Positions 1 through 64,000 of a DNA stretch of 64,000 bases are shown in pieces. The stretch is from positions 1 through 64,000 of the forward strand of contig JANYDG010000064.1 of NCBI GenBank assembly GCA_025359885.1. Direction: 5' to 3'. Origin of the DNA: Acidobacteriota bacterium. GTDB taxonomy: Bacteria; Acidobacteriota; Terriglobia; Terriglobales; Acidobacteriaceae. Positions within the stretch are counted from its first letter, which is position 1; the number at the start of each line of letters is the position of its first letter. The translations under genes were made by a program, and so were the position numbers. Under the pieces are notes generated by a model. The model worked only from the letters and a program-made list of their open reading frames with translations, had not been told where the DNA came from and did not search any database.

Positions 1-125
1 ACGAGATCGAACGGCTATTCCGAAGACTCAAGGGCTTCCGCAGAATCTTCTCCCGCTTCGAGAAACTCGACGTGCTCTTCATCGGCTTCCTCAACTTCGC
101 CCTCATCGTCGAAGCACTCAGATAG
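1..125 (+). CDS. IS5-type transposase, C-terminal 41 residues (partial)
   Basis: The open frame runs in from before the window and ends at TAG 123-125. The visible residues contain EIERLFRRLKGFRRIFSRF and end in LIVEALR, the typical C-terminus of IS5-family DDE transposases; the E of EIERLF is the usual position of the last acidic residue of the DDE triad. The rest of the transposase lies outside the window, so completeness and activity cannot be judged. The family follows from the motif; the IS subgroup (IS427/IS1031-like) is inferred. Confidence 0.8.
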   Translation, partial: EIERLFRRLKGFRRIFSRFEKLDVLFIGFLNFALIVEALR

Positions 126-139
126 TGTGAACACGCCCT
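126..139. repeat. Probable right terminal inverted repeat of the IS
   Basis: TGTGAACACGCCCT follows the transposase stop immediately. Its reverse complement AGGGCGTGTTCACA resembles the GC-rich ends of IS5-family elements. The partner end lies outside the window, so the exact boundary and any TA or TNA target duplication cannot be confirmed. Confidence 0.5.
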
Positions 140-1064
140 AACTTGCGGCCAGGTCACGTGCACGCCATAGGGCGCCCTCGACGGCGACAACCGCTTCCTG
201 AGCAACTGGCATTTCGGGCGCGGCTTGGGTGAGCAATTCAAGAAGTCGATTTCGGACGATGGAGATTTTTTCGAGCACGCTGCCGGTCCACGCGACCGGC
301 ACCTCCTCAATCAAGCCATGGCGCTCACAGAGCTTTTTTCGGACCAGCAGGATGGATTCCGCGAGATCTTCGGCCGCCTGACGCAGAATCATCGTCGCAA
401 CCGCGTCGCCCTCCTCAGCCGCCTGCGAAACCAGTGGCGCCAACGCTGAAAAATCCGGACCGGGAATTGCGTTGCCGAGATCCACGAGCTCTTCTAGAGT
501 GCTGGTGCCCCAGGCTTCGCCCACGCGCGACAGAATCATGCCGGGTTCTCCGCGATCGTAGGCGTGAAGGGCCTGTCGGATGCCATGCAGACCTATCCAG
601 TAGCCTGAACCTTCGTCGCCGAGTACTGAGCTATAGCCGCCCGCACTTTCGCGCTCTCCGGTGGCGGTGCGTCCAATGCAGTTGGAGCCAGTGCCCGCAA
701 TCTGCAGGATGCCCGCGCCCCCCTGAAAGGCTGCATCGAGGGCGATCACTTCGTCGCCGACGACTTCAGATCGTTCAATGCCGAATTCGCGGAAAACATC
801 GGTAATCCATTCGCGGATACCGGGTAAGGAAGCGCTGGCAACGCCGGCAGAGGCTGCGTAGACCTTGGTGACGGCCGCTGCATCATAGACCTCTCGAAGC
901 AGGGCGCGGAGATTGGATTCGGCAGTTTCCGCACCGACCCGCAGGCGCTTGATGGAGCCGCCCTGGGCGCGTGCGAGCGTTTGAACAAAAGAGCCATTGA
1001 CCTGGGCGATGACAGCCCGGGTGTTTGTGCCCCCGCCGTCGATTCCGAGCACGATTCGAGTCAC
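138..1064 (-). CDS. BadF/BadG-type ATPase, probable N-acetylglucosamine kinase
   Basis: A 308-residue member of the ASKHA fold. GIDGGGTNTRAV at residues 7-18 is the phosphate-1 loop, and QIAGTGSNCIGR near 120 plus GGYSSVLGDEGSGYWIG near 140-160 are hallmarks of the NagK/BadF kinases that phosphorylate amino sugars such as GlcNAc with ATP. No signal peptide, so cytoplasmic. The start is GTG at 1064, with AAGGAG about nine bases upstream; only 6 bp separate it from the upstream phosphodiesterase, so the two are probably cotranscribed. Its stop codon (138-140) touches the IS terminal repeat, so the last residues may have been altered by the insertion. Substrate is inferred from family membership; glucosamine or muramyl sugars are alternatives. 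Confidence 0.85.
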   Translation of the reverse strand: MTRIVLGIDGGGTNTRAVIAQVNGSFVQTLARAQGGSIKRLRVGAETAESNLRALLREVYDAAAVTKVYAASAGVASASLPGIREWITDVFREFGIERSEVVGDEVIALDAAFQGGAGILQIAGTGSNCIGRTATGERESAGGYSSVLGDEGSGYWIGLHGIRQALHAYDRGEPGMILSRVGEAWGTSTLEELVDLGNAIPGPDFSALAPLVSQAAEEGDAVATMILRQAAEDLAESILLVRKKLCERHGLIEEVPVAWTGSVLEKISIVRNRLLELLTQAAPEMPVAQEAVVAVEGALWRARDLAAS

Positions 1065-1070
1065 GAGCAG

Positions 1071-2408
1071 CTACTCCTTGGCAGATGCAGTTGCATCCGG
1101 GGCGGGTGTTTCGCCGCTGTCACGCAGCGTTGCCGCGAGAATATTGAGGATTCCATCAGACTTTGGCGCGGTCAGACCGAGCATGTGGGCGAGCCAGGGA
1201 TAAAGATTGACGTTCTCAAACGGTGCGACCGTTTTGCCTGGCAGGATGTCGGGGCCTGCGGCATAGAAGCTGGCTTTCATCTCAGGCAGAGTGCTTGAGT
1301 CAAAGCCGTGCATGCCTGACATAGGAGGCGCGTCGGGCTTGCCTGCCTCTGGAGCGTGTGCGCGGAGCATATAGGGGCCGGTGGGGATGACGACCGGGTC
1401 ACCCTCTCGGGGATTTTCGTTGTAGTTGAGGCCGGCAGGTACGTCTTTGCGCCGGTAGGCATGGAACTTTTCTGATGCTTTCTTAAGCTGGTTATAGATG
1501 CGGACTCGATCCTGCTCGGTGCGGGGGTAGAGCAGAGTACCCACAGTTTCAACGCCCGTGAGGTCAGCAAAGGAGTCTAGAGTGACCCAGGGGCCCTGTA
1601 TCTTTGCCATGCCGTGGTCGCTGACGACGACGAGGTCGATGGGCAGATGGGTTGCGTCGAGAGCGGCATGCAATCGGCCAACCAGCGCGTCCACTCTGGC
1701 GACTGCGGCCCCGGTCTCGGGCGCGTCGGGGCCAAAACTATGGCCGGCATGATCTACGTCTGAGTAGTAAAGCGTGATGAAGTGGGGGCGCGTGGACACC
1801 GGTTCGCCGAGCCAGGCGAGTACCTGATCGATGCGGGCACCCTCATTGACTTTGTCGTCAAAGCTTAGATACTGAGACGGTTGTTGCCCAGCGATCTTTG
1901 CCTCAGAGCCAGGCCAGAAGAGACAAGCAGAGCGCATTCCCTGGCTTTCCGCCAGCGACCACAGGGGCACACCTTTGTACCAGGAGCCATCCGTGACTGC
2001 CTTTGCATCGCCTATCCCGTAACGCGCTTGCTTTTCTTCATCAAAAAAGCCATTTGCAACCAGGCCGTTGTGCTCCGGATAAAGACCTGTGACCATCGCA
2101 TAGTGATTGGGAAAGGTGAGCGAAGGGAAGCTCGGCAGCATACCCTGAGGCGCTGAAACACCTTGTTTGCCCATGGCCACCAGATTGGGAGCACCATACT
2201 TTTGCGGGTAGTCCCAGCGAAAGCCGTCGAGGGAGACGAGTACCACATAATGCTGGCGCTGCGCTACGGCAGAGTTGGGGCCGTGGTCGGTGTGGATAAC
2301 AAGCGACGCAAGTGGACCCGTTACTGCCGTCGCCTGGGCAAACAAGATCGCAGCAGAGGCCAGAAGCCAGCTCGCAAATCCGAATCGTATCCACCGATGC
2401 AAACTCAT
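1071..2408 (-). CDS. Secreted NPP-type alkaline phosphatase family phosphodiesterase
   Basis: A 445-residue type I phosphodiesterase / nucleotide pyrophosphatase-like protein. The metal and nucleophile sites are visible: LVSLDGFRWDY, the nucleophile Thr in SLTFPNHYAMVTG, YSDVDHAGHSFGP, VVSDHGM and MHGFD. The family hydrolyses phosphodiester or pyrophosphate bonds with two zinc ions. The N-terminus (FGFASWLLASAAILFAQA) is a signal peptide, so it acts outside the cytoplasm. The frame stays open upstream to 2507, but ATG 2408 follows GGTAGGA and puts the signal peptide at the N-terminus. It lies between the GH5 cellulase and the sugar kinase on the same strand, with short gaps, as in an operon. 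Its exact substrate is unknown. Confidence 0.87.
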   Translation of the reverse strand: MSLHRWIRFGFASWLLASAAILFAQATAVTGPLASLVIHTDHGPNSAVAQRQHYVVLVSLDGFRWDYPQKYGAPNLVAMGKQGVSAPQGMLPSFPSLTFPNHYAMVTGLYPEHNGLVANGFFDEEKQARYGIGDAKAVTDGSWYKGVPLWSLAESQGMRSACLFWPGSEAKIAGQQPSQYLSFDDKVNEGARIDQVLAWLGEPVSTRPHFITLYYSDVDHAGHSFGPDAPETGAAVARVDALVGRLHAALDATHLPIDLVVVSDHGMAKIQGPWVTLDSFADLTGVETVGTLLYPRTEQDRVRIYNQLKKASEKFHAYRRKDVPAGLNYNENPREGDPVVIPTGPYMLRAHAPEAGKPDAPPMSGMHGFDSSTLPEMKASFYAAGPDILPGKTVAPFENVNLYPWLAHMLGLTAPKSDGILNILAATLRDSGETPAPDATASAKE

Positions 2409-2490
2409 TCCTACCCCACCGCACCAGCTTATCGCACCGGGCAGGATCAACCATTTTGGACGGCCCGGGATTGCCTTACAACGAGATGAA

Positions 2491-4431
2491 TTACTTACAG
2501 AGCACACCGTTCAGCGAAAAGTTGGTGGGAATGGCGTTGGTCGTTCCGGCAGTGGCGGTAAAGCCAATACCGGTTACGCTGCCGGCCGGGACGATGGGAC
2601 CGTTGTAGCCTACATCCTTGACGGTTACGACTGCCGCGGTCTGGGTTTCAACTCCGTTCCAGAAACTGGTGATGGTCTGGCTGTTGGCAAAGGTCCACTG
2701 GAGAGTCCAGTTGCTGATGCTGGTTACGCCCGTATTCTGAATTGCGATGCTGGCCTGGAAGCCCGTACTCCAGGAGTTTGTGACCGTATAGGTAACGTGA
2801 CAGGCGAAGCCGATTGGCTTGGCTGGAGTCTTGACGCTGGCCTCAACCGATGCCGCCGAGGAGCCGTGTGCGTCCGTCGCAACCACGATGTAGTAATAGT
2901 TGGTTGAAGCGGCCAGGTTGCTGTCAGTAAATGCTGGAATGGTGAGGCCAACGGCAACCTGCGTCGCAATGATATTCGTAACACCGGGTTTGTAACCCGA
3001 GGTGTTGCTGCGATAGACCGTGTAAGTGACGGAGCAGTTCGTCGGGGACGTAACTGCTTTCCAACCCAGTTGCACCGAGTCGGACGAGATCGAGGTTGCC
3101 CTCAGCGCGGCGGGAACGGCCGGAGTCGCGCCGCAAGTCGGCACGCCTACACCGCCGCCCACACCGGATAGTGGAAACTGAAGGGACGAGAGCATCTGCT
3201 GCTTGATGGAACTGACCGGAAGCGAATTGTAGCTGCGGTCGAGCAGGCTGAAATCGTCTTCGCCATTGACGGCCCAGTAAGTCCAGCTGATACAGGGGTG
3301 ATTGGCGAGGTAGCTGACTAGCGCAGAGAACCACTGCCCCTGGCTGCCCGCTGTATTGCTTTGGAGGTCGGTGCTGGTATTGGTGGTGCCGAACTCGCCG
3401 ATCCACACCGGCGCGGTCTGGTTCTGGCTGAGGTAGGCCCAGTATCGGGTCCAGGCTGCGCCCAGGCTGGCGGAAGTCGTGGTCGAGGAAAACCAGCTCT
3501 GTGTGCTCAAGTCCGGGCCATAATCATGCGCTGAGTACACCAGCCGGTTGGCCACGGTAAGCTGAATTGGATAGCTGGCTGCACCCTCAAGATTCCCGCC
3601 CTGCCATCCACAATCGCCGCTATAGCAGTCGGTGCCCTCGACCGCGATGAGTAGGTTTGAATTGACAGCAAGGATTGCCTTGGCTGCGCGCGTAGCGGCT
3701 GCCGGCCAGTTCTGAGCGGTATTGGTCACGGGGCATCCGTTGGTCCAGCTGTCCCCTGTCCAGCAGGAACCGGTGCGAGCAGATCCCGCAATCAGATGCG
3801 GCTCATTGCGCAGGTCAACGGCAACAACGACCGGATTCCCTTTGCCATCCAGCACAGTCTTGTAGCGGGTGACCAGCGCCTTCCAATCGGCAATCCAATT
3901 TGCTTCAGGGTAGGCCGGTGTGTACCAGAGACCGTTCGGCTCATTGCTGTTGCCCGCCTCAGAACGATGGTTTACCAGAATCACCTTCAATCCCAGGGCA
4001 CCGGCCGCGCTGATGACCTTATCCATGATCTGAATTGAGTTGAGGCCGACAAGATCAGTGTTGATCGGTCCACTCGCCTTGGATGTAGCCATGGTGGTTG
4101 GGATGATGGGTGTCTCAACCATCTGGTTGGAATAGGGCAGCCGAATGGTGTTGTAACCCTCCGCATGAATCGTGTTCAGAATCGTGTGATAGTCCTGCGC
4201 GTAGAGCCCGTGCACCACTTCGTCGGTCGTCTCAAATCCGTACCAGTTGATGCCAGCGACGCGCACGACTTTGCTGTTGGCATCGACAATCTGGTTGCCG
4301 CTGGTATGCCAGTATCCAACACCCTGGGCTGCGGCAACTTGCGGAAAGCCAATGAGCGCAACCATGGCAAGAATGGGCACGCCTGCAAGTCGGATAGATT
4401 GCCGGATTTTGAACCAGATCGAGATGAACAT
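2491..4431 (-). CDS. Secreted GH5 endoglucanase with FN3 and CBM2 modules
   Basis: 646 residues. Signal peptide at 1-36 (cleavage near VAAAQG); GH5 catalytic domain at about 37-420 with acid/base Glu210 in VDLRNEPH and nucleophile Glu346 in VWIGEFGTT; a fibronectin type III module at about 445-535; and a C-terminal CBM2-like cellulose-binding module at about 545-646 with a Cys near each end. The likely reaction is endo-cleavage of beta-1,4-glucan outside the cell. ATG 4431 follows GGAGGG. The 3' end overlaps the unused upstream frame of the phosphodiesterase, with 82 bp between its stop and that gene's chosen start. The gene is divergent from the GH27 gene, and the two share a 216 bp intergenic region. 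Beta-mannanase is an alternative GH5 activity. Confidence 0.9.
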   Translation of the reverse strand: MFISIWFKIRQSIRLAGVPILAMVALIGFPQVAAAQGVGYWHTSGNQIVDANSKVVRVAGINWYGFETTDEVVHGLYAQDYHTILNTIHAEGYNTIRLPYSNQMVETPIIPTTMATSKASGPINTDLVGLNSIQIMDKVISAAGALGLKVILVNHRSEAGNSNEPNGLWYTPAYPEANWIADWKALVTRYKTVLDGKGNPVVVAVDLRNEPHLIAGSARTGSCWTGDSWTNGCPVTNTAQNWPAAATRAAKAILAVNSNLLIAVEGTDCYSGDCGWQGGNLEGAASYPIQLTVANRLVYSAHDYGPDLSTQSWFSSTTTSASLGAAWTRYWAYLSQNQTAPVWIGEFGTTNTSTDLQSNTAGSQGQWFSALVSYLANHPCISWTYWAVNGEDDFSLLDRSYNSLPVSSIKQQMLSSLQFPLSGVGGGVGVPTCGATPAVPAALRATSISSDSVQLGWKAVTSPTNCSVTYTVYRSNTSGYKPGVTNIIATQVAVGLTIPAFTDSNLAASTNYYYIVVATDAHGSSAASVEASVKTPAKPIGFACHVTYTVTNSWSTGFQASIAIQNTGVTSISNWTLQWTFANSQTITSFWNGVETQTAAVVTVKDVGYNGPIVPAGSVTGIGFTATAGTTNAIPTNFSLNGVLCK

Positions 4432-4574
4432 TCGCCCTCCGGCAAAGATAAAAAGTAGGGCGAGGACGGCCAGTTAGCACATCGATTCCGCCTGTAACAA
4501 TCTTCACGGAATCCGGGTAACCTGAGAATGGAACGAACGAGTAGCTGCGTGGAACTTTAGTGGCATTGGCCGAT

Positions 4575-4634
4575 CACAACGGTCTTCGAAATCAATTCAT
4601 TTAAAAATCAAACGTGAAAGCGGCGACCGTTGTG
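4575..4634. promoter_or_regulatory. Perfect 10-bp dyad upstream of the GH27 gene
   Basis: CACAACGGTC at 4575-4584 is repeated as its exact reverse complement GACCGTTGTG at 4625-4634, about 50 bp centre to centre, with an AT-rich stretch between. The downstream arm ends 13 bp before the alpha-galactosidase start. The arms could be two operator half-sites or the base of a long hairpin in the 5' leader. No regulator gene is adjacent. Confidence 0.4.
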
Positions 4635-4647
4635 CTATACGTTTCCA

Positions 4648-6045
4648 ATGTCGCGAACGAATCAAATCTGGTTGCTCATTGCTGCATTTCTCTTTTTCTC
4701 TACAGCATCCGCGCCGGCTCAGGGTCCGGCCAATACCCCGCCCATGGGCTGGAACAGCTGGGATGCTTACGGGCTGACCATCGACGAAGCCGACTTTAAG
4801 GCCAATACCACAGTGCTTGCCGGAATGAAGCAGTATGGATGGCAATACGCGGTCATCGACGAGGGATGGTACCTGCAGAATCCTTTTGGCACCGACACTG
4901 AATCCCAGAAATTCGTCTATGACGCAAACGGCCGACTCATCCCCGCGCTGAATCGCTTCCCCGACGCAGCCAACGGAGTCGGACTCAAGCCTCTTGCAGA
5001 CTGGGTCCACACCCAGGGGCTCAAGTTTGGCATTCACCTTATTCGCGGCATTCCCCGGGCCAGCGTTCGGGACAACAAGCCAATCGCAGGCTCCACTTTC
5101 CACGGCGCCGACGCCGCCGACACGACCGACGTATGCCCATGGAACCAGGACAACTTCGGCATCCGCGACAACGCCGCCGGACAGGCCTGGTACGACTCGA
5201 TGATCGGCCTTTACGCCAGTTGGGGAGTGGATTACCTCAAGGTCGATTGCATCTCCGACCGGCCCTACAAGGGATCTGAAATTCGCCAACTTGCCGCCGC
5301 AATCAAAAAGGCCGGCCGACCCATCGTGCTCAGCCTTTCACCCGGCCCGACCAAGCTGGAGCATGCTGCCGAAGTGGGCAAATACGCCCAGCTCTGGCGG
5401 ATCTCTGACGATCACTGGGACGTCTGGCACAAAGACTCCGCGCCAGGCGAAGGGAGCGGCGAATTTCCCTTTGGACTGCGCGATGCATTTGACCGCCTCG
5501 CCGCATGGAACCCTTACGTCAAGCCCGGCAACTGGCCTGACGAAGATATGTTGCCCTTCGGCTCACTCACCCCCCACCCAGGCTGGGGCGAACCACGCCA
5601 ATCCCGCTACACCCAGGACGAGGAGCAGGCGGAGTTCACGCTTTGGGCAATCTCCCGGTCGCCGCTTATCCTCGGCGCGAATCTGACCAAACTTGACGAC
5701 TTCACCCGCACCTTGATCACCAGCAAAGATCTGATAGATTTCAACCAGCACGCGCAGGAAAGCCACCCAGTCAAGGATTTGCCACCCGGCTTTGAACATA
5801 TGCGGGTCTGGGTTGCATCGAAGCCAGGAAAGCCAAACCCCGCCTATCTGATTGCTTTCTTCAATCTCGACGAGAAGCCGGTTGAGTTGCAAATTACCCT
5901 GCAACAGCTTGGACTGCACTTCCCCAAGGATCAAACAGCGCATCTGGATTGCAACAAGGTCAAGACAAGTGTCTCTGATTCTCAATCCATCACAGTTTTT
6001 GGACACGCGCACGGTAGCACGGTTTGTCGGGTGGACATCTTTTAG
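4648..6045 (+). CDS. Secreted GH27 alpha-galactosidase
   Basis: A 465-residue GH27/GH36-clan protein with a signal peptide (WLLIAAFLFFSTASAPAQG). Family motifs run in order: PPMGWNSWDAYG, VIDEGWY, FGIHLIRGIP, the nucleophile Asp in WGVDYLKVDCISD near residue 200, and the acid/base region RISDDHWDVW near 255. The C-terminal beta domain is present (VWVASKPGK to the end); no extra binding module. It should release terminal alpha-galactose from galactomannan, raffinose-type sugars or glycoconjugates. A TTG at 4630 opens the same frame, but ATG 4648 gives a normal signal peptide. Divergent from the GH5 gene, so the pair could share control. Confidence 0.9.
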   Translation: MSRTNQIWLLIAAFLFFSTASAPAQGPANTPPMGWNSWDAYGLTIDEADFKANTTVLAGMKQYGWQYAVIDEGWYLQNPFGTDTESQKFVYDANGRLIPALNRFPDAANGVGLKPLADWVHTQGLKFGIHLIRGIPRASVRDNKPIAGSTFHGADAADTTDVCPWNQDNFGIRDNAAGQAWYDSMIGLYASWGVDYLKVDCISDRPYKGSEIRQLAAAIKKAGRPIVLSLSPGPTKLEHAAEVGKYAQLWRISDDHWDVWHKDSAPGEGSGEFPFGLRDAFDRLAAWNPYVKPGNWPDEDMLPFGSLTPHPGWGEPRQSRYTQDEEQAEFTLWAISRSPLILGANLTKLDDFTRTLITSKDLIDFNQHAQESHPVKDLPPGFEHMRVWVASKPGKPNPAYLIAFFNLDEKPVELQITLQQLGLHFPKDQTAHLDCNKVKTSVSDSQSITVFGHAHGSTVCRVDIF

Positions 6046-6115
6046 GAACGATGGGACGGCAGGCTGGGCACGGGACCTTCCCAACAAGTCTTGGCAACCT
6101 TCCGAGGATGTTTGC

Positions 6116-6741
6116 ATGCAACGTCGCGTTTTCCTGGGTACTCTCGCCGCCTTCTGTATCAGCTCGCCGCTATCATTGCGGGCTGACACAAGCAGCGGCC
6201 AGAAGCTGGCCAAGGCGGCGCGGTCGCAAATTGGTGTGACTCTCGGCTATGACCCTCGCTATGCCCATCTACGTTACCCCGGTGGAGATGTAGACCGGTG
6301 CACGGGAGTCTGCGCAGATGTAATTGTGCGCGCGGCCTGGGATGCTCTTGGGATCGATATGCAAAAGCTTGTGCATGACGATATGGTCAAAGCGTTCGAC
6401 GCATATTCGGTGCACCGGGCATAGGATCGAAGGCGCCCGACACCAACATCGATCATCGCCGTGTGCTTAACCTCGAAACCCACAGGCAACGCGTTGGATG
6501 TCAGCTTTGGCATGCGAACGGAACCATTCCCGGAGACGGCTTCCCTGCTCCGCTGGCGGTGGGTGACATCGTCACCTGGCAACTCAACGCTCGGCTTCCG
6601 CATGTGGGTATCATCGCCCAGGTCATGCGAGAGCAAGCAACAGGCGTCCACAACCTTGGCAACGGTGCCGCAGAGACCCCACTTCAGGCATTGAAAGGCC
6701 ATCGCGCAGCCGGGCTCTTCCGCTGGCCTAAAACCATCTGA
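6116..6741 (+). pseudogene. DUF1287 protein, frameshifted
   Basis: ATG 6116, preceded by GAGG, opens a frame with a Tat-like N-terminus (MQRRVFLGTLAAF), then RCTGVCADVIVRAAWDALG and LQKLVH-type DUF1287 motifs; it stops at 6422-6424. The rest of the family sequence continues in another frame from about 6400: PDTNIDHRRVLNLETH, VGDIVTWQLNARLPHVGII, VHNLGNGAAETPL, ending at 6741. Together they make a normal DUF1287 protein of about 205 residues, so one indel near 6395-6430 splits the gene. DUF1287 proteins (E. coli YijF-like) resemble NlpC/P60-type hydrolases, but no function is established. A sequencing error would give the same picture. Confidence 0.75.
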
Positions 6742-6814
6742 GGGTTCGATCGTCATCAGCCGATGAAAAATTGGTCCTTGATAAAGCAGGCTTAGAAAGG
6801 CATTGATTCTTAGT

Positions 6815-7387
6815 TCACTGCCCCGCATGCGCAACGCGCAGCAACGGCTCAAGGTCTTTCCCGGCTCCGTGGCCATGCCATCGAACTTGCCCGGCAGCGT
6901 CCAGCAGCACGACATACGGATCCTTGTCGGTGGTCACGCCAAAATAGCTGCGCCACAGCTTCTCATCCTGCGTGAAGACGAGGAACTGGTCCTGATCGGC
7001 AGCAGGAACTCCTTTGCGCATGCCGCTCTTGATCACGCTGCGGATAAAAACCGGCGCAGCCTCTAGCACGGCTATCTGGTACACGGGGAGGTTGGCCAGC
7101 GCAGGGTCACCATGCAGGGTGCGCATCCAAAGTCCACAACCGTCGCCTGCTTCGCGGCTAAAGCCAACGACGATCACAGCCGCATGACCGCGAACCACAT
7201 CGGCCAAAATCAACCGCTTACCAGTAAGGGTTTCGCCTGGCGTTGTAGGAAGTGCCTGTGACCAGGCCGATGCGCCGCAAAACGTCAGGAATGCGACCCA
7301 CAGAGCAATCTGGCGCAGATTGAGAGCCCTGCGGCGCGCTACAGTTGCCTTGAATCGGCATTCAAACGTGAAATGACCTGTTTCCAT
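6815..7387 (-). CDS. Exported thioredoxin-like / ATP10-like hypothetical protein
   Basis: 190 residues with an N-terminal hydrophobic segment ending in GASAWSQA (signal peptide or anchor). The rest has a thioredoxin-fold look: VVRGHAAVIVVGFSREAGDGCGLW, then DQFLVFTQDEKLWRSYFG and PYVVLLDAAGQVRWHGHG near the C-terminus. This pattern resembles ATP10/AhpC-like redox folds, but there is no CxxC motif, so oxidoreductase activity is not supported. ATG 7387 follows GGAGGAAG. Convergent with the damaged DUF1287 gene and divergent from proline dehydrogenase. Function unknown; fold assignment moderate. Confidence 0.65.
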   Translation of the reverse strand: METGHFTFECRFKATVARRRALNLRQIALWVAFLTFCGASAWSQALPTTPGETLTGKRLILADVVRGHAAVIVVGFSREAGDGCGLWMRTLHGDPALANLPVYQIAVLEAAPVFIRSVIKSGMRKGVPAADQDQFLVFTQDEKLWRSYFGVTTDKDPYVVLLDAAGQVRWHGHGAGKDLEPLLRVAHAGQ

Positions 7388-7528
7388 GGTATCAACTTCC
7401 TCCCGGGCGATTTCGCCACGTGTGCGAAACTGAAGATTCAGGTTTGTTTCTGCCTTCGGTCAAATCAAGTTGAGACTCAAGGATGTAGACGCTGGTTCAG
7501 GAAGTTCCACTGGGAGTAACTACGGAAA

Positions 7529-8455
7529 ATGGCCCTGCTTCGTTCCGCTTTCATCGCTCTATCGACCAATCAGCCCATCCGCCGCTTCAGCGAAGACTCT
7601 GGCGTCGGGCGCAAGCTCAGTTCGCGGTTTGTTGCCGGGCTCGAGGTCGAAGACGTCTTACGCGCAGCTGAAATGCTCAATAACTACGGTATGACGGCGA
7701 CCCTGGACTCGCTGGGCGAAAGCGTGGCCACTGAAATCGAAGCGCATCGGTCTGCGGAAATCTACCACCGACTGCTGGATTCCATCGCAGCCAAAAAGCT
7801 CAAGGCCAACATCAGCGTGAAGCTTACTCAGATGGGATTGGAGTTGGACCCGGATCTGGCTTACAAGATCGCTTCCGGGCTGACGGAGCACGCCCGCGCA
7901 ACGGGCAATTTCTTGCGTATCGATATGGAAGGGTCGCCCCTGACCCAGGTAACGCTTGACCTGGTGCACCACATCCACGCTCGCGAAGAGTATCGTGGTC
8001 ACATCGGTATCGTCATCCAGTCGTATCTATACCGTTCCGAAGCCGACATACAGCAACTGATTGATAACGGCATCCGAGTGCGTCTGTGCAAAGGCGCTTA
8101 TCAGGAACCGCCTTCTGTTGCCTTCCCCAAAAAGACAGACGTAGACACCAACTACGTGCGGCTGATGGGCATTCTGCTTTCCAGCCCGCTCTACCATGGC
8201 ATCGCCACGCACGATGAGGCGATGATTGAGGCAACCAAGAACTACGCCAGCAATCAGGGGATCGCACCTGACCACTTCGAATTCCAAATGTTGTATGGAG
8301 TGCGCCGCGACCTGCAGAAGCGCCTGGTGCGCGAAGGGTACAACGTGCGGATATACATTCCTTTTGGGCGCGAGTGGTACCCCTACTTCATGAGACGGCT
8401 GGCGGAGAGGCCGGCAAATGTCTTCTTCCTGGCAAAAAACCTGATCCGATCCTGA
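7529..8455 (+). CDS. Proline dehydrogenase (monofunctional, FAD-dependent)
   Basis: A 308-residue (beta/alpha)8 PRODH domain without the aldehyde dehydrogenase half found in PutA. Visible signatures: ISVKLTQMGLELD, LRIDMEGSPLTQVTLDL, IGIVIQSYLYRSEADI, VRLCKGAYQEP, and the C-terminal YPYFMRRLAERPAN, whose R-x-x-R contacts the proline carboxylate. It oxidises proline to pyrroline-5-carboxylate and passes electrons to the quinone pool at the membrane. Length matches the short Deinococcus-type enzyme. No P5C dehydrogenase lies nearby. ATG 7529 has only a weak GGA in front. Confidence 0.92.
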   Translation: MALLRSAFIALSTNQPIRRFSEDSGVGRKLSSRFVAGLEVEDVLRAAEMLNNYGMTATLDSLGESVATEIEAHRSAEIYHRLLDSIAAKKLKANISVKLTQMGLELDPDLAYKIASGLTEHARATGNFLRIDMEGSPLTQVTLDLVHHIHAREEYRGHIGIVIQSYLYRSEADIQQLIDNGIRVRLCKGAYQEPPSVAFPKKTDVDTNYVRLMGILLSSPLYHGIATHDEAMIEATKNYASNQGIAPDHFEFQMLYGVRRDLQKRLVREGYNVRIYIPFGREWYPYFMRRLAERPANVFFLAKNLIRS

Positions 8456-8473
8456 GCTGACGCAGGTGGCAGA

Positions 8474-9481
8474 TCAGCGTGGGGATTCGTATGGCTCAAC
8501 GCGCAGCAGATTCTCAAGGATGCCGCGCTCTTCGGGCGAAAACGCAGAACCATAGCGTGCCGAGTTGAGCACAGTCGCACGTTGATCCGTTGGCACACCG
8601 CGTAAATCCTGGAAGGCGCGGCGCACCTGCGATTGCCGATCAGCCGGCAGGCTGGCCATTTGTCGAGCCGACTGCGTTACTTGATTGCGCACTGCAGCAG
8701 AAAGGTGTTCAAGTGCCTCTGCCCGCGCGAGGCGACGATCACGCTGCGGCTCAGGCATCTGGTTCACCTGGTGAAGCTGCTGGATGACGCGCTGCTGATC
8801 GCCGGGGTTCAGATGATTGAATCCAGGCTCACTGCGCAAGGCTCGCTCCTGCTGATCGACGGGCAGATTACTATGCTGCGCGATCCAATCTGGCAAATGC
8901 CCCGCGGACTGCGGCGAAGGACGTATCGAATAAGGTGTACCCGGATATTGCGGCCGATTCGAGGGTAGAGCATTGGGGAAACCTGGCGATCGGTTGGTAC
9001 CTGGAGCATTGCCGTTTCCGGGTCCAAAACCCTGCGGATTCCCAGTGGGCGGATAACCTGGTTGGAGATGACTGGGCTGGGGGTAACCGGGCTGGGGCCT
9101 TGCCGTATCTGGACGAGACGGCATTGGATTCATCAGCTGCGGACGGCCGGGTAAATTGCTACCGGGATAGTTTCGGCTGGGATATGTGTTCCCTGGAAAG
9201 TTAGCGCCAGGACGCGGCGCAACCTGAGGCCGAGGCTGAGGAAAATTTTGGCTGCGGTTTGGGGGTGCAAACTGAGGGCGAGACTCGGGGCGCGGCTGAG
9301 GTCGCGGCTGCGCATTGGGCTGGGGCGGCCGGGGAGCCGGGGCAGGACGCTGCGACGGAGGGTTTCCGTGCTGAGCTGGCTGCGCAACAAGAGACCCTGC
9401 ACCCACCGACAGTAAAATCCCCAGACAGGCAGCGACTGCCGTATTCCGGGTGATTCTCGCGTTGTGTCCCAGGTTGTTCAT
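8474..9481 (-). CDS. Secreted Pro/Gln-rich DUF3106 protein
   Basis: 335 residues. An N-terminal signal peptide (ACLGILLSVGAGSLVAQPA) is followed by about 150 residues of low-complexity Pro/Gln/Arg/Asn sequence. The C-terminal third has DUF3106 features: short repeated helices with LPVDQQERALRSEP, LNPGDQQRVIQQL, FSPEERGILENLL. ATG 9481 follows GGAAG; two other in-frame ATGs (9496, 9505) have poorer spacing. It is the last gene of the sigma / anti-sigma operon, an order repeatedly seen in acidobacteria. DUF3106 function is unknown; a periplasmic partner or sensor for the sigma pair is inference from context. Confidence 0.75.
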   Translation of the reverse strand: MNNLGHNARITRNTAVAACLGILLSVGAGSLVAQPAQHGNPPSQRPAPAPRPPQPNAQPRPQPRPESRPQFAPPNRSQNFPQPRPQVAPRPGANFPGNTYPSRNYPGSNLPGRPQLMNPMPSRPDTARPQPGYPQPSHLQPGYPPTGNPQGFGPGNGNAPGTNRSPGFPNALPSNRPQYPGTPYSIRPSPQSAGHLPDWIAQHSNLPVDQQERALRSEPGFNHLNPGDQQRVIQQLHQVNQMPEPQRDRRLARAEALEHLSAAVRNQVTQSARQMASLPADRQSQVRRAFQDLRGVPTDQRATVLNSARYGSAFSPEERGILENLLRVEPYESPR

Positions 9482-9544
9482 GCTGCTGTCTTCCATTCCT
9501 TTCATACTTTCAGCTTGCCCTTGGTTTCAAGCCAGTTGCGCTGC

Positions 9545-10066
9545 TTAGTCGCTGTTCTGATTGGAAAGAGTCTCCAGTTGATCCAGTAATTGCGCGTTGG
9601 TGTCGAGCGTCTGCAGGTCATGCACTACGGCGGCCTGATTTGGCTGGTTTTCCGGAGTCGGTTGGTGGCCCGCATCATTCGAGTTGAAATAAACTCCGCC
9701 ACTCACCAGCAACACCAGTGTCATCGCCATCGCCGCCACCGGCCGCATCGAACGCAAGGACCATTGCGAACCATAAACCAAACGCGCGCGAACCTTTTCT
9801 AACCAGCTCGCCGGAGCGGCCTCGCGCTCCTCGTCGAGGCGGGCATTGAGCCGCGTCAAGAAGTAGGGATTGGGCTCCGGAGCCTCCCATGTATCGAGCA
9901 GCGCCATGGTTTCGCGCAACTCAGTAAGCTGCTGGCGACAGTCGCTGCACTCGGCCAGATGCGCCTGAGCCTCACTGAAGCTAAGATCATCGGTCACCGT
10001 GGCATTCAATTGTTCAGTCTCGAAAAGCACGTCGGGCATCTTCGAGTTCATTTCGTTACAGGTCAT
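9545..10066 (-). CDS. Membrane-anchored zinc-finger anti-sigma factor
   Basis: 173 residues. An N-terminal ZAS-like element with HLAECSDCRQQL (HxxxCxxC, residues about 35-46) is the zinc-binding segment used by group IV anti-sigma factors. One transmembrane helix (PVAAMAMTLVLLVSGGVYF) lies near residue 110-128 with a short periplasmic tail. ATG 10066 follows AAGGGAGT, so the in-frame ATG at 10084 is not needed. It sits 55 bp downstream of the ECF sigma gene and should hold that sigma factor at the membrane until a signal arrives. Confidence 0.8.
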   Translation of the reverse strand: MTCNEMNSKMPDVLFETEQLNATVTDDLSFSEAQAHLAECSDCRQQLTELRETMALLDTWEAPEPNPYFLTRLNARLDEEREAAPASWLEKVRARLVYGSQWSLRSMRPVAAMAMTLVLLVSGGVYFNSNDAGHQPTPENQPNQAAVVHDLQTLDTNAQLLDQLETLSNQNSD

Positions 10067-10121
10067 TGGGTACTCCCTTCTCATTACCGGTGTGCCCCGG
10101 CTTCAGTTGCATTACCCTCGG

Positions 10122-10811
10122 CTAGTTGTATTGCTTCAATGTCTCGCGCAAGGTTTGATAAGCACGAAATAGAAGCGACTTGGTCGCCGATTCACTCAAT
10201 TTCAACACTTCGCCAATCTCGCGATAGTCCATCTCCTGGTACTTGTGCATGAGAACGGCCATGCGTTGCCGCTCAGGCAGGGCCGCCACCTGGGCCCGAA
10301 TTGCTGCCATACGCTCCTCGCGCAATAGCTGCTGCTCGACGTTCGGATCATCGTCCGCTACTTCTGGTGCTGCTCCGGAGTCGGAATCCGGTACGTCTAA
10401 TTCGACAACCTGCGCTGTTCGCTCATACCTCGTATCGCGTGCATGGTTTACGGCCAGGTTGGTGGCGATACGATATAACCAGGTGCTGAACTTGGCCTCG
10501 GCGCGGTAGCTTTCACGCGAACGATAGACGCGGAGAAACACCTCCTGCGCAAGTTCTTCTGCAACCGCTTCATTGTGCACCATCCGGAACAAGAAGCGAA
10601 TGATCGCGCGATGATATTTGCCGACGAGGTAGGTATACCCGGCCTCATCCCCGGCGGCGACTGCCAGCATGACCTCGGCGTCGGTGCGCTCCGCCTCGAC
10701 GACTCGCTCCGCGGCAGGCGGACTGGCGGTGACCGAGCCCACAGAACCTCGGCCAGCATTCAATCCCTGCCCCAAAGTTAGCCCCGGATTGTGAATCGCC
10801 AGGCTTGCCAT
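10122..10811 (-). CDS. RNA polymerase ECF sigma factor (RpoE-like)
   Basis: 229 residues. Region 2: YHRAIIRFLFRMVHNEAVAEELAQEVFLRVYR and FSTWLYRIATNLAVNHARD, with the -10 recognition helix. Region 4: LPERQRMAVLMHKYQEMDYREIGEVLKLSESATKSLLFRAYQTLRE, with the -35 helix-turn-helix. An acidic linker (DVPDSDSGAAPEVADDDP) separates them. The frame stays open up to 11012, but the 67 extra residues are low complexity; ATG 10811 has AAGAGG in front and fits family length. First gene of the operon with the anti-sigma factor and the DUF3106 protein. Confidence 0.9.
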   Translation of the reverse strand: MASLAIHNPGLTLGQGLNAGRGSVGSVTASPPAAERVVEAERTDAEVMLAVAAGDEAGYTYLVGKYHRAIIRFLFRMVHNEAVAEELAQEVFLRVYRSRESYRAEAKFSTWLYRIATNLAVNHARDTRYERTAQVVELDVPDSDSGAAPEVADDDPNVEQQLLREERMAAIRAQVAALPERQRMAVLMHKYQEMDYREIGEVLKLSESATKSLLFRAYQTLRETLKQYN

Positions 10812-11116
10812 ATCCTCTTGAACACCGTTAGCCGCGAAATGTTGCGCAGACTCGGGCGATTCTTGTCCGCTCTGTATGCACGTCATCGGGCTGGCTGGAT
10901 GGCCAGAACCGGGGCCTGCAACTCCGTGAAGCTCGCGGGGCAAAGGCGGCTCAGCAGAAGATCGCGTTGGCAGAAGTCGCAGGCGCATTGTGCGAAAAAA
11001 GGTCGAATCCAAACGAGAACATCATTGAAGCGCTTCACGGAAAATTTACCGGAGCTGCGTCCGTATTCCGCCGCTCTCCAACCGCTGAAGCGTGAAGACC
11101 GCTCGGGCAGCCAGCA

Positions 11117-11146
11117 TTGAAGAGCCCGGCTCGCTGATGATACTCT
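11117..11146 (+). promoter_or_regulatory. Candidate sigma-70-type promoter for tRNA-Val
   Basis: TTGAAG at 11117-11122 and TACTCT at 11141-11146 are separated by 18 bp, and the tRNA begins about 60 bp further on. It is the best such pair in the 190 bp upstream of the tRNA; the match is moderate. Confidence 0.4.
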
Positions 11147-11205
11147 ACCGTAGTAGACCCGCCTCGCCCAAGGGCACCCAGCCCAGGCAGATGTTTGTAG
11201 ATCGC

Positions 11206-11280
11206 GGGCGATTAACTCAGCGGTAGAGTGCCACCTTCACACGGTGGAAGTCGCAGGTTCGAATCCTGCATCGCCCACCA
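11206..11280 (+). tRNA. tRNA-Val (anticodon CAC)
   Basis: A full cloverleaf can be drawn. Acceptor GGGCGAT (11206-11212) pairs with ATCGCCC (11270-11276), then discriminator A and an encoded CCA to 11280. The anticodon arm is CCACC-TTCACAC-GGTGG, placing CAC at the anticodon, which reads GUG valine codons. The T arm is GCAGG-TTCGAAT-CCTGC. The variable loop is short (class I). A T-rich stretch follows at about 11290-11300. It stands alone, with no integrase or phage gene beside it. Confidence 0.97.
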
Positions 11281-11354
11281 TATATAGATAATCTTTTTGC
11301 CTGACTCCTTCCAGAGTTGCGTAATTCAATTGCGTCGTCGAAACTGTGTTGGCC

Positions 11355-13283
11355 ATGAGATTCGTCTGTTCTCTCGCTTCTGGTTTCTGCGCGCTCCTGC
11401 TGGCCGGGATGCCTGCTTCAGCATCGCATCTGGTCACCGGCAACGGATTTGGATTTGCGGTGATCTCTCCGGAAACCGCCACAGTGACGCGGTTCTACGG
11501 GCATCCCTACAGCTTTGGAAAGCCGGATGCGCTAAACCCACTGAGCGAAGGCATCGAAACTCCGAATTTCATCAAGACTCTGGGCTGGGGCACGGGCATC
11601 GCGCAAAGCCCTTCGGCAGAGTACGAGGCAGACTCGCAGATGATCCGGGTGCACCGGAGCGACGGCGAGGGGATGGTCTTCATGCCCTTTGGCTTGCGGC
11701 AGGCGTGCCTCATCGTCAGTTGGGAACCAGGGCAGGGGCAGAATCCGGCGCACGGTTTGCAAGCGGAGTGGAGCCATCCGGTGAGGTCGCATTCAGTCAT
11801 CCGGATCTCGGGTCGAGACTTGCGGGTGCTGAGATTCAAAGGCATTGAGGAGTCTCTCTTGCTGATTCCGCTCGAAGGCAAGAAGGCCGCACCGGGGCAA
11901 GTGCAACGGCGGCTGAATGGGGGCTCTGCCTGGGCTTTGATTACCCTCGAAGATGTGGCACAACTGCGGCCAACAGTGACGGAGTTCATTCGCTGGCAGG
12001 CGGGGCTGGCAGCGGGTGCGTTGGCGAGGCGCGAGATGGCCGAGCTTGAGCAATGGCGGGTAAAGCCGGCCGTGCATTTTCAGAGCGAAAAGGAACGACA
12101 TCTATGGCGTGAGAGCGAGGTCATGCTGCGCATGGCACAAAGCCGTGAGCCAAACCGCGCTGGCCGCCACAACAACGGGCTCATCATCGCCAGCTTGCCT
12201 GACGGCGTGTGGTTTACGCCGTGGGTGCGGGATATGGCCTATGCCACCGTCGCACTGGCAAAGATGGGGCACCAGAGCGAGGCCCGCGCCGCGCTGCTGG
12301 CCTACTTCAACGCCGAGCCCACAGGCAAGATGCGGGGTGAAACACGCGGCGCGGACTACCAGATTTCAGTCGTGCGCTACTTTGGTGATGGCTCAGAAGA
12401 GCCCTTCTTTACGATGGAGGGTGCTACCAACATTGAATTCGACGATTGGGGACTCGCGCTATGGGCCCTCGGTGAGTATGAACGGAAGTACAACGATACC
12501 GCCCTGTTGCATAGCTCGACATATCGAGGCCGGCTCTACGAGAGCGCGCGGGATTTTGTCGTAAAGCCGTTGCTGGTAAATACGGATAAACAGGGTAAAG
12601 GTGCGATTGTTGCTGCCGACACCTCGATATGGGAAGAGCATCAGAAAGACCAGAAGCATTTCGCGTTTTCGACTTCAGCGGCGATTTTAGGACTGCGCAA
12701 TTTTGCAGACATCGCGCGTCAGGCAGGCGATGAGCACACCCAAACCGAGGCAGGTATACAAATAGCCCTCCTGGAGAAGGGGTTCAATGCGGCATTCATC
12801 CGGGGCGGGCAGCTGCGAGGAACGTTGGAAGAAGGCGTGAAAAACGATATCGACGGAGCCCTGCTAGCCATGATCAATGCTGGGATTGTCACAGATCCGG
12901 CGATGATTCGCGACACAGTTGAACGAATGGAATTGCTCAGGGTTCGATCCGGCGGTTATCGGCGGGTTCGCGGCACCTATACTGACCCTGCCATCTTTGA
13001 ATACTGGTATGAGAAGCAGGAGTTCCTGTTTGTCGATTTCAGCTTGGCCGAAGTGTATCGCCGACTGGGGAGAAACAAAGAGGCTGCAGCAATGTTGGAA
13101 AGAATCGTCGACAAAGCAGCTGCAGACCACAATATCATCCCAGAAATGTACGTGGCAGAGAGTTGCCCCTTGTTTCCGGGCGAACTTGGGGCGCCGACAG
13201 GCGCTTTGCCCATGGCTGGATACGGTGCCGGGGCTTACATTCTGCATCTGCTGGAGCGCGAAAAGCTGGCGATTCAACCTTGA
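11355..13283 (+). CDS. Secreted six-hairpin (GH15-like) glycosidase
   Basis: 642 residues with a signal peptide (FVCSLASGFCALLLAGMPASAS). The N-terminal 230 residues form a beta-rich domain, and the C-terminal 400 look like the (alpha/alpha)6 barrel of glucoamylase-type GH15 and related families: GLIIASLPDGVWFTPWVRDMAYATVALAKMG, YQISVVRYFGDGSEEPFFTMEGATNIEFDDWGLALWALGEY, GGYRRVRG and EKQEFLFVDFSLAEVYRRLG. Clan membership is supported; substrate and exact family are not. ATG 11355 is preferred over the in-frame GTG at 11346. No clear ribosome-binding site. Starts 75 bp after the tRNA; neighbours do not form an obvious operon. Confidence 0.72.
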   Translation: MRFVCSLASGFCALLLAGMPASASHLVTGNGFGFAVISPETATVTRFYGHPYSFGKPDALNPLSEGIETPNFIKTLGWGTGIAQSPSAEYEADSQMIRVHRSDGEGMVFMPFGLRQACLIVSWEPGQGQNPAHGLQAEWSHPVRSHSVIRISGRDLRVLRFKGIEESLLLIPLEGKKAAPGQVQRRLNGGSAWALITLEDVAQLRPTVTEFIRWQAGLAAGALARREMAELEQWRVKPAVHFQSEKERHLWRESEVMLRMAQSREPNRAGRHNNGLIIASLPDGVWFTPWVRDMAYATVALAKMGHQSEARAALLAYFNAEPTGKMRGETRGADYQISVVRYFGDGSEEPFFTMEGATNIEFDDWGLALWALGEYERKYNDTALLHSSTYRGRLYESARDFVVKPLLVNTDKQGKGAIVAADTSIWEEHQKDQKHFAFSTSAAILGLRNFADIARQAGDEHTQTEAGIQIALLEKGFNAAFIRGGQLRGTLEEGVKNDIDGALLAMINAGIVTDPAMIRDTVERMELLRVRSGGYRRVRGTYTDPAIFEYWYEKQEFLFVDFSLAEVYRRLGRNKEAAAMLERIVDKAAADHNIIPEMYVAESCPLFPGELGAPTGALPMAGYGAGAYILHLLEREKLAIQP

Positions 13284-13371
13284 TTTGGCGGCAACGAGGG
13301 GGTAGCCGCCGACCGACATAGAATCTGAAAACTGAGGAAATTTTCGCCTTTTATTCGCCTATACTGGGGTC

Positions 13372-13641
13372 ATGCAGATCGCCGGATATCGGAAGGAAGT
13401 GGATTTGTCGCGGATCGGGCCGACGCTGGTGATAGCCAGCAGCCTGATTCTCGCTATTCGTACGGCAAAATGGCCCCGAATCGTCGTTGAGACAGCTTCG
13501 CAGCCGGAGTGGGACGCGGAAGTGGAACAATCGGTCCGGCTGGCCCATCGCATCCTGGCGCACCTTCTGGCCAAGTCGCCCTTCCTTTTTCAACAGAAGA
13601 ATGTGCCGTGGTACCAACCGGCAGACGAATCGCCAAAGTGA
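13372..13641 (+). CDS. Small hypothetical protein, 89 residues
   Basis: A short frame beginning MQIAGYRKEVDLSRIGP, then a hydrophobic but probably amphipathic stretch (LVIASSLILAIRTAKWP) and a helix with alternating charges (WDAEVEQSVRLAHRILAHLL). Codon use is similar to neighbouring genes and no competing frame fits. No domain recognised. It lies alone between the GH15-like gene and the HDOD gene with about 90 and 135 bp on each side. Confidence 0.55.
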   Translation: MQIAGYRKEVDLSRIGPTLVIASSLILAIRTAKWPRIVVETASQPEWDAEVEQSVRLAHRILAHLLAKSPFLFQQKNVPWYQPADESPK

Positions 13642-13776
13642 ACATGATGCGGTGATTCGAGCCAGGAATTAAGGGATTGTTAGTTTGTTCAAACCAATTG
13701 CCTCAAGTCATGCGACTTCTGCGCCGAATAGGTCTTTAGTGCCAGCAAGATATGTTTTGGCGGGTAGAGGCGCATT

Positions 13777-14637
13777 GTGGTGGAGACGGAAGAGCTGAGT
13801 GACAAGTCGGTAAACCTGCCCTGGGCATACTTTCGCCTATCGCCGTTTCCCCAGATAGCTATACGCGTGATGCAAATGGTCAACAAGGACGATGTCCCTC
13901 TGGACCGTGTCGCGACCCTGATTGCTGCGGACCCGGCATTTGCGAGCGAAATTCTCACCATTGCGAATTCTCCGCTGTATGCGCCGCGAGTGCCGGCAAT
14001 GAGCATTCTGCAGGCGGTTTCGCGCCTGGGAACGCGCCACATCCAGGGTCTTTGCCTGACGGTTGCAGTACGTGCCTACCTCGGCCAGACGATCAACCAT
14101 CCCACCATGAAAGGTGTCTGGCACCATAACCTGGCATGTGCCATGATTGCCGAGCAGTTGGCAGTCGCTAGCTTCATGGACAAGGACCTTGCTTACACCG
14201 CGGGTGTGATGCACGACATTGGCCGACTGGCGATGGCTGTTATCAAGCCAAAACAGTATGCTGCGTTGCTGGACAACCACGTTGGACCAGCGGGCAGCAT
14301 TCTAGAGGCTGAGTGGGCGCTTTTTGGCTTTGACCACTGTGAAGCAGGCCAGCAGTTGATTGCCAGTTGGAAGCTGCCGCATGATTTTGATGCGAGCGTT
14401 GCCCATCATCATGTTTCGGTGGAAAGTACTCAAAGCTGGGAGGTCGCAGACCTGGTCTGTGTGAGCTGTCATTTGGCGGATGCGGCGGGTTTTACGGCAT
14501 TTCCAGGATGTGAGCCTGCCTTGTTTGACGATATACAAAACAAGATCCCGCAGGAGGCACGAGGCCGCTTCCACCCTGATCTCGAAAGCCTGTCTGGCGA
14601 TATTGCGGCCAAGATTCGAGCGGTGGAAGGGGCTTGA
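13777..14637 (+). CDS. HDOD domain signalling protein
   Basis: 286 residues. Nearly the whole protein is an HDOD domain: LPWAYFRLSPFPQIAIRVMQMVN, LIAADPAFASEILTIANSPLY, ILQAVSRLGTRHIQGLCLTVAVRAYL, and the core AGVMHDIGRLAMAVI, where the HD pair of true HD phosphohydrolases is partly kept (MHDIG), followed later by AHHHVSVE. HDOD proteins generally act as regulators in c-di-GMP, motility, competence or stress circuits instead of as nucleotide hydrolases. The start is GTG at 13777; no attached output domain. Partners are not visible in the window. Confidence 0.85.
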   Translation: MVETEELSDKSVNLPWAYFRLSPFPQIAIRVMQMVNKDDVPLDRVATLIAADPAFASEILTIANSPLYAPRVPAMSILQAVSRLGTRHIQGLCLTVAVRAYLGQTINHPTMKGVWHHNLACAMIAEQLAVASFMDKDLAYTAGVMHDIGRLAMAVIKPKQYAALLDNHVGPAGSILEAEWALFGFDHCEAGQQLIASWKLPHDFDASVAHHHVSVESTQSWEVADLVCVSCHLADAAGFTAFPGCEPALFDDIQNKIPQEARGRFHPDLESLSGDIAAKIRAVEGA

Positions 14638-14668
14638 CGGCCGGCGGCGCACAATCGATCAAACAGCT

Positions 14669-16276
14669 CTAGAACTTGCCCATGCGAACTCGGACAACTT
14701 CATGTTGTTGCTGGAATGTGAGGCCGCGATCTGTTTCGTCGCCATTCCAAAGGCGCACCGGCTTCCAAACGCCCTTTTCGTACGTGCCCTGTTCGGCTGA
14801 GATCACTTCACTATGAATCCAGGGCATCTTGCCCGCGAGGTGGAAGGTGACGCTGGCATCGACACCTGTCACGAGAAACTCGTCTGGACCGAGTTGAACG
14901 ACCACTGCGGCACCGTGCGCGTCCTTCGTGCCGGGTGCGCGACGGCCATCATTTTGAGGGAAACCAAAAGCCACGGTAGCTTGCCATCCGCCAAAATCAA
15001 GCTCCTGCGTTGCCTGTCCGGGCTCCTCGACGCTGGTCTTGAGCTTGCCGTCAAACTCGAACTGAGCAATTTCCTGGCTCATGGGGTTGATCATGGCAAA
15101 GTTGTTGCCATGCGCTTTCCAGGCTTCGTCGCCGGTAATGTTCCAGCCGGATTCATCGACGCCAAAAGGGGAGAAGCCTATGGCCCCGCTGCCCAGCGCA
15201 TAAAAGAAGAACTTGGCAAAGCTGTCACTGCGGCCGGTTTCCGGAATCCATAGTGGATTGTCGGAACGCTTGTAGGTGGCCATCGTCTCCCGGTAGAAGC
15301 CTGAGTCGTCGGTATAAATGTCAGGGCCAATCATATCGAGGGCAGGAGCGAGAGTGCGCCACAGGCCGACAAACTTTTGCACCGCTCCGCCGCTGGGGTA
15401 GCCAATGCCGGGTGCAGGAAGCTGGCGCTGAGCCAACTGTGCTGCAGGATAATCAATCCACACATTGATATAGAGGGGGATGGCGAACTCGGCCTTGCCG
15501 GCGGCCGCGATTTCGTTAATATAGCGCGCCTGATGGTAGACCTGAAAAGTTTCGTCTGCATCAGAACCGAAGACCTGACTCCAGGTGCCGGCAGACCTGT
15601 GCGAGGCGGCAATAAGGTCAGCGGGCACTTGCCCGGCAAACTCGCGATTGGCTTCCGGTGAGTTGTCGCGAATGCTACCTACGTTTCCCGACTCGTTCTC
15701 AACCTGAATCATGATGACAGTGTGACGCTCGCTATCGACTTCCTTCAGGTGGCGCATGAGGGCTGTAAAGGCAGTTTTGTCGGCTTCGAGTGTGTTGTGA
15801 GAAATGGGCGACATGACATCAATCGGCTCACCATCGGGCCGGATGACGCGGGGAAAGCGCTTGGTGTCAGCCTTTACCCAGGTCGGTACGTAGTGATTGT
15901 TGCCGTTCTTCCAGGTGCCAAACCAGAGCAGGACCACATGCAATTCATGGGCCCGCGCGCCCTCGATGATCTGATCGACGTTACTGAAATCGAATTTTCC
16001 TGGCTGGGCTTCCAACTGTTCCCAGTAGACCGGTGCCTCGACCGTGTTGGCATGGAGCGCGGCCATTGACTTCCAGACCTGGGGAAGTTCGCTGGGCCAG
16101 CCGCTGGAGTTGTGAATCTGTCCGCCCAGCACCAGGTAGGGCCGCCCCTCAACCATCAGGGCGTAGCGGCCGTCTTTCTGAACAATCTGCGGTGCCTCAA
16201 CAGCGTGGGCGACGGAGACAGCAGTGAGGGCGAGCAGGGTTGCGGCCAAAATTCGACGTGGAGAACGTAGATGCAT
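14669..16276 (-). CDS. Secreted GH35-type beta-galactosidase with DUF5597-like C-terminus
   Basis: 535 residues with a signal peptide (ILAATLLALTAVSVAHA). The GH35-like barrel shows LVLGGQIHNSSGWP, NTVEAPVYWEQLEAQPG, VVLLWFGTWKNGNNHYVPTW, the acid/base region MIQVENESGNVG and PLWIPETGRSDSF containing the probable nucleophile Glu. The C-terminal part matches the beta-sandwich DUF5597 appendage of such enzymes. It should release terminal beta-galactose outside the cytoplasm. ATG 16276 follows CGAGGT. The LacI-type operator lies about 20 bp upstream of the start. The DsbA-like gene lies 98 bp upstream on the same strand. Confidence 0.87.
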   Translation of the reverse strand: MHLRSPRRILAATLLALTAVSVAHAVEAPQIVQKDGRYALMVEGRPYLVLGGQIHNSSGWPSELPQVWKSMAALHANTVEAPVYWEQLEAQPGKFDFSNVDQIIEGARAHELHVVLLWFGTWKNGNNHYVPTWVKADTKRFPRVIRPDGEPIDVMSPISHNTLEADKTAFTALMRHLKEVDSERHTVIMIQVENESGNVGSIRDNSPEANREFAGQVPADLIAASHRSAGTWSQVFGSDADETFQVYHQARYINEIAAAGKAEFAIPLYINVWIDYPAAQLAQRQLPAPGIGYPSGGAVQKFVGLWRTLAPALDMIGPDIYTDDSGFYRETMATYKRSDNPLWIPETGRSDSFAKFFFYALGSGAIGFSPFGVDESGWNITGDEAWKAHGNNFAMINPMSQEIAQFEFDGKLKTSVEEPGQATQELDFGGWQATVAFGFPQNDGRRAPGTKDAHGAAVVVQLGPDEFLVTGVDASVTFHLAGKMPWIHSEVISAEQGTYEKGVWKPVRLWNGDETDRGLTFQQQHEVVRVRMGKF

Positions 16277-16295
16277 AAAAAATACCTCGGGAGCA

Positions 16296-16311
16296 ATGTA
16301 AGCGGTTACAT
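16296..16311. promoter_or_regulatory. LacI/GalR-type operator in front of the GH35 gene
   Basis: ATGTAAGCGGTTACAT is a 16-bp dyad with six-base arms ATGTAA/TTACAT around GCGG. It matches the general LacI-family pattern with a central CG, WTGNNARCGNWWWCAW. It lies 20 bp upstream of the GH35 start, in the position expected for a repressor site over the promoter or leader. No LacI-family gene occurs in the window, so the regulator would be encoded elsewhere. Confidence 0.65.
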
Positions 16312-16374
16312 CCACGGTAGGCAAGGCACATTGCAGAAATTCGCTGCATCGCTCCGGGCGGCACCTCTGAATCG

Positions 16375-17235
16375 CTATTTTGGCAGTATGTCCTTGATTG
16401 CAGAATCAAAGACTGTATACGGTACTGCACCGACAATCCGCACGCCATCGATGGCGTCGCTGGCGGTCTTGCCGATGACGAAGCTGGGAGTACCGCTGAT
16501 GCCCAGCAATCCAGCATCTGCCGTATCCTTCTGGATGGACTCGGTAAACTTCTTCTCGCCGACACAGGCTTTGAAGATGGGCATATCCAGGTTGACCTTT
16601 TGCCCATATTTCAAGATTGCGTCCGCGCTGAGGTCTGTCGACGTATCCTGCATGATCGCATCATGCATCTCCCAGAACTTATGTTGCTCACCGGCGCAGC
16701 GCGCGGCCTGAGCGGCGGGGTTGGCATTGGGATGAAACTCCAGAGGTAAATCGCGGGAAACAAAGCGCACCTTGCCCGTATCAATGTAATTCTTTTTGAG
16801 TTGGGCAAAGCTGTCGGACTCAAAACGACGGCAGAAGGGGCACTGATAGTCAGTGAACTCAACCATCGTCACAGGCGCGTCGGCACGGCCGAGGGAATAC
16901 CAGCCCTGGCTGACATTCATCTTTACTTTGTCTGACTGCGCCTGCGTGGGAGCTGCCGCAGCCGCTGGCTTGTTTGCCTGGACATTTGCGGTCTGCTGAT
17001 TTTGAAGGAGCTGCCGAATCTGGCGTAGCTCCTGAAGGATTGCGTCGGCCTGATCTTTGCTCATCCCCTCGGGCATATTGATCGTGACCGAATCCGATTT
17101 GACTGATCTGGACGCGGAACCGCTTTTGGTTCCTGCAGCATTCAGTGGGGTTGAGCCCGCCTTATCCTGCGCCTTGACCACCGGCACTAGAAGGACCAGT
17201 GCCAACCCCGTGTAAAACCATCGCTTCTGAATCAT
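16375..17235 (-). CDS. DsbA-family thiol:disulfide oxidoreductase
   Basis: 286 residues. Signal peptide at 1-22 (LALVLLVPVVKAQ), a charged/coiled segment (MSKDQADAILQELRQIRQLLQNQ near 58-80), an Ala/Pro/Gln linker, then a DsbA/Thioredoxin_4 domain from about 110. The active site is CPFC in VEFTDYQCPFCRRFE; the cis-proline region is GISGTPSFVIG near 245. It should oxidise or isomerise disulfides in exported proteins. It lies just beyond the gene for the Cys-rich collagen-like protein and is read in the same direction, so that protein is a plausible client, by proximity only. ATG 17235 follows CGGAG. Confidence 0.88.
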   Translation of the reverse strand: MIQKRWFYTGLALVLLVPVVKAQDKAGSTPLNAAGTKSGSASRSVKSDSVTINMPEGMSKDQADAILQELRQIRQLLQNQQTANVQANKPAAAAAPTQAQSDKVKMNVSQGWYSLGRADAPVTMVEFTDYQCPFCRRFESDSFAQLKKNYIDTGKVRFVSRDLPLEFHPNANPAAQAARCAGEQHKFWEMHDAIMQDTSTDLSADAILKYGQKVNLDMPIFKACVGEKKFTESIQKDTADAGLLGISGTPSFVIGKTASDAIDGVRIVGAVPYTVFDSAIKDILPK

Positions 17236-17299
17236 CGTTTCTCCGAAATAGCCCTAAAAAAGCCTGAGTTGAAGCCTACTCTCACTACCCGACTTTGCG

Positions 17300-20200
17300 T
17301 CAATTGCATACACCCAATAATGAGCAGGAGTGACCCGGTGCACAGTCGTTGTTAATCGAGCATTTTTTGCCCGTGGCACAAGAAGCACAGCTATTTCCGC
17401 CGCAATCCACGTCGGTCTCGCTGCCATCCTGGCGGTGGTCAGCACACTGGTTGGAAACACAAACCAGCGAAAGTGCATCGCAGGCATTGCTGGCGCAGTT
17501 AGCATCGGTCGTGCAAGCCACTCCGAGGCCGCAGTTTGAAGTGCACGCTGGAGGAGGCTGGCAGGCACCCTTGCTACATGTGGAGCCAGACGTGCATCTG
17601 ACCCCACAACCGCCACAGTTGTTTAGATCAAAGGTCGTATTGACTTCGCAACCGTCATTTGGATTGTTATCGCAATCAGCGAATCCAGAGTTGCAGCTAG
17701 CCACGCCGCATGCACCGTTAGTGCAAGCGGCAACGTCGTTGAAGGTGGCGCAAACAGTGCCGCAGACTCCGCAGTTCGAGGTGCTTGTGCTGGTATTGAC
17801 GCACACGCCGGCACAATTCGTGGTTCCCGCCGGACAGGACAGCGTGCAGACGCTGTTGATACAAGCGTTGCCGGCAGGGCAAGCAATGCCGCACGCTCCG
17901 CAATTGGTCGTGTCGGTCTGCTCGTTGACGCACTTACCGCCGCAGAGGGTCGTCCCAGCCGCACAGGTCGTCTGGCAAACACCGTTTCCATCGCATGTTT
18001 GACCGGAGCCGCAAGCCGTTCCTGCAGGCAGGTTGGAAGTCGTGCAGGTGCCAGCAGCACCCTGGCTGTTGCAGCTCGCCGCCTGGCAAGGATTACCTGA
18101 AGCGATGCAAGCCGTATTGCAGCAAACGCCACTGGTACAGTGTCCGCTGCCGCAGGTGAGGTTGGAGCTGCAGGTTGCGCCAAGGGGGCTCAATGCGGCT
18201 GAGGCGCACACGCCATTCGTACAGTTCCCGCTCTGGCAGTCTGTGCCCTGCGAGCAGGCCTTCCCAAGAGCGCAGGACGGGCAGGCTCCGCCGCCGCAAT
18301 CAACGTCGGTTTCCGAGCCATCTTTGATCATGTCAGAGCAAGTTGCTGCTGCGCAGACTCCGCCGTTACATTCCAGGCTTGAGCAATCGCTGTTGATGGC
18401 GCATTTGGCGCCAATGCCGCAGTTGGGCGCGCACGCGGTCGCCAGGCATTTGCCGCCGTTACAGGTTTGGCCACCAGGGCACACTAAGCCACAGGCACCG
18501 CAGTTCGTCGAGTCATTCCCGTTTGTGTTGACGCACGCCGAACCGCAAAGCGTTTGACCCACCGGACAGCCAGCCAGGACGCAGACGCCGTTGGTGCACG
18601 CCGAACCAGCCGCACAGGCTATTCCGCAACTACCGCAGTTAGCCGGGTCAGAGCCAGTAGTTTCGCAGTACATGCCGCACTTCGTTCCCGCACAGGTATC
18701 CGTGTCGGTCGAATCCTGCATTTTGTATTCGACCAGCAGGTTGGCATCCGCACCGGTGTTCGAAGCACACGTAGATCCGGTGCGCAGAGATGCCTGCAGC
18801 GTCTGTCCCGCCGCAAAGGTGAGAACGATCGGGCCGCTGTCAGACCAGTAGGTGCCAGGAGTCAGCACCAGGTCCTGGCCCTTGGTGCCATCCGTAAATC
18901 GAAAAACCGCTGCGGGGCATTTTGCATCGGTTGGCGTCTTGGCCGTCGCTGCAATGCGCAAGACCGTAATTGGCTGATCAAGACTCAACTGACCGCCCGT
19001 CCATGTGCCCTGCAGGTTTCCAGGGAAGAAGGAGGGGAAGATCATGCGCGCATTCACGCCCGGCCCAGGTACACCCTGTATACCCTGTAGGCCTTGAGTG
19101 CCCGTGGGGCCTGTATCACCCTTTGGCCCAGCCAGCCCGGCCGGCCCAGTTGCTCCGGGAAGTCCAGGAGTACCCGGCACCCCAGGCGTGCCCGGAGCAC
19201 CCTGAGTCCCCGGCGCACCCGCTGACGCCACCAATACCCAACCCATATTCGTGGTGGGATTCGACCCATCGGAAGCAATCGGAGTTGTCGCGTTGTAGGT
19301 CGATCCATTGAACGTCACGACATCATAAGGAGTATAGGTCGCGCTCGAGTCGAAAGCACCGCGGAAGTTGAAGCCCGTTCCGTTGGTTCCGTCTTTGCCA
19401 TTCGTCCCGTCTACGCCGTTGGTTCCGTTCGTCCCATTCAACCCTGGCGCGCCCTGTGGGCCTTGATTTCCCTGAGCGCCCATGGGTCCGGTATCACCTT
19501 TATCGCCCTTAACTCCCTGACTACCCTGAGGACCAGTATTACCAGTCGCTCCAGTAGGACCAGTTGCTCCAGTATCACCTTTCAGTCCCTGAGGGCCAAA
19601 GGGTCCGGTCGCACCCGTATCACCCTTAGGACCCAGCGGACCCATTGGACCAGTATTGCCTTGCGGTCCCTGAGCACCCGTATTTCCAGTCGGACCCTGC
19701 GGGCCTGCTGCACCGGTTGCGCCAGTCTGACCCGTTGCACCAACTGGGCCAAGGGGGCCAGTATCACCTTTCAGACCCTGAGGGCCAAGGGGGCCGGTCA
19801 CACCCGTATCACCCTTAGGACCCATTGGACCGGTATTGCCTTGCACTCCCTGGGCACCCGTATTTCCAGTCGGACCCTGCGGGCCTGTTGCACCGGTTGC
19901 GCCAGTTTGACCCGTTGCACCAACTGGGCCAATCGGGCCAGTGTCACCCTTTGGGCCTGTTGGGCCAATGAGTCCGGTTGGACCAATAGGGCCTATGGGG
20001 CCAATTGGACCAGTATTGCCTTGCGGACCCTGAGCACCCGTCAACCCTTGCACGCCCTGTGGCCCCTGAGGACCTGCCGGTCCTACGAGCACGATCTCCA
20101 ATTCGGGCTGGTGCGAGGTTTCTTCGCTCTCTTTGCTATCAATACCAAACAGCCCCTGGGTCCCGATTAGGCCGAGCGCAATGCCATTATTGGTCGTCGG

Positions 20201-20650
20201 ATCGGCCATCCACCCCTGAACCGTGGGCGTGATGTCAATCTGCACAAACATGTTCGTGCTTGCGTTGTTCACGGTGACCGGGTGGCCACCAGTCGCCGAA
20301 TTCCCCGGGAGTGGACGCGTTCCGCTGTAACGCAGCGTGCTCTCACTCCAGGCCGGCGTTTTCGGCAGGTTGTACACATCAAACTGACCGCCGACGGCTA
20401 CCGCATCAACGAACAATCGCAGCGAAGCCTTCTTGACTGCCGAGCCCGGCGGAATGGCAGACAGGTCGAACTTAATGTAGGTGATCTGTCCCTTGCCCAC
20501 AATATTGAGCTGGCTGGCTCCAAAGTTGGCAGAGGGATTCAGATTACTGACGTAAGTATCCGCAACCGGCGGAGCCTGTTGAGCGGAGCCGAAAGGCACC
20601 AGGGCAAGGGCTGCAGAGAGAGTCAAGCCTGCAAGTATTGGTTTCAACAT
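17300..20650 (-). CDS. Large secreted collagen-like, Cys-rich modular protein
   Basis: 1116 residues. Order: signal peptide ([18 protein letters not shown]); DNRLRE-type domain at about 25-190 ([34 protein letters not shown]); a collagen-like region of about 75-80 Gly-X-Y triplets from about 192 to 430; a CBM5/12-like insert ([19 protein letters not shown] near 445); a second short Gly-X-Y block near 495-545; a beta domain; and about 450 residues of Cys-rich repeats containing NCGACG-, [11 protein letters not shown]- and SGNC-type motifs, as in secreted myxobacterial proteins. It is expected on the cell surface or outside the cell, possibly trimeric through the Gly-X-Y part. ATG 20650 follows GAGG. 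No sortase or anchor motif is visible. Function unknown; adhesion or matrix is inference. Confidence 0.85.
19581..19958 (-). repeat. Two tandem copies of a 189-bp collagen-coding unit
   Basis: Inside the Gly-X-Y region the DNA repeats with a period of about 189 bp: the block at 19581-19769 recurs from 19770. Each unit encodes about 21 triplets; copies differ by scattered substitutions and a 9-bp Gly-Pro-Leu insertion in one copy. It looks like recent in-frame duplication, so the length of the collagen stalk probably varies between strains. Confidence 0.6.
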
Positions 20651-20680
20651 AGAGCACCTCGTGGGGGAGTGTGCTCACCA

Positions 20681-20708
20681 GTCTTACTCGCCGACCACAG
20701 GCTGTCAA
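20681..20708 (-). promoter_or_regulatory. Candidate promoter of the collagen-like gene
   Basis: On the minus strand TTGACA (20708-20703) and TAAGAC (20686-20681) are 16 bp apart, about 30 bp upstream of the ATG at 20650. The -35 hexamer is perfect, the -10 partial. Confidence 0.45.
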
Positions 20709-20780
20709 GAGGATTATTTTCTTCGAATCCGGGTAGGTGACCTTTGTGCAAATGCCGTAGAAACTTTCACTTACCATGGA

Positions 20781-20873
20781 CTAAGGCCGGTTACCTCGAC
20801 GCCAGATCAGCAGGGAAAGTAATAAGACGAAGATAACGATAGCCGCGATCTGAACCAGGTTTGCGTGAGGCAT
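20781..20873 (-). CDS. Possible 30-residue single-helix membrane peptide
   Basis: ATG 20873 to TAG 20781 encodes MPHANLVQIAAIVIFVLLLS followed by LLIWRRGNRP. About 18 consecutive hydrophobic residues make one transmembrane helix, ending in a positively charged tail, so a cytoplasmic C-terminus is expected by the positive-inside rule. Only a weak AAGTGAG-like signal lies upstream, with long spacing. It stands between the GT2 gene and the collagen-like gene on the same strand. No family recognised. The compact helix-plus-charge design resembles known small membrane regulators or holin-like peptides, but chance cannot be excluded at this length. Confidence 0.4.
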   Translation of the reverse strand: MPHANLVQIAAIVIFVLLLSLLIWRRGNRP

Positions 20874-20988
20874 CGCGCGTCTGAACTCACTTTCTTGCCC
20901 ATAATTTCACCCCTGGCTTGGTCCACAACCCAGCTATGAATCGAATCCTTGGCGGATGGACCGGATTTTCCAGGGGCCTCTCACCTTA

Positions 20989-21753
20989 CTAGGTTGGCCG
21001 TTCAATCTGATGCACCGGTCCGCCGTATTTTCCCAAAAGAGCGTTCCAGCGGATCATCGCCATCTCACGCAGCATGTGAAAACCGTCGCGCAGGTAGCTG
21101 AGGCGGCTGCGCTCATCATGTCCCCACGAAACTGGCACTTCTTCAATACGGAGATGGCGCTTGCTGGCGATGAACAGGATCTCAGGGTCAAATCCCCATC
21201 CCTCAATCGTCTGCAGTTGGAAGACGGTCTGGGCGGCGCTGCGCGTAAATGCTTTGAATCCGCATTGTGTATCGGCAAAGCGCAACCCCATTACAGAGCG
21301 GGTTACAAGGTTGAAGCAGCGGCCGAAGAACTGCCGGTAAAGCGGCTGCCGGTGTGTCTGACGATTGCGTTCCAGCCAACGGGAGCCAATGGCGATGTCA
21401 GCCCCGCCGCGGATCGCCTCAAAAAGCAGTTCCGCTTCGGCGATGGGTGCAGAGAGATCGGCGTCTGAGAACATCACAATCTCACCGAGGGCACGGAGCA
21501 GCCCGTTGCGCACACTGAATCCCTTGCCGCGATTGCCTCCCGGGTTTTCGAGTAATCGAACTTCCGGCGCAGTTTTTGCGAATTCCAACACCTGCGCGGC
21601 GGTGGAATCTGTTGAGCCATCGTTGACCACGATGACTTCAGCATCCCAATGCAGCGCTCGGATACAGCTAACCACCTCTTCAAGTGTCGCGTTGATGCGG
21701 GCACTCTCGTTGTAGGCGGGGATCACGATACTGCAGGCAGGATAGCCGGTCAC
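20989..21753 (-). CDS. GT2 glycosyltransferase, dolichyl-phosphate-glucose-synthase-like
   Basis: 254 residues of a GT-A fold. Motifs: SIVIPAYNESARI at the N-terminus, VIVVNDGSTDST, the metal-binding DxD-like FSDADLSAP near 100, GSRWLERNRQ, and ADTQCGFKAFTRSAAQ, typical of the ALG5/DPG-synthase branch. These transfer a sugar from a nucleotide donor to a polyprenyl phosphate carrier. There are no C-terminal membrane helices, as expected of the ALG5-like short form. No flippase or partner lies nearby. Donor sugar is not predictable from the sequence. Confidence 0.85.
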   Translation of the reverse strand: MTGYPACSIVIPAYNESARINATLEEVVSCIRALHWDAEVIVVNDGSTDSTAAQVLEFAKTAPEVRLLENPGGNRGKGFSVRNGLLRALGEIVMFSDADLSAPIAEAELLFEAIRGGADIAIGSRWLERNRQTHRQPLYRQFFGRCFNLVTRSVMGLRFADTQCGFKAFTRSAAQTVFQLQTIEGWGFDPEILFIASKRHLRIEEVPVSWGHDERSRLSYLRDGFHMLREMAMIRWNALLGKYGGPVHQIERPT

Positions 21754-21988
21754 GGAAACTCGAACCTTTCTGGCGAAGTCGCAGTCTGGCCTCGCTGGAG
21801 GACATCGCCGAACCCGAAGGTTACAAGCAGGACCAACTCTTTGTCATCATACCGGAGACGCATCAGGGTCGGAGTACCCCATACAGGTGACTCCTCGGTT
21901 CCCCAACTGCTTCAATTTGCACATGAAACTACTTTTTTTGGGTGACTGCACAGAATCCGGTTATTCTTGGAGGCGGAGGCCTATCGGC

Positions 21989-22282
21989 ATGACCAAAGCA
22001 GACCTCGTTGAGAAGGTGACCCAGCTCGGCGACCTTACCCGCAAGGATGGGGAAGTGATTGTCGAGACCATCTTCGACTCCGTGATTGCCGCGCTTCAAT
22101 CCGGAGACAAGATTGAAATTCGCGGTTTCGGCTCGTTTCGAATTCGTGAACGAAACCCCCGCATCGGCCGCAATCCCAAGACCGGGGATCGCGTAGACGT
22201 GCCCGCAAAGCGGGTTCCCTATTTCAAGCCCTCCAAGGAATTGCGCGACCTCGTTAATCCCGAGGAAGCCTCAACAAACTAG
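21989..22282 (+). CDS. HU/IHF-family DNA-bending protein
   Basis: 97 residues, the usual size. N-terminal helices MTKADLVEKVTQLGDLTRKD, then the saddle and DNA-gripping arm region IEIRGFGSFRIRERNPRIGRNPKTGD and VPAKRVPYFKPSKELR. GRNPKTG carries the tip with the intercalating proline of the HU/IHF arm. A homodimeric nucleoid protein. The frame is open upstream to 21887, but ATG 21989 fits family length and has GGAGG upstream (spacing about 8). The alpha/beta hydrolase-fold gene starts 14 bp after the stop. Confidence 0.93.
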   Translation: MTKADLVEKVTQLGDLTRKDGEVIVETIFDSVIAALQSGDKIEIRGFGSFRIRERNPRIGRNPKTGDRVDVPAKRVPYFKPSKELRDLVNPEEASTN

Positions 22283-22295
22283 AAAATGCCAAATC

Positions 22296-23351
22296 ATGTC
22301 CCGGAAAGGGAATACGGAAGAAGCTGACTATCCCGCCTCCAGCCTCCGCAGCCCGCGCTTTGACGCTGGGGAAGGTATTCGCACCCCCACAGGTTGGTGT
22401 GAAGTAGACGGTGCTCGAGTTGGCTGGCGATGCGCAGGCCTCATTGACCCCGAAATGCAGCCCATCGTCTGCCTGAATGACATCGGTGGCGAGAGCCAGG
22501 AGTACGACCACCTGCTCGCTCGTTGCCCGGTCGGGAGCCAATTGATTCTGGTGGACTGGTCCAGACAATGCTTCCCCGTAGAGACAAGCATTCCCGCTTC
22601 CGAAACTGGCTCGCAATTCAGCCTTGAGCGATCAACATCTCTTCTCCAGGGCGTACTAAACCAACTCGCGCTACGTCGACCCATTCTTCTCAGCTGCGGC
22701 ATTGGAGCAGTCGTAGCGATACGCTATGCGGCAGAGCACTCAGCGCGCATCGCGGGGTTAGTGCTGTGCCAACCAGCGGGGCTGGTCAAGCGAAGCGACG
22801 ACAAAGTTCTTTCACGATTGCAGCGCCTCGCCACAGAGGTTTTTGGCGAATTGCCATTGGGGCGACACGCAAAAGCCTCCCGCATCCAGGCATTGCGCCA
22901 AACGGCTGCGCGACGGGCGATGGCGCAAACCGTAGATGCCCTCGAAGCTGATTTGTATCGGAGCCAAACTGAACTCCGTGCAATGTTGGCAGGGTTGAGT
23001 TGCCCAATTCTCTTTGCTTTGTCACGTCAGAGTCATCAACAGCCGCTGGGTTCATATCTCAAATTACTTGATGCGTTGCTGGCCTCGGCACCTCAGCATC
23101 GCTTTACAGTCTTCTCCGGCAGCTTCAACCCAATCTGGGATGAGCCAGAGCGCTTCGCTCAGGCGCTGACCGGCTTTGTGCAGGCACTTCTACCATTCGA
23201 AAAACACCACCACGCCTGGATTCTAACCGCCGTAGATTGGCCGACGGGGAACAGCAATTTGTGGAAATGCGTCCACCCCAGTTGTCCGGACGAAAAGATA
23301 CTTCCGTCAGGTCAGAATGCCAACGACATCTCTGTACCCCCGCAGGATTAA
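22296..23351 (+). CDS. Alpha/beta-hydrolase-fold protein lacking the catalytic triad
   Basis: 351 residues. The core reads like an alpha/beta hydrolase: QPIVCLNDIGGESQEYDHLL, LILVDWSRQC, RPILLSCGIGAVVAIRYAAEH, ARIAGLVLCQPAG, and the C-terminal FSGSFNPIWDEPERFAQAL. But the nucleophile elbow that is normally G-H-S-x-G is S-C-G-I-G, so the Ser is Gly; the His of the usual GH-x-P-x-W-E motif is also replaced (SGSFNPIW), and the Asp-bearing loop reads SRQSHQQ. It is either a pseudoenzyme or uses another chemistry. Start is uncertain: no good RBS before 22296. The 3' end overlaps the convergent pgeF by 4 bp. Confidence 0.68.
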   Translation: MSRKGNTEEADYPASSLRSPRFDAGEGIRTPTGWCEVDGARVGWRCAGLIDPEMQPIVCLNDIGGESQEYDHLLARCPVGSQLILVDWSRQCFPVETSIPASETGSQFSLERSTSLLQGVLNQLALRRPILLSCGIGAVVAIRYAAEHSARIAGLVLCQPAGLVKRSDDKVLSRLQRLATEVFGELPLGRHAKASRIQALRQTAARRAMAQTVDALEADLYRSQTELRAMLAGLSCPILFALSRQSHQQPLGSYLKLLDALLASAPQHRFTVFSGSFNPIWDEPERFAQALTGFVQALLPFEKHHHAWILTAVDWPTGNSNLWKCVHPSCPDEKILPSGQNANDISVPPQD

Positions 23352-24253
23352 GGCCGAATACCGATTACACTCATCATCCGCCCGGTACGGCCGCCTGAGG
23401 CGCGATGGGAAAAGAAAAGCGCTGGCTGGCAACTGGTGCAGCCGCCCACAACAGAAATGGAACTCGCCCGCAGCCCGGCATCGACCAATTGGCGACGATT
23501 GGCTTCTGCCAGATTCAGCCTTGGAGCCCGATATTCTGACTCATGCCGCGTGAAGAGCGCTTCGGCGTAGCTGAACCGCGAGGAGAATCGGTCAACGACC
23601 TCCTCGCCAACGGTATAGCAGCATGGACCAATCGATGGGCCAATGGCTGCAATCAGGTTGGCCGGAAGCGACCCAAACTCCGCCTGCATCCGCGCGACGC
23701 CTGACTGAACGATTGCTTCAACGGTTCCGCGCCACCCTGAATGGAAGGCCGCCACCACGAGCTCAACCGGGTCAGCGATGAGCACCGGGACACAGTCTGC
23801 GGTCTGGATGCCGAGCAGAATGCCAGGCTGACGGGTGATCAGACCATCGGCGTCCTCTAGAAGGGTCGCGCCCGGGAAAGCAGATCTTGCCACTGATACC
23901 AGTTTTTCGTCGACCGCCACACTGCGGCAGGAATGGACCTGGTGTGCGGTGACGTAGGGAGTCTCACGGCTTCCTGTCACGGAAGCGACGAAACGATGGC
24001 GATTTTCGAGACCATTCTCTTCGGTGTCGTGCGCGGTGAAGCCGAGGTTGAGATCGCCCCGAGTTTCAAGGCCGCAGGAATCAGGCAGGTAAGCGCGGCT
24101 CACGCCACCTTCACGGGTGCTGAATCCGTGCCAGAGCCACGGGAAACCAGCCCATTGCTGAACCACGATTGGGACCGGGACCTGCTTAGGAATCGGTTGG
24201 ACCTGCTGCTCGAAGCGGTCAGGTTGAGGTGCGTGGTCGATCAGGTCCTTCAT
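23348..24253 (-). CDS. pgeF: PgeF/YfiH-type copper oxidase-fold purine nucleoside phosphorylase
   Basis: 301 residues, DUF152/laccase-domain family. Landmarks: WLWHGFSTREGGVS, TAHQVHSCRSV, DADGLITRQPGILLGIQTADCVPVLIADP, VVAAFHSGWRGTVEAIV, AIGPSIGPCCYTVGEEV and the final CTSCQPALFFSHRASGGRTGR. The zinc-binding His/Cys/His set lies in HQVHS, TADC and FHSGW. Such proteins edit peptidoglycan precursors (removing L-Ser misincorporated at position 1) or act as adenosine phosphorylases/deaminases. ATG 24253 with GAAGGCAAGG upstream is chosen over an open frame to 24364. Confidence 0.88.
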   Translation of the reverse strand: MKDLIDHAPQPDRFEQQVQPIPKQVPVPIVVQQWAGFPWLWHGFSTREGGVSRAYLPDSCGLETRGDLNLGFTAHDTEENGLENRHRFVASVTGSRETPYVTAHQVHSCRSVAVDEKLVSVARSAFPGATLLEDADGLITRQPGILLGIQTADCVPVLIADPVELVVAAFHSGWRGTVEAIVQSGVARMQAEFGSLPANLIAAIGPSIGPCCYTVGEEVVDRFSSRFSYAEALFTRHESEYRAPRLNLAEANRRQLVDAGLRASSISVVGGCTSCQPALFFSHRASGGRTGRMMSVIGIRP

Positions 24254-24340
24254 CCGCCTTGCCTTCTTGCCTCTCTGTTGCGAAGATTCGACGGCTCTGA
24301 TTCCCGCCCTGCGAACAGAATAAATGCCTGAACAAGTTAA

Positions 24341-24362
24341 GAGCCCGCCTTCCGGCGGGCTC
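24341..24362. terminator. Perfect 9-bp GC-rich stem-loop upstream of pgeF
   Basis: GAGCCCGCC-TTCC-GGCGGGCTC forms a perfect hairpin. On the minus strand it is followed by a T-containing run (CTTAACTTGTT). It lies 88 bp upstream of the pgeF start, so it could be a leader attenuator, or the end of an unannotated minus-strand transcript from 24363-24650. The T tract is weak. Confidence 0.4.
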
Positions 24363-24659
24363 ACTTGAGAGGCAATTTAGAAGGGAAGTTCAGTGGATCG
24401 TTGGGAGGGGGTCTGCGAGCAGACCAACAACGGAGATTGTTGCTCTTTGGAGGGGAGACGCTACAGCGGTTGCCTCTGCTTGTTGAATAGTAAGATGCAT
24501 TGTTTGAGAAATAGTTGCTACAGCAAACAGCGGTTTCGCAAAAAAACTTTTCAGAATGCCTCCCACAAAGGTTACCTGTTGCCAAATGAGGCACCCCCGT
24601 TACCAAAGATGCAATTCGCGGCTTGAAGAAGTGATTACCGGGCAGCAAGCTGAGAGTAT
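24363..24659. other. 297-bp AT-richer intergenic segment with two small hairpins
   Basis: No convincing gene. Base composition is more AT-rich than the flanks. Two back-to-back hairpins occur: GGTCTGC-GA-GCAGACC (24410-24425) and CAACAA-CGGAGA-TTGTTG (24425-24442), then a T/C-rich stretch. A TTG-initiated 95-codon frame on the minus strand ends exactly at the stem-loop 24341-24362, but it has no ATG and no recognisable motif. A structured RNA or leader is possible; nothing identifies it. Confidence 0.35.
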
Positions 24660-25316
24660 ATGAAACGCGTTTACCTATATTTGATCGCGATCCTGGCGGT
24701 GATCGGTTTGATCTACGCCTGGGGCCACCGCGACGAATTCAGCTTACTGCGCGCGTGGATGCCGTCTCGGCCCATCGACGGCGTGATTCTGACTGGGAGG
24801 CCAGTTCCCCAGGAGTGGCGGCCGGTTGATGAGTCCTCGCTGGGATTCAAGCTGGAGATGCCGGGCGAGCCGAAACGCATGGTGGTGCAGGCATCCTCCG
24901 AGACCGGGTCTACGGAGCCGGTGAATATGTTGCTGGTCAAGCCCGACTCAGACAGGACCTATGCGATTGCGTGGGCGGAGAAACCGCCAGTGGCGCGCGT
25001 GAACGATCTGAACCCCGACAAGACGCTTGACCAGGCGCGCGACGGAGCGATGAGCCGGACCGAGACGACGACCCTGGTGAGCGAAGTGCGCAGTACGCCG
25101 CAGGGATTTCCAGGCCGCGATTTTGTCTCTCGCAATGTGGGCGGAGGCATTTTGGATACTCGCTTTGTTTATGCGGGCGCGAGACTTTACATGCTGATCG
25201 CGACATCGCCCTCGGCCTCGGCCCGGCACGAGGAAGACGTGATCCGCTTTTTCAATTCGTTTACCGTGGCGAGCAACTCACAGATTCCTGAGACGCTGCC
25301 AGCGGAGACGCGCTAA
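24660..25316 (+). CDS. Membrane-anchored hypothetical protein
   Basis: 218 residues. N-terminal single anchor (VYLYLIAILAVIGLIYAWG), then a soluble extracytoplasmic domain starting near 45: GFKLEMPGEPKRMVVQ, YAIAWAEKPP, GRDFVSRNVGGGILDTRFVYAGARLYMLIAT and EDVIRFFNSFTV. The pattern of a short beta-rich domain ending in a helix with FFNSF is shared by many uncharacterised bacterial lipoprotein-like or PsbP/Mog1-like proteins. No catalytic motif. The gene stops 5 bp from the convergent SDR gene. Confidence 0.7.
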   Translation: MKRVYLYLIAILAVIGLIYAWGHRDEFSLLRAWMPSRPIDGVILTGRPVPQEWRPVDESSLGFKLEMPGEPKRMVVQASSETGSTEPVNMLLVKPDSDRTYAIAWAEKPPVARVNDLNPDKTLDQARDGAMSRTETTTLVSEVRSTPQGFPGRDFVSRNVGGGILDTRFVYAGARLYMLIATSPSASARHEEDVIRFFNSFTVASNSQIPETLPAETR

Positions 25317-25320
25317 CGCT

Positions 25321-26115
25321 TCACGATTGGCCGGGCCGCGCCGCCTTGGCGACAAAGTGCGTGATCAAACCAACGGGTAGAAAGCGCACCAGGAAGGCCG
25401 TAAGCTGCCCGCTGAAGTAGGGGATGATAGTTCGTTTTCCCTTGGCCAGCGCCTCCAGCCCGATCCTTGCCACCGCTTCGGCAGATTGAACACCGCGCGC
25501 TTTGAACTGCGCCGCGCCTGCTACGTCGAAAAATTCGCTTTCTGTTGGCCCAGGGCAGAGGGCGGTAACCTTGACGCCGAAAGGCGCGACCTCCTCGGCT
25601 AGTCCAAGGGCGAAAAATCGGTCGAAGCCCTTGGTGGCCGCGTATGTGGAGAGAAACGGCACGGGCTGGAAGCTGGCGGTTGAGGCCAGGACGAGGACCC
25701 ATCCGCGTCGGCGCTCGATCATGGCGGGAACGAAGAGGCGTGTAAGGTGCACCATGGCCTCGCAGTTGACGCGAATCTGGGCGAGTTCCTGGCCGAGGTC
25801 GCAGTTGGCGAACTCGGCGTACTGTCCGAGGCCGGCGTTGTTGATGAGAATCTCGACATTGAGACCTTCGATAGCGATTGCATCGTAGATCGCCTGCGGT
25901 GCGGTTGATTCAGTGAGGTCGGCGAGGACGATGCGGACATCCGTTCCCCTGGCGGCTAGTTCCGCGGCGAGGGCTTCGAGGCGCTCTTTGCGGCGCGCGG
26001 TAAGAATCAGTTTGGCTCCGTTGCGCGCCAGCTCACGCGCCAAAGCTGCACCGATGCCCGCGCTGGCTCCGGTGACCAGCGCCCATTTTCCGTTGTAGTC
26101 CTCTGTGCTTGCCAT
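25321..26115 (-). CDS. Short-chain dehydrogenase/reductase
   Basis: 264 residues, classical SDR. ALVTGASAGIGAALAREL at about 13-30 carries the TGxxxGxG cofactor motif, and LTARRKERLEAL with Arg after the second strand suggests NADP(H). NNAGLG is at about 88; the catalytic Ser is in VLASTASFQP and Tyr/Lys in STYAATKGF. Substrate not predictable; this cluster is often labelled DltE-like. ATG 26115 is used because upstream residues do not match the family; no good RBS is visible for either candidate. Convergent with the preceding hypothetical gene. Confidence 0.88.
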   Translation of the reverse strand: MASTEDYNGKWALVTGASAGIGAALARELARNGAKLILTARRKERLEALAAELAARGTDVRIVLADLTESTAPQAIYDAIAIEGLNVEILINNAGLGQYAEFANCDLGQELAQIRVNCEAMVHLTRLFVPAMIERRRGWVLVLASTASFQPVPFLSTYAATKGFDRFFALGLAEEVAPFGVKVTALCPGPTESEFFDVAGAAQFKARGVQSAEAVARIGLEALAKGKRTIIPYFSGQLTAFLVRFLPVGLITHFVAKAARPGQS

Positions 26116-26519
26116 AGTTAAGATGATAGTCGAGCATGGCTGACCGTTCATTTGAGTCATTCCAGAAAACGAATGCAGGCGAAATGCAGGGCGAAGAAAG
26201 GAAGAAGATAGGGGGGGGGAGGGGGGAGTTTCTCACTTTTTCTGCCCATTTTGGCCATTTCTGAGGCTTTTGAAGCGTTTTTTATCGCACTTTGCGATAT
26301 TTCATGGTTCCCTGATTCGTTTTCGAGGGACAGTTGGATCCACTTTTGGGAGACGAGTGTCTTTGTGAAGTGCGAGAAGTAAGTCTCTCGCTTTGATCAG
26401 AATGACAAAGGCTGTCGGCAGCCGATTCTCTTAGAGGCAAGACAGACAGAAAAGCAGGGGTCATGCCAAATACCTGAACCGATTATGCGCCTGGGGCAAC
26501 TAATTATCGGCAAAGGTTG
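26116..26519. other. Intergenic segment with a G9-A-G6 tract
   Basis: About 400 bp between the SDR gene and the antitoxin-like remnant. It holds a nearly pure G run at 26211-26227 (G9 A G6 A), prone to slippage and able to form four-stranded structures. The rest shows no frame with family motifs. The promoter of the SDR gene should lie near 26116-26200. Confidence 0.5.
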
Positions 26520-26600
26520 TCAGCGATAGATTTCGCGGCGGCGGCCGGTGGCTTTGGCGAGGGCTTCGAGACGATTTTCGATTTTGATGGGCAGGCGGGG
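26520..26600 (-). pseudogene. Remnant of a ribbon-helix-helix antitoxin gene
   Basis: Minus-strand codons between 26600 and the TGA at 26520-26522 read PRLPIKIENRLEALAKATG followed by RRREIYR. This matches the N-terminal strand and first helix of CopG/ParD/RelB-type RHH antitoxins (consensus IRLP-x-LEARLEALAKATGR), then breaks off where FYVREA would be expected. No start codon, no second half and no toxin gene remain. The match is short, so the origin is inferred. Confidence 0.45.
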
Positions 26601-26746
26601 TGGCTGGGGTGAAGCAGATTCCCTGCGGAAATAACAGCAGGAAAAGCAAAGGCTGAGGCAACGGCAAAAGCTGAGACGGGCTGAGTTCGGTGGTATCCCA
26701 CCCTTGCCGCAAAGAACGCGTCAAGGATGGGGCACCCGGCATCCGG

Positions 26747-28765
26747 TCAGGAGATTCCGGCGGAAAACTGGGCGGCGAACTCTTCATTGAGCCAGTCTGT
26801 GAAGGCGGAGAACTCTTCGTCGCGGCCGAGGAAGTCCTGGACCATCTGGCGGCCGGGGCGGGAGCCGCCCTGTTCGAGGACGGTCTGTCGGTACTTCTTT
26901 CCCGAAGCGCAGCCGAGCAGGTCGGCGGGGTCGAATTGAGCAAAGAAGTCGAGGGCGATGACCTTGTCGTAGGCGTAGGTATAGTAGTTGGACGAGTAGC
27001 CCATGAGGTGGCCAAAGCTGGCGTACATGCGATTGCCGTCGATCCACTGCCAGGGTTGGAGGCTCTGGTAGAGGGATTTGGTGATGCGGTCGAGGTCGAT
27101 CCCGGCGGGGTCCTGGTCGTGGAGGTCGAGCGAGAGGGTGGTGTAGTAGAGCTGGGAGCGGACCCAGTCGGCGCGGCCAAAGGCTCCAGCGAGCTTCATT
27201 TTTTGAATGAGCTCGGCGGGAAGCACTTCGCCGGTCTGGTAGTGGTGGGCAAAGCTCTGGAGGAGGTTGACGTCGCGGAAGAATTCTTCGAGCATCTGCG
27301 AGGGAACTTCAATGAAATCACCCTCGGTGGCGAAGCCGGAGAGGCCGGCCCACTCGGTGTGACCGCCAAGGATAGCGTGCATGAGGTGGCCGAATTCATG
27401 GAAGTAGGTGACTACGTCGGAGTACTGCATGAGGCCGGGGTCGCCGGATTGTTCAGCCTCTGCGCCGCCGGGGAAGTTGCAGATGAGGCCCGCTTCGGGG
27501 AGGTAGCGGCCGCGCACGCCGGTGACGACGGGGGTGGCGGAGAACCACTTGTCTTTGCCATCGCGAGGGTGCATGTCAAGGTAGAAGCGGCCGACGGGCT
27601 TGTCGCCATCGACAACCTCGAAAACCGAGACGCTCTCATGCCATCCGGGGGCGGAGGAGCGGAGGAACTGGACGCCAAAGAGTTTTGCGGCTGTGTCGAG
27701 CACACCCTGCTCGACCTGCTTGTAGGGGAAGTAGGGGCGGACGGATTGGGAGTCAAAGGCGAAGGCCTGGCGGCGGTACTGCTCATACCAGTAAGCGCGG
27801 CTGGCGGCGTTCATCCGGTCGAGGCCGGGCTGGTGTTTACGGGCGAATTCGAGGACCATTTCGTATTCGCGGGCGGCTCCGGGGCGGCTGGCTTCTTCAA
27901 GCCTGGCGATGAAGGAGCGGACGTTGGCGGCGGAACCCATCATCTGGTCGGCAGTGGCGAGGTTGGCCCAACTGGAGAAGCCGAGGAGAGTGGCGATTTC
28001 CTGACGGACGGCGAGCAGGTCAAGGAGAATCTGCTGGTTTGCGGGGTAAGCGCGGGTATTGTAGGCGAGGAACATACGTTCGCGAAGTGCGTCGCTCTTG
28101 GCAAAAGTCATGACCGGCTGCATGTCGGGCTGGTCGGTGGAGAGCAGGAACTGGCCGTCGCAGTTGGGGGTATGGCGAGCCATGTAGTCAGCGGGCAGAC
28201 CGTCGAGTTCGCTGGCGTTTTCGGCGATCACGGTCAGTGCTCCCTCCTGGATATTGCGGCTGAAGTCGAGGGAGAGCCTGGTTGCCTTTTCGTGAAGCTG
28301 GTTAAGGTGGGCACGGGTGGCGTCGTCTTTGTCCACACCAGCGAGGCGGTAACCGAGCAGCGTGCGCTGAACGAAATGCCGGGTTGCGGGTGAGGCCGCG
28401 GTGAGGTCGATGGCAGAGAGGGCGGCGTAGACCTCGCGGTTGAGGCTGAGGGCGGTTCCGGCCTGGGAGACGCGCTGCGACTCATCCTGGGCCTGGTCGC
28501 GGACGGCTTTTTCGGCAGCGACGGAGTTGAGGACACCGGCCTGGGCCCCGGCGAGGTTGAGTTGTTCAAGGGCGACATCGTAGAGGCGCAGCGAATTCTC
28601 TGGGGTGCGGGGCTCGTGGACGGCGAGAAGCGCGGCGAGAGCCGCTTCATGGGCGGCGAGGCGGGCAGAGACCCATTGGGCAAATCCCTCGGCTGAGACA
28701 TTGCCACCATCCCAGGCATGAATTTCTGCCGAAACATCCAAAACTGCATCCACCGCAACACTCAT
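26747..28765 (-). CDS. M3-family zinc oligopeptidase
   Basis: 672 residues, cytoplasmic (no signal peptide). The zinc site is YFHEFGHLMHAILG (HExxH, near residue 450) with the third ligand Glu in VPSQMLEEFFRD, typical of thimet/neurolysin-like M3A peptidases. The helical N-terminal half includes FVQRTLLGYRLAGVDKDDATRAHL and FSRNIQEGA; the C-terminal part has FGHLMGYSSNYYTYAYDKVIALDFF. It should degrade short peptides. A much longer open frame reaches 29290, but ATG 28765 has GGAGG 12 nt upstream and fits family length; the extra sequence is antisense to aroDE. Divergent from aroDE. Confidence 0.9.
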   Translation of the reverse strand: MSVAVDAVLDVSAEIHAWDGGNVSAEGFAQWVSARLAAHEAALAALLAVHEPRTPENSLRLYDVALEQLNLAGAQAGVLNSVAAEKAVRDQAQDESQRVSQAGTALSLNREVYAALSAIDLTAASPATRHFVQRTLLGYRLAGVDKDDATRAHLNQLHEKATRLSLDFSRNIQEGALTVIAENASELDGLPADYMARHTPNCDGQFLLSTDQPDMQPVMTFAKSDALRERMFLAYNTRAYPANQQILLDLLAVRQEIATLLGFSSWANLATADQMMGSAANVRSFIARLEEASRPGAAREYEMVLEFARKHQPGLDRMNAASRAYWYEQYRRQAFAFDSQSVRPYFPYKQVEQGVLDTAAKLFGVQFLRSSAPGWHESVSVFEVVDGDKPVGRFYLDMHPRDGKDKWFSATPVVTGVRGRYLPEAGLICNFPGGAEAEQSGDPGLMQYSDVVTYFHEFGHLMHAILGGHTEWAGLSGFATEGDFIEVPSQMLEEFFRDVNLLQSFAHHYQTGEVLPAELIQKMKLAGAFGRADWVRSQLYYTTLSLDLHDQDPAGIDLDRITKSLYQSLQPWQWIDGNRMYASFGHLMGYSSNYYTYAYDKVIALDFFAQFDPADLLGCASGKKYRQTVLEQGGSRPGRQMVQDFLGRDEEFSAFTDWLNEEFAAQFSAGIS

Positions 28766-28926
28766 CTTTGCCAAAGCCTCCAAACCTCTAGGTTGCCACA
28801 TTCGGGCCCGGTTGTGGGCGGCGAATGTCGGGTGCTGGATTCGGGTGCTGGATGGTAGGCATGGTGCAGGATGCGGTATGCACTTGCGCTGCGACGGCGG
28901 GCGTTCTAAGATGCGCAATTGCTGCC

Positions 28927-30477
28927 ATGCTGCATCACGCTCCCAATTCGCCCGCTGCTTACCTCCGCTCTCGCGTTGGCAGGGTATGCGTTGCGCTGCG
29001 TGGACAGACGGTGGCAGAGATGCTGGAGCGCGCCGAGGCGGCGCTGGCAGAGTCACAGTTTCTCGAGTTTCGGCTCGATTCCCTGCCCAATCCTGCGGAG
29101 GCGGTGCAGGCTGTAGCACAGTTTCTCGCCGGACATAAGGAAGCCGCGGCCATTGCGACCTGCAGGCGAAAGGCGTATGGCGGGGATTTCTCAGGAACGC
29201 TGGCCGAGGAATTGAGCATCCTGACCAACGCCGCAAAAGCTGGCTTTGCGCTGGTTGATCTTGAAATTGAGTCGGCGGAGGAAGCAACAAAGAAAGTGCT
29301 GGGAGCGCTGCGTGAGGCGGGTGCGGCGCTGCTGATCAGCTTTCACGATTTTGCCGGCACGCCGGATGCTGAGGTGATTTTCAAGCGAATTCTGCAATTT
29401 ACGCCGGACTACATCAAGATTGTGAGCACGGCGCATACGCTCACTGACAGTCTGAACCTGCTGCACTGGATCACTGAACGCTCGGGCGACGCGCAGTTGG
29501 TGGCAATTGCCATGGGTGAAGAGGGTATCGTGAGCCGGGTGCTGAGCTTGCGCGCAGGGGCGAGCTTTACGTTTGCCGCGGCACCCGATGGTGCAACGAC
29601 GGCTGCCGGGCAGATGACGGCGCGCACGCTCAAAGATCTCTACCACATTGAGCAAATCGACCAGGCGACGCGGATTTACGGAGTAGCGGGCAATCCAATT
29701 GCACACTCCCTCTCACCGCTGATGCAGAATACTGCCTTTCATCGAGAACGGATCAATGCGGTTTACCTGCCGCTCAAGACGGATTCGCTTGAAGACCTGC
29801 TGACGCTTGCGCGCCGCCTGCCGCTGAGCGGCATCAGCGTGACCATGCCGATGAAGCAGAAAGTGCTGAGCGCGCTGGCCAATGTTGACCCGCTGACGGC
29901 GAAGCTGGGCGCGTGCAATACCATTCGCATGGGCGCCGACGGTAAGCTGTATGGGTTCAACACCGACGTTGCCGGTATTGTGAGGCCGCTGGAAAAACGA
30001 CTTGGGCTCAAAGGAGCGCGGGTGCTGGTGCTGGGGGCGGGTGGGGCGGCACTTGCGGCGGTGTATGGCCTGGTTGACCGGGGAGCGCAGGTTTCCGTGT
30101 GGAGCCGCAAAGAGGCTGCAGCGGAGGAACTGGCGATTAGTGCCAAGTGCATGCATATCACCCGGAAGCAGATCGCGGAGACTGAGTTTGACGTGATGAT
30201 CAACGCGACGCCCTGTGGAATGCATGGCAATGCTCACCCGCTGCCGCTGGAAAGCGAAGAGTGGCAGGCGAAGCTGGTCTTTGACCTGGTATACAACCCG
30301 CTCGAGACTCCACTGCTGAAAGTAGCTCGAAAACGCGGCATTGCGACGATTCAGGGCGTTGAGATGTTCGTTTACCAGGGAGCACGCCAGTTTGAGATTT
30401 GGACTGGCAAGCCTGCGCCCGAGGCTGAAATGCTGCGTACAGTGCTGTTTGCCCTGAACAAAGCGCAGACGGCGTGA
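28927..30477 (+). CDS. Bifunctional 3-dehydroquinate dehydratase / shikimate dehydrogenase
   Basis: 516 residues joining shikimate pathway steps 3 and 4. The N-terminal type I DHQ dehydratase (about 20-235) shows VCVALRGQTVAEMLERAE, FLEFRLDSL, LLISFHDFAGTPD (catalytic His) and PDYIKIVSTAHT (Schiff-base Lys). The C-terminal AroE part (about 245-510) shows YGVAGNPIAHSLSPLMQN, ISVTMPMKQKVL, FNTDVAGI, the Rossmann motif VLVLGAGGAALAAVYGL and NATPCGMHG. Fused forms are known in plants and some bacteria. ATG 28927 is preferred to the open frame from 28825. Cytoplasmic. Confidence 0.93.
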   Translation: MLHHAPNSPAAYLRSRVGRVCVALRGQTVAEMLERAEAALAESQFLEFRLDSLPNPAEAVQAVAQFLAGHKEAAAIATCRRKAYGGDFSGTLAEELSILTNAAKAGFALVDLEIESAEEATKKVLGALREAGAALLISFHDFAGTPDAEVIFKRILQFTPDYIKIVSTAHTLTDSLNLLHWITERSGDAQLVAIAMGEEGIVSRVLSLRAGASFTFAAAPDGATTAAGQMTARTLKDLYHIEQIDQATRIYGVAGNPIAHSLSPLMQNTAFHRERINAVYLPLKTDSLEDLLTLARRLPLSGISVTMPMKQKVLSALANVDPLTAKLGACNTIRMGADGKLYGFNTDVAGIVRPLEKRLGLKGARVLVLGAGGAALAAVYGLVDRGAQVSVWSRKEAAAEELAISAKCMHITRKQIAETEFDVMINATPCGMHGNAHPLPLESEEWQAKLVFDLVYNPLETPLLKVARKRGIATIQGVEMFVYQGARQFEIWTGKPAPEAEMLRTVLFALNKAQTA

Positions 30478-30568
30478 CTTTTTGAATGCCTGATTCCGGC
30501 TGCCTGATCCTCGCCTTTCGATAGTCGTCGCTTCCGCGCTCTTATATAGTGGTTACGAAAGGTGTTTG

Positions 30569-31573
30569 ATGAGCGATCCGCAAAATTTTGGTTTGGACGA
30601 ATTGGGCCAACGAGTGCAAGCGATGGGCGACCCGGGCGCTGAACCACGCCTTCGTCCATTTCCTGGAGCGCCGCTTCCGATTGGTGCGACAGTCAGTCAG
30701 CGATCTGCGTCGCAGTATCAGGGCTTTGAAGATGCGCGGATGATGCCGCCCGCAGCCCCGGCGACCCAAGGAGCCCAAGCGGCCCAAGCAGCCTATCAAC
30801 CTGGCTCGCAGTTTGCGCAGACACCACAATTCCCTCAACCGGGTGCGTACCAGGCTAGTTCTTCTGTGCTGAATCAAACCCCGACGCAATCTACCCCGTA
30901 TCAGGCGGCCCCATTTCAGCCTGCACCATTTCAGCCTGCACCGGTTGCGCCCCCGGCCTCCTCGGGGAGCGAACCGCCTCTCGCATCGAGCAATGGCAAT
31001 CCGTGGGGACAACCGTCGGCGACGGATTCCTTTGCAGAATCGCAGCATGCTTCTGCTACGCAGAGCAGCGCATCGGTGAGCGCGGCGAACCTGACGGCGG
31101 CGGCCGACGACCCCTATGCGGCGAAGTCAGGCTTCCAGCGCGTGGTCAACGCAGTTCGCACGACACTGCCGCTGGTGCAAAGGCTTCTACCGCTTCTGGA
31201 TGGCAATTTTGCAACCACGCTGAGTGCTCTGATGGGACCTCACAGCGGGCTCAACGGCCATCCGCCACCGGCCCAGGTGCATGTGGACCTGGAACCAATC
31301 GAGCGCGGTCTGACCGATCTGCGCACCAGTCACCGCGATCTGCGCGGACAGGTGCAGGAGCAGTTGGGCACACTGAAGCGCGTCGAAGACCAGTTGGAGC
31401 GGGTTCGCGAGGCAACGGACCGGAACACGCTGGAGCAACAGGAGCTGGTTGAAGATCTGCGGTCGGTGGGCAACCGGATCAGCACCTTTGCTGTGGTGGG
31501 CGTGATTCTGCTGGCCGTCTCGCTGGGTCTGAATATCTATTTCCTGGTGCAGCTGCAGCATATTCTTCGCTAA
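30569..31573 (+). CDS. Tail-anchored coiled-coil hypothetical protein
   Basis: 334 residues. The first 165 are disordered, rich in Pro/Gln/Ala with short repeats (APFQPAPFQPAP). A middle helical part (FQRVVNAVRTTLPLVQRLLPLLDGN) precedes a coiled coil (about 235-305: LTDLRTSHRDLRGQVQEQL, RVEDQLERVREATDRNTL). The very C-terminus is one transmembrane helix (TFAVVGVILLAVSLGLNIYFLV) with a ten-residue tail, so the bulk faces the cytoplasm. ATG 30569 follows AAAGG. No known domain; the architecture suggests a scaffold or tether. Isolated between aroDE and a 570-bp gap. Confidence 0.72.
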   Translation: MSDPQNFGLDELGQRVQAMGDPGAEPRLRPFPGAPLPIGATVSQRSASQYQGFEDARMMPPAAPATQGAQAAQAAYQPGSQFAQTPQFPQPGAYQASSSVLNQTPTQSTPYQAAPFQPAPFQPAPVAPPASSGSEPPLASSNGNPWGQPSATDSFAESQHASATQSSASVSAANLTAAADDPYAAKSGFQRVVNAVRTTLPLVQRLLPLLDGNFATTLSALMGPHSGLNGHPPPAQVHVDLEPIERGLTDLRTSHRDLRGQVQEQLGTLKRVEDQLERVREATDRNTLEQQELVEDLRSVGNRISTFAVVGVILLAVSLGLNIYFLVQLQHILR

Positions 31574-32147
31574 CCCGGCTTGTTGAACCCGGCTTGGCTC
31601 ATCCGGCTTGGTTAATCCAGTTTGGCCAGAGTCAAAACTTGTTCAGCCTGGTCCGGGTCAGCGTTTTTCGGTGATATGCGGCGGCCCAAACCGGGTGGCG
31701 GGAGCGCACTTCCAGAAGGTTTCGCACGGCGGCGATGCCAGCGATGGCAATCCGGGGGAGGTGCTGGCATTTCAAAAGGCTGACCAGTCACCGAACGGCC
31801 CGGCGACGTAAATTGCCTGCCAGACCGAATCGGAGAGCCGAATCCGTGTTTCTGCATTGGTATACGCTTACAAGTGGCCTTGTTTACGGCACTGCATTTT
31901 AATTTGACTCGATAAACATCACTTTCCATTTCTTGCTCCCGTTTTGGGATTTAGTGAAGCATGCCGTTGCCAGCCGTATTTTCGGAGGGCTAGTATTCGC
32001 GATAGCCCACTCTCTTGAGGGACAACCTGGACCGATGGGCCGGAAACTTGACGCGTATTGCTTCAGCTTCACGAACTGAATTGACTTTGTAGCTCGTTAA
32101 CAAAATGGGTGGCGAATACCCACGTCACCCCATGGAGCGTGTACGTT
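31574..32147. other. 570-bp gap with degenerate short repeats and hairpins
   Basis: Immediately after the coiled-coil gene, 31574-31626 carries four degenerate copies of a 14-16 bp unit (CCGGCTTGGTTAAT-like). Further on, GGGCTA/TAGCCC (31988-32009) and TGGGT-GGCGAAT-ACCCA (32106-32122) form small dyads; the last lies 25 bp before the GvpL/F start. The minus frame at 31612-31929 has no motif. The remainder is AT-richer and probably holds the GvpL/F promoter. Confidence 0.45.
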
Positions 32148-32972
32148 ATGGCATGGTATGCCTATTGCATTGGAGAGAAGCAAGCCTTTCCTGAGTTAGC
32201 CCGCCATCGCAAACCTATCCCACTTGAATCCGTACATGGAGTGAGTGGCAATCAAGTTTTCCTTTACCCGGCCAGTGACTTAGCTATCGTGGTCAGCGAA
32301 CACAACCCGGCCGAGACAATGAACCAAAAAGCCGGAGTCGATCACGCCCGAGTGATTGCTGATTGTTTCAAACACTCAACCGTGCTCCCGTTTCGTTTCG
32401 GAACCGTTTTTCAGGACGACGAGTTTCTCCGCAAGTCGATCCGTTCAAACCAGAAGCAGTTCCAGGGAAACCTCGAGCGACTTCACGGCAAGACGGAAAT
32501 GCACCTGAAGATCTACGTGGATGCCTGCTGCAAGGACCAACTGGATTCGATGGGCAAGATGGACAAGCATCTTCCGCTTGAGGGGGTCGGCAAAGAGTAC
32601 CTCTCTAACCTGCGAGAGAATGCCACCCGCCAGCGTGAGCGCCAGACCAGGGCGCGCGCCGTCAGCTTCCAGATGCACCGCATGTTTTCACCTCTGGATG
32701 AAGAAGTGAGCTGTCGGCTCACGGAAAGCGGCAAGATGCTGCTGGATATTGCGCATCTGATTGACCGCAAGTGCGTGGAGCGCTATCAGAACAAGTACGC
32801 CACCACCAGCGCGATGATGCGCGAGTGCCAGATGCAGCTGTCGGGGCCCTGGCCGCCGTACCACTTCGTTCATCGTCTTACCCGGCCTAACCACGCCCCG
32901 GCGCATGCTCCAGCAGCGACGGCACCCAAGTCAATGCCCGCTCTCGTTGAGCCAGTGCTGGCTGCGGTTTAG
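32148..32972 (+). CDS. GvpL/GvpF-family gas-vesicle-type protein (isolated)
   Basis: 274 residues. WYAYCIGEKQ at the N-terminus and HARVIADCFKHSTVLPFRFGTVFQDDEFL are the hallmark of GvpL/GvpF, with the later helical region (RQTRARAVSFQMHRMF) typical of the C-terminal domain. These proteins are minor structural or nucleation components of gas vesicles. No gvpA, gvpN or other gvp gene is in the window, so a flotation role is doubtful. ATG 32148 has GGAG 10 bp upstream; the open frame to 32109 adds nothing family-like. A strong terminator follows. Confidence 0.8.
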   Translation: MAWYAYCIGEKQAFPELARHRKPIPLESVHGVSGNQVFLYPASDLAIVVSEHNPAETMNQKAGVDHARVIADCFKHSTVLPFRFGTVFQDDEFLRKSIRSNQKQFQGNLERLHGKTEMHLKIYVDACCKDQLDSMGKMDKHLPLEGVGKEYLSNLRENATRQRERQTRARAVSFQMHRMFSPLDEEVSCRLTESGKMLLDIAHLIDRKCVERYQNKYATTSAMMRECQMQLSGPWPPYHFVHRLTRPNHAPAHAPAATAPKSMPALVEPVLAAV

Positions 32973-32998
32973 CGATCCATCACAAGGAATGAAGAAAA

Positions 32999-33033
32999 GA
33001 AGCCCCACGCAGATTGCCGGGGCTTCTTTTCTT
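32999..33033 (+). terminator. Rho-independent terminator after the GvpL/F gene
   Basis: GAAGCCCC (32999-33006), a 12-base loop and GGGGCTTC (33019-33026), followed by TTTTCTT. Located 27 bp past the stop codon. It also lies past the 3' end of the convergent pgsA gene. Confidence 0.85.
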
Positions 33034-33082
33034 GTGTGTCTGCGGGAGAACACGGGTCGCTTCAGGGTGATTTCGTCCTGCT

Positions 33083-33733
33083 CTACTCTACGGGAGAGAT
33101 ACTGCGACCGCCTTTGCGGGTAAGTATCGAAGACTTGCGCCTGTCAGCGGCGGCATGATCAATTTTCTTCCAGAACCCGATGAAATAATCGATTGCTGAA
33201 ATTGTAGATACGAGGGTCGCGAAGTAGATAGCTGTAATTGCAGTCCATTTAATTGGCAGCAGAAATCCGCCAAAATCCCATTGATACCAGCGATGGGCGA
33301 GGATGGCAGAAACTACGGCGACGATCTGGATGACCGTTTTCAGTTTGCCAAGGTCGCTTGCCTGGATGGTGAAGCCCTCGGACGCAGCGATCGACCGCAA
33401 GCCGGAGATGAGGAATTCACGACCGATAATGACGACGGCAATCCAGACCTTGACGACATCGGGATTGTAGGCAACGAGAGCGATGAAGGCTGCCGTGACC
33501 ATAATTTTGTCAGCGAGTGGGTCGAGCAGGATGCCCATGGTGGTAATCTGGCCCCGTTTGCGCGCCAGGTAGCCATCCACACCATCCGTAATTGAAGCCA
33601 GGACAAAGAGAACTGAGGCCGCCAACTCCTGCTCACCCCGGCCGCTGTGCCAGGGAAAGTGGGGTGAGAGTATCCACAACATCAGCGGAATCATGACGAT
33701 GCGGCTCATGGTGATGGAATTGGGCAGATTCAT
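33083..33733 (-). CDS. pgsA: CDP-diacylglycerol--glycerol-3-phosphate 3-phosphatidyltransferase
   Basis: 216 residues. The CDP-alcohol phosphotransferase motif is complete: DGVDGYLARKRGQ followed by G-x3-D-x3-D in GILLDPLADK, residues about 50-76. Several membrane helices; start MNLPNSITMSRIVMIPLML is typical of PgsA. It makes phosphatidylglycerophosphate, the first committed step to phosphatidylglycerol and cardiolipin, in the inner membrane. The region LLIPxx-type insert near 160 is longer than in E. coli PgsA. Convergent with the GvpL/F gene. Confidence 0.92.
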   Translation of the reverse strand: MNLPNSITMSRIVMIPLMLWILSPHFPWHSGRGEQELAASVLFVLASITDGVDGYLARKRGQITTMGILLDPLADKIMVTAAFIALVAYNPDVVKVWIAVVIIGREFLISGLRSIAASEGFTIQASDLGKLKTVIQIVAVVSAILAHRWYQWDFGGFLLPIKWTAITAIYFATLVSTISAIDYFIGFWKKIDHAAADRRKSSILTRKGGRSISPVE

Positions 33734-34040
33734 TCAGGTCCCAAGGCTTGGGTTGGAGGTGCTGCCAGCCTTAGGGGAATTATATGCGTAGGCTGACGGC
33801 GAGGGGGGCATGAGTTGGGACGAGCCGCAGAAGGAATGGGAGAACAATATACCCGCGCCCACAACCCACGCAATACACCAAAAGTACACCCGGTGCCGGA
33901 AGAATTGACTTTCCAAGTGGAGCGAGATGGGGGATACTAAACGGGCCAAGACAGGCCCAATTCATGGCGTCAATTAAAACACCGGTTCCTTTCGTGACAT
34001 CCGGCACATTACCCAAAAACTTGAATCAGAGAGGTTCAGT
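33734..34040. other. 307-bp divergent intergenic region (pgsA / EXO-like gene)
   Basis: It separates the start of pgsA (minus) from the start of the secreted EXO-like gene (plus), so promoters for both are expected. A TTGACT at 33907-33912 followed by GATACT about 22 bp later is a poor candidate. No frame with recognisable motifs and no repeat. Confidence 0.4.
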
Positions 34041-35120
34041 ATGAGCATCATTCGTTCCCTGACTTTCCCCGTGGCTAGCCTGGCTTTGGCCGCGCTTTTC
34101 ACCTTTGGCATCGCTGCCCAGGCTCAGCAGAGTGAAGAAACAGTTGTTCGCCGCCACATCACGGTGGGCCAGGGCGATATTGCCGCCGCCGGTGGCGTGA
34201 AGAACAACTATTACCATGTGATGGCAGCCAACCTGCCCGGCGCCCGCGAAGCTGCGATGAAGCTGAATGGCGAAAGCGACAAGCGTCTGGCCCGTACGCT
34301 GCCCAACGCTGTAACAGTTCCGCGCACACCCAATGCGCTCACCGCGCCCTATTTCTACCCGGCAGATCTGGCCAAGGGCACCGGCGCAGCGCTGAAGACG
34401 GTCGTCTCCCATGCAGTTTACGTGGACTACACAGGCACGATTGCTGCGAACTGGGGCAATCCCGAAGGCTTCCTCACCGACCTCGGCAAGAGCACTTTTA
34501 TTCACCTGGCTGACCAGTTCGCTGGAACGACGGCCAGCGGCCGTTACACGGTGGGCGCAAATGCTTCTGTCACCTATGGCTTCTACGGAAATACCCTTTA
34601 TGAGCATGAGCTCTGGGCGATTGTCCATGCCGTTGCAAAAACCGACGGCGCTGGCCTGGGCCACATGTATCACATCTTCCTTCCGAATGGCGTCGATACC
34701 TGCTTCGATCAATCGACCTCCTGCTATTCGCCGGACAATACGAACAACTTCTATTTCTGCGCGTACCACAGCTCTGTGACTTTCTCTGACATTGGCACGG
34801 TGATCTTCAGTGTGGAGCCTTACCAGTTGACCCCGGGTTGCCAGGTAGCCACCCCCAGCCCGAACAGCCAGCTTGCAGATTCAACCAACTCCGTGCTCTC
34901 ACATGAGTTCTTTGAGGCGATTACCGACCCGATCGTGGGCTCTGGATGGGTAAACCACACTGGCACGCCTATGGGCGGATCAGAAATCGGCGACGAGTGC
35001 CACACGCTTGGTGACGCAAACGGCAACAATCTCGCGCCAACCTTCCTGATCAACGGCAAAAAGTATGAGGTGCAGACCGAGTACTCCAACACGTATCACG
35101 CCTGCGCAGTGCAACCGTAG
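34041..35120 (+). CDS. Secreted EXORDIUM/phosphate-induced-like hypothetical protein
   Basis: 359 residues. Signal peptide (SLALAALFTFGIAAQAQ). The C-terminal two thirds contain YFYPADLAKGTGAALK, VSHAVYVDYTG, FYFCAYHSSVTF, LSHEFFEAITDP and IGDECHTLGDANGN. HEFFEAITDP is the E-rich signature shared with EXO/PHI-1-type proteins and some metal-dependent secreted proteins. A zinc-peptidase-like site is possible, but the rest of a metallopeptidase active site is not seen. Four to six Cys suggest disulfides. ATG 34041 follows GAGAGG. Known plant EXO proteins affect cell growth; the bacterial function is unknown. A perfect 12-bp terminator follows. Confidence 0.7.
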   Translation: MSIIRSLTFPVASLALAALFTFGIAAQAQQSEETVVRRHITVGQGDIAAAGGVKNNYYHVMAANLPGAREAAMKLNGESDKRLARTLPNAVTVPRTPNALTAPYFYPADLAKGTGAALKTVVSHAVYVDYTGTIAANWGNPEGFLTDLGKSTFIHLADQFAGTTASGRYTVGANASVTYGFYGNTLYEHELWAIVHAVAKTDGAGLGHMYHIFLPNGVDTCFDQSTSCYSPDNTNNFYFCAYHSSVTFSDIGTVIFSVEPYQLTPGCQVATPSPNSQLADSTNSVLSHEFFEAITDPIVGSGWVNHTGTPMGGSEIGDECHTLGDANGNNLAPTFLINGKKYEVQTEYSNTYHACAVQP

Positions 35121-35141
35121 CGATCCGATTGCAACGCCAAC

Positions 35142-35178
35142 AAATGCCCGAGACCTCTCACGAGTTCTCGGGCATTTT
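35142..35178 (+). terminator. Rho-independent terminator, 12-bp perfect stem
   Basis: AAATGCCCGAGA (35142-35153), a 12-base loop, TCTCGGGCATTT (35166-35177), then another T. The A tract at the 5' side makes it potentially bidirectional. It ends the EXO-like gene, 21 bp after the stop. Confidence 0.88.
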
Positions 35179-35200
35179 CATGCGTGGAGTTGGGTTGCGG

Positions 35201-35318
35201 CTAAAGCATTTTCAGGAATGGTATAAACGGAGGCCGCACCGCTGACTGGATTTTTCAACAAGAAAAATCCATCCTCGCGAAAGCTAGACACTTCACAGTA
35301 TTCCTGAAAATGCTCTAG
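35201..35318. repeat. 118-bp inverted-end repeat element, copy 1
   Basis: The left end CTAAAGCATTTTCAGGAAT (35201-35219) is the near-perfect reverse complement of the right end (35300-35318; 18 of 19 match). Inside, TGGATTTTTC-AACAA-GAAAAATCCA makes a second perfect hairpin. A diverged copy occurs at 45869-45985 with the same ends and the same inner motifs (ACTGGATTT, AAGAAAAAT, ACTTCACAG). No coding capacity. It looks like a MITE-, REP- or IRU-type palindromic element, in the gap between the EXO-like terminator and the FAD oxidoreductase 3' end. Confidence 0.8.
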
Positions 35319-35379
35319 TTGATCTTCCCAAGGAGTGATTGGCCGACCTTGAGCGGTGTTTGCAGCGTCAGTGGCCTGC

Positions 35380-37323
35380 TTACGGGGGCGTAATGACGGC
35401 GCCATCATTGAGCAACTGTGAACTAAGAGTGCCGTAGCTGACGCCCTGCACCGTAGTGTTGCCGTCAATTGCGAGCGCCGCCGCAGTGCCAGCGGCCTGC
35501 CCCATGATCATGTAGGTAACTTCGACCCGCAGCGAGTCATAGGCCACGTGAGATGCGGAAACATCGACAGGCACCAGCAGGTTGGTTGCTTCTGATTCTC
35601 GTGGAGTCAGAACACGGTATGAAATCGGATACGGTCTGGGCTGATAGCCGCGGTTTGCCTCGTAATGGACGATGCCATTGACACTGAGAATATGGTGCAG
35701 ATGGTCATCGGAAGTGTAACCACCGACGCCAATCGAATCCTGAACCGCCGTTGTCATTTCCAGGTCGTGCTGGGTTGCGACATAGCTGCCCAGCATACGA
35801 CGGGCCTCGCGGACGTAGATCTGGTTGGGCCACCCGCCGTTATCCAGAAATTCGTCCTTGCAAAGCCCCAGTCCTTGTGCTGTTTTCAGTACGTCGGGCG
35901 GAATGCGCTTGTCGGTCAGAATGAAGTGAATGAAACCTTCCATGTAGCGTCTTTGTTCTGCGGCAATCTTGCGGCGCTCTTCTGCGGAGCCGTCGGGATA
36001 TCGATAGTTCTCGCCTACCTCATCGGTTGAAAAGAAGCTCCGAGTATTGTTCCAATCGAACTTGAGACCGGGGAGAGCATGTATATCCAAGTAGTAACCA
36101 ACGCGGAGTGGAGGATTCATGTCGGTGGCCATGCGACCGAGCAACTCATATTCTGCAGGGTTGTAGTTCACCGGTTGGGGGAATGGAATCTGGTTGGATG
36201 GGTCTGAACTGAGGCACATGCGATAGTTGTAGCCCATCACGGTGGTATCAGCAGATCCCTGAGCGGGCAGTGTCGTCGGCTTAACATGAGCAATAAGACC
36301 ACTGCTTGAGTCACCACGCACGACGTAGGCATCAATCGATTGATTGCCCATTTTGTTTGGCGAGTTCACACCCGCCAGGGCTTCGTTATAGGTGGCCACA
36401 GACTCGCGGCCCACCGTATACGTGACCCCGGCAGCGGCCATCAGATCACCGGTATAGCTGGCGTCTATGAATTGCTTCGCTGTATAGGTGGTGCCGTTGC
36501 TGGCCACAATGCCTGTGATGGCAGTGCCATTCATTTGGACAGACTGGAACGAGGTGCCCATCGCTACAGCAATGCCCGAGTGCCTTGCGAGCATGGTATC
36601 GAATGAGTTTTCGGCAACATGAGGCTCAAAGACCTGGCCCCGCAGGTTGATCTTGCTGCCACGATAGTGGTCGTTGACAATCGAGTAGAACGTTTTGGGT
36701 AGTCCACCGATGATTGCATCGCCATACTCGTCGCTGTACCCCAATCCATTGGTCATGATGCCGCCAACGTGATTTTCGGGGTCGAGGAGCGTGACTTTCT
36801 TTCCATGCACGGCGGCAGCGACGGCGGCCATGATACCTGCCGGCGTTGCACCATAGACAAGCACATCCGCACTGGTTTGCGTACTTCCCAATCCTATCAA
36901 CGGAATCATGACACCTGCGGTCGAGCCATCACCCACGATCTTGATCGAAGCCTTGGCCATCGGAACAGCCTCGGTCGGGGCAAAGGAAACCTGAATGCTG
37001 CAACTGGCTGAGACCGGCAGGCTCGGGCCGCAATCGTTGAATTGGTGAAAGCTGCCAAGCTGGCTCCCTGTCAGCGAGATTGCGCTGATCGTGAGCGGCG
37101 CAAAGCCAGAATTTGAGATAGTCACGGTTCGAGCCACACTCTGGCTTCCGACCAGGGTCGGCGTGAAGTGCACGGCGTTGGGAGTGATCGTTGCTCCGCG
37201 AATGAAGCTCCCTGTAATGGACTGGCAACTGCACAGCACCAGAAGGCTTGAGAAAACGGCGAGAAACATCCATCGCACCCCCTTGGGACGCACTTGCCTC
37301 ATCGTCTTTTGCTCGGAATTCAT
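35380..37323 (-). CDS. Exported FAD-dependent oxidoreductase with N-terminal ASH-type domain
   Basis: 647 residues. A hydrophobic N-terminus ends in LLVLCSC, a possible lipobox/lipoprotein signal. Residues about 45-150 form a choice-of-anchor-D/ASPM-SPD-2-Hydin-like beta-sandwich (VTISNSGFAPLTISAISLTG, CSIQVSFAPTE). The C-terminal 490 residues are an FAD_oxidored domain: DVLVYGATPAGIMAAVAAAVHGKKVTLLDPENHVGG near 155, IDASYTGDLMAAAGVTY near 290. These enzymes are often exported and of unknown substrate, with FAD bound in the Rossmann-like part. ATG 37323 is the first start; ATG 37302 is equally possible. Substrate not predictable. Confidence 0.85.
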   Translation of the reverse strand: MNSEQKTMRQVRPKGVRWMFLAVFSSLLVLCSCQSITGSFIRGATITPNAVHFTPTLVGSQSVARTVTISNSGFAPLTISAISLTGSQLGSFHQFNDCGPSLPVSASCSIQVSFAPTEAVPMAKASIKIVGDGSTAGVMIPLIGLGSTQTSADVLVYGATPAGIMAAVAAAVHGKKVTLLDPENHVGGIMTNGLGYSDEYGDAIIGGLPKTFYSIVNDHYRGSKINLRGQVFEPHVAENSFDTMLARHSGIAVAMGTSFQSVQMNGTAITGIVASNGTTYTAKQFIDASYTGDLMAAAGVTYTVGRESVATYNEALAGVNSPNKMGNQSIDAYVVRGDSSSGLIAHVKPTTLPAQGSADTTVMGYNYRMCLSSDPSNQIPFPQPVNYNPAEYELLGRMATDMNPPLRVGYYLDIHALPGLKFDWNNTRSFFSTDEVGENYRYPDGSAEERRKIAAEQRRYMEGFIHFILTDKRIPPDVLKTAQGLGLCKDEFLDNGGWPNQIYVREARRMLGSYVATQHDLEMTTAVQDSIGVGGYTSDDHLHHILSVNGIVHYEANRGYQPRPYPISYRVLTPRESEATNLLVPVDVSASHVAYDSLRVEVTYMIMGQAAGTAAALAIDGNTTVQGVSYGTLSSQLLNDGAVITPP

Positions 37324-37453
37324 TACGTTGATTCTATCGATTGGGGCCGAGGCAGGATAAACGCCTCTTGAATCTGGCTTCTATGAAACAACAATGGCCC
37401 GGATTTCCTGTCCGGCGTTTCACAAGGTGAGACAACCATGCAAGGATAACCTC

Positions 37454-37904
37454 TTAGTTGGTTGTAAATGAGAAGATCGCGCTCGACGAAGTTCCACCGA
37501 CCGTCGTCACTACAGCTCGGTAAGAGTAAGTGGTCTTCGTCGTCAACCCAGTCAGGTTGGCGTTCATGGTTGCTGCGTTGGACGTTGCTGGGAGTGTCAT
37601 CGTCGCCGTCATGCCCGTTGGGTTGACGGAGTTCGTTCCGAATTGGAAGTCATACATTCCAGCGACGCCAAACGGTTTGACCAAGGCACGGATCGTAGCG
37701 GTTGTAGTCGTAAGCGCAGATGCCGGTTCGGTGTGGACTGCGGGGCTCACTGCGATGAAGTACTTGGCAATAGCGACCGCGCTGGGCAAGTCATGGGGAG
37801 CGATGGAGATTGCGCTCACTGTCGCACTGTACTGGAGCAAGAGTGGGACTGTGCAGACAGCGGAACTGGACGTTGGTGCAGTGCCGTCGAGCGTGTAGTG
37901 AAGA
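37454..37904 (-). pseudogene. 5'-truncated surface protein fragment (CHB_HEX and FN3-like)
   Basis: The frame reads LHYTLDGTAPTSSSAV, the signature of chitobiase C-terminal-like repeats (YTLDGTTPT), then a fibronectin-like domain (ATIRALVKPFGVAGMYDFQFG, TTYSYRAVVTTVGGTSSS), and ends normally at 37454. Such modules sit at the C-terminus of large secreted proteins. Here everything upstream is missing: the match begins exactly where the glutamate dehydrogenase terminator starts. It is what remains of a longer gene after a deletion or rearrangement. A nominal start inside the gdh 3' end is not credible. Confidence 0.6.
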
Positions 37905-37929
37905 ATGCCCCCGGGAGTTTCGGGGGCAT
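37905..37929 (-). terminator. Stem-loop terminator of the glutamate dehydrogenase gene
   Basis: ATGCCCCCG (37905-37913) and CGGGGGCAT (37921-37929) form a perfect 9-bp stem, 28 bp past the gdh stop, followed on the minus strand by TCTTCACT. T content is modest. Confidence 0.65.
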
Positions 37930-37956
37930 CCTGGGCGGTGTTGCAGTTTTCCTGAC

Positions 37957-39225
<1,269 letters not shown>

Positions 39226-39479
39226 GTTGAATCGATCTCCAGTTTCTGTAGCCGAGGTGAGAAAACGACCTCGGCGCGCTGTCTGTCATGCCATCTGCAT
39301 GGCTGACATTCCAGCAGACTGTATCGGCTCTGAGAGCAGTCGCTACAGAGTGTTGGACGCGAGCGCACGGTACTCCGGTTCGATAAATTGGCACTGGGAT
39401 TGGGACGTCGCCAGTGCTGTTGCTGGTTGGGCTGGGAACCGGTTGCTCCAGCTCAAACCGTCTGAGTCTAGGCGCCCGC
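39226..39479. other. Leader/promoter region of the glutamate dehydrogenase gene
   Basis: About 250 bp between the gdh start and the terminator of the upstream TraB/GumN operon. The region should carry the gdh promoter on the minus strand. I see no strong hexamer pair, no riboswitch-like conserved motif and no frame with known motifs. Confidence 0.4.
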
Positions 39480-39518
39480 AAAAGGAAGAGTCAACCCCAC
39501 TTAGGTAGGAGTTGACTC
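39480..39518 (-). terminator. Rho-independent terminator of the XRE-membrane-TraB operon
   Basis: On the minus strand GAGTCAAC, a 15-base loop, GTTGACTC (39518-39488), then TTCCTTTT. Eight perfect pairs and a T-rich tail. A second GC hairpin (CCCCC-GCT-CGGGG) lies directly in front at about 39518-39531. Located about 100 bp past the natural TraB/GumN stop at 39617. Confidence 0.75.
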
Positions 39519-39616
39519 CCCCGCTCGGGGGCGAACCATTGGGTGCACCCCCTCATTATGCGTTGGCTGGTGGGATATTTCGTTTTATTTCTATGAGGAT
39601 TTGAGCGAAGCGCACC

Positions 39617-40498
39617 TTATTGTCGCTCGACGACGAACCCGGCAGCAGAGAGCTGTGCTGGAACGCTGTCTGGCCCGGCGAGATGGCCTGCTCCTACGGC
39701 GATGAAAACTGTTCCCTCCCCTTTGAGAATCTCGCCGATGCGGCTCGTCCACGCCTGATTCATCTTGACGATCAGGGTTTTGTAGAGCTCCGGGTACTTT
39801 TCGCGAAGTTCGCGGTCGAGTAGCTGGTCGATGGTGGTTACGTCTCCCGCGGCCTAGGCGTCCACCACTCTCTGGAAGCGGGCAACCCCTGCATCGAAGT
39901 CGTCGAGGCTGGTGTCGAGGTAGGCGACTTCGGTTTTTTGCGGCAGGTCCGCGAAGAAATGAAGTTGCTGCTCAATCGTCTCCAATCCTCGAATCGGCTT
40001 GCCGGCTTTGACAAACTCAGGCTTCAGCGTGAGCTCGACGCCGCTGCTGGGGTCCCAACCGGCCTGGATGAGCGGGGCCATGCTCAGCGAGACAGCCGCC
40101 CGCCAGGGGCGAAAGGGCTCAAGCGCAGCCTCTCCCGCAGGAATTCCGGCGTGCCTGGCCACAGCATCAAGATGCGCCAACTGCTCTTTGGAGAGCTTGG
40201 TCGAAAGAGGATGCGCGGCGTCGAGTCCAAACTCTTTGGCGAGTGGCTGCAGGGCGGCGGCATCGTCGGCGTTGGGGATTTCAAGCCAAAGCTCCTTGCT
40301 GTTGGCCATGGCGGTGTCGATCTTTGGGGCGCGCCAGGTGATATTTTTTGGGAGAATGTGCACCGTACCGAAGAGGTAGACGGTGGCGTGCGGGCCTTTG
40401 ACGACCCAAAGGGCGGGTTCGGCGACGGCGAGGGCGGCGGAGGCGAGCAACATCGCCAACGCCACAGCGACTGTGGCGATGCGGTGAATCGTGTGCAT
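39617..40498 (-). pseudogene. TraB/GumN-family protein interrupted by an in-frame amber codon
   Basis: From ATG 40498 the frame has a signal peptide (VAVALAMLLASAALAVAEPA) and TraB/GumN motifs: LWVVKGPHATVYLFGTVHILP and PIRGLETIEQQLHFFADLP. It hits TAG at 39854-39856. The same frame goes on without another stop to TAA 39617-39619 and contains the conserved family end, TVFIAVGAGHLAGPDSV and AAGFVVERQ. With the amber read as an amino acid (Trp by one base change), the product would be 293 residues, a normal TraB/GumN length. So either a recent nonsense mutation, suppression, or a sequence error. The family has a degenerate erythromycin-esterase/ChaN-like fold, role unclear. Third gene of the XRE operon. 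Confidence 0.85.
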
Positions 40499-40538
40499 GG
40501 GAAATCTTCCTTTCCGGAGAATGGGTTGGGGTGATCAA

Positions 40539-41237
40539 TTACCGCCGGAGGCGGATGGAGACATAGGTGTTGACGAGGATGTAGCAGGTCATCAGCAGCG
40601 AGAAGATATCCCAACTGGAGGCGTTGGGGACCAGATGCAGGCGTTCGGCTGCTGCATAGACAAAGAGCAAGCCCTGGCTGATGGCAAAGGTTGCAGCGCA
40701 AACGATGAGGATTGCGCGCTGCACAAACTCGTCGCTGGTGCGCCAGAGATGAATGTTGAGAGCCGTTTGCACGAGAAAAAGCAGGACGATGCCCGCGTAG
40801 ACTCCCATGGCAATGCCGGGATGCGAGCGCATGGGGCCCAGAGCAAGGACCGGCGCAAGCAGGAGAATTCCGGCAAGAGCGAGCACCCAGGCCTGAAGCT
40901 GCGCGGTGCGAACCTCTTGATTGGTCGCGAGCATCGCTTCACCGGTGTCACCGGTCAGCTCAGGGCAGGCGGGCTCCAGGGAGGCGGCGAGCTTTTTGCG
41001 ATTGGTGGCGAGATAGCCGAAGACCAGCCCCATGCTCAAGAAGCAGATGCCCATCCAGCAGGCGAGCAGGTCGGTCCAGGAAAGTGACTTGATCGAGACT
41101 CCGAGCTTCGCTGCAAAAGCAATCGCGGAATACCCAACAATTGCTCCGAGTATGGCCCCGATGAGCATGCGAAGGAAGGTCTTGGCTGTGAATCTGGTAG
41201 TGGTGGGTCGGTTCATTGCGGTTTCGTTCGCGGGCAT
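40539..41237 (-). CDS. Multi-pass membrane protein of unknown function
   Basis: 232 residues with about six predicted transmembrane helices (FLRMLIGAILGAIVGYSAIAF, LACWMGICFLSMGLVFGYLA, AWVLALAGILLLAPVLALGP, IAMGVYAGIVLLFLVQTAL, AILIVCAATFAISQGLLFVY, IFSLLMTCYILVNTYVSI). The arrangement, a small XRE regulator followed by a polytopic membrane protein, is common in bacteria (DUF2178-like or YozF-like pairs). ATG 41237 follows AAAGGAG; the open frame to 41393 is not used. It sits 29 bp after the XRE stop and 41 bp before the TraB/GumN gene, so they are probably one operon. Confidence 0.78.
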   Translation of the reverse strand: MPANETAMNRPTTTRFTAKTFLRMLIGAILGAIVGYSAIAFAAKLGVSIKSLSWTDLLACWMGICFLSMGLVFGYLATNRKKLAASLEPACPELTGDTGEAMLATNQEVRTAQLQAWVLALAGILLLAPVLALGPMRSHPGIAMGVYAGIVLLFLVQTALNIHLWRTSDEFVQRAILIVCAATFAISQGLLFVYAAAERLHLVPNASSWDIFSLLMTCYILVNTYVSIRLRR

Positions 41238-41265
41238 GGCCGCTCTCCTTTGGGGTTGAAGTGGG

Positions 41266-41463
41266 TTAAAGGGTCTCAGGCTCAAAAATCTGCTCGATAG
41301 GCATCTGGAAAAGGCGGGAGATCTTGAAGGCCAGGTCAAGGCTGGGATCGTGCTTTTCCGTTTCAATGGCGTTGACAGCCTGACGCGAAACACCCAGGAG
41401 CTGGGAGAGTTCCCCCTGGCTCCAGTTGCGCTCGGCTCGTAGGACTCGTAATCGGTTTTTCAA
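41266..41463 (-). CDS. Small XRE-family transcriptional regulator
   Basis: 65 residues, only a helix-turn-helix: LKNRLRVLRAERNWSQGELS, LLGVSRQAVNAIETEKHDPS, LDLAFKISRLFQMPIEQIF. The start is TTG 41463, with CAGGTG upstream, giving the usual length of the YozG-like class; a longer open frame to 41541 covers the operator region. It is expected to bind the GTAAGG/CCTTAC sites at 41478-41550 and repress its own operon. First gene of the operon with the membrane protein and the TraB/GumN gene. Confidence 0.88.
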   Translation of the reverse strand: MKNRLRVLRAERNWSQGELSQLLGVSRQAVNAIETEKHDPSLDLAFKISRLFQMPIEQIFEPETL

Positions 41464-41477
41464 ATTGCACCTGCTGC

Positions 41478-41550
41478 GTGTAAGGTCACTCTTACACTCT
41501 GTAATGCTTACCTTACATTTCGAGGTAAAAATGTCAAGCATACCTTACAT
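41478..41550. promoter_or_regulatory. Operator cluster and promoter of the XRE operon
   Basis: Site 1 is a perfect dyad, GTGTAAG-GTCACT-CTTACAC (41478-41497). Then GTAA-TGC-TTAC (41501-41511), and ACCTTACAT occurs twice in direct repeat (41510-41518 and 41542-41550; 32 bp apart). A minus-strand promoter lies inside: TTGACA (41537-41532), 16 bp, TAAGGT (41515-41510), so one repeat covers the -10 and another lies upstream of the -35. This is the layout of an autorepressed XRE gene; the binding protein is inferred from adjacency. Confidence 0.7.
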
Positions 41551-41645
41551 ATTTATTTTCAAAGCGGCCGATGCGCGGCGTTTGCTTCGAGTCGTGAAAG
41601 GTCAGAAGGTGGCAAGCTGCCCATCCATTTACACTGGCTCTTGTC

Positions 41646-43199
41646 ATGGCACACGCAGACCTCGCCCAATCCGGGCTCCAGCCCAGCCGCAAAGACTTTC
41701 TCGCGCTCGCGAAGAACCATACCCTTGTCCCTCTGTTCCGCACTCTGACGGCAGACCTCGAAACGCCGGTCTCCGCCTTCCTCCGCGCGGCGTGGGAAGC
41801 GCCGGAGTGCTTTCTACTGGAATCGGTCGAGAATGGCGAAAAAGTGGGCCGCTACACCTTCATCGGGCTCAATCCTTACAAACGGATTGTCTCCCGCGGC
41901 CGCGCCATCACCATCACCGAGGGCAAAAAGTCGGTGCAGCTTGAGGGCGACGTTTTTGACCTGCTGCGCGAGGCCCTGAGTGGCCACAGCCCGGCGCGGG
42001 TCTCCGGTCTGCCCCCTTTCACCGCCGGGGCTGTCGGATTTCTGAGCTACGATGTCGTCCGCCAGATCGAAAAGCTGCCTGCAACCGCTGCCGACGAACT
42101 GCACGTCCCCGACGCCTGCCTGCTTTTCTTTGATGAAGTGCTGGCATTTGACCATGTGCGGAAGGAAATCCACCTGGTGGTGACCGCTGACGTCACCTTG
42201 CAGACTCCTTCAGACGCCTACGCTGACGCGGCCAAGCGGCTGGCGCGGCTGGAAAAGCGGCTCGCGCGCTCTCTGCCCAAACTGCCCAAAGCGACAGCCA
42301 AAGGCAAGCTCAAAGTCACGCACCGGACCAAAAAGAAGGACTTTCTCGCCGCCGTGGAACGCATCCGGCAGTACGTCGCAGCAGGAGATGTCTTCCAGAC
42401 TGTGCTCTCGCAGCGCCTGGACGTTGAGCCGGGCGTTGACCCCTTTGCCGTCTACCGCGCCCTGCGCACGGTCAATCCTTCGCCGTACATGTACTTCCTG
42501 CGCGTAACGCCCGACGGAACTCCTCAATCTGGCAAGCAGAATTCCGCTCTCTCCGGCCGTCTCGAGGTCGCCGGCTCTTCACCGGAGATGCTCGTGCGCG
42601 TAACTCAAAGCGCAAAAGGTGGCAAGATCGAGTACCGACCCATCGCAGGCACCCGTTGGAGAAGTGCCGATGAAGACAAGGACGACGCGCTGGCGGCCGA
42701 AATGCTGTCTGACGAAAAGGAACGCTCAGAGCATGTGATGCTGGTGGACCTGGGCCGTAACGACGTCGGCCGGGTCAGCGAATTCGGCTCGGTCAAGGTG
42801 GACCGGCTGATGTTTGTCGAGCGCTACAGCCACGTGATGCACCTGGTCAGCTCCATCGAGGGCAAGCTCCGCGCCGGGTTGAGCGCCGTCGATGCCCTCC
42901 GTGCCTGCTTCCCTGCTGGAACGCTTTCGGGTGCGCCCAAGGTCCGCGCGATGGAAATTATCGAAGAGCTGGAGCCAGCCCGCCGCGGCATCTACGGCGG
43001 AGCCGTTCTGTACGCCGACTTCTCGGGCAACCTTGACTCCTGCATCACCATCCGGTCGATGGTTGCGCAGGATGGATTAGGACATATTCAGGCAGGTGCC
43101 GGAATTGTGGCCGATTCCGTGCCTGAAAGCGAATATCAGGAGTGCCTGAACAAGGCGCAGGCTGTGCTGCGGGCCATTGAGAGGGCGCGAACGCTCTAG
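41646..43199 (+). CDS. trpE: Anthranilate synthase component I
   Basis: 517 residues, chorismate-binding family. N-terminal part: TLVPLFRTLTADLETPVSAF and CFLLESVENGEKVGRYTFIG, typical of TrpE and involved in tryptophan feedback. Catalytic part: IAGTRWRSADEDKDD, ERSEHVMLVDLGRNDVGRV, SHVMHLVSSIEGKL, FPAGTLSGAPKVRAMEIIEE, RGIYGGAVLYADFSGNLD, AGAGIVADSVPESEY. It makes anthranilate from chorismate with TrpG. ATG 41646. A PabB role is less likely given the N-terminal domain. The glutaminase gene trpG lies 2 kb away on the other strand. Confidence 0.94.
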   Translation: MAHADLAQSGLQPSRKDFLALAKNHTLVPLFRTLTADLETPVSAFLRAAWEAPECFLLESVENGEKVGRYTFIGLNPYKRIVSRGRAITITEGKKSVQLEGDVFDLLREALSGHSPARVSGLPPFTAGAVGFLSYDVVRQIEKLPATAADELHVPDACLLFFDEVLAFDHVRKEIHLVVTADVTLQTPSDAYADAAKRLARLEKRLARSLPKLPKATAKGKLKVTHRTKKKDFLAAVERIRQYVAAGDVFQTVLSQRLDVEPGVDPFAVYRALRTVNPSPYMYFLRVTPDGTPQSGKQNSALSGRLEVAGSSPEMLVRVTQSAKGGKIEYRPIAGTRWRSADEDKDDALAAEMLSDEKERSEHVMLVDLGRNDVGRVSEFGSVKVDRLMFVERYSHVMHLVSSIEGKLRAGLSAVDALRACFPAGTLSGAPKVRAMEIIEELEPARRGIYGGAVLYADFSGNLDSCITIRSMVAQDGLGHIQAGAGIVADSVPESEYQECLNKAQAVLRAIERARTL

Positions 43200-43529
43200 A
43201 CCTCCGGCCGATTGCGGTCGATTGTCGTCAAAGGCCCAGGGCTCTCGACTTCCGTATACGAGGCTGGTCTCCCCCGGTTCATTGGGACCGTTCAAGCCTC
43301 CCTAATGGGGAATCCTTTCCTATTTTGTCCCGATCTGGTACTCGGTCCTGGATTGAGAACCATTCGTACTGTTGACCAATCCCCGGATGCGTTGCAAGCT
43401 AGTCTCATCCCGCCAAACCGTGGCAGATGCGCCGGGAAGTTGGGCCAGCAAGATTGACAAATATTCCCGGTTGCCGATGAAACGGTGAGGAGCAGGGATG
43501 AACTCCAAGCGTGAGCAAGGAGGGGAACC
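43200..43529. other. 330-bp intergenic region after trpE
   Basis: No convincing gene. TTGACA at 43455-43460 is a perfect -35 hexamer on the plus strand but the matching -10 (GATGAA) is poor; it could serve the downstream hypothetical gene. AAGGAGGGG at 43517-43525 is a strong ribosome-binding site for that gene. Confidence 0.45.
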
Positions 43530-44258
43530 TTGACCATTTCAATCGCAATTCCGCCTCTGGACAGTCTCAGCCAGATTGGTCTGAGCAGAGTATCGAGTTC
43601 GCTTCTAACCGACCCGAACCCGCAGTCTTCTTCCTTACCCCTGATCGAAGCGCACGATGGGATCGCGGCGCAACTCAGCTACACCGTTCCCAGCGACACT
43701 TTCGCAGGCGGACTTGATCCTCTGACCCCGAAGAGTTCTACTCCTGGCGGTACTGCGGCGCTCGCCTCGATCACCAGCAACATCGTCGCCACTCTTAATT
43801 CCGTGCAAAACTCCAACGGACAAAGCGTAAGCCAGGCGGTCGGTCTGCTGTTGCAGTCGCAGGGGTTTCTGCTGCTCTTTCAGGCTCTCGCGGCTAGCGA
43901 AACGACGGCGACAGCCAGCGTGAGCACCGGGCAGTTGGCAAGCCTGGTGCCGACAAGCGGCCTGGAAAAGAATGGAACAGTCGCTGCATCCAACAGCCAC
44001 GGCAATAGTCCGGAACACGCCAATGCAAACTCTTCGACGAGCGCTGCCACCTCCAGCTCGGCGAATGCTCCCGGTTCGAAGAGTCCAGATGCAGCGAGCA
44101 GCCCTTACTTTCACAAATTACTCGGAGAATTGGATAGCACGCTGAACACGCCTGCTCCGGCTGCTGCTACGGGCGCCACGCCTCAAACTTTCGAGCTGGA
44201 CGTGTTTCTGCAATGGCTCTCGCACAACGGCAGTTCCAGCATTGCGGCGAACGCGTAA
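43530..44258 (+). CDS. Hypothetical Ser/Ala-rich protein with TTG start
   Basis: 242 residues, starting at TTG 43530 with an unusually strong AAGGAGGGG five bases before it. About 60 residues of PPLDSLSQIGLSRVSSSLL-type polar sequence, then a helix-prone block (IVATLNSVQNSNG and AVGLLLQSQGFLLLFQALAAS), a long Ser/Asn/Ala linker, and a short conserved-looking end (YFHKLLGELDSTL, FELDVFLQWLSHNG). No signal peptide and no Cys. Composition resembles flagellar-hook-length or secretion-substrate proteins, but no family is recognised. Confidence 0.62.
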   Translation: MTISIAIPPLDSLSQIGLSRVSSSLLTDPNPQSSSLPLIEAHDGIAAQLSYTVPSDTFAGGLDPLTPKSSTPGGTAALASITSNIVATLNSVQNSNGQSVSQAVGLLLQSQGFLLLFQALAASETTATASVSTGQLASLVPTSGLEKNGTVAASNSHGNSPEHANANSSTSAATSSSANAPGSKSPDAASSPYFHKLLGELDSTLNTPAPAAATGATPQTFELDVFLQWLSHNGSSSIAANA

Positions 44259-44278
44259 CGCACGGAGCGATACGAAAG

Positions 44279-45160
44279 CTAGCCGCCAAAGATTTTGCGG
44301 AAGAAATGGCCGAGGCTGTGCAGAAAGCCACCCTTTGCGGCGGGCGCTACGCTCGGTTTTGGGGCCGGCGGCGGGGCAAGCTCTTCCGCTGCTTTGGCCT
44401 CTTCTTTGGCTTTGGATGCGCTCAACTGCGCGGTAATCTGGGCATTCACTGTGCCGGGGGCCGTGGCGTTCGGTGGAGGCGTGGGCAGCGGGGCGAGGCC
44501 TTCGCTCTGCGCCAGGGGAAACTGGTTGCCGGTCGGCGGAGCTGGCGTCTCAGGCGGGCAGCCGCAGAGCTCCTTTTCCTCATCGATGACGGCGCGAAGA
44601 CTGCCGCCCTGGAACATGACCCGCTGATTCGCCTGAACACGGTAGAGCCCGCCCTCAAAGACGCTGCTGACAGAGACGTACGGAGCGTTTTGCCCGCGAT
44701 TATCCACGCAGGTATCGCCCCTGGTGCCGAGCCGCACCTGCACCTGCGCCGTGCCGGGGCCGCTGATCACGATGCGAAAATCGGGCGTCAGGATGACGTC
44801 AGAGTTGGAGCCGGTTGAGAAATTTGCTTCAAGAGCGCCTCGATCGAGAGCCAGCATGAGGCCCGGCACCTCACTGGTGTGCACGCTTGAGTCGGCGGTG
44901 AGGCTCACTTTGGTCGTCGGGCAGATGCGCAGAGTTCCGCGGCGAGGCAGCGTAATCGTGGCTGCGTGCTCGCCAGCCGTCACGGAACCGCTGGCAGCGA
45001 TTACAGCTTTGCCCTCGGCAATTTCGAGCGCACCTACGAGCTTTACGCCCTCCACCGGGATAACCGCGATGGGCCCTGCCGAGGCAGCCTGCGCGCGAGC
45101 CCCGCCGCTGGCGAACACCCAGAGGCAGAGGACAGCGGCAGATTTGAGGGGGATTCGCAT
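44279..45160 (-). CDS. Secreted FecR-like hypothetical protein
   Basis: 293 residues with a signal peptide (SAAVLCLWVFASGGARAQA). The middle (about 70-190) is beta-rich and FecR-like: ATITLPRRGTLRICPTTKVS, GLMLALDRGALEANFSTG, VILTPDFRIVISGPGTAQVQ. The C-terminal 90 residues are a Pro/Ala linker ending in HSLGHFFRKIFGG, a short amphipathic tail. Similar proteins seem to be common in Acidobacteriaceae; function unknown. The gene is 19 bp downstream of trpG on the same strand, so it may be cotranscribed with it. Confidence 0.7.
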   Translation of the reverse strand: MRIPLKSAAVLCLWVFASGGARAQAASAGPIAVIPVEGVKLVGALEIAEGKAVIAASGSVTAGEHAATITLPRRGTLRICPTTKVSLTADSSVHTSEVPGLMLALDRGALEANFSTGSNSDVILTPDFRIVISGPGTAQVQVRLGTRGDTCVDNRGQNAPYVSVSSVFEGGLYRVQANQRVMFQGGSLRAVIDEEKELCGCPPETPAPPTGNQFPLAQSEGLAPLPTPPPNATAPGTVNAQITAQLSASKAKEEAKAAEELAPPPAPKPSVAPAAKGGFLHSLGHFFRKIFGG

Positions 45161-45179
45161 CTTCAGCTATATCTCCGTC

Positions 45180-45755
45180 TTACATTTCAAGGAAGTTGCG
45201 AATCATCTGGCGGCCACCCTCGGTGAGCACGCTTTCCGGGTGAAACTGAACACCCTCGACAGCCAGTGACCGATGGCGCAGGCCCATGATGATGCTTTCG
45301 CCATGCTTGCCAACTGACCTTGCGGTGACTTCCAGCTCGGCGGGCAAACCCTCTTCGGCGACGATAAGCGAGTGGTAGCGGGTGCAGGTAAGCGGAGTCG
45401 GGAGTCCGGCAAAGATCCCTTTGGCGTCGTGTTCTACGGGGCTGGTTTTGCCGTGCATCAGCTCAGCTGCGCGTACCACCTGGCCACCGAACGCCGCTCC
45501 TATGGCCTGATGGCCGAGGCACACGCCCAGAATCGGCGCTTTGCCCGCCATGCGCTGAATCAGCGGCACCAGGATACCGGCATCCTGCGGAGTGCACGGC
45601 CCTGGCGAGAGCAGGATGCGCTCTGGCTTGAGCGCCTCAACCTCATCAACCGACAGCTCGTCGTTACGGCGAATCACCATCGCGGCGCCGAGTTCGCCGA
45701 GGTATTGGACGAGGTTGTAGGTAAAGGAATCGTAGTTGTCGAGAACGAAGACCAT
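45180..45755 (-). CDS. trpG: Anthranilate/aminodeoxychorismate synthase glutaminase subunit
   Basis: 191 residues, class I glutamine amidotransferase. [22 protein letters not shown] at the N-terminus, [15 protein letters not shown], catalytic Cys in [13 protein letters not shown], and His-Glu in [16 protein letters not shown]. It supplies ammonia from glutamine to TrpE or PabB; many bacteria use one such subunit for both, so it may serve folate as well. ATG 45755 replaces a longer open frame to 45854. On the opposite strand from trpE, with two unrelated genes between. Confidence 0.93.
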
Positions 45756-45868
45756 ACTGCTCTGAGTGTACAGCGGGTAGCGATTGGAGGGCGATTTTGA
45801 ACCGGAGCGAACGGGGCGAACGCTCGTAAGAGTGTCCGCCTCATCCGCTCTCAAAACCCAGCTGAAGG

Positions 45869-45985
45869 CTTGAGCATTTTCAGGAATGGTAGACCGAAGA
45901 AGCTTTGCTCACTGGATTTATCCTCAAGAAAAATACAACCTCACCCAAGCGAGAGACTTCACAGAATTCCTGAAAATGCCTTAAG
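45869..45985. repeat. 118-bp-class inverted-end repeat element, copy 2
   Basis: The left end CTTGAGCATTTTCAGGAAT (45869-45887) pairs with the right end (45966-45985), whose reverse complement is CTTAAGGCATTTTCAGGAAT, one base longer. Internal blocks shared with copy 1 at 35201: GGTA after the left end, ACTGGATTT, AAGAAAAAT, CCTC, ACTTCACAG. The right end includes the stop codon (45981-45983) of the LVIVD-repeat gene. No coding capacity. Confidence 0.8.
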
Positions 45986-48014
45986 CCACTGGATGCTCGA
46001 GGATTTCGGCCAAAGCGTGCAGCCGTTTGGCGTCCACCGGATTGCTGGTTGCGGTTGCGTCGGTTTCAACGGTCGCGGCCATCGCCTTGAGTTTTACCAG
46101 GTCTTTCGCACCGAGGTGCGACTTCTGCGTTTGAACAATCGCCTTTCTCAGCCCGGCAATGCGCTCAGGGGGCAGGGCCTGCGAACGCTCCAGCTGATCG
46201 AGATAAGCCTGCGAAACGGCCAGCTTTGCGGGCCACTTGATCTGCTGCTGATTCTGCACGTTGAGTTCGCTCACCTGCACCAGGCTGGCCGCGTCGATCT
46301 CGTTCTGGGTGAGAAACTTGCCCGGCACCAGTTTGAAAACATCCAAACCGCGCGCAATCTCTGAGCCGTAGATGTAGCCGTTGTACCAATAGGTAGACCA
46401 CTGCCCGCCGAGGACGAGCGACTTGGGATCGATGGGTCCGCGATCAAAGTAGGCAATCTCAAAGGGATGCGCTGCGTCGGTAAAGTCCATGACGGATACG
46501 CCGCCCTGGTACCACGACTGCACTTCGATATCGCGTCCCGGAACCGGTACGAGCGAGCCATTGTGGGCCACGCAGTTTTCCGCATCGGTCTGGGCTGCGG
46601 GCATTTTGTAGTAGCCCGCGAGCGAGAGCTTGTCGTCTTTCAGATTGAAGATGGCATCGGCTCCCCAGATATTGGGGTCGGTCGCACGGCAGCGCGCGCC
46701 GAGGCCGCCACCCCACTCATCGGTAAAGACCACCTTGGTGCCATCGTTCGAGAAAGATGCAGAGTGCCAATAGGCGTAATTCGGGTCGTTGACCGCATCG
46801 ACTCGCTTGGGGTGAACGGGGTCCCGGATGTCCAGCAGGAGGCCATTGCCAGAGCAGGCACCCGCCGCAAGGCCGATGGCCGAATACACCGTGATGTCAT
46901 GGCACTGGTTGGTGTCGGCGGGCTTTTCAGCGCCCTTGTCATGGCTGCCGCCGTTGTTGAGGCCGTTGAGAGCGCCGGTGCGCGGGTCAATGAAGACGCG
47001 CGGGCTGGAGACAATCTTCGCCTGCTGCGGCGCCGCGACGGGGACCTTGATCACGTCGATGCGAAAGAGCGAGGTGTTCGGGTCCTTGTCGGGAGCTTCA
47101 CCTGAGCAGCCCGCGAGCTCTTCGCCCTGGCGGACAAACGACGTTCCCGAAACGTAGATGTAAACATTCTCCTTGTCGTTGGGGTCAACGACGAGGGTGT
47201 GGGTGTGCGAGCCGCGGCAGGTCTGGATGGCTGCAACCTGTTTGGGATTCTTGATGTTGGAGATGTCAAAAATGCGCACGCCGCGAAAGCGGTCAGGGCT
47301 GGCGACCGGCAGTCGGCGCTCCTTTTCGTGACCTTTTTCGGGCGGAGGCAGAGGCGGAAAGGCCTGCGTGCCGCAATCGAGCCGCCCGTTGGGCATTTCG
47401 ACCGACATGAAGAGCAGCTTGCCGTAGACGGAAACATCGCCCTGACCGCCGGGGCATACCAACGACGTAATCAGCGAAACCTTGGCGGGGTTTGAGATGT
47501 CGTAAAAATTTACGCCATAGAAGTTGCCCTGAAACAGATGGGTTCCCTGGAAGGCAAAATCGGAGTTTGCGAAGGCAAGCTGCGCAATCACCATCTGCGT
47601 CGACTTTGACATTTTTGATCGGTCGCCAACGCCCAGCTGGCCAAGCGTCTTTTGCACGATCGGGTCATCGGCGTTGGTTGCCGTGAACTGGAAGGCAGCC
47701 GGCTTCTTGAGGAATGCAACGTGTTTCATGCCCATGGCGGCTTCGCCGGCGTCATAGAGGCCTGGCTTGAGGCTAGACCGCGGGTCGTTGCTGTTGGAAC
47801 CGGTCATGCCGAGGGGCAGCGCAGGAGCGGGCTGCGGCTTGAAGGGATCTGCCTCCTCTTCAGCAGCCGGCTTCGCAGCTGGGTCGGGGGTAGTCTGGGC
47901 GGGCGTGGCAGCAGGAGCGGCCTGCGACCAAAGCATGTTTTGAGCAGAACCGGCGAGTGCCGCGAAAAAGGCCATGCTGGCCAGACGAAAAACAAGAGCC
48001 TGCTTACGAGTCAT
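45981..48014 (-). CDS. Secreted LVIVD-repeat beta-propeller-like protein
   Basis: 677 residues. A signal peptide (LASMAFFAALAGSAQN) and a Pro/Ala-rich stretch to about 65, then LVIVD-type repeats: GVNFYDISNPAKVSLITSLVC, RGVRIFDISNIKNPKQVAAI, GNGLLLDIRDPVHPKRVDAV, YQGGVSVMDFTDAAHPFEIA, YGSEIARGLDVFKLV. These give a propeller-like fold with no known enzyme activity. Several Cys. The last 80 residues are helical. ATG 48014 overlaps the end of the DUF305 gene by 4 bp (ATGA), implying translational coupling. The stop lies within the repeat element. Confidence 0.82.
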   Translation of the reverse strand: MTRKQALVFRLASMAFFAALAGSAQNMLWSQAAPAATPAQTTPDPAAKPAAEEEADPFKPQPAPALPLGMTGSNSNDPRSSLKPGLYDAGEAAMGMKHVAFLKKPAAFQFTATNADDPIVQKTLGQLGVGDRSKMSKSTQMVIAQLAFANSDFAFQGTHLFQGNFYGVNFYDISNPAKVSLITSLVCPGGQGDVSVYGKLLFMSVEMPNGRLDCGTQAFPPLPPPEKGHEKERRLPVASPDRFRGVRIFDISNIKNPKQVAAIQTCRGSHTHTLVVDPNDKENVYIYVSGTSFVRQGEELAGCSGEAPDKDPNTSLFRIDVIKVPVAAPQQAKIVSSPRVFIDPRTGALNGLNNGGSHDKGAEKPADTNQCHDITVYSAIGLAAGACSGNGLLLDIRDPVHPKRVDAVNDPNYAYWHSASFSNDGTKVVFTDEWGGGLGARCRATDPNIWGADAIFNLKDDKLSLAGYYKMPAAQTDAENCVAHNGSLVPVPGRDIEVQSWYQGGVSVMDFTDAAHPFEIAYFDRGPIDPKSLVLGGQWSTYWYNGYIYGSEIARGLDVFKLVPGKFLTQNEIDAASLVQVSELNVQNQQQIKWPAKLAVSQAYLDQLERSQALPPERIAGLRKAIVQTQKSHLGAKDLVKLKAMAATVETDATATSNPVDAKRLHALAEILEHPVA

Positions 48015-48769
48015 CCATTCTCCTTCAAGATTCCCTGCAAAATTTCCTGCATGATTCTGATCTCAGCGCGCTGGGTGTTGTCGGCGTCGGTGGCAAAGTC
48101 AAAGATGTCGGCATCCTGCCCTGCGCCTGGGGTATCAAACAAATTCTTGACCATGATGAGCGCCCCGTTGTGGTGCTGCATCATCCCGGTCAAAAACAGC
48201 CGGTCAAACTCCGCGCCCCGCGCCTGGCGCAGCGCGCTCATCTGCTGTGGCGTCAGCATGCCGGGCATAGCTTGCATTGGATTGCCGCTTTGATCCATTT
48301 CTGGCATACCGGGCATGGCCATCGAAATCGGCTCTCCGCGCAACAGGAGCCACCGCCTCATGAACTTGATTTCTTCCGACTGCGACAGGCTGATGCGTGC
48401 GCCGAGGGCGCGAACTTCCCTGTTCTGCGTATGAGAAGCGATCAGCGCGGTCATCTCGACGGCCTGTGCGTGGTGCATGATCATGCCTTGCATGAATTCC
48501 ACATCAGCCGAAGATCGCTGGGGTGCCTGCCCGGTGGTGTCGGGGGGCAGCGTTTTACTGGGCATACCCGGTGCGCCGGGCTGGACGATGGGAGCGGAGT
48601 TCGGCGCCGGATCCGACGCTTTCGACTGGGCCTGAGCGGCAGTGAACAAAACTCCGCAAAAAAGGATGGCCGCCAAGGATGCCCAAGGCAGAGCCTGAAG
48701 TGACCGAAGCTCTTGGCCCGAGCTGGGATCAGGACGGCTAAACCTTGATTTGTCAGCAGGCTGGGGCAT
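48011..48769 (-). CDS. DUF305 (CopM-like) exported protein
   Basis: 252 residues. A long N-terminal region with one hydrophobic segment (ALPWASLAAILFCGVLFTAAQA), then the DUF305 domain: SADVEFMQGMIMHHAQAVEMTALI, FMRRWLLLRGE, FLTGMMQHHNGALIMVKNLF. The paired HH motifs (MHH, QHH) and many Met residues fit metal binding, as in cyanobacterial CopM, which binds copper in the periplasm. The metal here is inferred. The start is uncertain: the signal segment begins near residue 27. The stop overlaps the LVIVD-repeat gene start (ATGA). Confidence 0.85.
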   Translation of the reverse strand: MPQPADKSRFSRPDPSSGQELRSLQALPWASLAAILFCGVLFTAAQAQSKASDPAPNSAPIVQPGAPGMPSKTLPPDTTGQAPQRSSADVEFMQGMIMHHAQAVEMTALIASHTQNREVRALGARISLSQSEEIKFMRRWLLLRGEPISMAMPGMPEMDQSGNPMQAMPGMLTPQQMSALRQARGAEFDRLFLTGMMQHHNGALIMVKNLFDTPGAGQDADIFDFATDADNTQRAEIRIMQEILQGILKENG

Positions 48770-49003
48770 ATTCGATGCTTCACGGTATCACGCCGTTCTG
48801 CGTGGTAAAAGCACAAAGTCATCGCCGAGACGCAAGGACAGGCTTGACACCTGACACAGTTTTCGTCGGATGGAAAGCCGCAGCCGACTGCAAGGCTATG
48901 CGGGACGAAGGAGCACCGCTGGGCTACAATAAAGGTTGGGCCAGCGCCCTCCAATTCAGCAATCTGTCCAGCTAAAGGTTTCACCCCAAGGAGCTTCATC
49001 TTT

Positions 49004-49564
49004 ATGGCGATTTCCGCCACGCAAATGCGTCCCGGCATGATCATCAAGCATAACGACCAGCTGCATCTCGTCTTTCATGTCGAGCACCGTACGCCGGGCA
49101 ACCTTCGCGCCTTCATTCAGGCCAAGCTGCGCAACATCCGCACGAACGCGATGTTTGAGCACCGCTTTCGCTCCAGTGACGCGATTGAGCGTGTCATTGT
49201 GGACGAAATCGACATGGAGTTCCTCTACAACGACGGCGACGATTACTACTTCATGAATCCCAAGGACTACGAGCAGATGGTGCTCAAGCAGTCCACGCTG
49301 GGCGATGCAGTGGAATACCTGACGGCCAACCTGCAGATCAAGGTCAGCTACTTTGACGGCGTGGCCGTGGGCATTGACCTGCCGATGACCGTTGAGCTCA
49401 CCGTTGTCGAGACCGAGCCCGGCATCAAGTCTGCGACCGCCTCAAGCGTGACCAAGCCCGCAAAGATGGAAACGGGCCTCGTCGTTCAGGTGCCCCCCTT
49501 CATCAACGAGGGCGAAAAAATCCGCGTCGACACCAGCGAAGGCACCTACCTCAGCCGAGCGTAG
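49004..49564 (+). CDS. efp: Translation elongation factor P
   Basis: 186 residues with the three KOW/OB domains: SATQMRPGMIIKHNDQLHLV, IRTNAMFEHRFRSSDAIER, FMNPKDYEQMVLK, LPMTVELTVVETEPGIKSAT and VQVPPFINEGEKIRVDTSEG. It relieves ribosome stalling at polyproline. The tip loop reads RTPGNLRAF: the usual lysine (position 34 in E. coli, PGKG) is Asn, so it cannot carry the beta-lysyl or rhamnosyl group known for Lys or Arg forms. AAGGAG precedes ATG 49004. A terminator follows 20 bp after the stop. Confidence 0.95.
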   Translation: MAISATQMRPGMIIKHNDQLHLVFHVEHRTPGNLRAFIQAKLRNIRTNAMFEHRFRSSDAIERVIVDEIDMEFLYNDGDDYYFMNPKDYEQMVLKQSTLGDAVEYLTANLQIKVSYFDGVAVGIDLPMTVELTVVETEPGIKSATASSVTKPAKMETGLVVQVPPFINEGEKIRVDTSEGTYLSRA

Positions 49565-49583
49565 TCAGTAGAAAAGGCTCACC

Positions 49584-49619
49584 GCAAAGCGCGCTCCAGA
49601 CGGGGCGCGCTTTGCTTTT
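49584..49619 (+). terminator. Rho-independent terminator after efp
   Basis: GCAAAGCGCGCTCC (49584-49597), loop AGAC, GGGGCGCGCTTTGC (49602-49615), then TTTTA. Fourteen pairs, one of them a G-T wobble. Confidence 0.88.
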
Positions 49620-49751
49620 AGGACACGAATCGGCAAGACGCAAAAATACCTTCAATTCACCCATCGGAACAATTTAAGCTTTGAATTCTCACTGCCATCG
49701 TCCACCGGTTGCAGTGAACGACAAGCGAAGCGGTCTTGTTCCGGAGGTCCT

Positions 49752-50651
49752 ATGCGTTTTCCCTTCTGCCTGGCAAAGAAATTCGTTGTGCTTGCTGCTC
49801 TCCTTGCTTTTTCAAGTTCAATGCGCCTCGATGCGCAGACGGCAGCATCGACCGAAACGGCAAAGCCCGCTGCGAGCGCGCAACAGATTCTTCCCGTCGA
49901 CCCGCCGCCGGCCCGCGGCAAAGAGCGCCAGTTCGGCTTCCACGAGCCCGACGCGGTTGATTTCAACGACCATGAGGGCTACGTTTCAATCTTCGACGGC
50001 AAGTCTTTGAAGGACTGGGTCTACGACCCCGCCGTGTGGCATGTGGCCGACGGCGCTATTGTCGGCGAATCGACCAAAGAAAAGCCGGTCGGCAACAGCT
50101 ACATTTCGTTCCACGGCTTCGAGGCAAAGGACTTTGACCTCAAGCTCGAAATCAAGGTGGAAAACGGTGGCGGCAGCGGCATTCAATACCGCAGCCGTAC
50201 GGGACTACCCTGGCGGCGGCAGCACCCTCAGGATGAAAACCCCAATCTCGACTGGATGATGACTGGCCCGCAGGCGGACTTCTGGCTGCCCGTCTTTCCC
50301 ATGGCAGAGGAATGGACCGGCCAGTTTTATTCAGAAAACACGTCTCTCGGTATCCTCGCCTGGCGCGGGCAGGTGGTCGATTCTGCCCCCGGCAAACCAC
50401 CGCGGCAGATGGCGGCGATTGGCGACCGCCCAGCCCTCGGCGGATACCAGAAGGTAAGCGATTGGAACCAATACACGATCATCGCCCGTGGAGGCACGTT
50501 CATCCACATCCTCAACGGGCAGCTTATGTCGGTCTACATTGACGACAACCCGCAATCGTCCAACAACCAGTCCGGGGTCATTGGCTTTGAGATTGAGGGC
50601 GTTCCCAGCAAAGTATCGGTTCGGAACATCTGGATTCGTAAACTGCAATAG
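49752..50651 (+). CDS. Secreted DUF1080 (3-keto-disaccharide hydrolase-type) protein
   Basis: 299 residues with a signal peptide (FVVLAALLAFSSSMRLDA). One DUF1080 domain from about 75: YVSIFDGKSLKDWVYDP, WHVADGAIVGESTKEK, YISFHGFEAKDFDLKLEIKV, GGGSGIQYRSR, KVSDWNQYTIIARGGTFIHI, NGQLMSVYIDD, SGVIGFEIEG. The concanavalin-like fold is widespread in polymer-degrading bacteria; some members hydrolyse 3-keto-glycosides. ATG 49752 follows GGAGG. Next in order come acylphosphatase and apt, without an obvious functional link. Confidence 0.87.
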   Translation: MRFPFCLAKKFVVLAALLAFSSSMRLDAQTAASTETAKPAASAQQILPVDPPPARGKERQFGFHEPDAVDFNDHEGYVSIFDGKSLKDWVYDPAVWHVADGAIVGESTKEKPVGNSYISFHGFEAKDFDLKLEIKVENGGGSGIQYRSRTGLPWRRQHPQDENPNLDWMMTGPQADFWLPVFPMAEEWTGQFYSENTSLGILAWRGQVVDSAPGKPPRQMAAIGDRPALGGYQKVSDWNQYTIIARGGTFIHILNGQLMSVYIDDNPQSSNNQSGVIGFEIEGVPSKVSVRNIWIRKLQ

Positions 50652-50723
50652 CCAGTGCTTGCCCCTGCGCCCGGCATCTGCAACACTGGCCTTGGATCAC
50701 AAGAGAAGGCGGGTAAGCGACAA

Positions 50724-51005
50724 ATGGTGCTTCATTTCCTGGTAAAGGGGCGCGTGCAGGGGGTAGGGTTCCGGTGGTTCGTCCATCGTGAAGCCAGCGA
50801 ACTCAACCTGCGAGGCTGGGTGCGCAATACCGAAGAGGGCGCCGTTGAAGTCGTCGCCACCGGCAGCGAAGAGAGCATTGAAGAGCTGCGAGCGTCCCTG
50901 CGACGAGGTCCTCGAGGCAGCCGGGTCGACACAGTGCTGGAGCATCCGCTGGTTGAGTCAGAAGCCGAAGGGCTGTCATCGTTCGAGATCCAGGGTGCCT
51001 GGTAG
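50724..51005 (+). CDS. acyP: Acylphosphatase
   Basis: 93 residues, the full family length. VKGRVQGVGFRWFVHREASE carries the phosphate loop GRVQGVGFR with the catalytic Arg, and LNLRGWVRNTEEGAVEVVATG holds the catalytic Asn. It hydrolyses acyl phosphates such as carbamoyl or 1,3-bisphosphoglycerate. The open frame from 50655 has no family similarity; ATG 50724 fits the family start. Cytoplasmic. Confidence 0.92.
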   Translation: MVLHFLVKGRVQGVGFRWFVHREASELNLRGWVRNTEEGAVEVVATGSEESIEELRASLRRGPRGSRVDTVLEHPLVESEAEGLSSFEIQGAW

Positions 51006-51140
51006 CCCTCACTCGAACGCCCGGTGTTGATTCTCAGGACTTTATAATCAATCGAAGACCCAATCCGTGATTCAAGCAAAATGGGCCCACCAGTCAGGTT
51101 TCGTTTTGAATACCCCTACCCATCAGGAGCAATACCACCC

Positions 51141-51680
<540 letters not shown>

Positions 51681-51787
51681 ACCTCTTCTTCGAGCTGGCG
51701 CGCCATTGGAAAGGATTAAGTGCTTCCCTGCATAAAGACAGATGAGTCTTGATATGCTCTGATGTAGTCGCCTGGAGTTAACTGACC

Positions 51788-52492
51788 ATGAGCAACAATC
51801 GGCGTTTAGACTATCTCGGGATTGCGATTGGAGTCTTAGGCCTGATTCCTCCCGTCGTTGAGTTAGTCCGACGGGACTTTCAACTGGCAGCTCTCTTTCT
51901 GCTGTTGCTAGTCGTCACTTTCGGTTGGTTTCTGTTTGCGGTTCAGAGCGGTCGAGGCCCTCACTATCAAACGACCCTCATGAAGAAAACACTCATCCTG
52001 CGTGACAGCAAAGGTCACTTTGCCACTGTTCGCCGGGAGCAGACCATACAGGCTCGCTTCGGCAATCTCCAGGGGATTTGGTGGAAGGGTAATATTGTCG
52101 ACGGTTCACTTGTCGATTTTTTGGTGGATGGGAACGATCCTGATGAAATTGAGCGTATTGGCTGCTCTGTATCTTTCTTCAAGCGGTTTCGAAATCCACT
52201 TTCCAAGGGTGAACGGAGAACGATTTTATGGGAATATACGGCACTGGAATCGTTTCTCAGCGATCATGAGGCTTCTCTGACAGACTCCATCCCCGGAACG
52301 AGGAGACTCGAACTGCTGATTGAGTTCCCTGTCGATCGCCTTTGCCGGCACGCGGAATTTCACGTGGAAGTTGCCGGGGACGACACGCAGACCCATGATG
52401 GGCTTGAGATTCAGGCGGATGGAAGACTCATCTTTGCTAGCGTGGATTCACCGAAACCGGGTCACACTTACAGAATAGACTGGTCTTGGTAG
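51788..52492 (+). CDS. Two-helix membrane-anchored hypothetical protein
   Basis: 234 residues. Two N-terminal helices (LGIAIGVLGLIPPVVELV, LAALFLLLLVVTFGWFLFAV) followed by about 170 cytoplasmic residues of mixed alpha/beta character: TLILRDSKGHFATVRREQTI, ILWEYTALESFLSDHEASL, RRLELLIEFPVDRLCRHAEF. ATG 51788 with CTGGAG upstream. Base composition is lower in GC than adjacent apt and efp. No family recognised. Possible transferred gene; nothing nearby marks a boundary. Confidence 0.6.
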   Translation: MSNNRRLDYLGIAIGVLGLIPPVVELVRRDFQLAALFLLLLVVTFGWFLFAVQSGRGPHYQTTLMKKTLILRDSKGHFATVRREQTIQARFGNLQGIWWKGNIVDGSLVDFLVDGNDPDEIERIGCSVSFFKRFRNPLSKGERRTILWEYTALESFLSDHEASLTDSIPGTRRLELLIEFPVDRLCRHAEFHVEVAGDDTQTHDGLEIQADGRLIFASVDSPKPGHTYRIDWSW

Positions 52493-52657
52493 GGCAACGT
52501 AAAAAGTTGCCAGTCCTAAACAGGCGCTTACTGTCCGATCACTTTACGCATGCTAACCTCCACGCCGATCTCATCGGCACAAAACAAGCTTACATCATCG
52601 CGCAAAATCCCGCAGCATCGTACTTACACGGGGCTCCCATGAGGCAGATTCCCGCTC

Positions 52658-52933
52658 TCAAATGGGGTGCGCAAACATTTCCAGAACCACCAGCCGTTCG
52701 CCCGGCTTGAGATAGCCCTTGCGGCGAAACCAATCCTCCATCGCCACCTCCAGGCGGTCGAGTGGGACCCGGTGGCCAGCCTCGAGCAGGCCATCGGCGG
52801 CTGGCAACGTGTCATCGAAGATCACGTCATTCGTGAAGTTCCGCATGGCAAAATTGTCGATCCAGTGGAGCGGGCAGGCGATTTCCGCACCGTTAGCATC
52901 GATCCGGTTGATTGTGAGCTTGCGAACGAACAT
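52658..52933 (-). CDS. Small hypothetical protein, 91 residues
   Basis: No signal peptide and no helix long enough for a membrane. Beta-rich start (VRKLTINRIDANGAEIACPL), then an acidic helix (DRLEVAMEDWFRRKGYLKPGE) and a short end (LVVLEMFAHPI). The protein-like alternation and intact frame support coding. It lies 39 bp downstream of the next gene on the same strand, so the two are probably an operon. No family recognised; function not predictable. Confidence 0.55.
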   Translation of the reverse strand: MFVRKLTINRIDANGAEIACPLHWIDNFAMRNFTNDVIFDDTLPAADGLLEAGHRVPLDRLEVAMEDWFRRKGYLKPGERLVVLEMFAHPI

Positions 52934-52972
52934 TTCTCTACTTTATGCCACGCGACTACCGCGTGCATGACC

Positions 52973-53863
52973 CTACTTCTTCGGTCCGACAACCGTTGCG
53001 CTTTTGCCCTGCTCCGCGTCCACAGAAAATCGCTGGTAGTCAGAGTTGTGCTCGGTAACATGCTGGCGAATCCCTTTAAGCAGCAGCACCCGCGCCTCGA
53101 TATGCCCCTCCGCGCCCGTCGGAAACCAGATTTCACCGTTGACGGGAGCCTGATCAAAATAAAAGCTCGACCCCTTCTGGACATTGGCCACCAGCCCACC
53201 GCCGATGTGGAAATTATCCGTAAACCGGGCCTCCATCCGCGCCACCTGGCGGTCCTTTTCATCCACCCAGAGCGTGCCGGCGAGCTTTTTTGAGGCGTCC
53301 TCGGCCATTCCATGGGTCTTCGCATCGTGCAGGCCCGCAAAATCAAAAATAATCGTCGGCCGGCCGCGAAACTCCTCACGACGGGGATTTGAAACCTGCA
53401 TGATCTCCAGCAGATGGGTGACGCTCACATTCACATTTGGCCCCTCCAGCGGCTCCCCCGGGGGAGTCTTGACCGCCTTCTCGACCAGCTTGTTCACATG
53501 CTCCTGCTCCTTTTGCTGGTCGTGGTCGCTCAGTGGCTTGCCGTCCTTACGCACCGTCCTAAGAATGCGATGGGCATTCACAAAGAAGACTTCATCCTCT
53601 TCCGTCTCGGTCTTCGTCACCTTGCCACTGGAGTCGAGTTCCTGGGTAGTCAGGGAGGCGTGATAAGTGTAATTTTCGCGCACTTTCTCCAACTGCTTCT
53701 GGTGGTCCATCACTTCTGCCATCAGCTTACGAATATCGGGGGGAGGAGGCGCAGTTCCGTGTCCTTGCGCTGCGGCGGCAGACGACAACAGGCCACCCGC
53801 TGCCAGTAGAATCACCGGGACGATGTTTTCAAATCCTACGCGCGTTGGAGACTTAAGCCACAT
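52973..53863 (-). CDS. Exported LolA-like outer-membrane lipoprotein-sorting-type protein
   Basis: 296 residues with a hydrophobic N-terminus (IVPVILLAAGGLLSSAAAAQG). The middle is charged (KQLEKVRENYTYHASLTTQE, KTETEEDEVFFVNAHRILRT), and the later part has FDFAGLHDAKT, AGTLWVDEKDRQVARMEARF and VNGEIWFPTGAEGHIEAR, the pattern of LolA/LppX-like half-barrels that carry lipids across the periplasm. ATG 53863 follows AGGGGTG; the open frame to 53911 adds nothing. Partner of the 91-residue gene. Function assignment is tentative. Confidence 0.7.
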   Translation of the reverse strand: MWLKSPTRVGFENIVPVILLAAGGLLSSAAAAQGHGTAPPPPDIRKLMAEVMDHQKQLEKVRENYTYHASLTTQELDSSGKVTKTETEEDEVFFVNAHRILRTVRKDGKPLSDHDQQKEQEHVNKLVEKAVKTPPGEPLEGPNVNVSVTHLLEIMQVSNPRREEFRGRPTIIFDFAGLHDAKTHGMAEDASKKLAGTLWVDEKDRQVARMEARFTDNFHIGGGLVANVQKGSSFYFDQAPVNGEIWFPTGAEGHIEARVLLLKGIRQHVTEHNSDYQRFSVDAEQGKSATVVGPKK

Positions 53864-53994
53864 CACCCCTATTGGACGCGACAAATAGCCTGAAGGGCGC
53901 GGAAAAAGCAAAGTCCCTTGGCCCTTCGGACGTTTTTATCACGTCACGCATGAAAAATGCGCATCCAAGTCAATGAGTTTTGGAGAAACCAAAG

Positions 53995-54342
53995 ATGATT
54001 CGATTGCTTGCAAACTGGCTGCTCAGTGCGGTTGCGCTCCTCATTGTTTCGCGCCTGGTCTCTGGCTTCCACGTGGATTCCCTTGGAACGGCGCTGATTG
54101 CCGCGCTGGTCTTTGGACTGCTCAACGCCACGGTTGGCCTGCTGCTCAAACTCGTGACCCTGCCGCTGACAATTCTGACCCTGGGCGTCTTTTTGCTGGT
54201 GGTGAACGCCTTTGTGCTCGAGATGGCCTCAAACTTTGTGCCCGGGTTTCACATTCGCAACTTTGGCGCCGCATTCTGGGGCGCAGCGGTCCTGGCGGTC
54301 ATCCAGATGATCTTCCGCTTCCTGGTTTCTGATCCGGAATAG
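53995..54342 (+). CDS. Four-helix phage-holin-superfamily-IV-like membrane protein
   Basis: 115 residues, almost all in four transmembrane helices (LLANWLLSAVALLIVSRLV, ALIAALVFGLLNATVGLLL, PLTILTLGVFLLVVNAFVLE, FWGAAVLAVIQMIFRFLV). GFHIRNFGAAFWGA near the end is a hallmark of the PF04020 family. The name comes from weak similarity to phage holins; the proteins are chromosomally conserved and not phage-borne. ATG 53995 follows TTGGAG. Convergent with the second ECF sigma operon (4-bp gap). Function unknown. Confidence 0.85.
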   Translation: MIRLLANWLLSAVALLIVSRLVSGFHVDSLGTALIAALVFGLLNATVGLLLKLVTLPLTILTLGVFLLVVNAFVLEMASNFVPGFHIRNFGAAFWGAAVLAVIQMIFRFLVSDPE

Positions 54343-54346
54343 CGTT

Positions 54347-54919
54347 TCAGGGCCGGGGCAATGAAGACTGCGCGGAAGAGACAGCAGCACCATCTTCCAC
54401 AGCCTTATGTGCAGGCTTAGGTGCAGGCTTGATCGCTGCTTTCACAGGACTCGGCTTCTGGTGGTGCGACGTGGACGAGGAATCGAGTTTCTGCCCTCGC
54501 GGCGGAACTTTGATCGGAGCAATCGTCGCCGGTCGGCGCTCGGCACCCGCGCTGCCAAAGCCGGCCGAGGGAGCGCTTTGCGTCGCAGGTTTGTTTTCAA
54601 CTGGCAGATTCGATGCAGGTGCCGTGCGGTAAACGCCCCAGGTTGACCCGGCCACAGCGATCACCAGCAGCGCCGCCGCAGCATACTGCACCCGCTGCAT
54701 CGGCAGCCAAAGTGACCAGAAACTCCGCCCCGGAGCCTCTGCCCTGGCCACTGCCAGCTTGTGAAGAACACGCTCGTTCAGTCCTTCCGGTTCAGCAAGC
54801 CGGGCCACCAGCCGAAGCGTCTGCTCAGCCGCTGTTGGCCCCGTAGAATTCACGGTCGCATTCACGGTAGCATTCACGGTTGATTCCGATGGATCGGGGT
54901 CCTGCCAGCTCGGTCTCAT
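54347..54919 (-). CDS. Membrane-anchored probable anti-sigma/regulatory protein
   Basis: 190 residues. The N-terminus holds a short NATV-NATV tandem repeat (DNA repeat at about 54850-54880), then AEQTLRLVARLAEPEGLNER, one transmembrane helix (VQYAAAALLVIAVAGSTWGVY near 85) and a Pro/Lys-rich extracytoplasmic tail (VKAAIKPAPKPAHKAVEDGA). No zinc motif, so it differs from classical ZAS anti-sigma factors. Its start overlaps the sigma gene end by 4 bp (ATGA), showing coupled translation, and points to a partner of that sigma factor. Confidence 0.75.
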   Translation of the reverse strand: MRPSWQDPDPSESTVNATVNATVNSTGPTAAEQTLRLVARLAEPEGLNERVLHKLAVARAEAPGRSFWSLWLPMQRVQYAAAALLVIAVAGSTWGVYRTAPASNLPVENKPATQSAPSAGFGSAGAERRPATIAPIKVPPRGQKLDSSSTSHHQKPSPVKAAIKPAPKPAHKAVEDGAAVSSAQSSLPRP

Positions 54920-55542
54920 CGCCCACTCCTTCTGTTGCCCTGCGTTTCGGTCGGCAATTGCCCCAGCAACGGTGCCAGCAGTTTGCGTGCACGAAAGAGC
55001 CTGGAGCGTACAGTAGATTCCGTGGTGCCCAGGATCTGCGCGATCTCCACGCTTGAAAGCTCTTCAAATGCCGAGAGAATCAGCACGCGCTGCTCCTTGG
55101 CTGGCAACTGCTCCACAGCGCGCAGTACCCGCGCATGATGCTGCGCGCTCGCGACGCGCTCTTCAGCCGAAAGCCCGACAGCGGGCAGCACCCTCGCCAG
55201 GTCGGCAATGTCGTCTGTTTCCGGCCGGGTCTTGGCGCGGCGCTTGCGGTCGAGCACCACGTTCCACACGATGCGCACCAGCCACACCCGCGGGTCGCGA
55301 ATCTCACCCAGACTCTGCCGATGGCGCAGAACTCGCATGTAGGTCTCCTGCACTGCGTCTTCAGCGTCGGCAGAGTTGCGCAGCACAGAGTAGGCCACTC
55401 GATAGAGCGTACCGGCGTAGGCATCGACCAGCGCGGCAATCGCTTCCTCCGCGTTGGGCGCAGCCGTCAAATCGTGATGTTCGCGCAAGGACGTAGCCGG
55501 TATCTCCAACCAACCTGCGAGAGGTGCAGAACAGGTGCTCAT
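54916..55542 (-). CDS. RNA polymerase ECF sigma factor (second)
   Basis: 208 residues. Region 2: AGTLYRVAYSVLRNSADAEDAVQETYMRVL and DPRVWLVRIVWNVVLDRKRR. Region 4: LPAKEQRVLILSAFEELSSVEIAQILGTTESTVRSRLFRARKLLA. It differs from the 10.1 kb sigma factor, so the two probably serve different signals. The gene starts at 55542, downstream of a terminator, and is followed by a coupled membrane protein. A likely promoter would lie in 55543-55600. Confidence 0.9.
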   Translation of the reverse strand: MSTCSAPLAGWLEIPATSLREHHDLTAAPNAEEAIAALVDAYAGTLYRVAYSVLRNSADAEDAVQETYMRVLRHRQSLGEIRDPRVWLVRIVWNVVLDRKRRAKTRPETDDIADLARVLPAVGLSAEERVASAQHHARVLRAVEQLPAKEQRVLILSAFEELSSVEIAQILGTTESTVRSRLFRARKLLAPLLGQLPTETQGNRRSGR

Positions 55543-55599
55543 AGCCTACCGGACGCAGCCTCGTCACGCATCGCTCATCCGTAAGGCAAGTTTGCGGCG

Positions 55600-55630
55600 A
55601 AAACAAAAACGGCCCGCGCGCACGCGGACC
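55600..55630 (-). terminator. Rho-independent terminator of the TPR gene
   Basis: On the minus strand GGTCCGCG-TGCG-CGCGGGCC (55630-55611), then GTTTTTGTTTT. Eight pairs with one T-G wobble. It separates the TPR gene from the second ECF operon. Confidence 0.85.
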
Positions 55631-55655
55631 TCTTTGCCCCCCGGCGGAGGAAAAA

Positions 55656-56363
55656 CTACTTCTTGGCGGTCAGCTTCTCAGCCGCAATCGAACCGGCAGA
55701 GCCGGTCTTATCCGCATCCTTGACCTTGGCCCAGAGTTGCTTGGCCTGGTCCGTCTTGCCGGTCGCAGCATACAGGTCAGCCAGCGCCAACTGCGCCGTA
55801 TACGCGGGAACAGTCGTAGTTCCCTTTGCGGCCAGACCGTTGTACAGGTCAATTGCCTGCGCGTCCCGCCCAGTCTGATGGTAAAAACCAGCCAGTGCAA
55901 ACTTGGCCAGGCTGGAAAGACTGCTGTCCCAGGAATCGGCCGCAGCCTTCAGCTCAGTCTCTGCGGAGGCTGTCTGGCCCAGGTCCTGGTAGGTGAGCCC
56001 GGCAAAGTAGTGCGCCTTGGCTCCCTGCGAAAACATGCCGTACTGCTTGGCCACGTCGACAAACTTCTGGTTCGCCGCCTTGGCCCGATCGGCAACCGAG
56101 GTGTAGGTATCTTTTTGTACAGGCGCGCCGGGCTGGGCAAGTGGCGCACTGTAGACATCAAGCGCCGAACCCAGAGCGGTTTCTGCAGCTTCTGCGCGCT
56201 GGTTGTAGAGCACCACGCCGCCAATCAGCAGAGCCAGCACAACCACCAATGCAATTGAAGAGCGAACGACAGTGGAGCGATGAGAACCTACCCAGCTCGC
56301 GCTGGTCTGGGTCGCGATAACGAATTTATCTTGCTTGAGCGCGTGACGCGTTTGGGAATCCAC
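55656..56363 (-). CDS. YfgM-like TPR membrane protein
   Basis: 235 residues. A cytoplasmic N-terminus, one transmembrane helix (VVRSSIALVVVLALLIGGVVLYN near 33-55), then an extracytoplasmic part with about three TPRs: AKAHYFAGLTYQDLGQTASA, AKFALAGFYHQTGRDAQAI, AQLALADLYAATGKTDQAK. Type II orientation and helix-then-TPR order match YfgM/TPR_21 ancillary proteins, which bind SecYEG and periplasmic chaperones. Starts at GTG 56363 with AAGGA upstream. A GC stem terminator follows. Confidence 0.8.
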   Translation of the reverse strand: MDSQTRHALKQDKFVIATQTSASWVGSHRSTVVRSSIALVVVLALLIGGVVLYNQRAEAAETALGSALDVYSAPLAQPGAPVQKDTYTSVADRAKAANQKFVDVAKQYGMFSQGAKAHYFAGLTYQDLGQTASAETELKAAADSWDSSLSSLAKFALAGFYHQTGRDAQAIDLYNGLAAKGTTTVPAYTAQLALADLYAATGKTDQAKQLWAKVKDADKTGSAGSIAAEKLTAKK

Positions 56364-56804
56364 GAGAAGTCCTTCTTGATCTTGTCAGGAGAAGTGTGTT
56401 GCGGGCGAGCATACAGCCAAAGAGATGCAGGCACAGCCAGTCCAACCCTCCTAGTCTAACAGGGTGCAGAGACGCGAGTCTATCAAGCTGCGTAGCCAGG
56501 CGGTGGCCAGGCGGTGGCCAGCTGCAACCCGAAGAGTCCGTCAATCCGCAGTGAAGCGCAGGTCTTGCAGGAGCATATTCCCCAGAGTTCCCTCCCTTGG
56601 CAAACGATTCCACGTACTTTCGACTCGAAGGCAAGCATCCCGGGGTCCAGATTCCCCAGGCAGGTAAATTATTCTTTTCGATGTACTTAGATAATTCCGC
56701 GCAGCGTTTTCGCGCCGGTGGTTGTCTGCAAGCGTGACGTTGCTGTTCGCAAACGAACAGCCGCGGTGTGATACAAGAGAGCAACTGTCGAGTCGTGGTG
56801 AGTG
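56364..56804. other. 440-bp intergenic region
   Basis: It lies between the divergent TPR and VOC genes, so promoters for both should be here. GGCGGTGGCCA occurs twice in tandem (about 56499-56521), probably by chance. No convincing frame, no RNA gene recognised. Start-proximal DNA is AT-richer (56660-56780). Confidence 0.4.
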
Positions 56805-57266
56805 ATGGAAGATGTTTTCAGATCGAACGAAAATGTAACCGGGGTTGTTCCACTGCTGCTGGTGACGGAAATGGAACGGTCGCTGCGCTACTACGAGGTG
56901 GGGCTGGGATTCACTGTGCAAAACAAGTGGGTTGTGGATGGAAAACTGTTGTGGTGTTGGCTAGGTCTCGGCGGGGCTTCACTGATGCTGCAGGAATTGA
57001 CTCCGGTCCGGAAAGAAGCGTCAGGGTCGGCGCTCGGCGTCGGTGTCGGGCTCTGGTTGCAGTGCCGGGATGCAATTGCACTCTATCGGGAAGTGACGGC
57101 ACGGGGCATTCTCGCATCCGAGCCGCAGGTAGGCAACCGGGCGTGGGAAGTGCTGTTGCGCGACCCGGACGGCTATCTGCTGCACTTCTCGAGCCCGCTC
57201 GCTGGTCACGGTCCTGGCTCCGTCGATCTTCCCGAAGAGACACTGCTCTCCCAAACAAACCTGTGA
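56805..57266 (+). CDS. VOC-family (glyoxalase/bleomycin-resistance) protein
   Basis: 153 residues, two beta-alpha-beta-beta-beta modules: VTGVVPLLLVTEMERSLRYY and VGLGFTVQNKW in the first, GVGLWLQCRDAIALYREVTARG and VLLRDPDGYLLHFSSP in the second. DPDGYLLHF carries the second-module acidic metal ligand region. The fold serves many chemistries (glyoxalase, dioxygenase, antibiotic binding); there is no basis to pick one. ATG 56805, with an alternative GTG at 56802. Tail rich in Gly/Pro after residue 130. Confidence 0.82.
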   Translation: MEDVFRSNENVTGVVPLLLVTEMERSLRYYEVGLGFTVQNKWVVDGKLLWCWLGLGGASLMLQELTPVRKEASGSALGVGVGLWLQCRDAIALYREVTARGILASEPQVGNRAWEVLLRDPDGYLLHFSSPLAGHGPGSVDLPEETLLSQTNL

Positions 57267-57305
57267 AACTTGCTCGCAGACGCGCCAACCATTAGGCTGT
57301 TAGCT

Positions 57306-57761
57306 ATGTACGAAGACTTTCACGTAACCGACCGCTGGGCTGGCCCAAACGATGGCCCAAATGATGGCTCAAACGATGGATCCGACCTGCATTGCCGCTG
57401 GAAGGCCAACATCGTCGCCATCGCCACCCGCCACGCCGACGCCGTCGATGTCCGCTTTGACGTAAACGGCAGACCGATGTGGATTGCGCTCCCCTGCACC
57501 GCCTGGGTGGAACAGAAGCGCCGCACCGGCAAGGTGATCACCGACCAACTCGCAGCGCAGATTGCCGGCCGCTACCTCAAGACGATCATCGAAGAAGGCT
57601 ACGACGCCAGCCGCGAAATCTACACCATGAGCGTGGATGAAGTGCTTGAGCAACTGGATGCCGTGCTCGTCGAGGCCCGCGAAACGCACGGCCTGCCGAT
57701 CCTGCCCATTCTCGACGGCGAAACGCAGTCTACCTCGTATATTCCGGCGAGCAGCCGCTAA
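57306..57761 (+). CDS. Hypothetical protein with NDG repeat
   Basis: 151 residues. Starts MYEDFHVTDRWAG, then PNDG-PNDG-SNDG-SD, coded by 12-bp tandem repeats at about 57346-57381, which may vary in number. The rest is an alpha/beta domain: WKANIVAIATRHADAVDVRF, GRPMWIALPCTAWVEQKRRT, LAAQIAGRYLKTIIEEGYDA and EVLEQLDAVLVEARE. No family recognised. Frame integrity and codon use support coding. The stop is 5 bp from the convergent permease gene. Confidence 0.65.
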   Translation: MYEDFHVTDRWAGPNDGPNDGSNDGSDLHCRWKANIVAIATRHADAVDVRFDVNGRPMWIALPCTAWVEQKRRTGKVITDQLAAQIAGRYLKTIIEEGYDASREIYTMSVDEVLEQLDAVLVEARETHGLPILPILDGETQSTSYIPASSR

Positions 57762-57766
57762 AACCG

Positions 57767-60529
57767 CTACTCGTGGCGTAATGCCTCCATCGGCTGAATG
57801 CTCGCCGCTCGCCGCGCGGGAAGCCAGCTCGCACCTATTCCCACCACGACAAGTAGAGCTGCCCCCGTGATCAGACTCACCGGATCGGTCGGCTGCAAGC
57901 CATAGAGCATTGACTTGACCAGGCGCGCCAGCAACAGAGCCGCTCCCAACCCAACGACAATCCCTGCCAGTGAAATCCAAGTTGCCTCGCGAAGGATCAT
58001 GGCCAATACCTGCTTCGGCAGTGCGCCGAGCGCCAGTCGGATGCCGATCTCGTTGGTGCGGTTGGTCACAGAGTAGGCCATGACGCCATAGATACCCACG
58101 CAGGCAAGGCAAAGGGCAAGCAGACCAAAACCCGCAGTTAAGGCTGCGAACGTGCGTTCCATCTGCATGTTGGCGTCAATCTGCTGCTGCTGCGTGCGGA
58201 TGTCCACAAGAGGAAGATCGGGGTCAATTGCGGCCACGGTGCGACGCAGAGGCGGGATTAGTGAATCAACCGGTAGCTGGCTGCGCACCTGGTACACCAT
58301 GGTGCCAATCTCTTTCTGCTGGATAAAGGGCAGGAAAAACTGCGGAGGCGGCTCGTCGCGGAGATTCATGTAACGTGTGTCGGCGCAGATTCCAATGATG
58401 GTGATCCAGGGAGCGTTTGCACCATCGTCCGTTTGGAACCGCTTGCCAATGGGATTCCCGTGCAAAAACCGAGAGCGCGCGAGGGACTGATTGATGATGG
58501 CAACCTTGGCCGAGGTGGCTGTGTCCTGCGGGCCAAAGTCGCGGCCAGCGACCATGCGGATGTGCATGGTCGCGAAGAAGTCGTTCCCGACGGCGTTCAT
58601 ATCTTCCGCGGACTTTGGCCGCCGTGGCTCGCCTTCAGGGTCGAACGTCGCATTGGACATGCTGCTGGCCATGTAAGGAACCCAGCCCGGCGAGACGTGT
58701 TCGACGCCGGGAATGGCGGCGATGGCGCGTTCGATGCGGGCCTGCAAGAGGACGTCTTGACCGGCAGGATAGCGCTTGGCTGGCGGGCTGATATCAAAGA
58801 GCAGGAGATGGTCAGGCTCAAAGCCAACATCGACCGAGTTCAATGCAACGACCGTCCGCAGGAAGAGGCCAGCCGCTACGACGAGCAGCGTCGAGAGCGA
58901 AACCTGAAAAACCACAATCGCCCGGCCAGCGAAACCCTTGCGACGGCGACTGCTGGTTTTGGAGGTTTCCTGCAAGGTTCGTCCCGCGTCCGTCCGGCCT
59001 GTGACCCAGGCGGGGGCGAGGCCAAAGAGAAGCCCGGTAACCACAGTGATGCCAGCGGTGAAGGCGAATACACCCCAGTCGAAAGGAACACGTAGGCTGT
59101 TGTCGTCCCATGCGTTGGCGAGGAGGCCAGGCAGAATATTACGACCGAGAAACGCGAGCAGAAGGCCTCCGCTGCCCCCGAGCGCAGCCATCATCAGACT
59201 TTCCGTGAGAAACTGGCGAACAATCCGGGCGCGGCCAGCACCCATGGCGAGACGAACACTCATCTCTCGCTGACGTCGAGCGCCCCGCGCAAGCAGCAGG
59301 TTGGCCACGTTGGCGCAGGCCAGCAGCAGAACCAGGCCGGTAAAAGTGATGAGCACGTAGATGGGTTTACGGAATGTGCCGTCGGTAGAGTGAAGTCCGC
59401 GGCTTCCCTCCTGCAGCACCAAATGGGGCAGAGTTTGACCGGCTTTGGGAGTGATCGTAGCCCGAATCGCGGCAGCAAGCTGAACATCAAGAGCGGCCTG
59501 CGCCTGCTCATTTGAGACGCCCGGCTTGAGGCGACCCTCTACATTGAGCCACCATAGGCCGCTGTCATCAAGTAGCGTCTGATTCTGCCCCTTGGGGCTG
59601 ACAACCGGCTGCAGGCTGAGTGGAATGAACAGGTCTGGCGAAGTCTGAACATTTTTGGCACCGGTAAAGCCTCGCGGAGCGACGCCAACGATCGTTACAA
59701 TCGCCTGATTCAGTTTGAGGGTCTGGCCCAGGACATTGGGCGAGCGATCAAAATCGCGTTGCCACAGAAGATCGCTGAGGACGGCGACCGCGCCCTGCCC
59801 GGGTTGTGCGTCGTCCGTTGGCTGAATCGTCCGGCCTAGTTGAGCCGGGACCTGGAGTTCGGCAAAGTAGTTGCCGGAAACCATTGCGGCATTGACTCGC
59901 TTCGCATTGCCGCGCACCGTGGCATTCATCGAATCTTCTTTGAACGCCAGAAGGTCCTGCAAAGACTGATTCGCGGCGCGAAGTTGGAGGTAAACCGGGT
60001 AGGAGAAAACGGAGCTATTGGTGGTGCCGTTCACACCCGGATCGAAGTCACCCCACATCGAGCTGACTACCTCTTTTCCATCGCCCACCCAGTGCAGCAT
60101 GCGCAGATTGCCGGGGTTGGGGACAGCAAGGCGGTCGTACAGGACTTGCTTTGCGAGCGAAAAGATGGTGGTGTTGGCACCGATAGCGAGGGCCAGGGAA
60201 AGCACCGCGATGGCCGTGAAGCCAGGGCTGCGCAGCAGGATGCGGGCACCGTAGCGGAGGTCCGCGGCGAGATCGTCCCAAAGGCGAAGGCCAAGAGATT
60301 GGCGCATTGCGTCCTTCGCGGCGACAGGGGAGCCGAGCGACAGGGCAGCGTTCCGACGCGCTTCCGCGGGTGTCTGGCCAGCCCGGATGAGGTCGGCAGT
60401 CAGGAGTTCGATATGGTTGGCGAGTTCCGCTTCCATGTCGGACTCTAACTTGCTGCGGTGCGTCATGGCGCGGAACCACGACCCGGGCTGGGCGGTCAGG
60501 CGGGCGAGAACCAGTCGCAGGCGCTTCAT
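57767..60529 (-). CDS. MacB-like ABC transporter permease, ADOP type
   Basis: 920 residues. An N-terminal cytoplasmic domain of about 95 residues (MEAELANHIELLTADLIRAG, ARRNAALSLG) marks the acidobacterial duplicated-orphaned-permease (ADOP) type. Two FtsX/MacB halves follow, each with a large periplasmic domain: FTAIAVLSLALAIGANTTIF, VLLLACANVANLLLARGARR with MSVRLAMGAGR, and LLALCLACVGIYGVMAYSV with TNEIGIRLALGALPKQVL. No nucleotide-binding domain is fused and none lies nearby, so the ATPase must come from elsewhere or is not used. ATG 60529 follows GGAGGA; overlaps padR by 4 bp. Confidence 0.9.
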   Translation of the reverse strand: MKRLRLVLARLTAQPGSWFRAMTHRSKLESDMEAELANHIELLTADLIRAGQTPAEARRNAALSLGSPVAAKDAMRQSLGLRLWDDLAADLRYGARILLRSPGFTAIAVLSLALAIGANTTIFSLAKQVLYDRLAVPNPGNLRMLHWVGDGKEVVSSMWGDFDPGVNGTTNSSVFSYPVYLQLRAANQSLQDLLAFKEDSMNATVRGNAKRVNAAMVSGNYFAELQVPAQLGRTIQPTDDAQPGQGAVAVLSDLLWQRDFDRSPNVLGQTLKLNQAIVTIVGVAPRGFTGAKNVQTSPDLFIPLSLQPVVSPKGQNQTLLDDSGLWWLNVEGRLKPGVSNEQAQAALDVQLAAAIRATITPKAGQTLPHLVLQEGSRGLHSTDGTFRKPIYVLITFTGLVLLLACANVANLLLARGARRQREMSVRLAMGAGRARIVRQFLTESLMMAALGGSGGLLLAFLGRNILPGLLANAWDDNSLRVPFDWGVFAFTAGITVVTGLLFGLAPAWVTGRTDAGRTLQETSKTSSRRRKGFAGRAIVVFQVSLSTLLVVAAGLFLRTVVALNSVDVGFEPDHLLLFDISPPAKRYPAGQDVLLQARIERAIAAIPGVEHVSPGWVPYMASSMSNATFDPEGEPRRPKSAEDMNAVGNDFFATMHIRMVAGRDFGPQDTATSAKVAIINQSLARSRFLHGNPIGKRFQTDDGANAPWITIIGICADTRYMNLRDEPPPQFFLPFIQQKEIGTMVYQVRSQLPVDSLIPPLRRTVAAIDPDLPLVDIRTQQQQIDANMQMERTFAALTAGFGLLALCLACVGIYGVMAYSVTNRTNEIGIRLALGALPKQVLAMILREATWISLAGIVVGLGAALLLARLVKSMLYGLQPTDPVSLITGAALLVVVGIGASWLPARRAASIQPMEALRHE

Positions 60530-60876
60530 GCTTCCTCCGGCTGGGCGAGGAGAATTGTGCCCATGAGAACCGACATGCGATTCCACTTCTCGGTCTCTTC
60601 CGAGAGGCGGAGCTTTCCAGCCACGGTCAGCGAGTAGAACTTGGCCTTGCGGTTGTTGTCGCTCTCGCCCCATTCGCTGGCGATGACGCCCTGGTGCTCC
60701 AACCGGTACAGCGCCGGGTAGAGCGAGCCCTGCTGAATGACCAGCGTCTGCCCGGAAATCTGCTGGATGCGAAGCAGCACCCCATACCCATGCAGCGGCC
60801 CGAGTGAAACGGCCTTGAGGATGAGCAGGTCGAGCGTGCCCTGCAATAGTTCCATTTGCTTTTCGGGTTCCGGCAA
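60526..60876 (-). CDS. PadR-family transcriptional regulator
   Basis: 116 residues. ELLQGTLDLLILKAVSLGPL begins the winged helix, then HGYGVLLRIQQISGQTLVIQ, QGSLYPALYRLEHQGVIASE and WGESDNNRKAKFYSLTVAGK form the rest, with a short C-terminal dimer helix. TTG 60876 is the likely start: AGGAGA sits eight bases upstream; ATG 60855 has no good site. The stop overlaps the permease start (ATGA), so the two are co-translated. It probably represses this operon and responds to an unknown ligand. Confidence 0.88.
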   Translation of the reverse strand: MPEPEKQMELLQGTLDLLILKAVSLGPLHGYGVLLRIQQISGQTLVIQQGSLYPALYRLEHQGVIASEWGESDNNRKAKFYSLTVAGKLRLSEETEKWNRMSVLMGTILLAQPEEA

Positions 60877-60906
60877 GATTGCTCTCCTGGAGGCTCTAAT
60901 AGAGCG

Positions 60907-60937
60907 TCTAGGAAGAAAATACAAAGACTCTCCTAGA
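60907..60937. promoter_or_regulatory. Probable PadR operator
   Basis: TCTAGGA (60907-60913) and TCCTAGA (60931-60937) form a perfect 7-bp dyad with a 17-bp spacer, about 31 bp upstream of the PadR start. It is in the right place for autorepression of the padR-permease operon. Confidence 0.55.
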
Positions 60938-61320
60938 TTGTCAAGGAGAGATGGTCTGGAAGTTTGGCGGTTTGCCGCAAACATGACGGCAAAGGCATCT
61001 CGTGACGAGCGTGGTACTGAACAGAAGTTGTGAAGTGGTAAGATCACCAAAATTTCTCTTGCCTTTCGTTGGGTTGCGGATGCACACTTGGTCGCATTCT
61101 CCACCACCCCCCATGGCGGACAGTTCCTATTTCCAGCAATCTACACCGTTTGCTGCGTACATACCTATTCTTCTCACTTTTGCGGACTCGCCCTTTTACC
61201 GGTACTTCCGGATCAAAGGAACATGACTTCCCAATTTGAAAGGAATACCTGCGAAATGCCACTCGATGAGGTCGTACCCGGTACACAAGCGGAAGACTTG
61301 GCTCACAAAGTCTCCTTTAA
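60938..61320. other. 380-bp intergenic region before the PQQ-propeller gene
   Basis: Divergent gap that should hold promoters for padR and the propeller gene. Plus-strand frames across 61088-61320 are open but carry no recognisable motif, and the last in-frame stop before the propeller protein is TAA 61318-61320. No RNA gene seen. Confidence 0.4.
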
Positions 61321-62865
61321 ATCAAAAAAATCACCGGCTTCGCAACACTGGTCCTCGCGTTGGTCTTTACTGTCAATGCACAAGCGCAAAAAGACTGGCC
61401 ATTTTTTGGGCAAAACGAAGCCAACACAGCCAACAATCACTCAGACGATGACTTGGGTGCCAGGAACGTGGGCAAGCTTAAGGTGCTTTGGAAATTCACG
61501 ACTGGCGGAGATGTGTCAGCACGTGCATCTGTAGTGGACGGGGTGGCGTACTTCCCGGATTGGGGCGGGAACCTTTGGGCCGTCAATGCACATAATGGAA
61601 AGAAGATCTGGGGAGGCCAGCTCTCCAACTACGGACTTGTCGCCCACACGGTTTCGCGAACGACACCGGCCGTAGTGAACGGAGTGCTGTATCTTGGCAC
61701 CCAACAGGGCGGGTGGCTGCTGGCCATCAATGCCAATACGGGTAGTCTGCTCTGGAAGGCCCAACTGGAAACCGTGGACTTGAACGCGATCATCACCACT
61801 TCCCCGGTCGTGCACCACGGAGTTTTGATCACCGGTGTCGCCTCCACCCAGGAAGCCCTGCCCGGTGGACCCGGGCCCGCGCGGGGCAGTGTTGTGGCTG
61901 TCAACGCGGCCAACGGCACTATCCTCTGGAAGACCTATACCACCCCAATGGGCTACACCGGGGCCGGAGTCTGGGGCAGCAGTCCGGTCGTTGACGGTGC
62001 TCGCAACCTGGTCTACATCGGCACCGGAGACAACTACACCGCTCCCACCGACCCGGCTTATCTCAGTTGCGTCGCAGCAGGAGGTACATCCGCCGCTTGT
62101 GACTCGCCGAACAACCATGTAGACTCCATCCTCGCCCTCGACCTCACCACCGGTGCTGTGCGCTGGTCGCAAAAGATGGTCACCTGGAACCAGTACTACG
62201 GCGGCGCAGCCAACGGCACTGATTACTTCAACCTCTCGTGCCTCTTTGGGATCCCCGGCTGCCCCAGCCCAGCCGGTCCAGATTTTGACTATGGATCTGC
62301 TCCCAATGAAATTACCTACGACACCGAACACGGAAGGAAAACGATCTTAGGCGCAGGACAAAAAAGCGGCATTTACACGGCATTCGATCCGGACACGGGC
62401 GCAATTTTGTGGCAGACGCAGGTTGGACCCGGATCCTCCCTCGGCGGCATGGAATGGGGTTCCGCGAGCGACGGAAAACGGATCTACGTGGGGATCGCCA
62501 ACTTCTATGGGATTCCAACGCCACTCGGCAGCGCTGGCTTCTGGGCGGCTCTCGATCCGGCGACAGGTGCGATTCTTTGGCAAAAAGCCGACCCCAATGG
62601 TGCCGTTGATCTTGGCCCACTCGCTGTTTCCAATGGCGTCGTATATGTCCCTTCCATGGGTGGTGGAGCGACAAGTCAGAACATGATCGCCCTGGATGCT
62701 GCCAGCGGGCAGACCCTCTGGAGCTTCGCGGCTGGCGGCTCAGTCAACGACGGTGCCACGGTCGTTAACGGTGTGGTCTATTGGGGAGCCGGCTATACGC
62801 ACCTGGGAATCCCTGGATATACGGGTAGCAATACGTTCTACGCATTCTCAGCCAAAGAAGATTAA
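61321..62865 (+). CDS. Exported PQQ-type beta-propeller dehydrogenase-like protein
   Basis: The open frame starts right after a TAA (61318-61320) and codes IKKITGFATLVLALVFTVNA-QAQ, a clean signal peptide whose first codon is ATC, not ATG. The only standard start inside is TTG 61360, which would leave half a signal peptide. The mature part has eight PQQ-like propeller repeats with GNLWAVNAHNGKKIWGGQLS, GWLLAINANTGSLLWKAQL, GSVVAVNAANGTILWKTYT, IYTAFDPDTGAILWQTQVG and MIALDAASGQTLWSFAAGG, as in BamB and polyvinyl-alcohol dehydrogenases. Several Cys. No heme motif, so electron acceptor unknown. Next to the MBL-fold gene in the same direction. Confidence 0.8.
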   Translation: MKKITGFATLVLALVFTVNAQAQKDWPFFGQNEANTANNHSDDDLGARNVGKLKVLWKFTTGGDVSARASVVDGVAYFPDWGGNLWAVNAHNGKKIWGGQLSNYGLVAHTVSRTTPAVVNGVLYLGTQQGGWLLAINANTGSLLWKAQLETVDLNAIITTSPVVHHGVLITGVASTQEALPGGPGPARGSVVAVNAANGTILWKTYTTPMGYTGAGVWGSSPVVDGARNLVYIGTGDNYTAPTDPAYLSCVAAGGTSAACDSPNNHVDSILALDLTTGAVRWSQKMVTWNQYYGGAANGTDYFNLSCLFGIPGCPSPAGPDFDYGSAPNEITYDTEHGRKTILGAGQKSGIYTAFDPDTGAILWQTQVGPGSSLGGMEWGSASDGKRIYVGIANFYGIPTPLGSAGFWAALDPATGAILWQKADPNGAVDLGPLAVSNGVVYVPSMGGGATSQNMIALDAASGQTLWSFAAGGSVNDGATVVNGVVYWGAGYTHLGIPGYTGSNTFYAFSAKED

Positions 62866-62984
62866 CTCTCCAGTTGGCCGATGAATTTTTGATTGCAGAG
62901 GGGGACAGATTCGAGGGCTCACGGGCCTTCGAATCTCCCCCATATGAAACTTGCGACTCTGGCATTCCCCTGGGAGAAACACGA

Positions 62985-63749
62985 TTGAATCGAACGACGC
63001 CCGCCATCCGGCTGTGGGCAAGCCTGGTCTTTCTCATCCTGGGGCGACAGTCAGCCTCAGCACAAGTAACACCCCAAACAGCAAATCCAACTGCAACCCA
63101 AGCCACCTCGGCTTTGACTTCCCACTACGTTAAGACTGGCCTCTACATGATCTCTGGAGGCGGCGGCAACTCGGTTCTGCGCCTGAGCGGGAATGGACTG
63201 ATCCTTGTCGACGGCAAACGGCAGGAACACTTTGAGGAATTGCTCCTTCGCATCAAGAAGATTGTCGATCAGCCGATTCGCGTAGTCATCAACACAGATG
63301 CTTCCCCGCAACACACAGGGACCAATGGCCAGTTTCTCGCCGACAAGATTCAGGTGCTCGCCCAGCAGAATGTGAAACAGTCTTTGGAATCATCTCCGCC
63401 CGGCGATGCGAAATTAACGCCCCCCTCGGCCACGTATGCACAGGATCAGCTGCTCACTTTTGGCCTGGTAGAGGTGAGGCTCATGCACTTTGGACCTGCT
63501 CGAACAAACGGAGATACCGTCGTCTACTTCCCGGACCTGAAGGCAGTCGCTGTGGGGGATCTCTACTCGCCCCATCCCCAGCTGAACGATTCATCGGGAG
63601 GCAGCTTGGCCGGTTGGTCGAAGACTCTGGGCGAGATTCTGAAACTGGACTTCGATGTGGCCATACCGGGCGAAGGGCCGACCGTCACTCGGACAGAAAT
63701 GGAAGCCTGCAAAGCGAAAATCGACGCCTTACTGGCGCACGCTGGCTGA
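62985..63749 (+). CDS. Exported metallo-beta-lactamase-fold protein without metal ligands
   Basis: 254 residues from TTG 62985 (GGGAG nine bases upstream), with a signal peptide ([18 protein letters not shown]). The MBL outline is clear: [64 protein letters not shown] and [12 protein letters not shown]. But the metal set THxHxDH is TDASPQH, the later His (GPAHTNGD type) is Arg, and PGHGP is PGEGP. Only one His and one Asp remain, so hydrolase activity is unlikely as drawn. Its pairing with the PQQ-type propeller suggests a shared function. The frame upstream to 62874 is not needed. Confidence 0.72.
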
Positions 63750-64000
63750 ATCTTTCCCACCGTTACTGGCGGTGTATTCGCAGCCGCTGGTGCAGGTTTC
63801 CTGGATGACGATCTTGCTGAGCAGCGGTAACGCCGGATGCAGCTGGGACCAGATCCAGCGGGCCAGATTTTCGCTGGTCGGATTTTCGAGGCCGGGAACT
63901 TCGTTGAGGCAGTAGTGGTCGAGCTGTTCTTCGATGGGCCGGAAGACTTCCTTGATCTCCGCAAAATCCATCACCCAGCCGAGCACCGGATCAACCGGCC
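63729..64000 (-). CDS. 6-carboxytetrahydropterin synthase / PTPS-family, C-terminal part (partial)
   Basis: The frame runs to the window edge, so the N-terminus is missing. Visible: [20 protein letters not shown], the catalytic LDHYCLNEV with His, [14 protein letters not shown], and [15 protein letters not shown] with the Glu that anchors the pterin. This matches the second half of QueD/PTPS. QueD makes 6-carboxy-tetrahydropterin in queuosine synthesis. The end overlaps the MBL-fold gene (convergent) by 21 bp. Confidence 0.88.

Follow-up and report, generated by a model that had tools for sequence, protein, structure and literature searches.

Bacterial MITEs with TA ends are well known, and Correia, ERIC and RUP are among them (PMC2229807). 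ERIC, also named IRU or RU-1, is described as a 127-bp palindrome with TA ends that lies between genes in 30 to 711 copies per genome (PMC2229807, PMC10969869), and in the account of a 2007 review no insertion sequence with ERIC-matching ends had been reported (PMC2229807). For the insertion sequences IS630 and ISY100, duplication of a TA is described (PMC2170065). Here we describe a large family of ~118-bp mobile DNA hairpins in acidobacteria, inserting at gene ends, and compare it with these systems.

RESULTS

Two copies in the window

A first-pass annotation of the window (the whole 64,000-nucleotide stretch of DNA that was analysed) had described a palindrome-ended element in two copies, just past the 3′ ends of genes. 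Both coordinates were right: copy 1 (type A) occupies 118 bp at 35201-35318 and copy 2 (type B) 117 bp at 45869-45985. The position was right as well: copy 1 is flanked by two convergent genes, at distances of 80 bp and 61 bp, and a stop codon falls within copy 2. The parts of the two copies and the neighbouring genes are as follows; R1 is the covariance model described below.

35201..35318, minus strand (the strand of R1 and the best RNA-folding strand): copy 1, an element of subfamily A with an aligned length of 118 bp (BLAST, covariance model, folds)
35202..35203, no strand: left flanking TA of copy 1, half of a presumed TA target duplication (by analogy with the empty sites of other copies)
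35316..35317, no strand: right flanking TA of copy 1 (sequence)
35201..35219, plus strand: left terminal inverted repeat of copy 1 (sequence)
35300..35318, minus strand: right terminal inverted repeat of copy 1 (sequence)
35247..35271, plus strand: central hairpin of copy 1, TGGATTTTTC-loop-GAAAAATCCA (sequence, folds, conserved in relatives)
45869..45985, minus strand: copy 2, an element of subfamily B, 117 bp long (its orthologous site is empty in the relative G011)
45981..45983, minus strand: TAA stop codon of the gene at 45981-48014, made of the flanking TA and the terminal base of copy 2 (sequence)
34041..35120, plus strand: gene without a Pfam match, 3′ end 80 bp before copy 1 (gene finder, Pfam)
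35380..37269, minus strand: convergent gene for an FAD-dependent oxidoreductase (PF12831) whose 3′ end is 61 bp beyond copy 1 (gene finder, Pfam)
45180..45755, minus strand: class-I glutamine amidotransferase gene (PF00117), 5′ end 113 bp from copy 2 (gene finder, Pfam)
45981..48014, minus strand: gene without a Pfam match, stop codon within the end of copy 2 (gene finder, Pfam)

The terminal repeats of 19-20 bp had been called near identical, which holds for copy 1, where 18 of 20 positions match ungapped, but not for copy 2, where only 10 of 20 do; the ends of copy 2 are shifted by one base and the GCATTTTCAGGAAT core is nonetheless intact at both. Likewise, the inner hairpin ascribed to copy 1 is present there, but it is a family-wide feature that has decayed in copy 2. 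The z-scores of the predicted RNA folds were −5.9 (plus strand) and −7.4 (minus strand) for copy 1 and −3.4 and −3.1, respectively, for copy 2. When the window was scanned with Rfam, no family matched the repeat at threshold (a mir-284 match with an E value of 0.043 fell far under its cut-off), and a tRNA gene at 11206-11277 was the sole match in the window at the gathering threshold. A scan for intrinsic terminators (a hairpin followed by a T run) gave none at copy 1 and one weak internal match in copy 2, compared to 0.5 in shuffles. A separate hairpin with a T-rich tail, AAATGCCCGAGA...TCTCGGGCATTT, lies at 35142-35177, 3′ of the gene at 34041-35120 and upstream of copy 1; it is conserved in G011, is probably that gene's own terminator, and was missed by the scan because its loop is longer than the scan permits.

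The element is a palindrome of fixed length

The element is an imperfect palindrome along its whole length. Inward from each end it consists of Y-TA, RAGCATTTTC with a variable stretch, a spacer starting near TGTRRAC, the core, and GTGGATTTTTC, which pairs with its partner copy across a loop of ~5 bases to form a central hairpin. Each half is homologous to the other: many copies are also matched by R1 on the reverse strand, and a sequence-only model of one 59-bp half (R2) gave at least 127 matches in the genome that contains the window (G000; best 150 of 1699 candidates), and by inspection these lie, among the matches listed, within paired elements, degenerate or cut ones excepted.

Among 164 elements from 33 genomes (one cut copy was dropped), 104 were 118 bp long, 50 were 117 or 119 bp, and the rest 114, 116, 120 or 121 bp, a length that is partly by construction as the ends of 44 of the 164 were extrapolated from the two window copies. 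The fixed length is independent of the extrapolated ends, because pairs of facing ends found by pattern alone show the same span. Measured from TA to TA, this span was 114-117 bp in 42 of 42 pairs in G000 (first 100 of 113 matches) and 113-122 bp in 33 of 33 pairs in G022 (first 100 of 115 matches). End-pair spacing was unlimited in the pattern search, and pairs more than 400 bp apart were set aside as joining separate elements; the four facing pairs at 2.8-4.7 kb each joined two different elements, except for one in which a lone G022 end (C25:75088) faced an element. With a length within 70-300 bp, terminal inverted repeats and no coding capacity, the element has the properties of a MITE. A second subtype in G022 (L285, L286, L288, L291, L293) has the same outer ends and a similar length, with a GC-rich centre, GCCGCCGC...GCGGCGGC or close to it, replacing GTGGATTTTTC.

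The family is large and reaches three acidobacterial families

We searched G000, a 4.2-Mb draft of 125 contigs, with the core, with copy 1 and with R1, and its relatives with R1. Many further copies were found, so the element is not confined to the window, and the 'two copies' became dozens. In G000, the core AGCATTTTCAGGAAT occurred 50 times compared to 0 for its reversed control, and BLAST with copy 1 found at least 40 places (itself included) with 84-100% identity over most of the element (40 of 76 candidates scored). The covariance model R1, built from 40 copies, also picked up diverged copies (best 150 of 1822 candidates). We catalogued 73 copies in G000 (weakest E value near 0.007 per genome), four of them cut or decayed, and left out at least two weak or partial places (C20:9065-9171 and C98:7877). 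Type A accounts for 37 intact copies, and the 36 besides copy 1 show ~85-97% BLAST identity to it; copies 1 and 2 thus represent different subfamilies.

R1 matched at E ≤ 0.001 in 15 of 41 genomes, 13 of them of the same genus (G000 included), one of another genus of the same family and one of another family; the genomes with the most matches were G000, G022, G008 and G012. At E ≤ 1e-6, the family yielded matches in 28 or more of 200 genomes (at least 12 of 79 genera) and the class in at least 12 of 299, including two of a third family (18 or 12 candidates per genome were scored in these searches). One pattern match in Bacteroidota (1 of 31) was discarded as chance-like, its middle being unlike the family.

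Two observations on individual copies were made along with the catalogue. At C98:7877-7911 in G000, a fragment close to type B stands directly beside a complete type A element, and may reflect one site used repeatedly or a partial deletion. Elements shared by G008 and G012 (L229/L233/L234 and others) have flanks that are 99-100% identical although the two are listed as separate species, which may be due to a recent common origin or to shared binning.

Empty sites and the target

The copies are mobile, and sites that are empty in a relative show recent spread. The relative G011 belongs to the same genus and is up to 87% identical across the window region (other pieces 69-86%). The site of copy 2 is empty there: the window gene ends ...GCT TAA where the G011 gene runs uninterrupted to ...GCT TAG, and the junction is CTAA. 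We queried G011 with 15 gene-end segments from 13 other loci, which had been selected for an element within the stop codon and are not a sample of all contexts; 13 segments from 11 loci matched. The element was absent from G011 at all 11 alignable loci, and the junction was a TA in YTAR at 10 of these (CTAA 3, CTAG 3, TTAG 2 and TTAA 2; alignments by eye). The exception was L053, where G011 has a TGA stop codon and no TA at the corresponding place. G011 is also without the element at the locus of copy 1, where a base-by-base alignment of the empty site was not achieved. Copy number, relatives and empty sites thus support the earlier proposal of a mobile, amplified, MITE-like element.

The TA was intact on both sides in 34 of the 73 G000 copies (CTAG 17, TTAG 8, CTAA 5, TTAA 1, other 3), so that 31 of 34 lie in YTAR and 17 of 34 in CTAG. 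This is a preference like that of IS630, which reportedly favours TA in CTAG, as the title of one paper has it. The copies behave as expected for a TA target with a 2-bp duplication, with a constant TA carried by the element as the possible alternative; since TA is part of almost all targets, the two are not strictly separable. In 40 copies, longer duplications did not exceed shuffles. Moreover, the position just outside the left TA is variable (C 28, T 18, A 1), whereas in type A copies the one inside the right end hardly varies, indicating that any duplication consists of TA only.

Copies lie at gene 3′ ends and rebuild stop codons

Genes were predicted with a simple finder based on codon usage. 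Of 146 copies from 14 genomes, none lay inside a predicted gene and 69 overlapped a gene 3′ end, in 59 cases by exactly four bases. Of 142 gene sides next to an element in G000, 109 are 3′ ends, and convergent gaps made up 41 of 69 two-sided gaps with copies compared to 20 of 118 without (P = 5e-9). The exact four-base overlap was present in 32 of the 73 G000 copies, where the stop codon consists of TA and the element's terminal base (31 TAA or TAG, 1 TGA). Elsewhere the overlap was found in 14 of 22 copies in G008, in 1 of 24 examined in G022 (this one a TGA) and in 12 of 27 in other genomes. At L040 and L058, the empty site carries overlapping stop codons of convergent genes (CTAG and TTAA, respectively), and the element rebuilt both.

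How much of this overlap is to be expected from the target alone can be judged from element-free gaps. There, 59 of 806 intergenic TA lie in stop codons (P = 3e-15 against 32 of 73 copies), as do 31 of 147 YTAR sites (P = 0.0008). For CTAG sites the figure is 11 of 34, not significantly different from the copies (P = 0.30). Because the CTAG comparison shows no significant difference, target preference explains most of the stop-codon overlap. Thus, the CTAG/YTAR preference together with the loss of intragenic insertions accounts for most of the stop-codon bias, and we rejected a dedicated stop-codon insertion mechanism as its main cause, as 11 of 34 non-coding CTAG sites already lie in stop codons.

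Search for the mobilising enzyme

The TA target and the CTAG preference point to a transposase of the IS630/Tc1-mariner type. The corresponding domain, DDE_3 (PF13358), had no match in G000, and none of 30 DDE_3 loci of relatives carried the element's ends. As no PF13358 transposase with matching ends was detected in G000 or at these 30 loci, we do not file the family as a proven IS630 derivative. Lone ends led no further: all 50 exact cores in G000 lie inside elements (comparison by eye), one lone end with two mismatches (C85:7675; first 100 of 113 near matches) lies at the 3′ end of an ordinary open reading frame with no recognised transposase beside it, and 16 regions at mostly unpaired G022 ends held complete, degenerate or truncated elements and no recognisable transposon. 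Thus the PF13358 loci and end matches examined in these draft genomes yielded no insertion sequence with matching ends. Draft assemblies lose repeated insertion sequences. An autonomous element enclosed by two close copies was rejected for the two pairs whose open reading frames were listed, 2.9 kb apart in G008 and 3.5 kb apart in G000, since both enclose ordinary genes; the 2.9-kb pair is common to G008, G012 and G014.

TA and CTAG targets are also known for IS5-type groups, and mobilisation by another DDE family with such a target (e.g. the IS427 group of IS5) would fit the lack of an IS630 transposase match in G000. The duplication, however, does not reach beyond TA, given the varying base outside the left TA and the nearly constant one inside the right end, and we regard this origin as rather improbable.

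Outer ends change between types while the length stays fixed

Across genomes, the outer ends fall into 24 types, where differences at three or more of 12 positions set one type apart. In ten types at least 15 of 20 positions pair, and the remainder include nine G000 copies in various stages of decay. Over positions 7-20, agreement between the left and right end of the same element is 78%, compared to 47% between different types. These percentages are biased upward, since the model used for retrieval favours paired sequences; the variety of sequence is unaffected. The central stems alter in step between types (TGGATTTTTC, GCGGCTTTTC, ACGGTTTTTC, GCAGCTTTTC, GGGGCTTTTC and AGGCATTTTC), with at least seven perfect pairs in 19 of 24 type representatives and a loop mostly near TTGAT/TTGAG. 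Thus, outer ends and central hairpin shift together among end types while the length stays fixed.

Within G000, no covariation exceeded shuffles, as expected for young copies, and variation is unevenly spread along the element. The spacers are ~3-4 times more variable than the rest in type A copies; they make up 24% of columns but hold 68% (G000), 75% (G008) and 39% (G022) of shared variant cells, while variants seen once are evenly spread (P = 0.80). Linked pairs of shared variants numbered 1 compared to 0.3 in shuffles in G000 and 0 compared to 0.1 in G022, i.e. no linkage, and 5 compared to 0.1 in G008. As shared variants are unlinked in G000 and G022, recurrent change can mimic inheritance, and the uneven variation may, but need not, reflect a constraint on the mobile lineage only. 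The insertions shared by G008, G012 and G014 (10 overlapping pairs) contain 22 differences, which are non-independent and too few to decide. The cores and the central hairpin were constrained, by transposition or by host use.

Host use would take the form of a structured RNA, in which the element, transcribed at the 3′ end of a gene, would fold as a long hairpin that protects or destabilises the mRNA, as has reportedly been shown for the transcribed ERIC hairpin in Yersinia. The strong predicted folds are consistent with it, the R1 strand folding better in 36 of 40 copies, as are the loop near TTGA(T/G) in many types and the location at gene 3′ ends; single changes to G-U in G000 outnumber those to A-C by 60 to 36, a weak excess among cells that are not independent. 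Yet the orientation of the element showed no significant bias relative to the upstream gene (33 opposite and 21 same in 54 tandem contexts, P = 0.13), and the lack of covariation above shuffles within G000, the recent spread seen at the empty sites and the lack of an Rfam family at threshold also argue against a structure kept for the host, which we consider unlikely as the main explanation. Host function and mobility are not mutually exclusive, and an ERIC-like effect on mRNA 3′ stability is possible by analogy.

DISCUSSION

Taken together, the results make it quite probable that the repeats are a non-autonomous MITE family that inserts at TA within YTAR and is mobilised in trans, most likely by a transposase of the IS630/Tc1-mariner type. 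The unit would be a palindrome of ~112 bp inserted at TA, mostly within YTAR or CTAG, with TA on both flanks, and would consist of two inverted ends of ~59 bp placed back to back, each made up of an inverted repeat on the outside, a variable spacer and, innermost, a repeat whose pairing with its partner gives the central hairpin. A transposase supplied in trans would recognise both ends and insert the unit into TA. Insertions within genes would be purged by selection, leaving the survivors at gene 3′ ends. The TA of a stop codon would be a safe site, because the element starts with A or G and so restores TAA or TAG; where convergent stop codons overlap (TTAA or CTAG), both are rebuilt. Repetition, palindromy, fixed length, empty sites, the YTAR target, the restored stop codons and the lack of copies in predicted genes are observations, whereas the type of transposase, mobilisation in trans and purifying selection behind the positional bias are inferred from them.

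Several findings count against this explanation. The PF13358 and end searches gave no transposase with matching ends, a TA is missing from G011 at L053 (1 of 11 loci), and only 1 of 24 G022 copies shows the four-base stop overlap. In addition, conservation extends past the terminal repeats to the cores and the central hairpin, which a plain MITE would not need. We also put forward, tentatively and as the less probable case, that the family may be one ancient, self-contained 118-bp lineage across at least three families of a class rather than the recent leftovers of separate insertion sequences. Its length, central hairpin and subterminal motifs would have been kept while the outer recognition sequence was repeatedly replaced on both ends together; some enzyme would then act on the folded unit as a whole rather than on its terminal repeats alone, and YTAR stop codons would serve as landing places that are both reserved and harmless.

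The alternative that survives least well is that of REP/BIME-type repeats (REPINs) moved by RAYT, an HUH tyrosine transposase, as in other acidobacteria: acidobacterial RAYTs and GTAG REPs, which often give neighbours a TAG stop, are described (PMC3733652) and the element is palindromic, extragenic and without a long target duplication, but there is no GTAG tag (C 28, T 18, A 1 in front of the left TA), the halves fold no better than shuffles (mean z −0.38 and 0.09, compared to −5.46 for the whole; 42 sampled elements) and the length is 118 bp instead of 20-40 bp, which makes this origin very unlikely. Thus, of the names offered by the first-pass annotation, MITE and IRU (ERIC-like) fit, whereas a GTAG-tagged REP fits poorly in view of the YTAR ends, the 118 bp and the unfolded halves.

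Acidobacteria are abundant in soil and their small repeats have been little described. The family provides many natural insertions with known empty sites, with which the effect of a 3′ hairpin on expression can be tested directly, as can the logic of harmless insertion into stop codons. Moreover, the fixed length combined with changing ends turns the search for the missing enzyme into a concrete question. Our literature search returned no paper on such a repeat family in acidobacteria, and the one hit that paired acidobacteria with MITEs merely cites a plant paper; a word search of the main text of a 2024 review of prokaryotic MITEs (PMC10969869) gave neither acidobacteria nor stop codons.

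Comparison with known systems

Alphaproteobacteria have ~51-bp palindromes, CTAGAGCAT...ATGCTCTAG (e.g. L283:701-751), which may be linked to RIME. They share the terminal letters CTAGAGCA with the acidobacterial element, but are about half as long and have no GTGGATTTTTC central hairpin. Searching with this palindrome gave matches at E ≤ 1 in 491 plasmid records, of which 65 had at least 80% of the query covered; most came from Rhizobium and Sinorhizobium. In one of three annotated regions viewed (Bradyrhizobium), the palindrome shows the same four-base overlap, here with the stop codon of a LysR gene. A shared target logic or a distant kinship with the acidobacterial element is possible.

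Like ERIC as described, the acidobacterial element is palindromic, of similar length, intergenic and has TA ends; the PF13358 and end searches gave no insertion sequence with matching ends for it. The two, compared by description only, differ in host phylum and in the outer repeat, which is ~19 bp here and is listed as 7 bp for ERIC; the acidobacterial outer ends also turn over between species at fixed length, and insertion into stop codons is frequent. RUP of pneumococcus (107 bp) is, by its description, likewise a MITE of similar size with a TA target and is over-represented between convergent genes; its proposed mobilisation is by IS630-Spn1, a candidate helper with similar ends, whereas the PF13358 and end searches gave none for the acidobacterial element. 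BOX of pneumococcus is reported to encode the stop codon of 36 CDSs, and SPRITE, also of pneumococcus, to be enriched near the 3′ ends of convergent genes (PMC3049150); as described, however, BOX is modular and of variable length and SPRITE is terminator-like with a U-rich tract. The ends of GTAG-tagged REPs, whose RAYTs are known in acidobacteria, are likewise said to often supply a TAG stop (PMC3733652), but the acidobacterial tag is YTAR, and size and fold differ. Since TA-ended MITEs are known, as are repeats that supply stop codons or lie at convergent gene ends, we file the element as a new repeat family of an already known sort, the bacterial MITE. What is less usual is that one length and one architecture have long persisted across three families while the outer ends were replaced.
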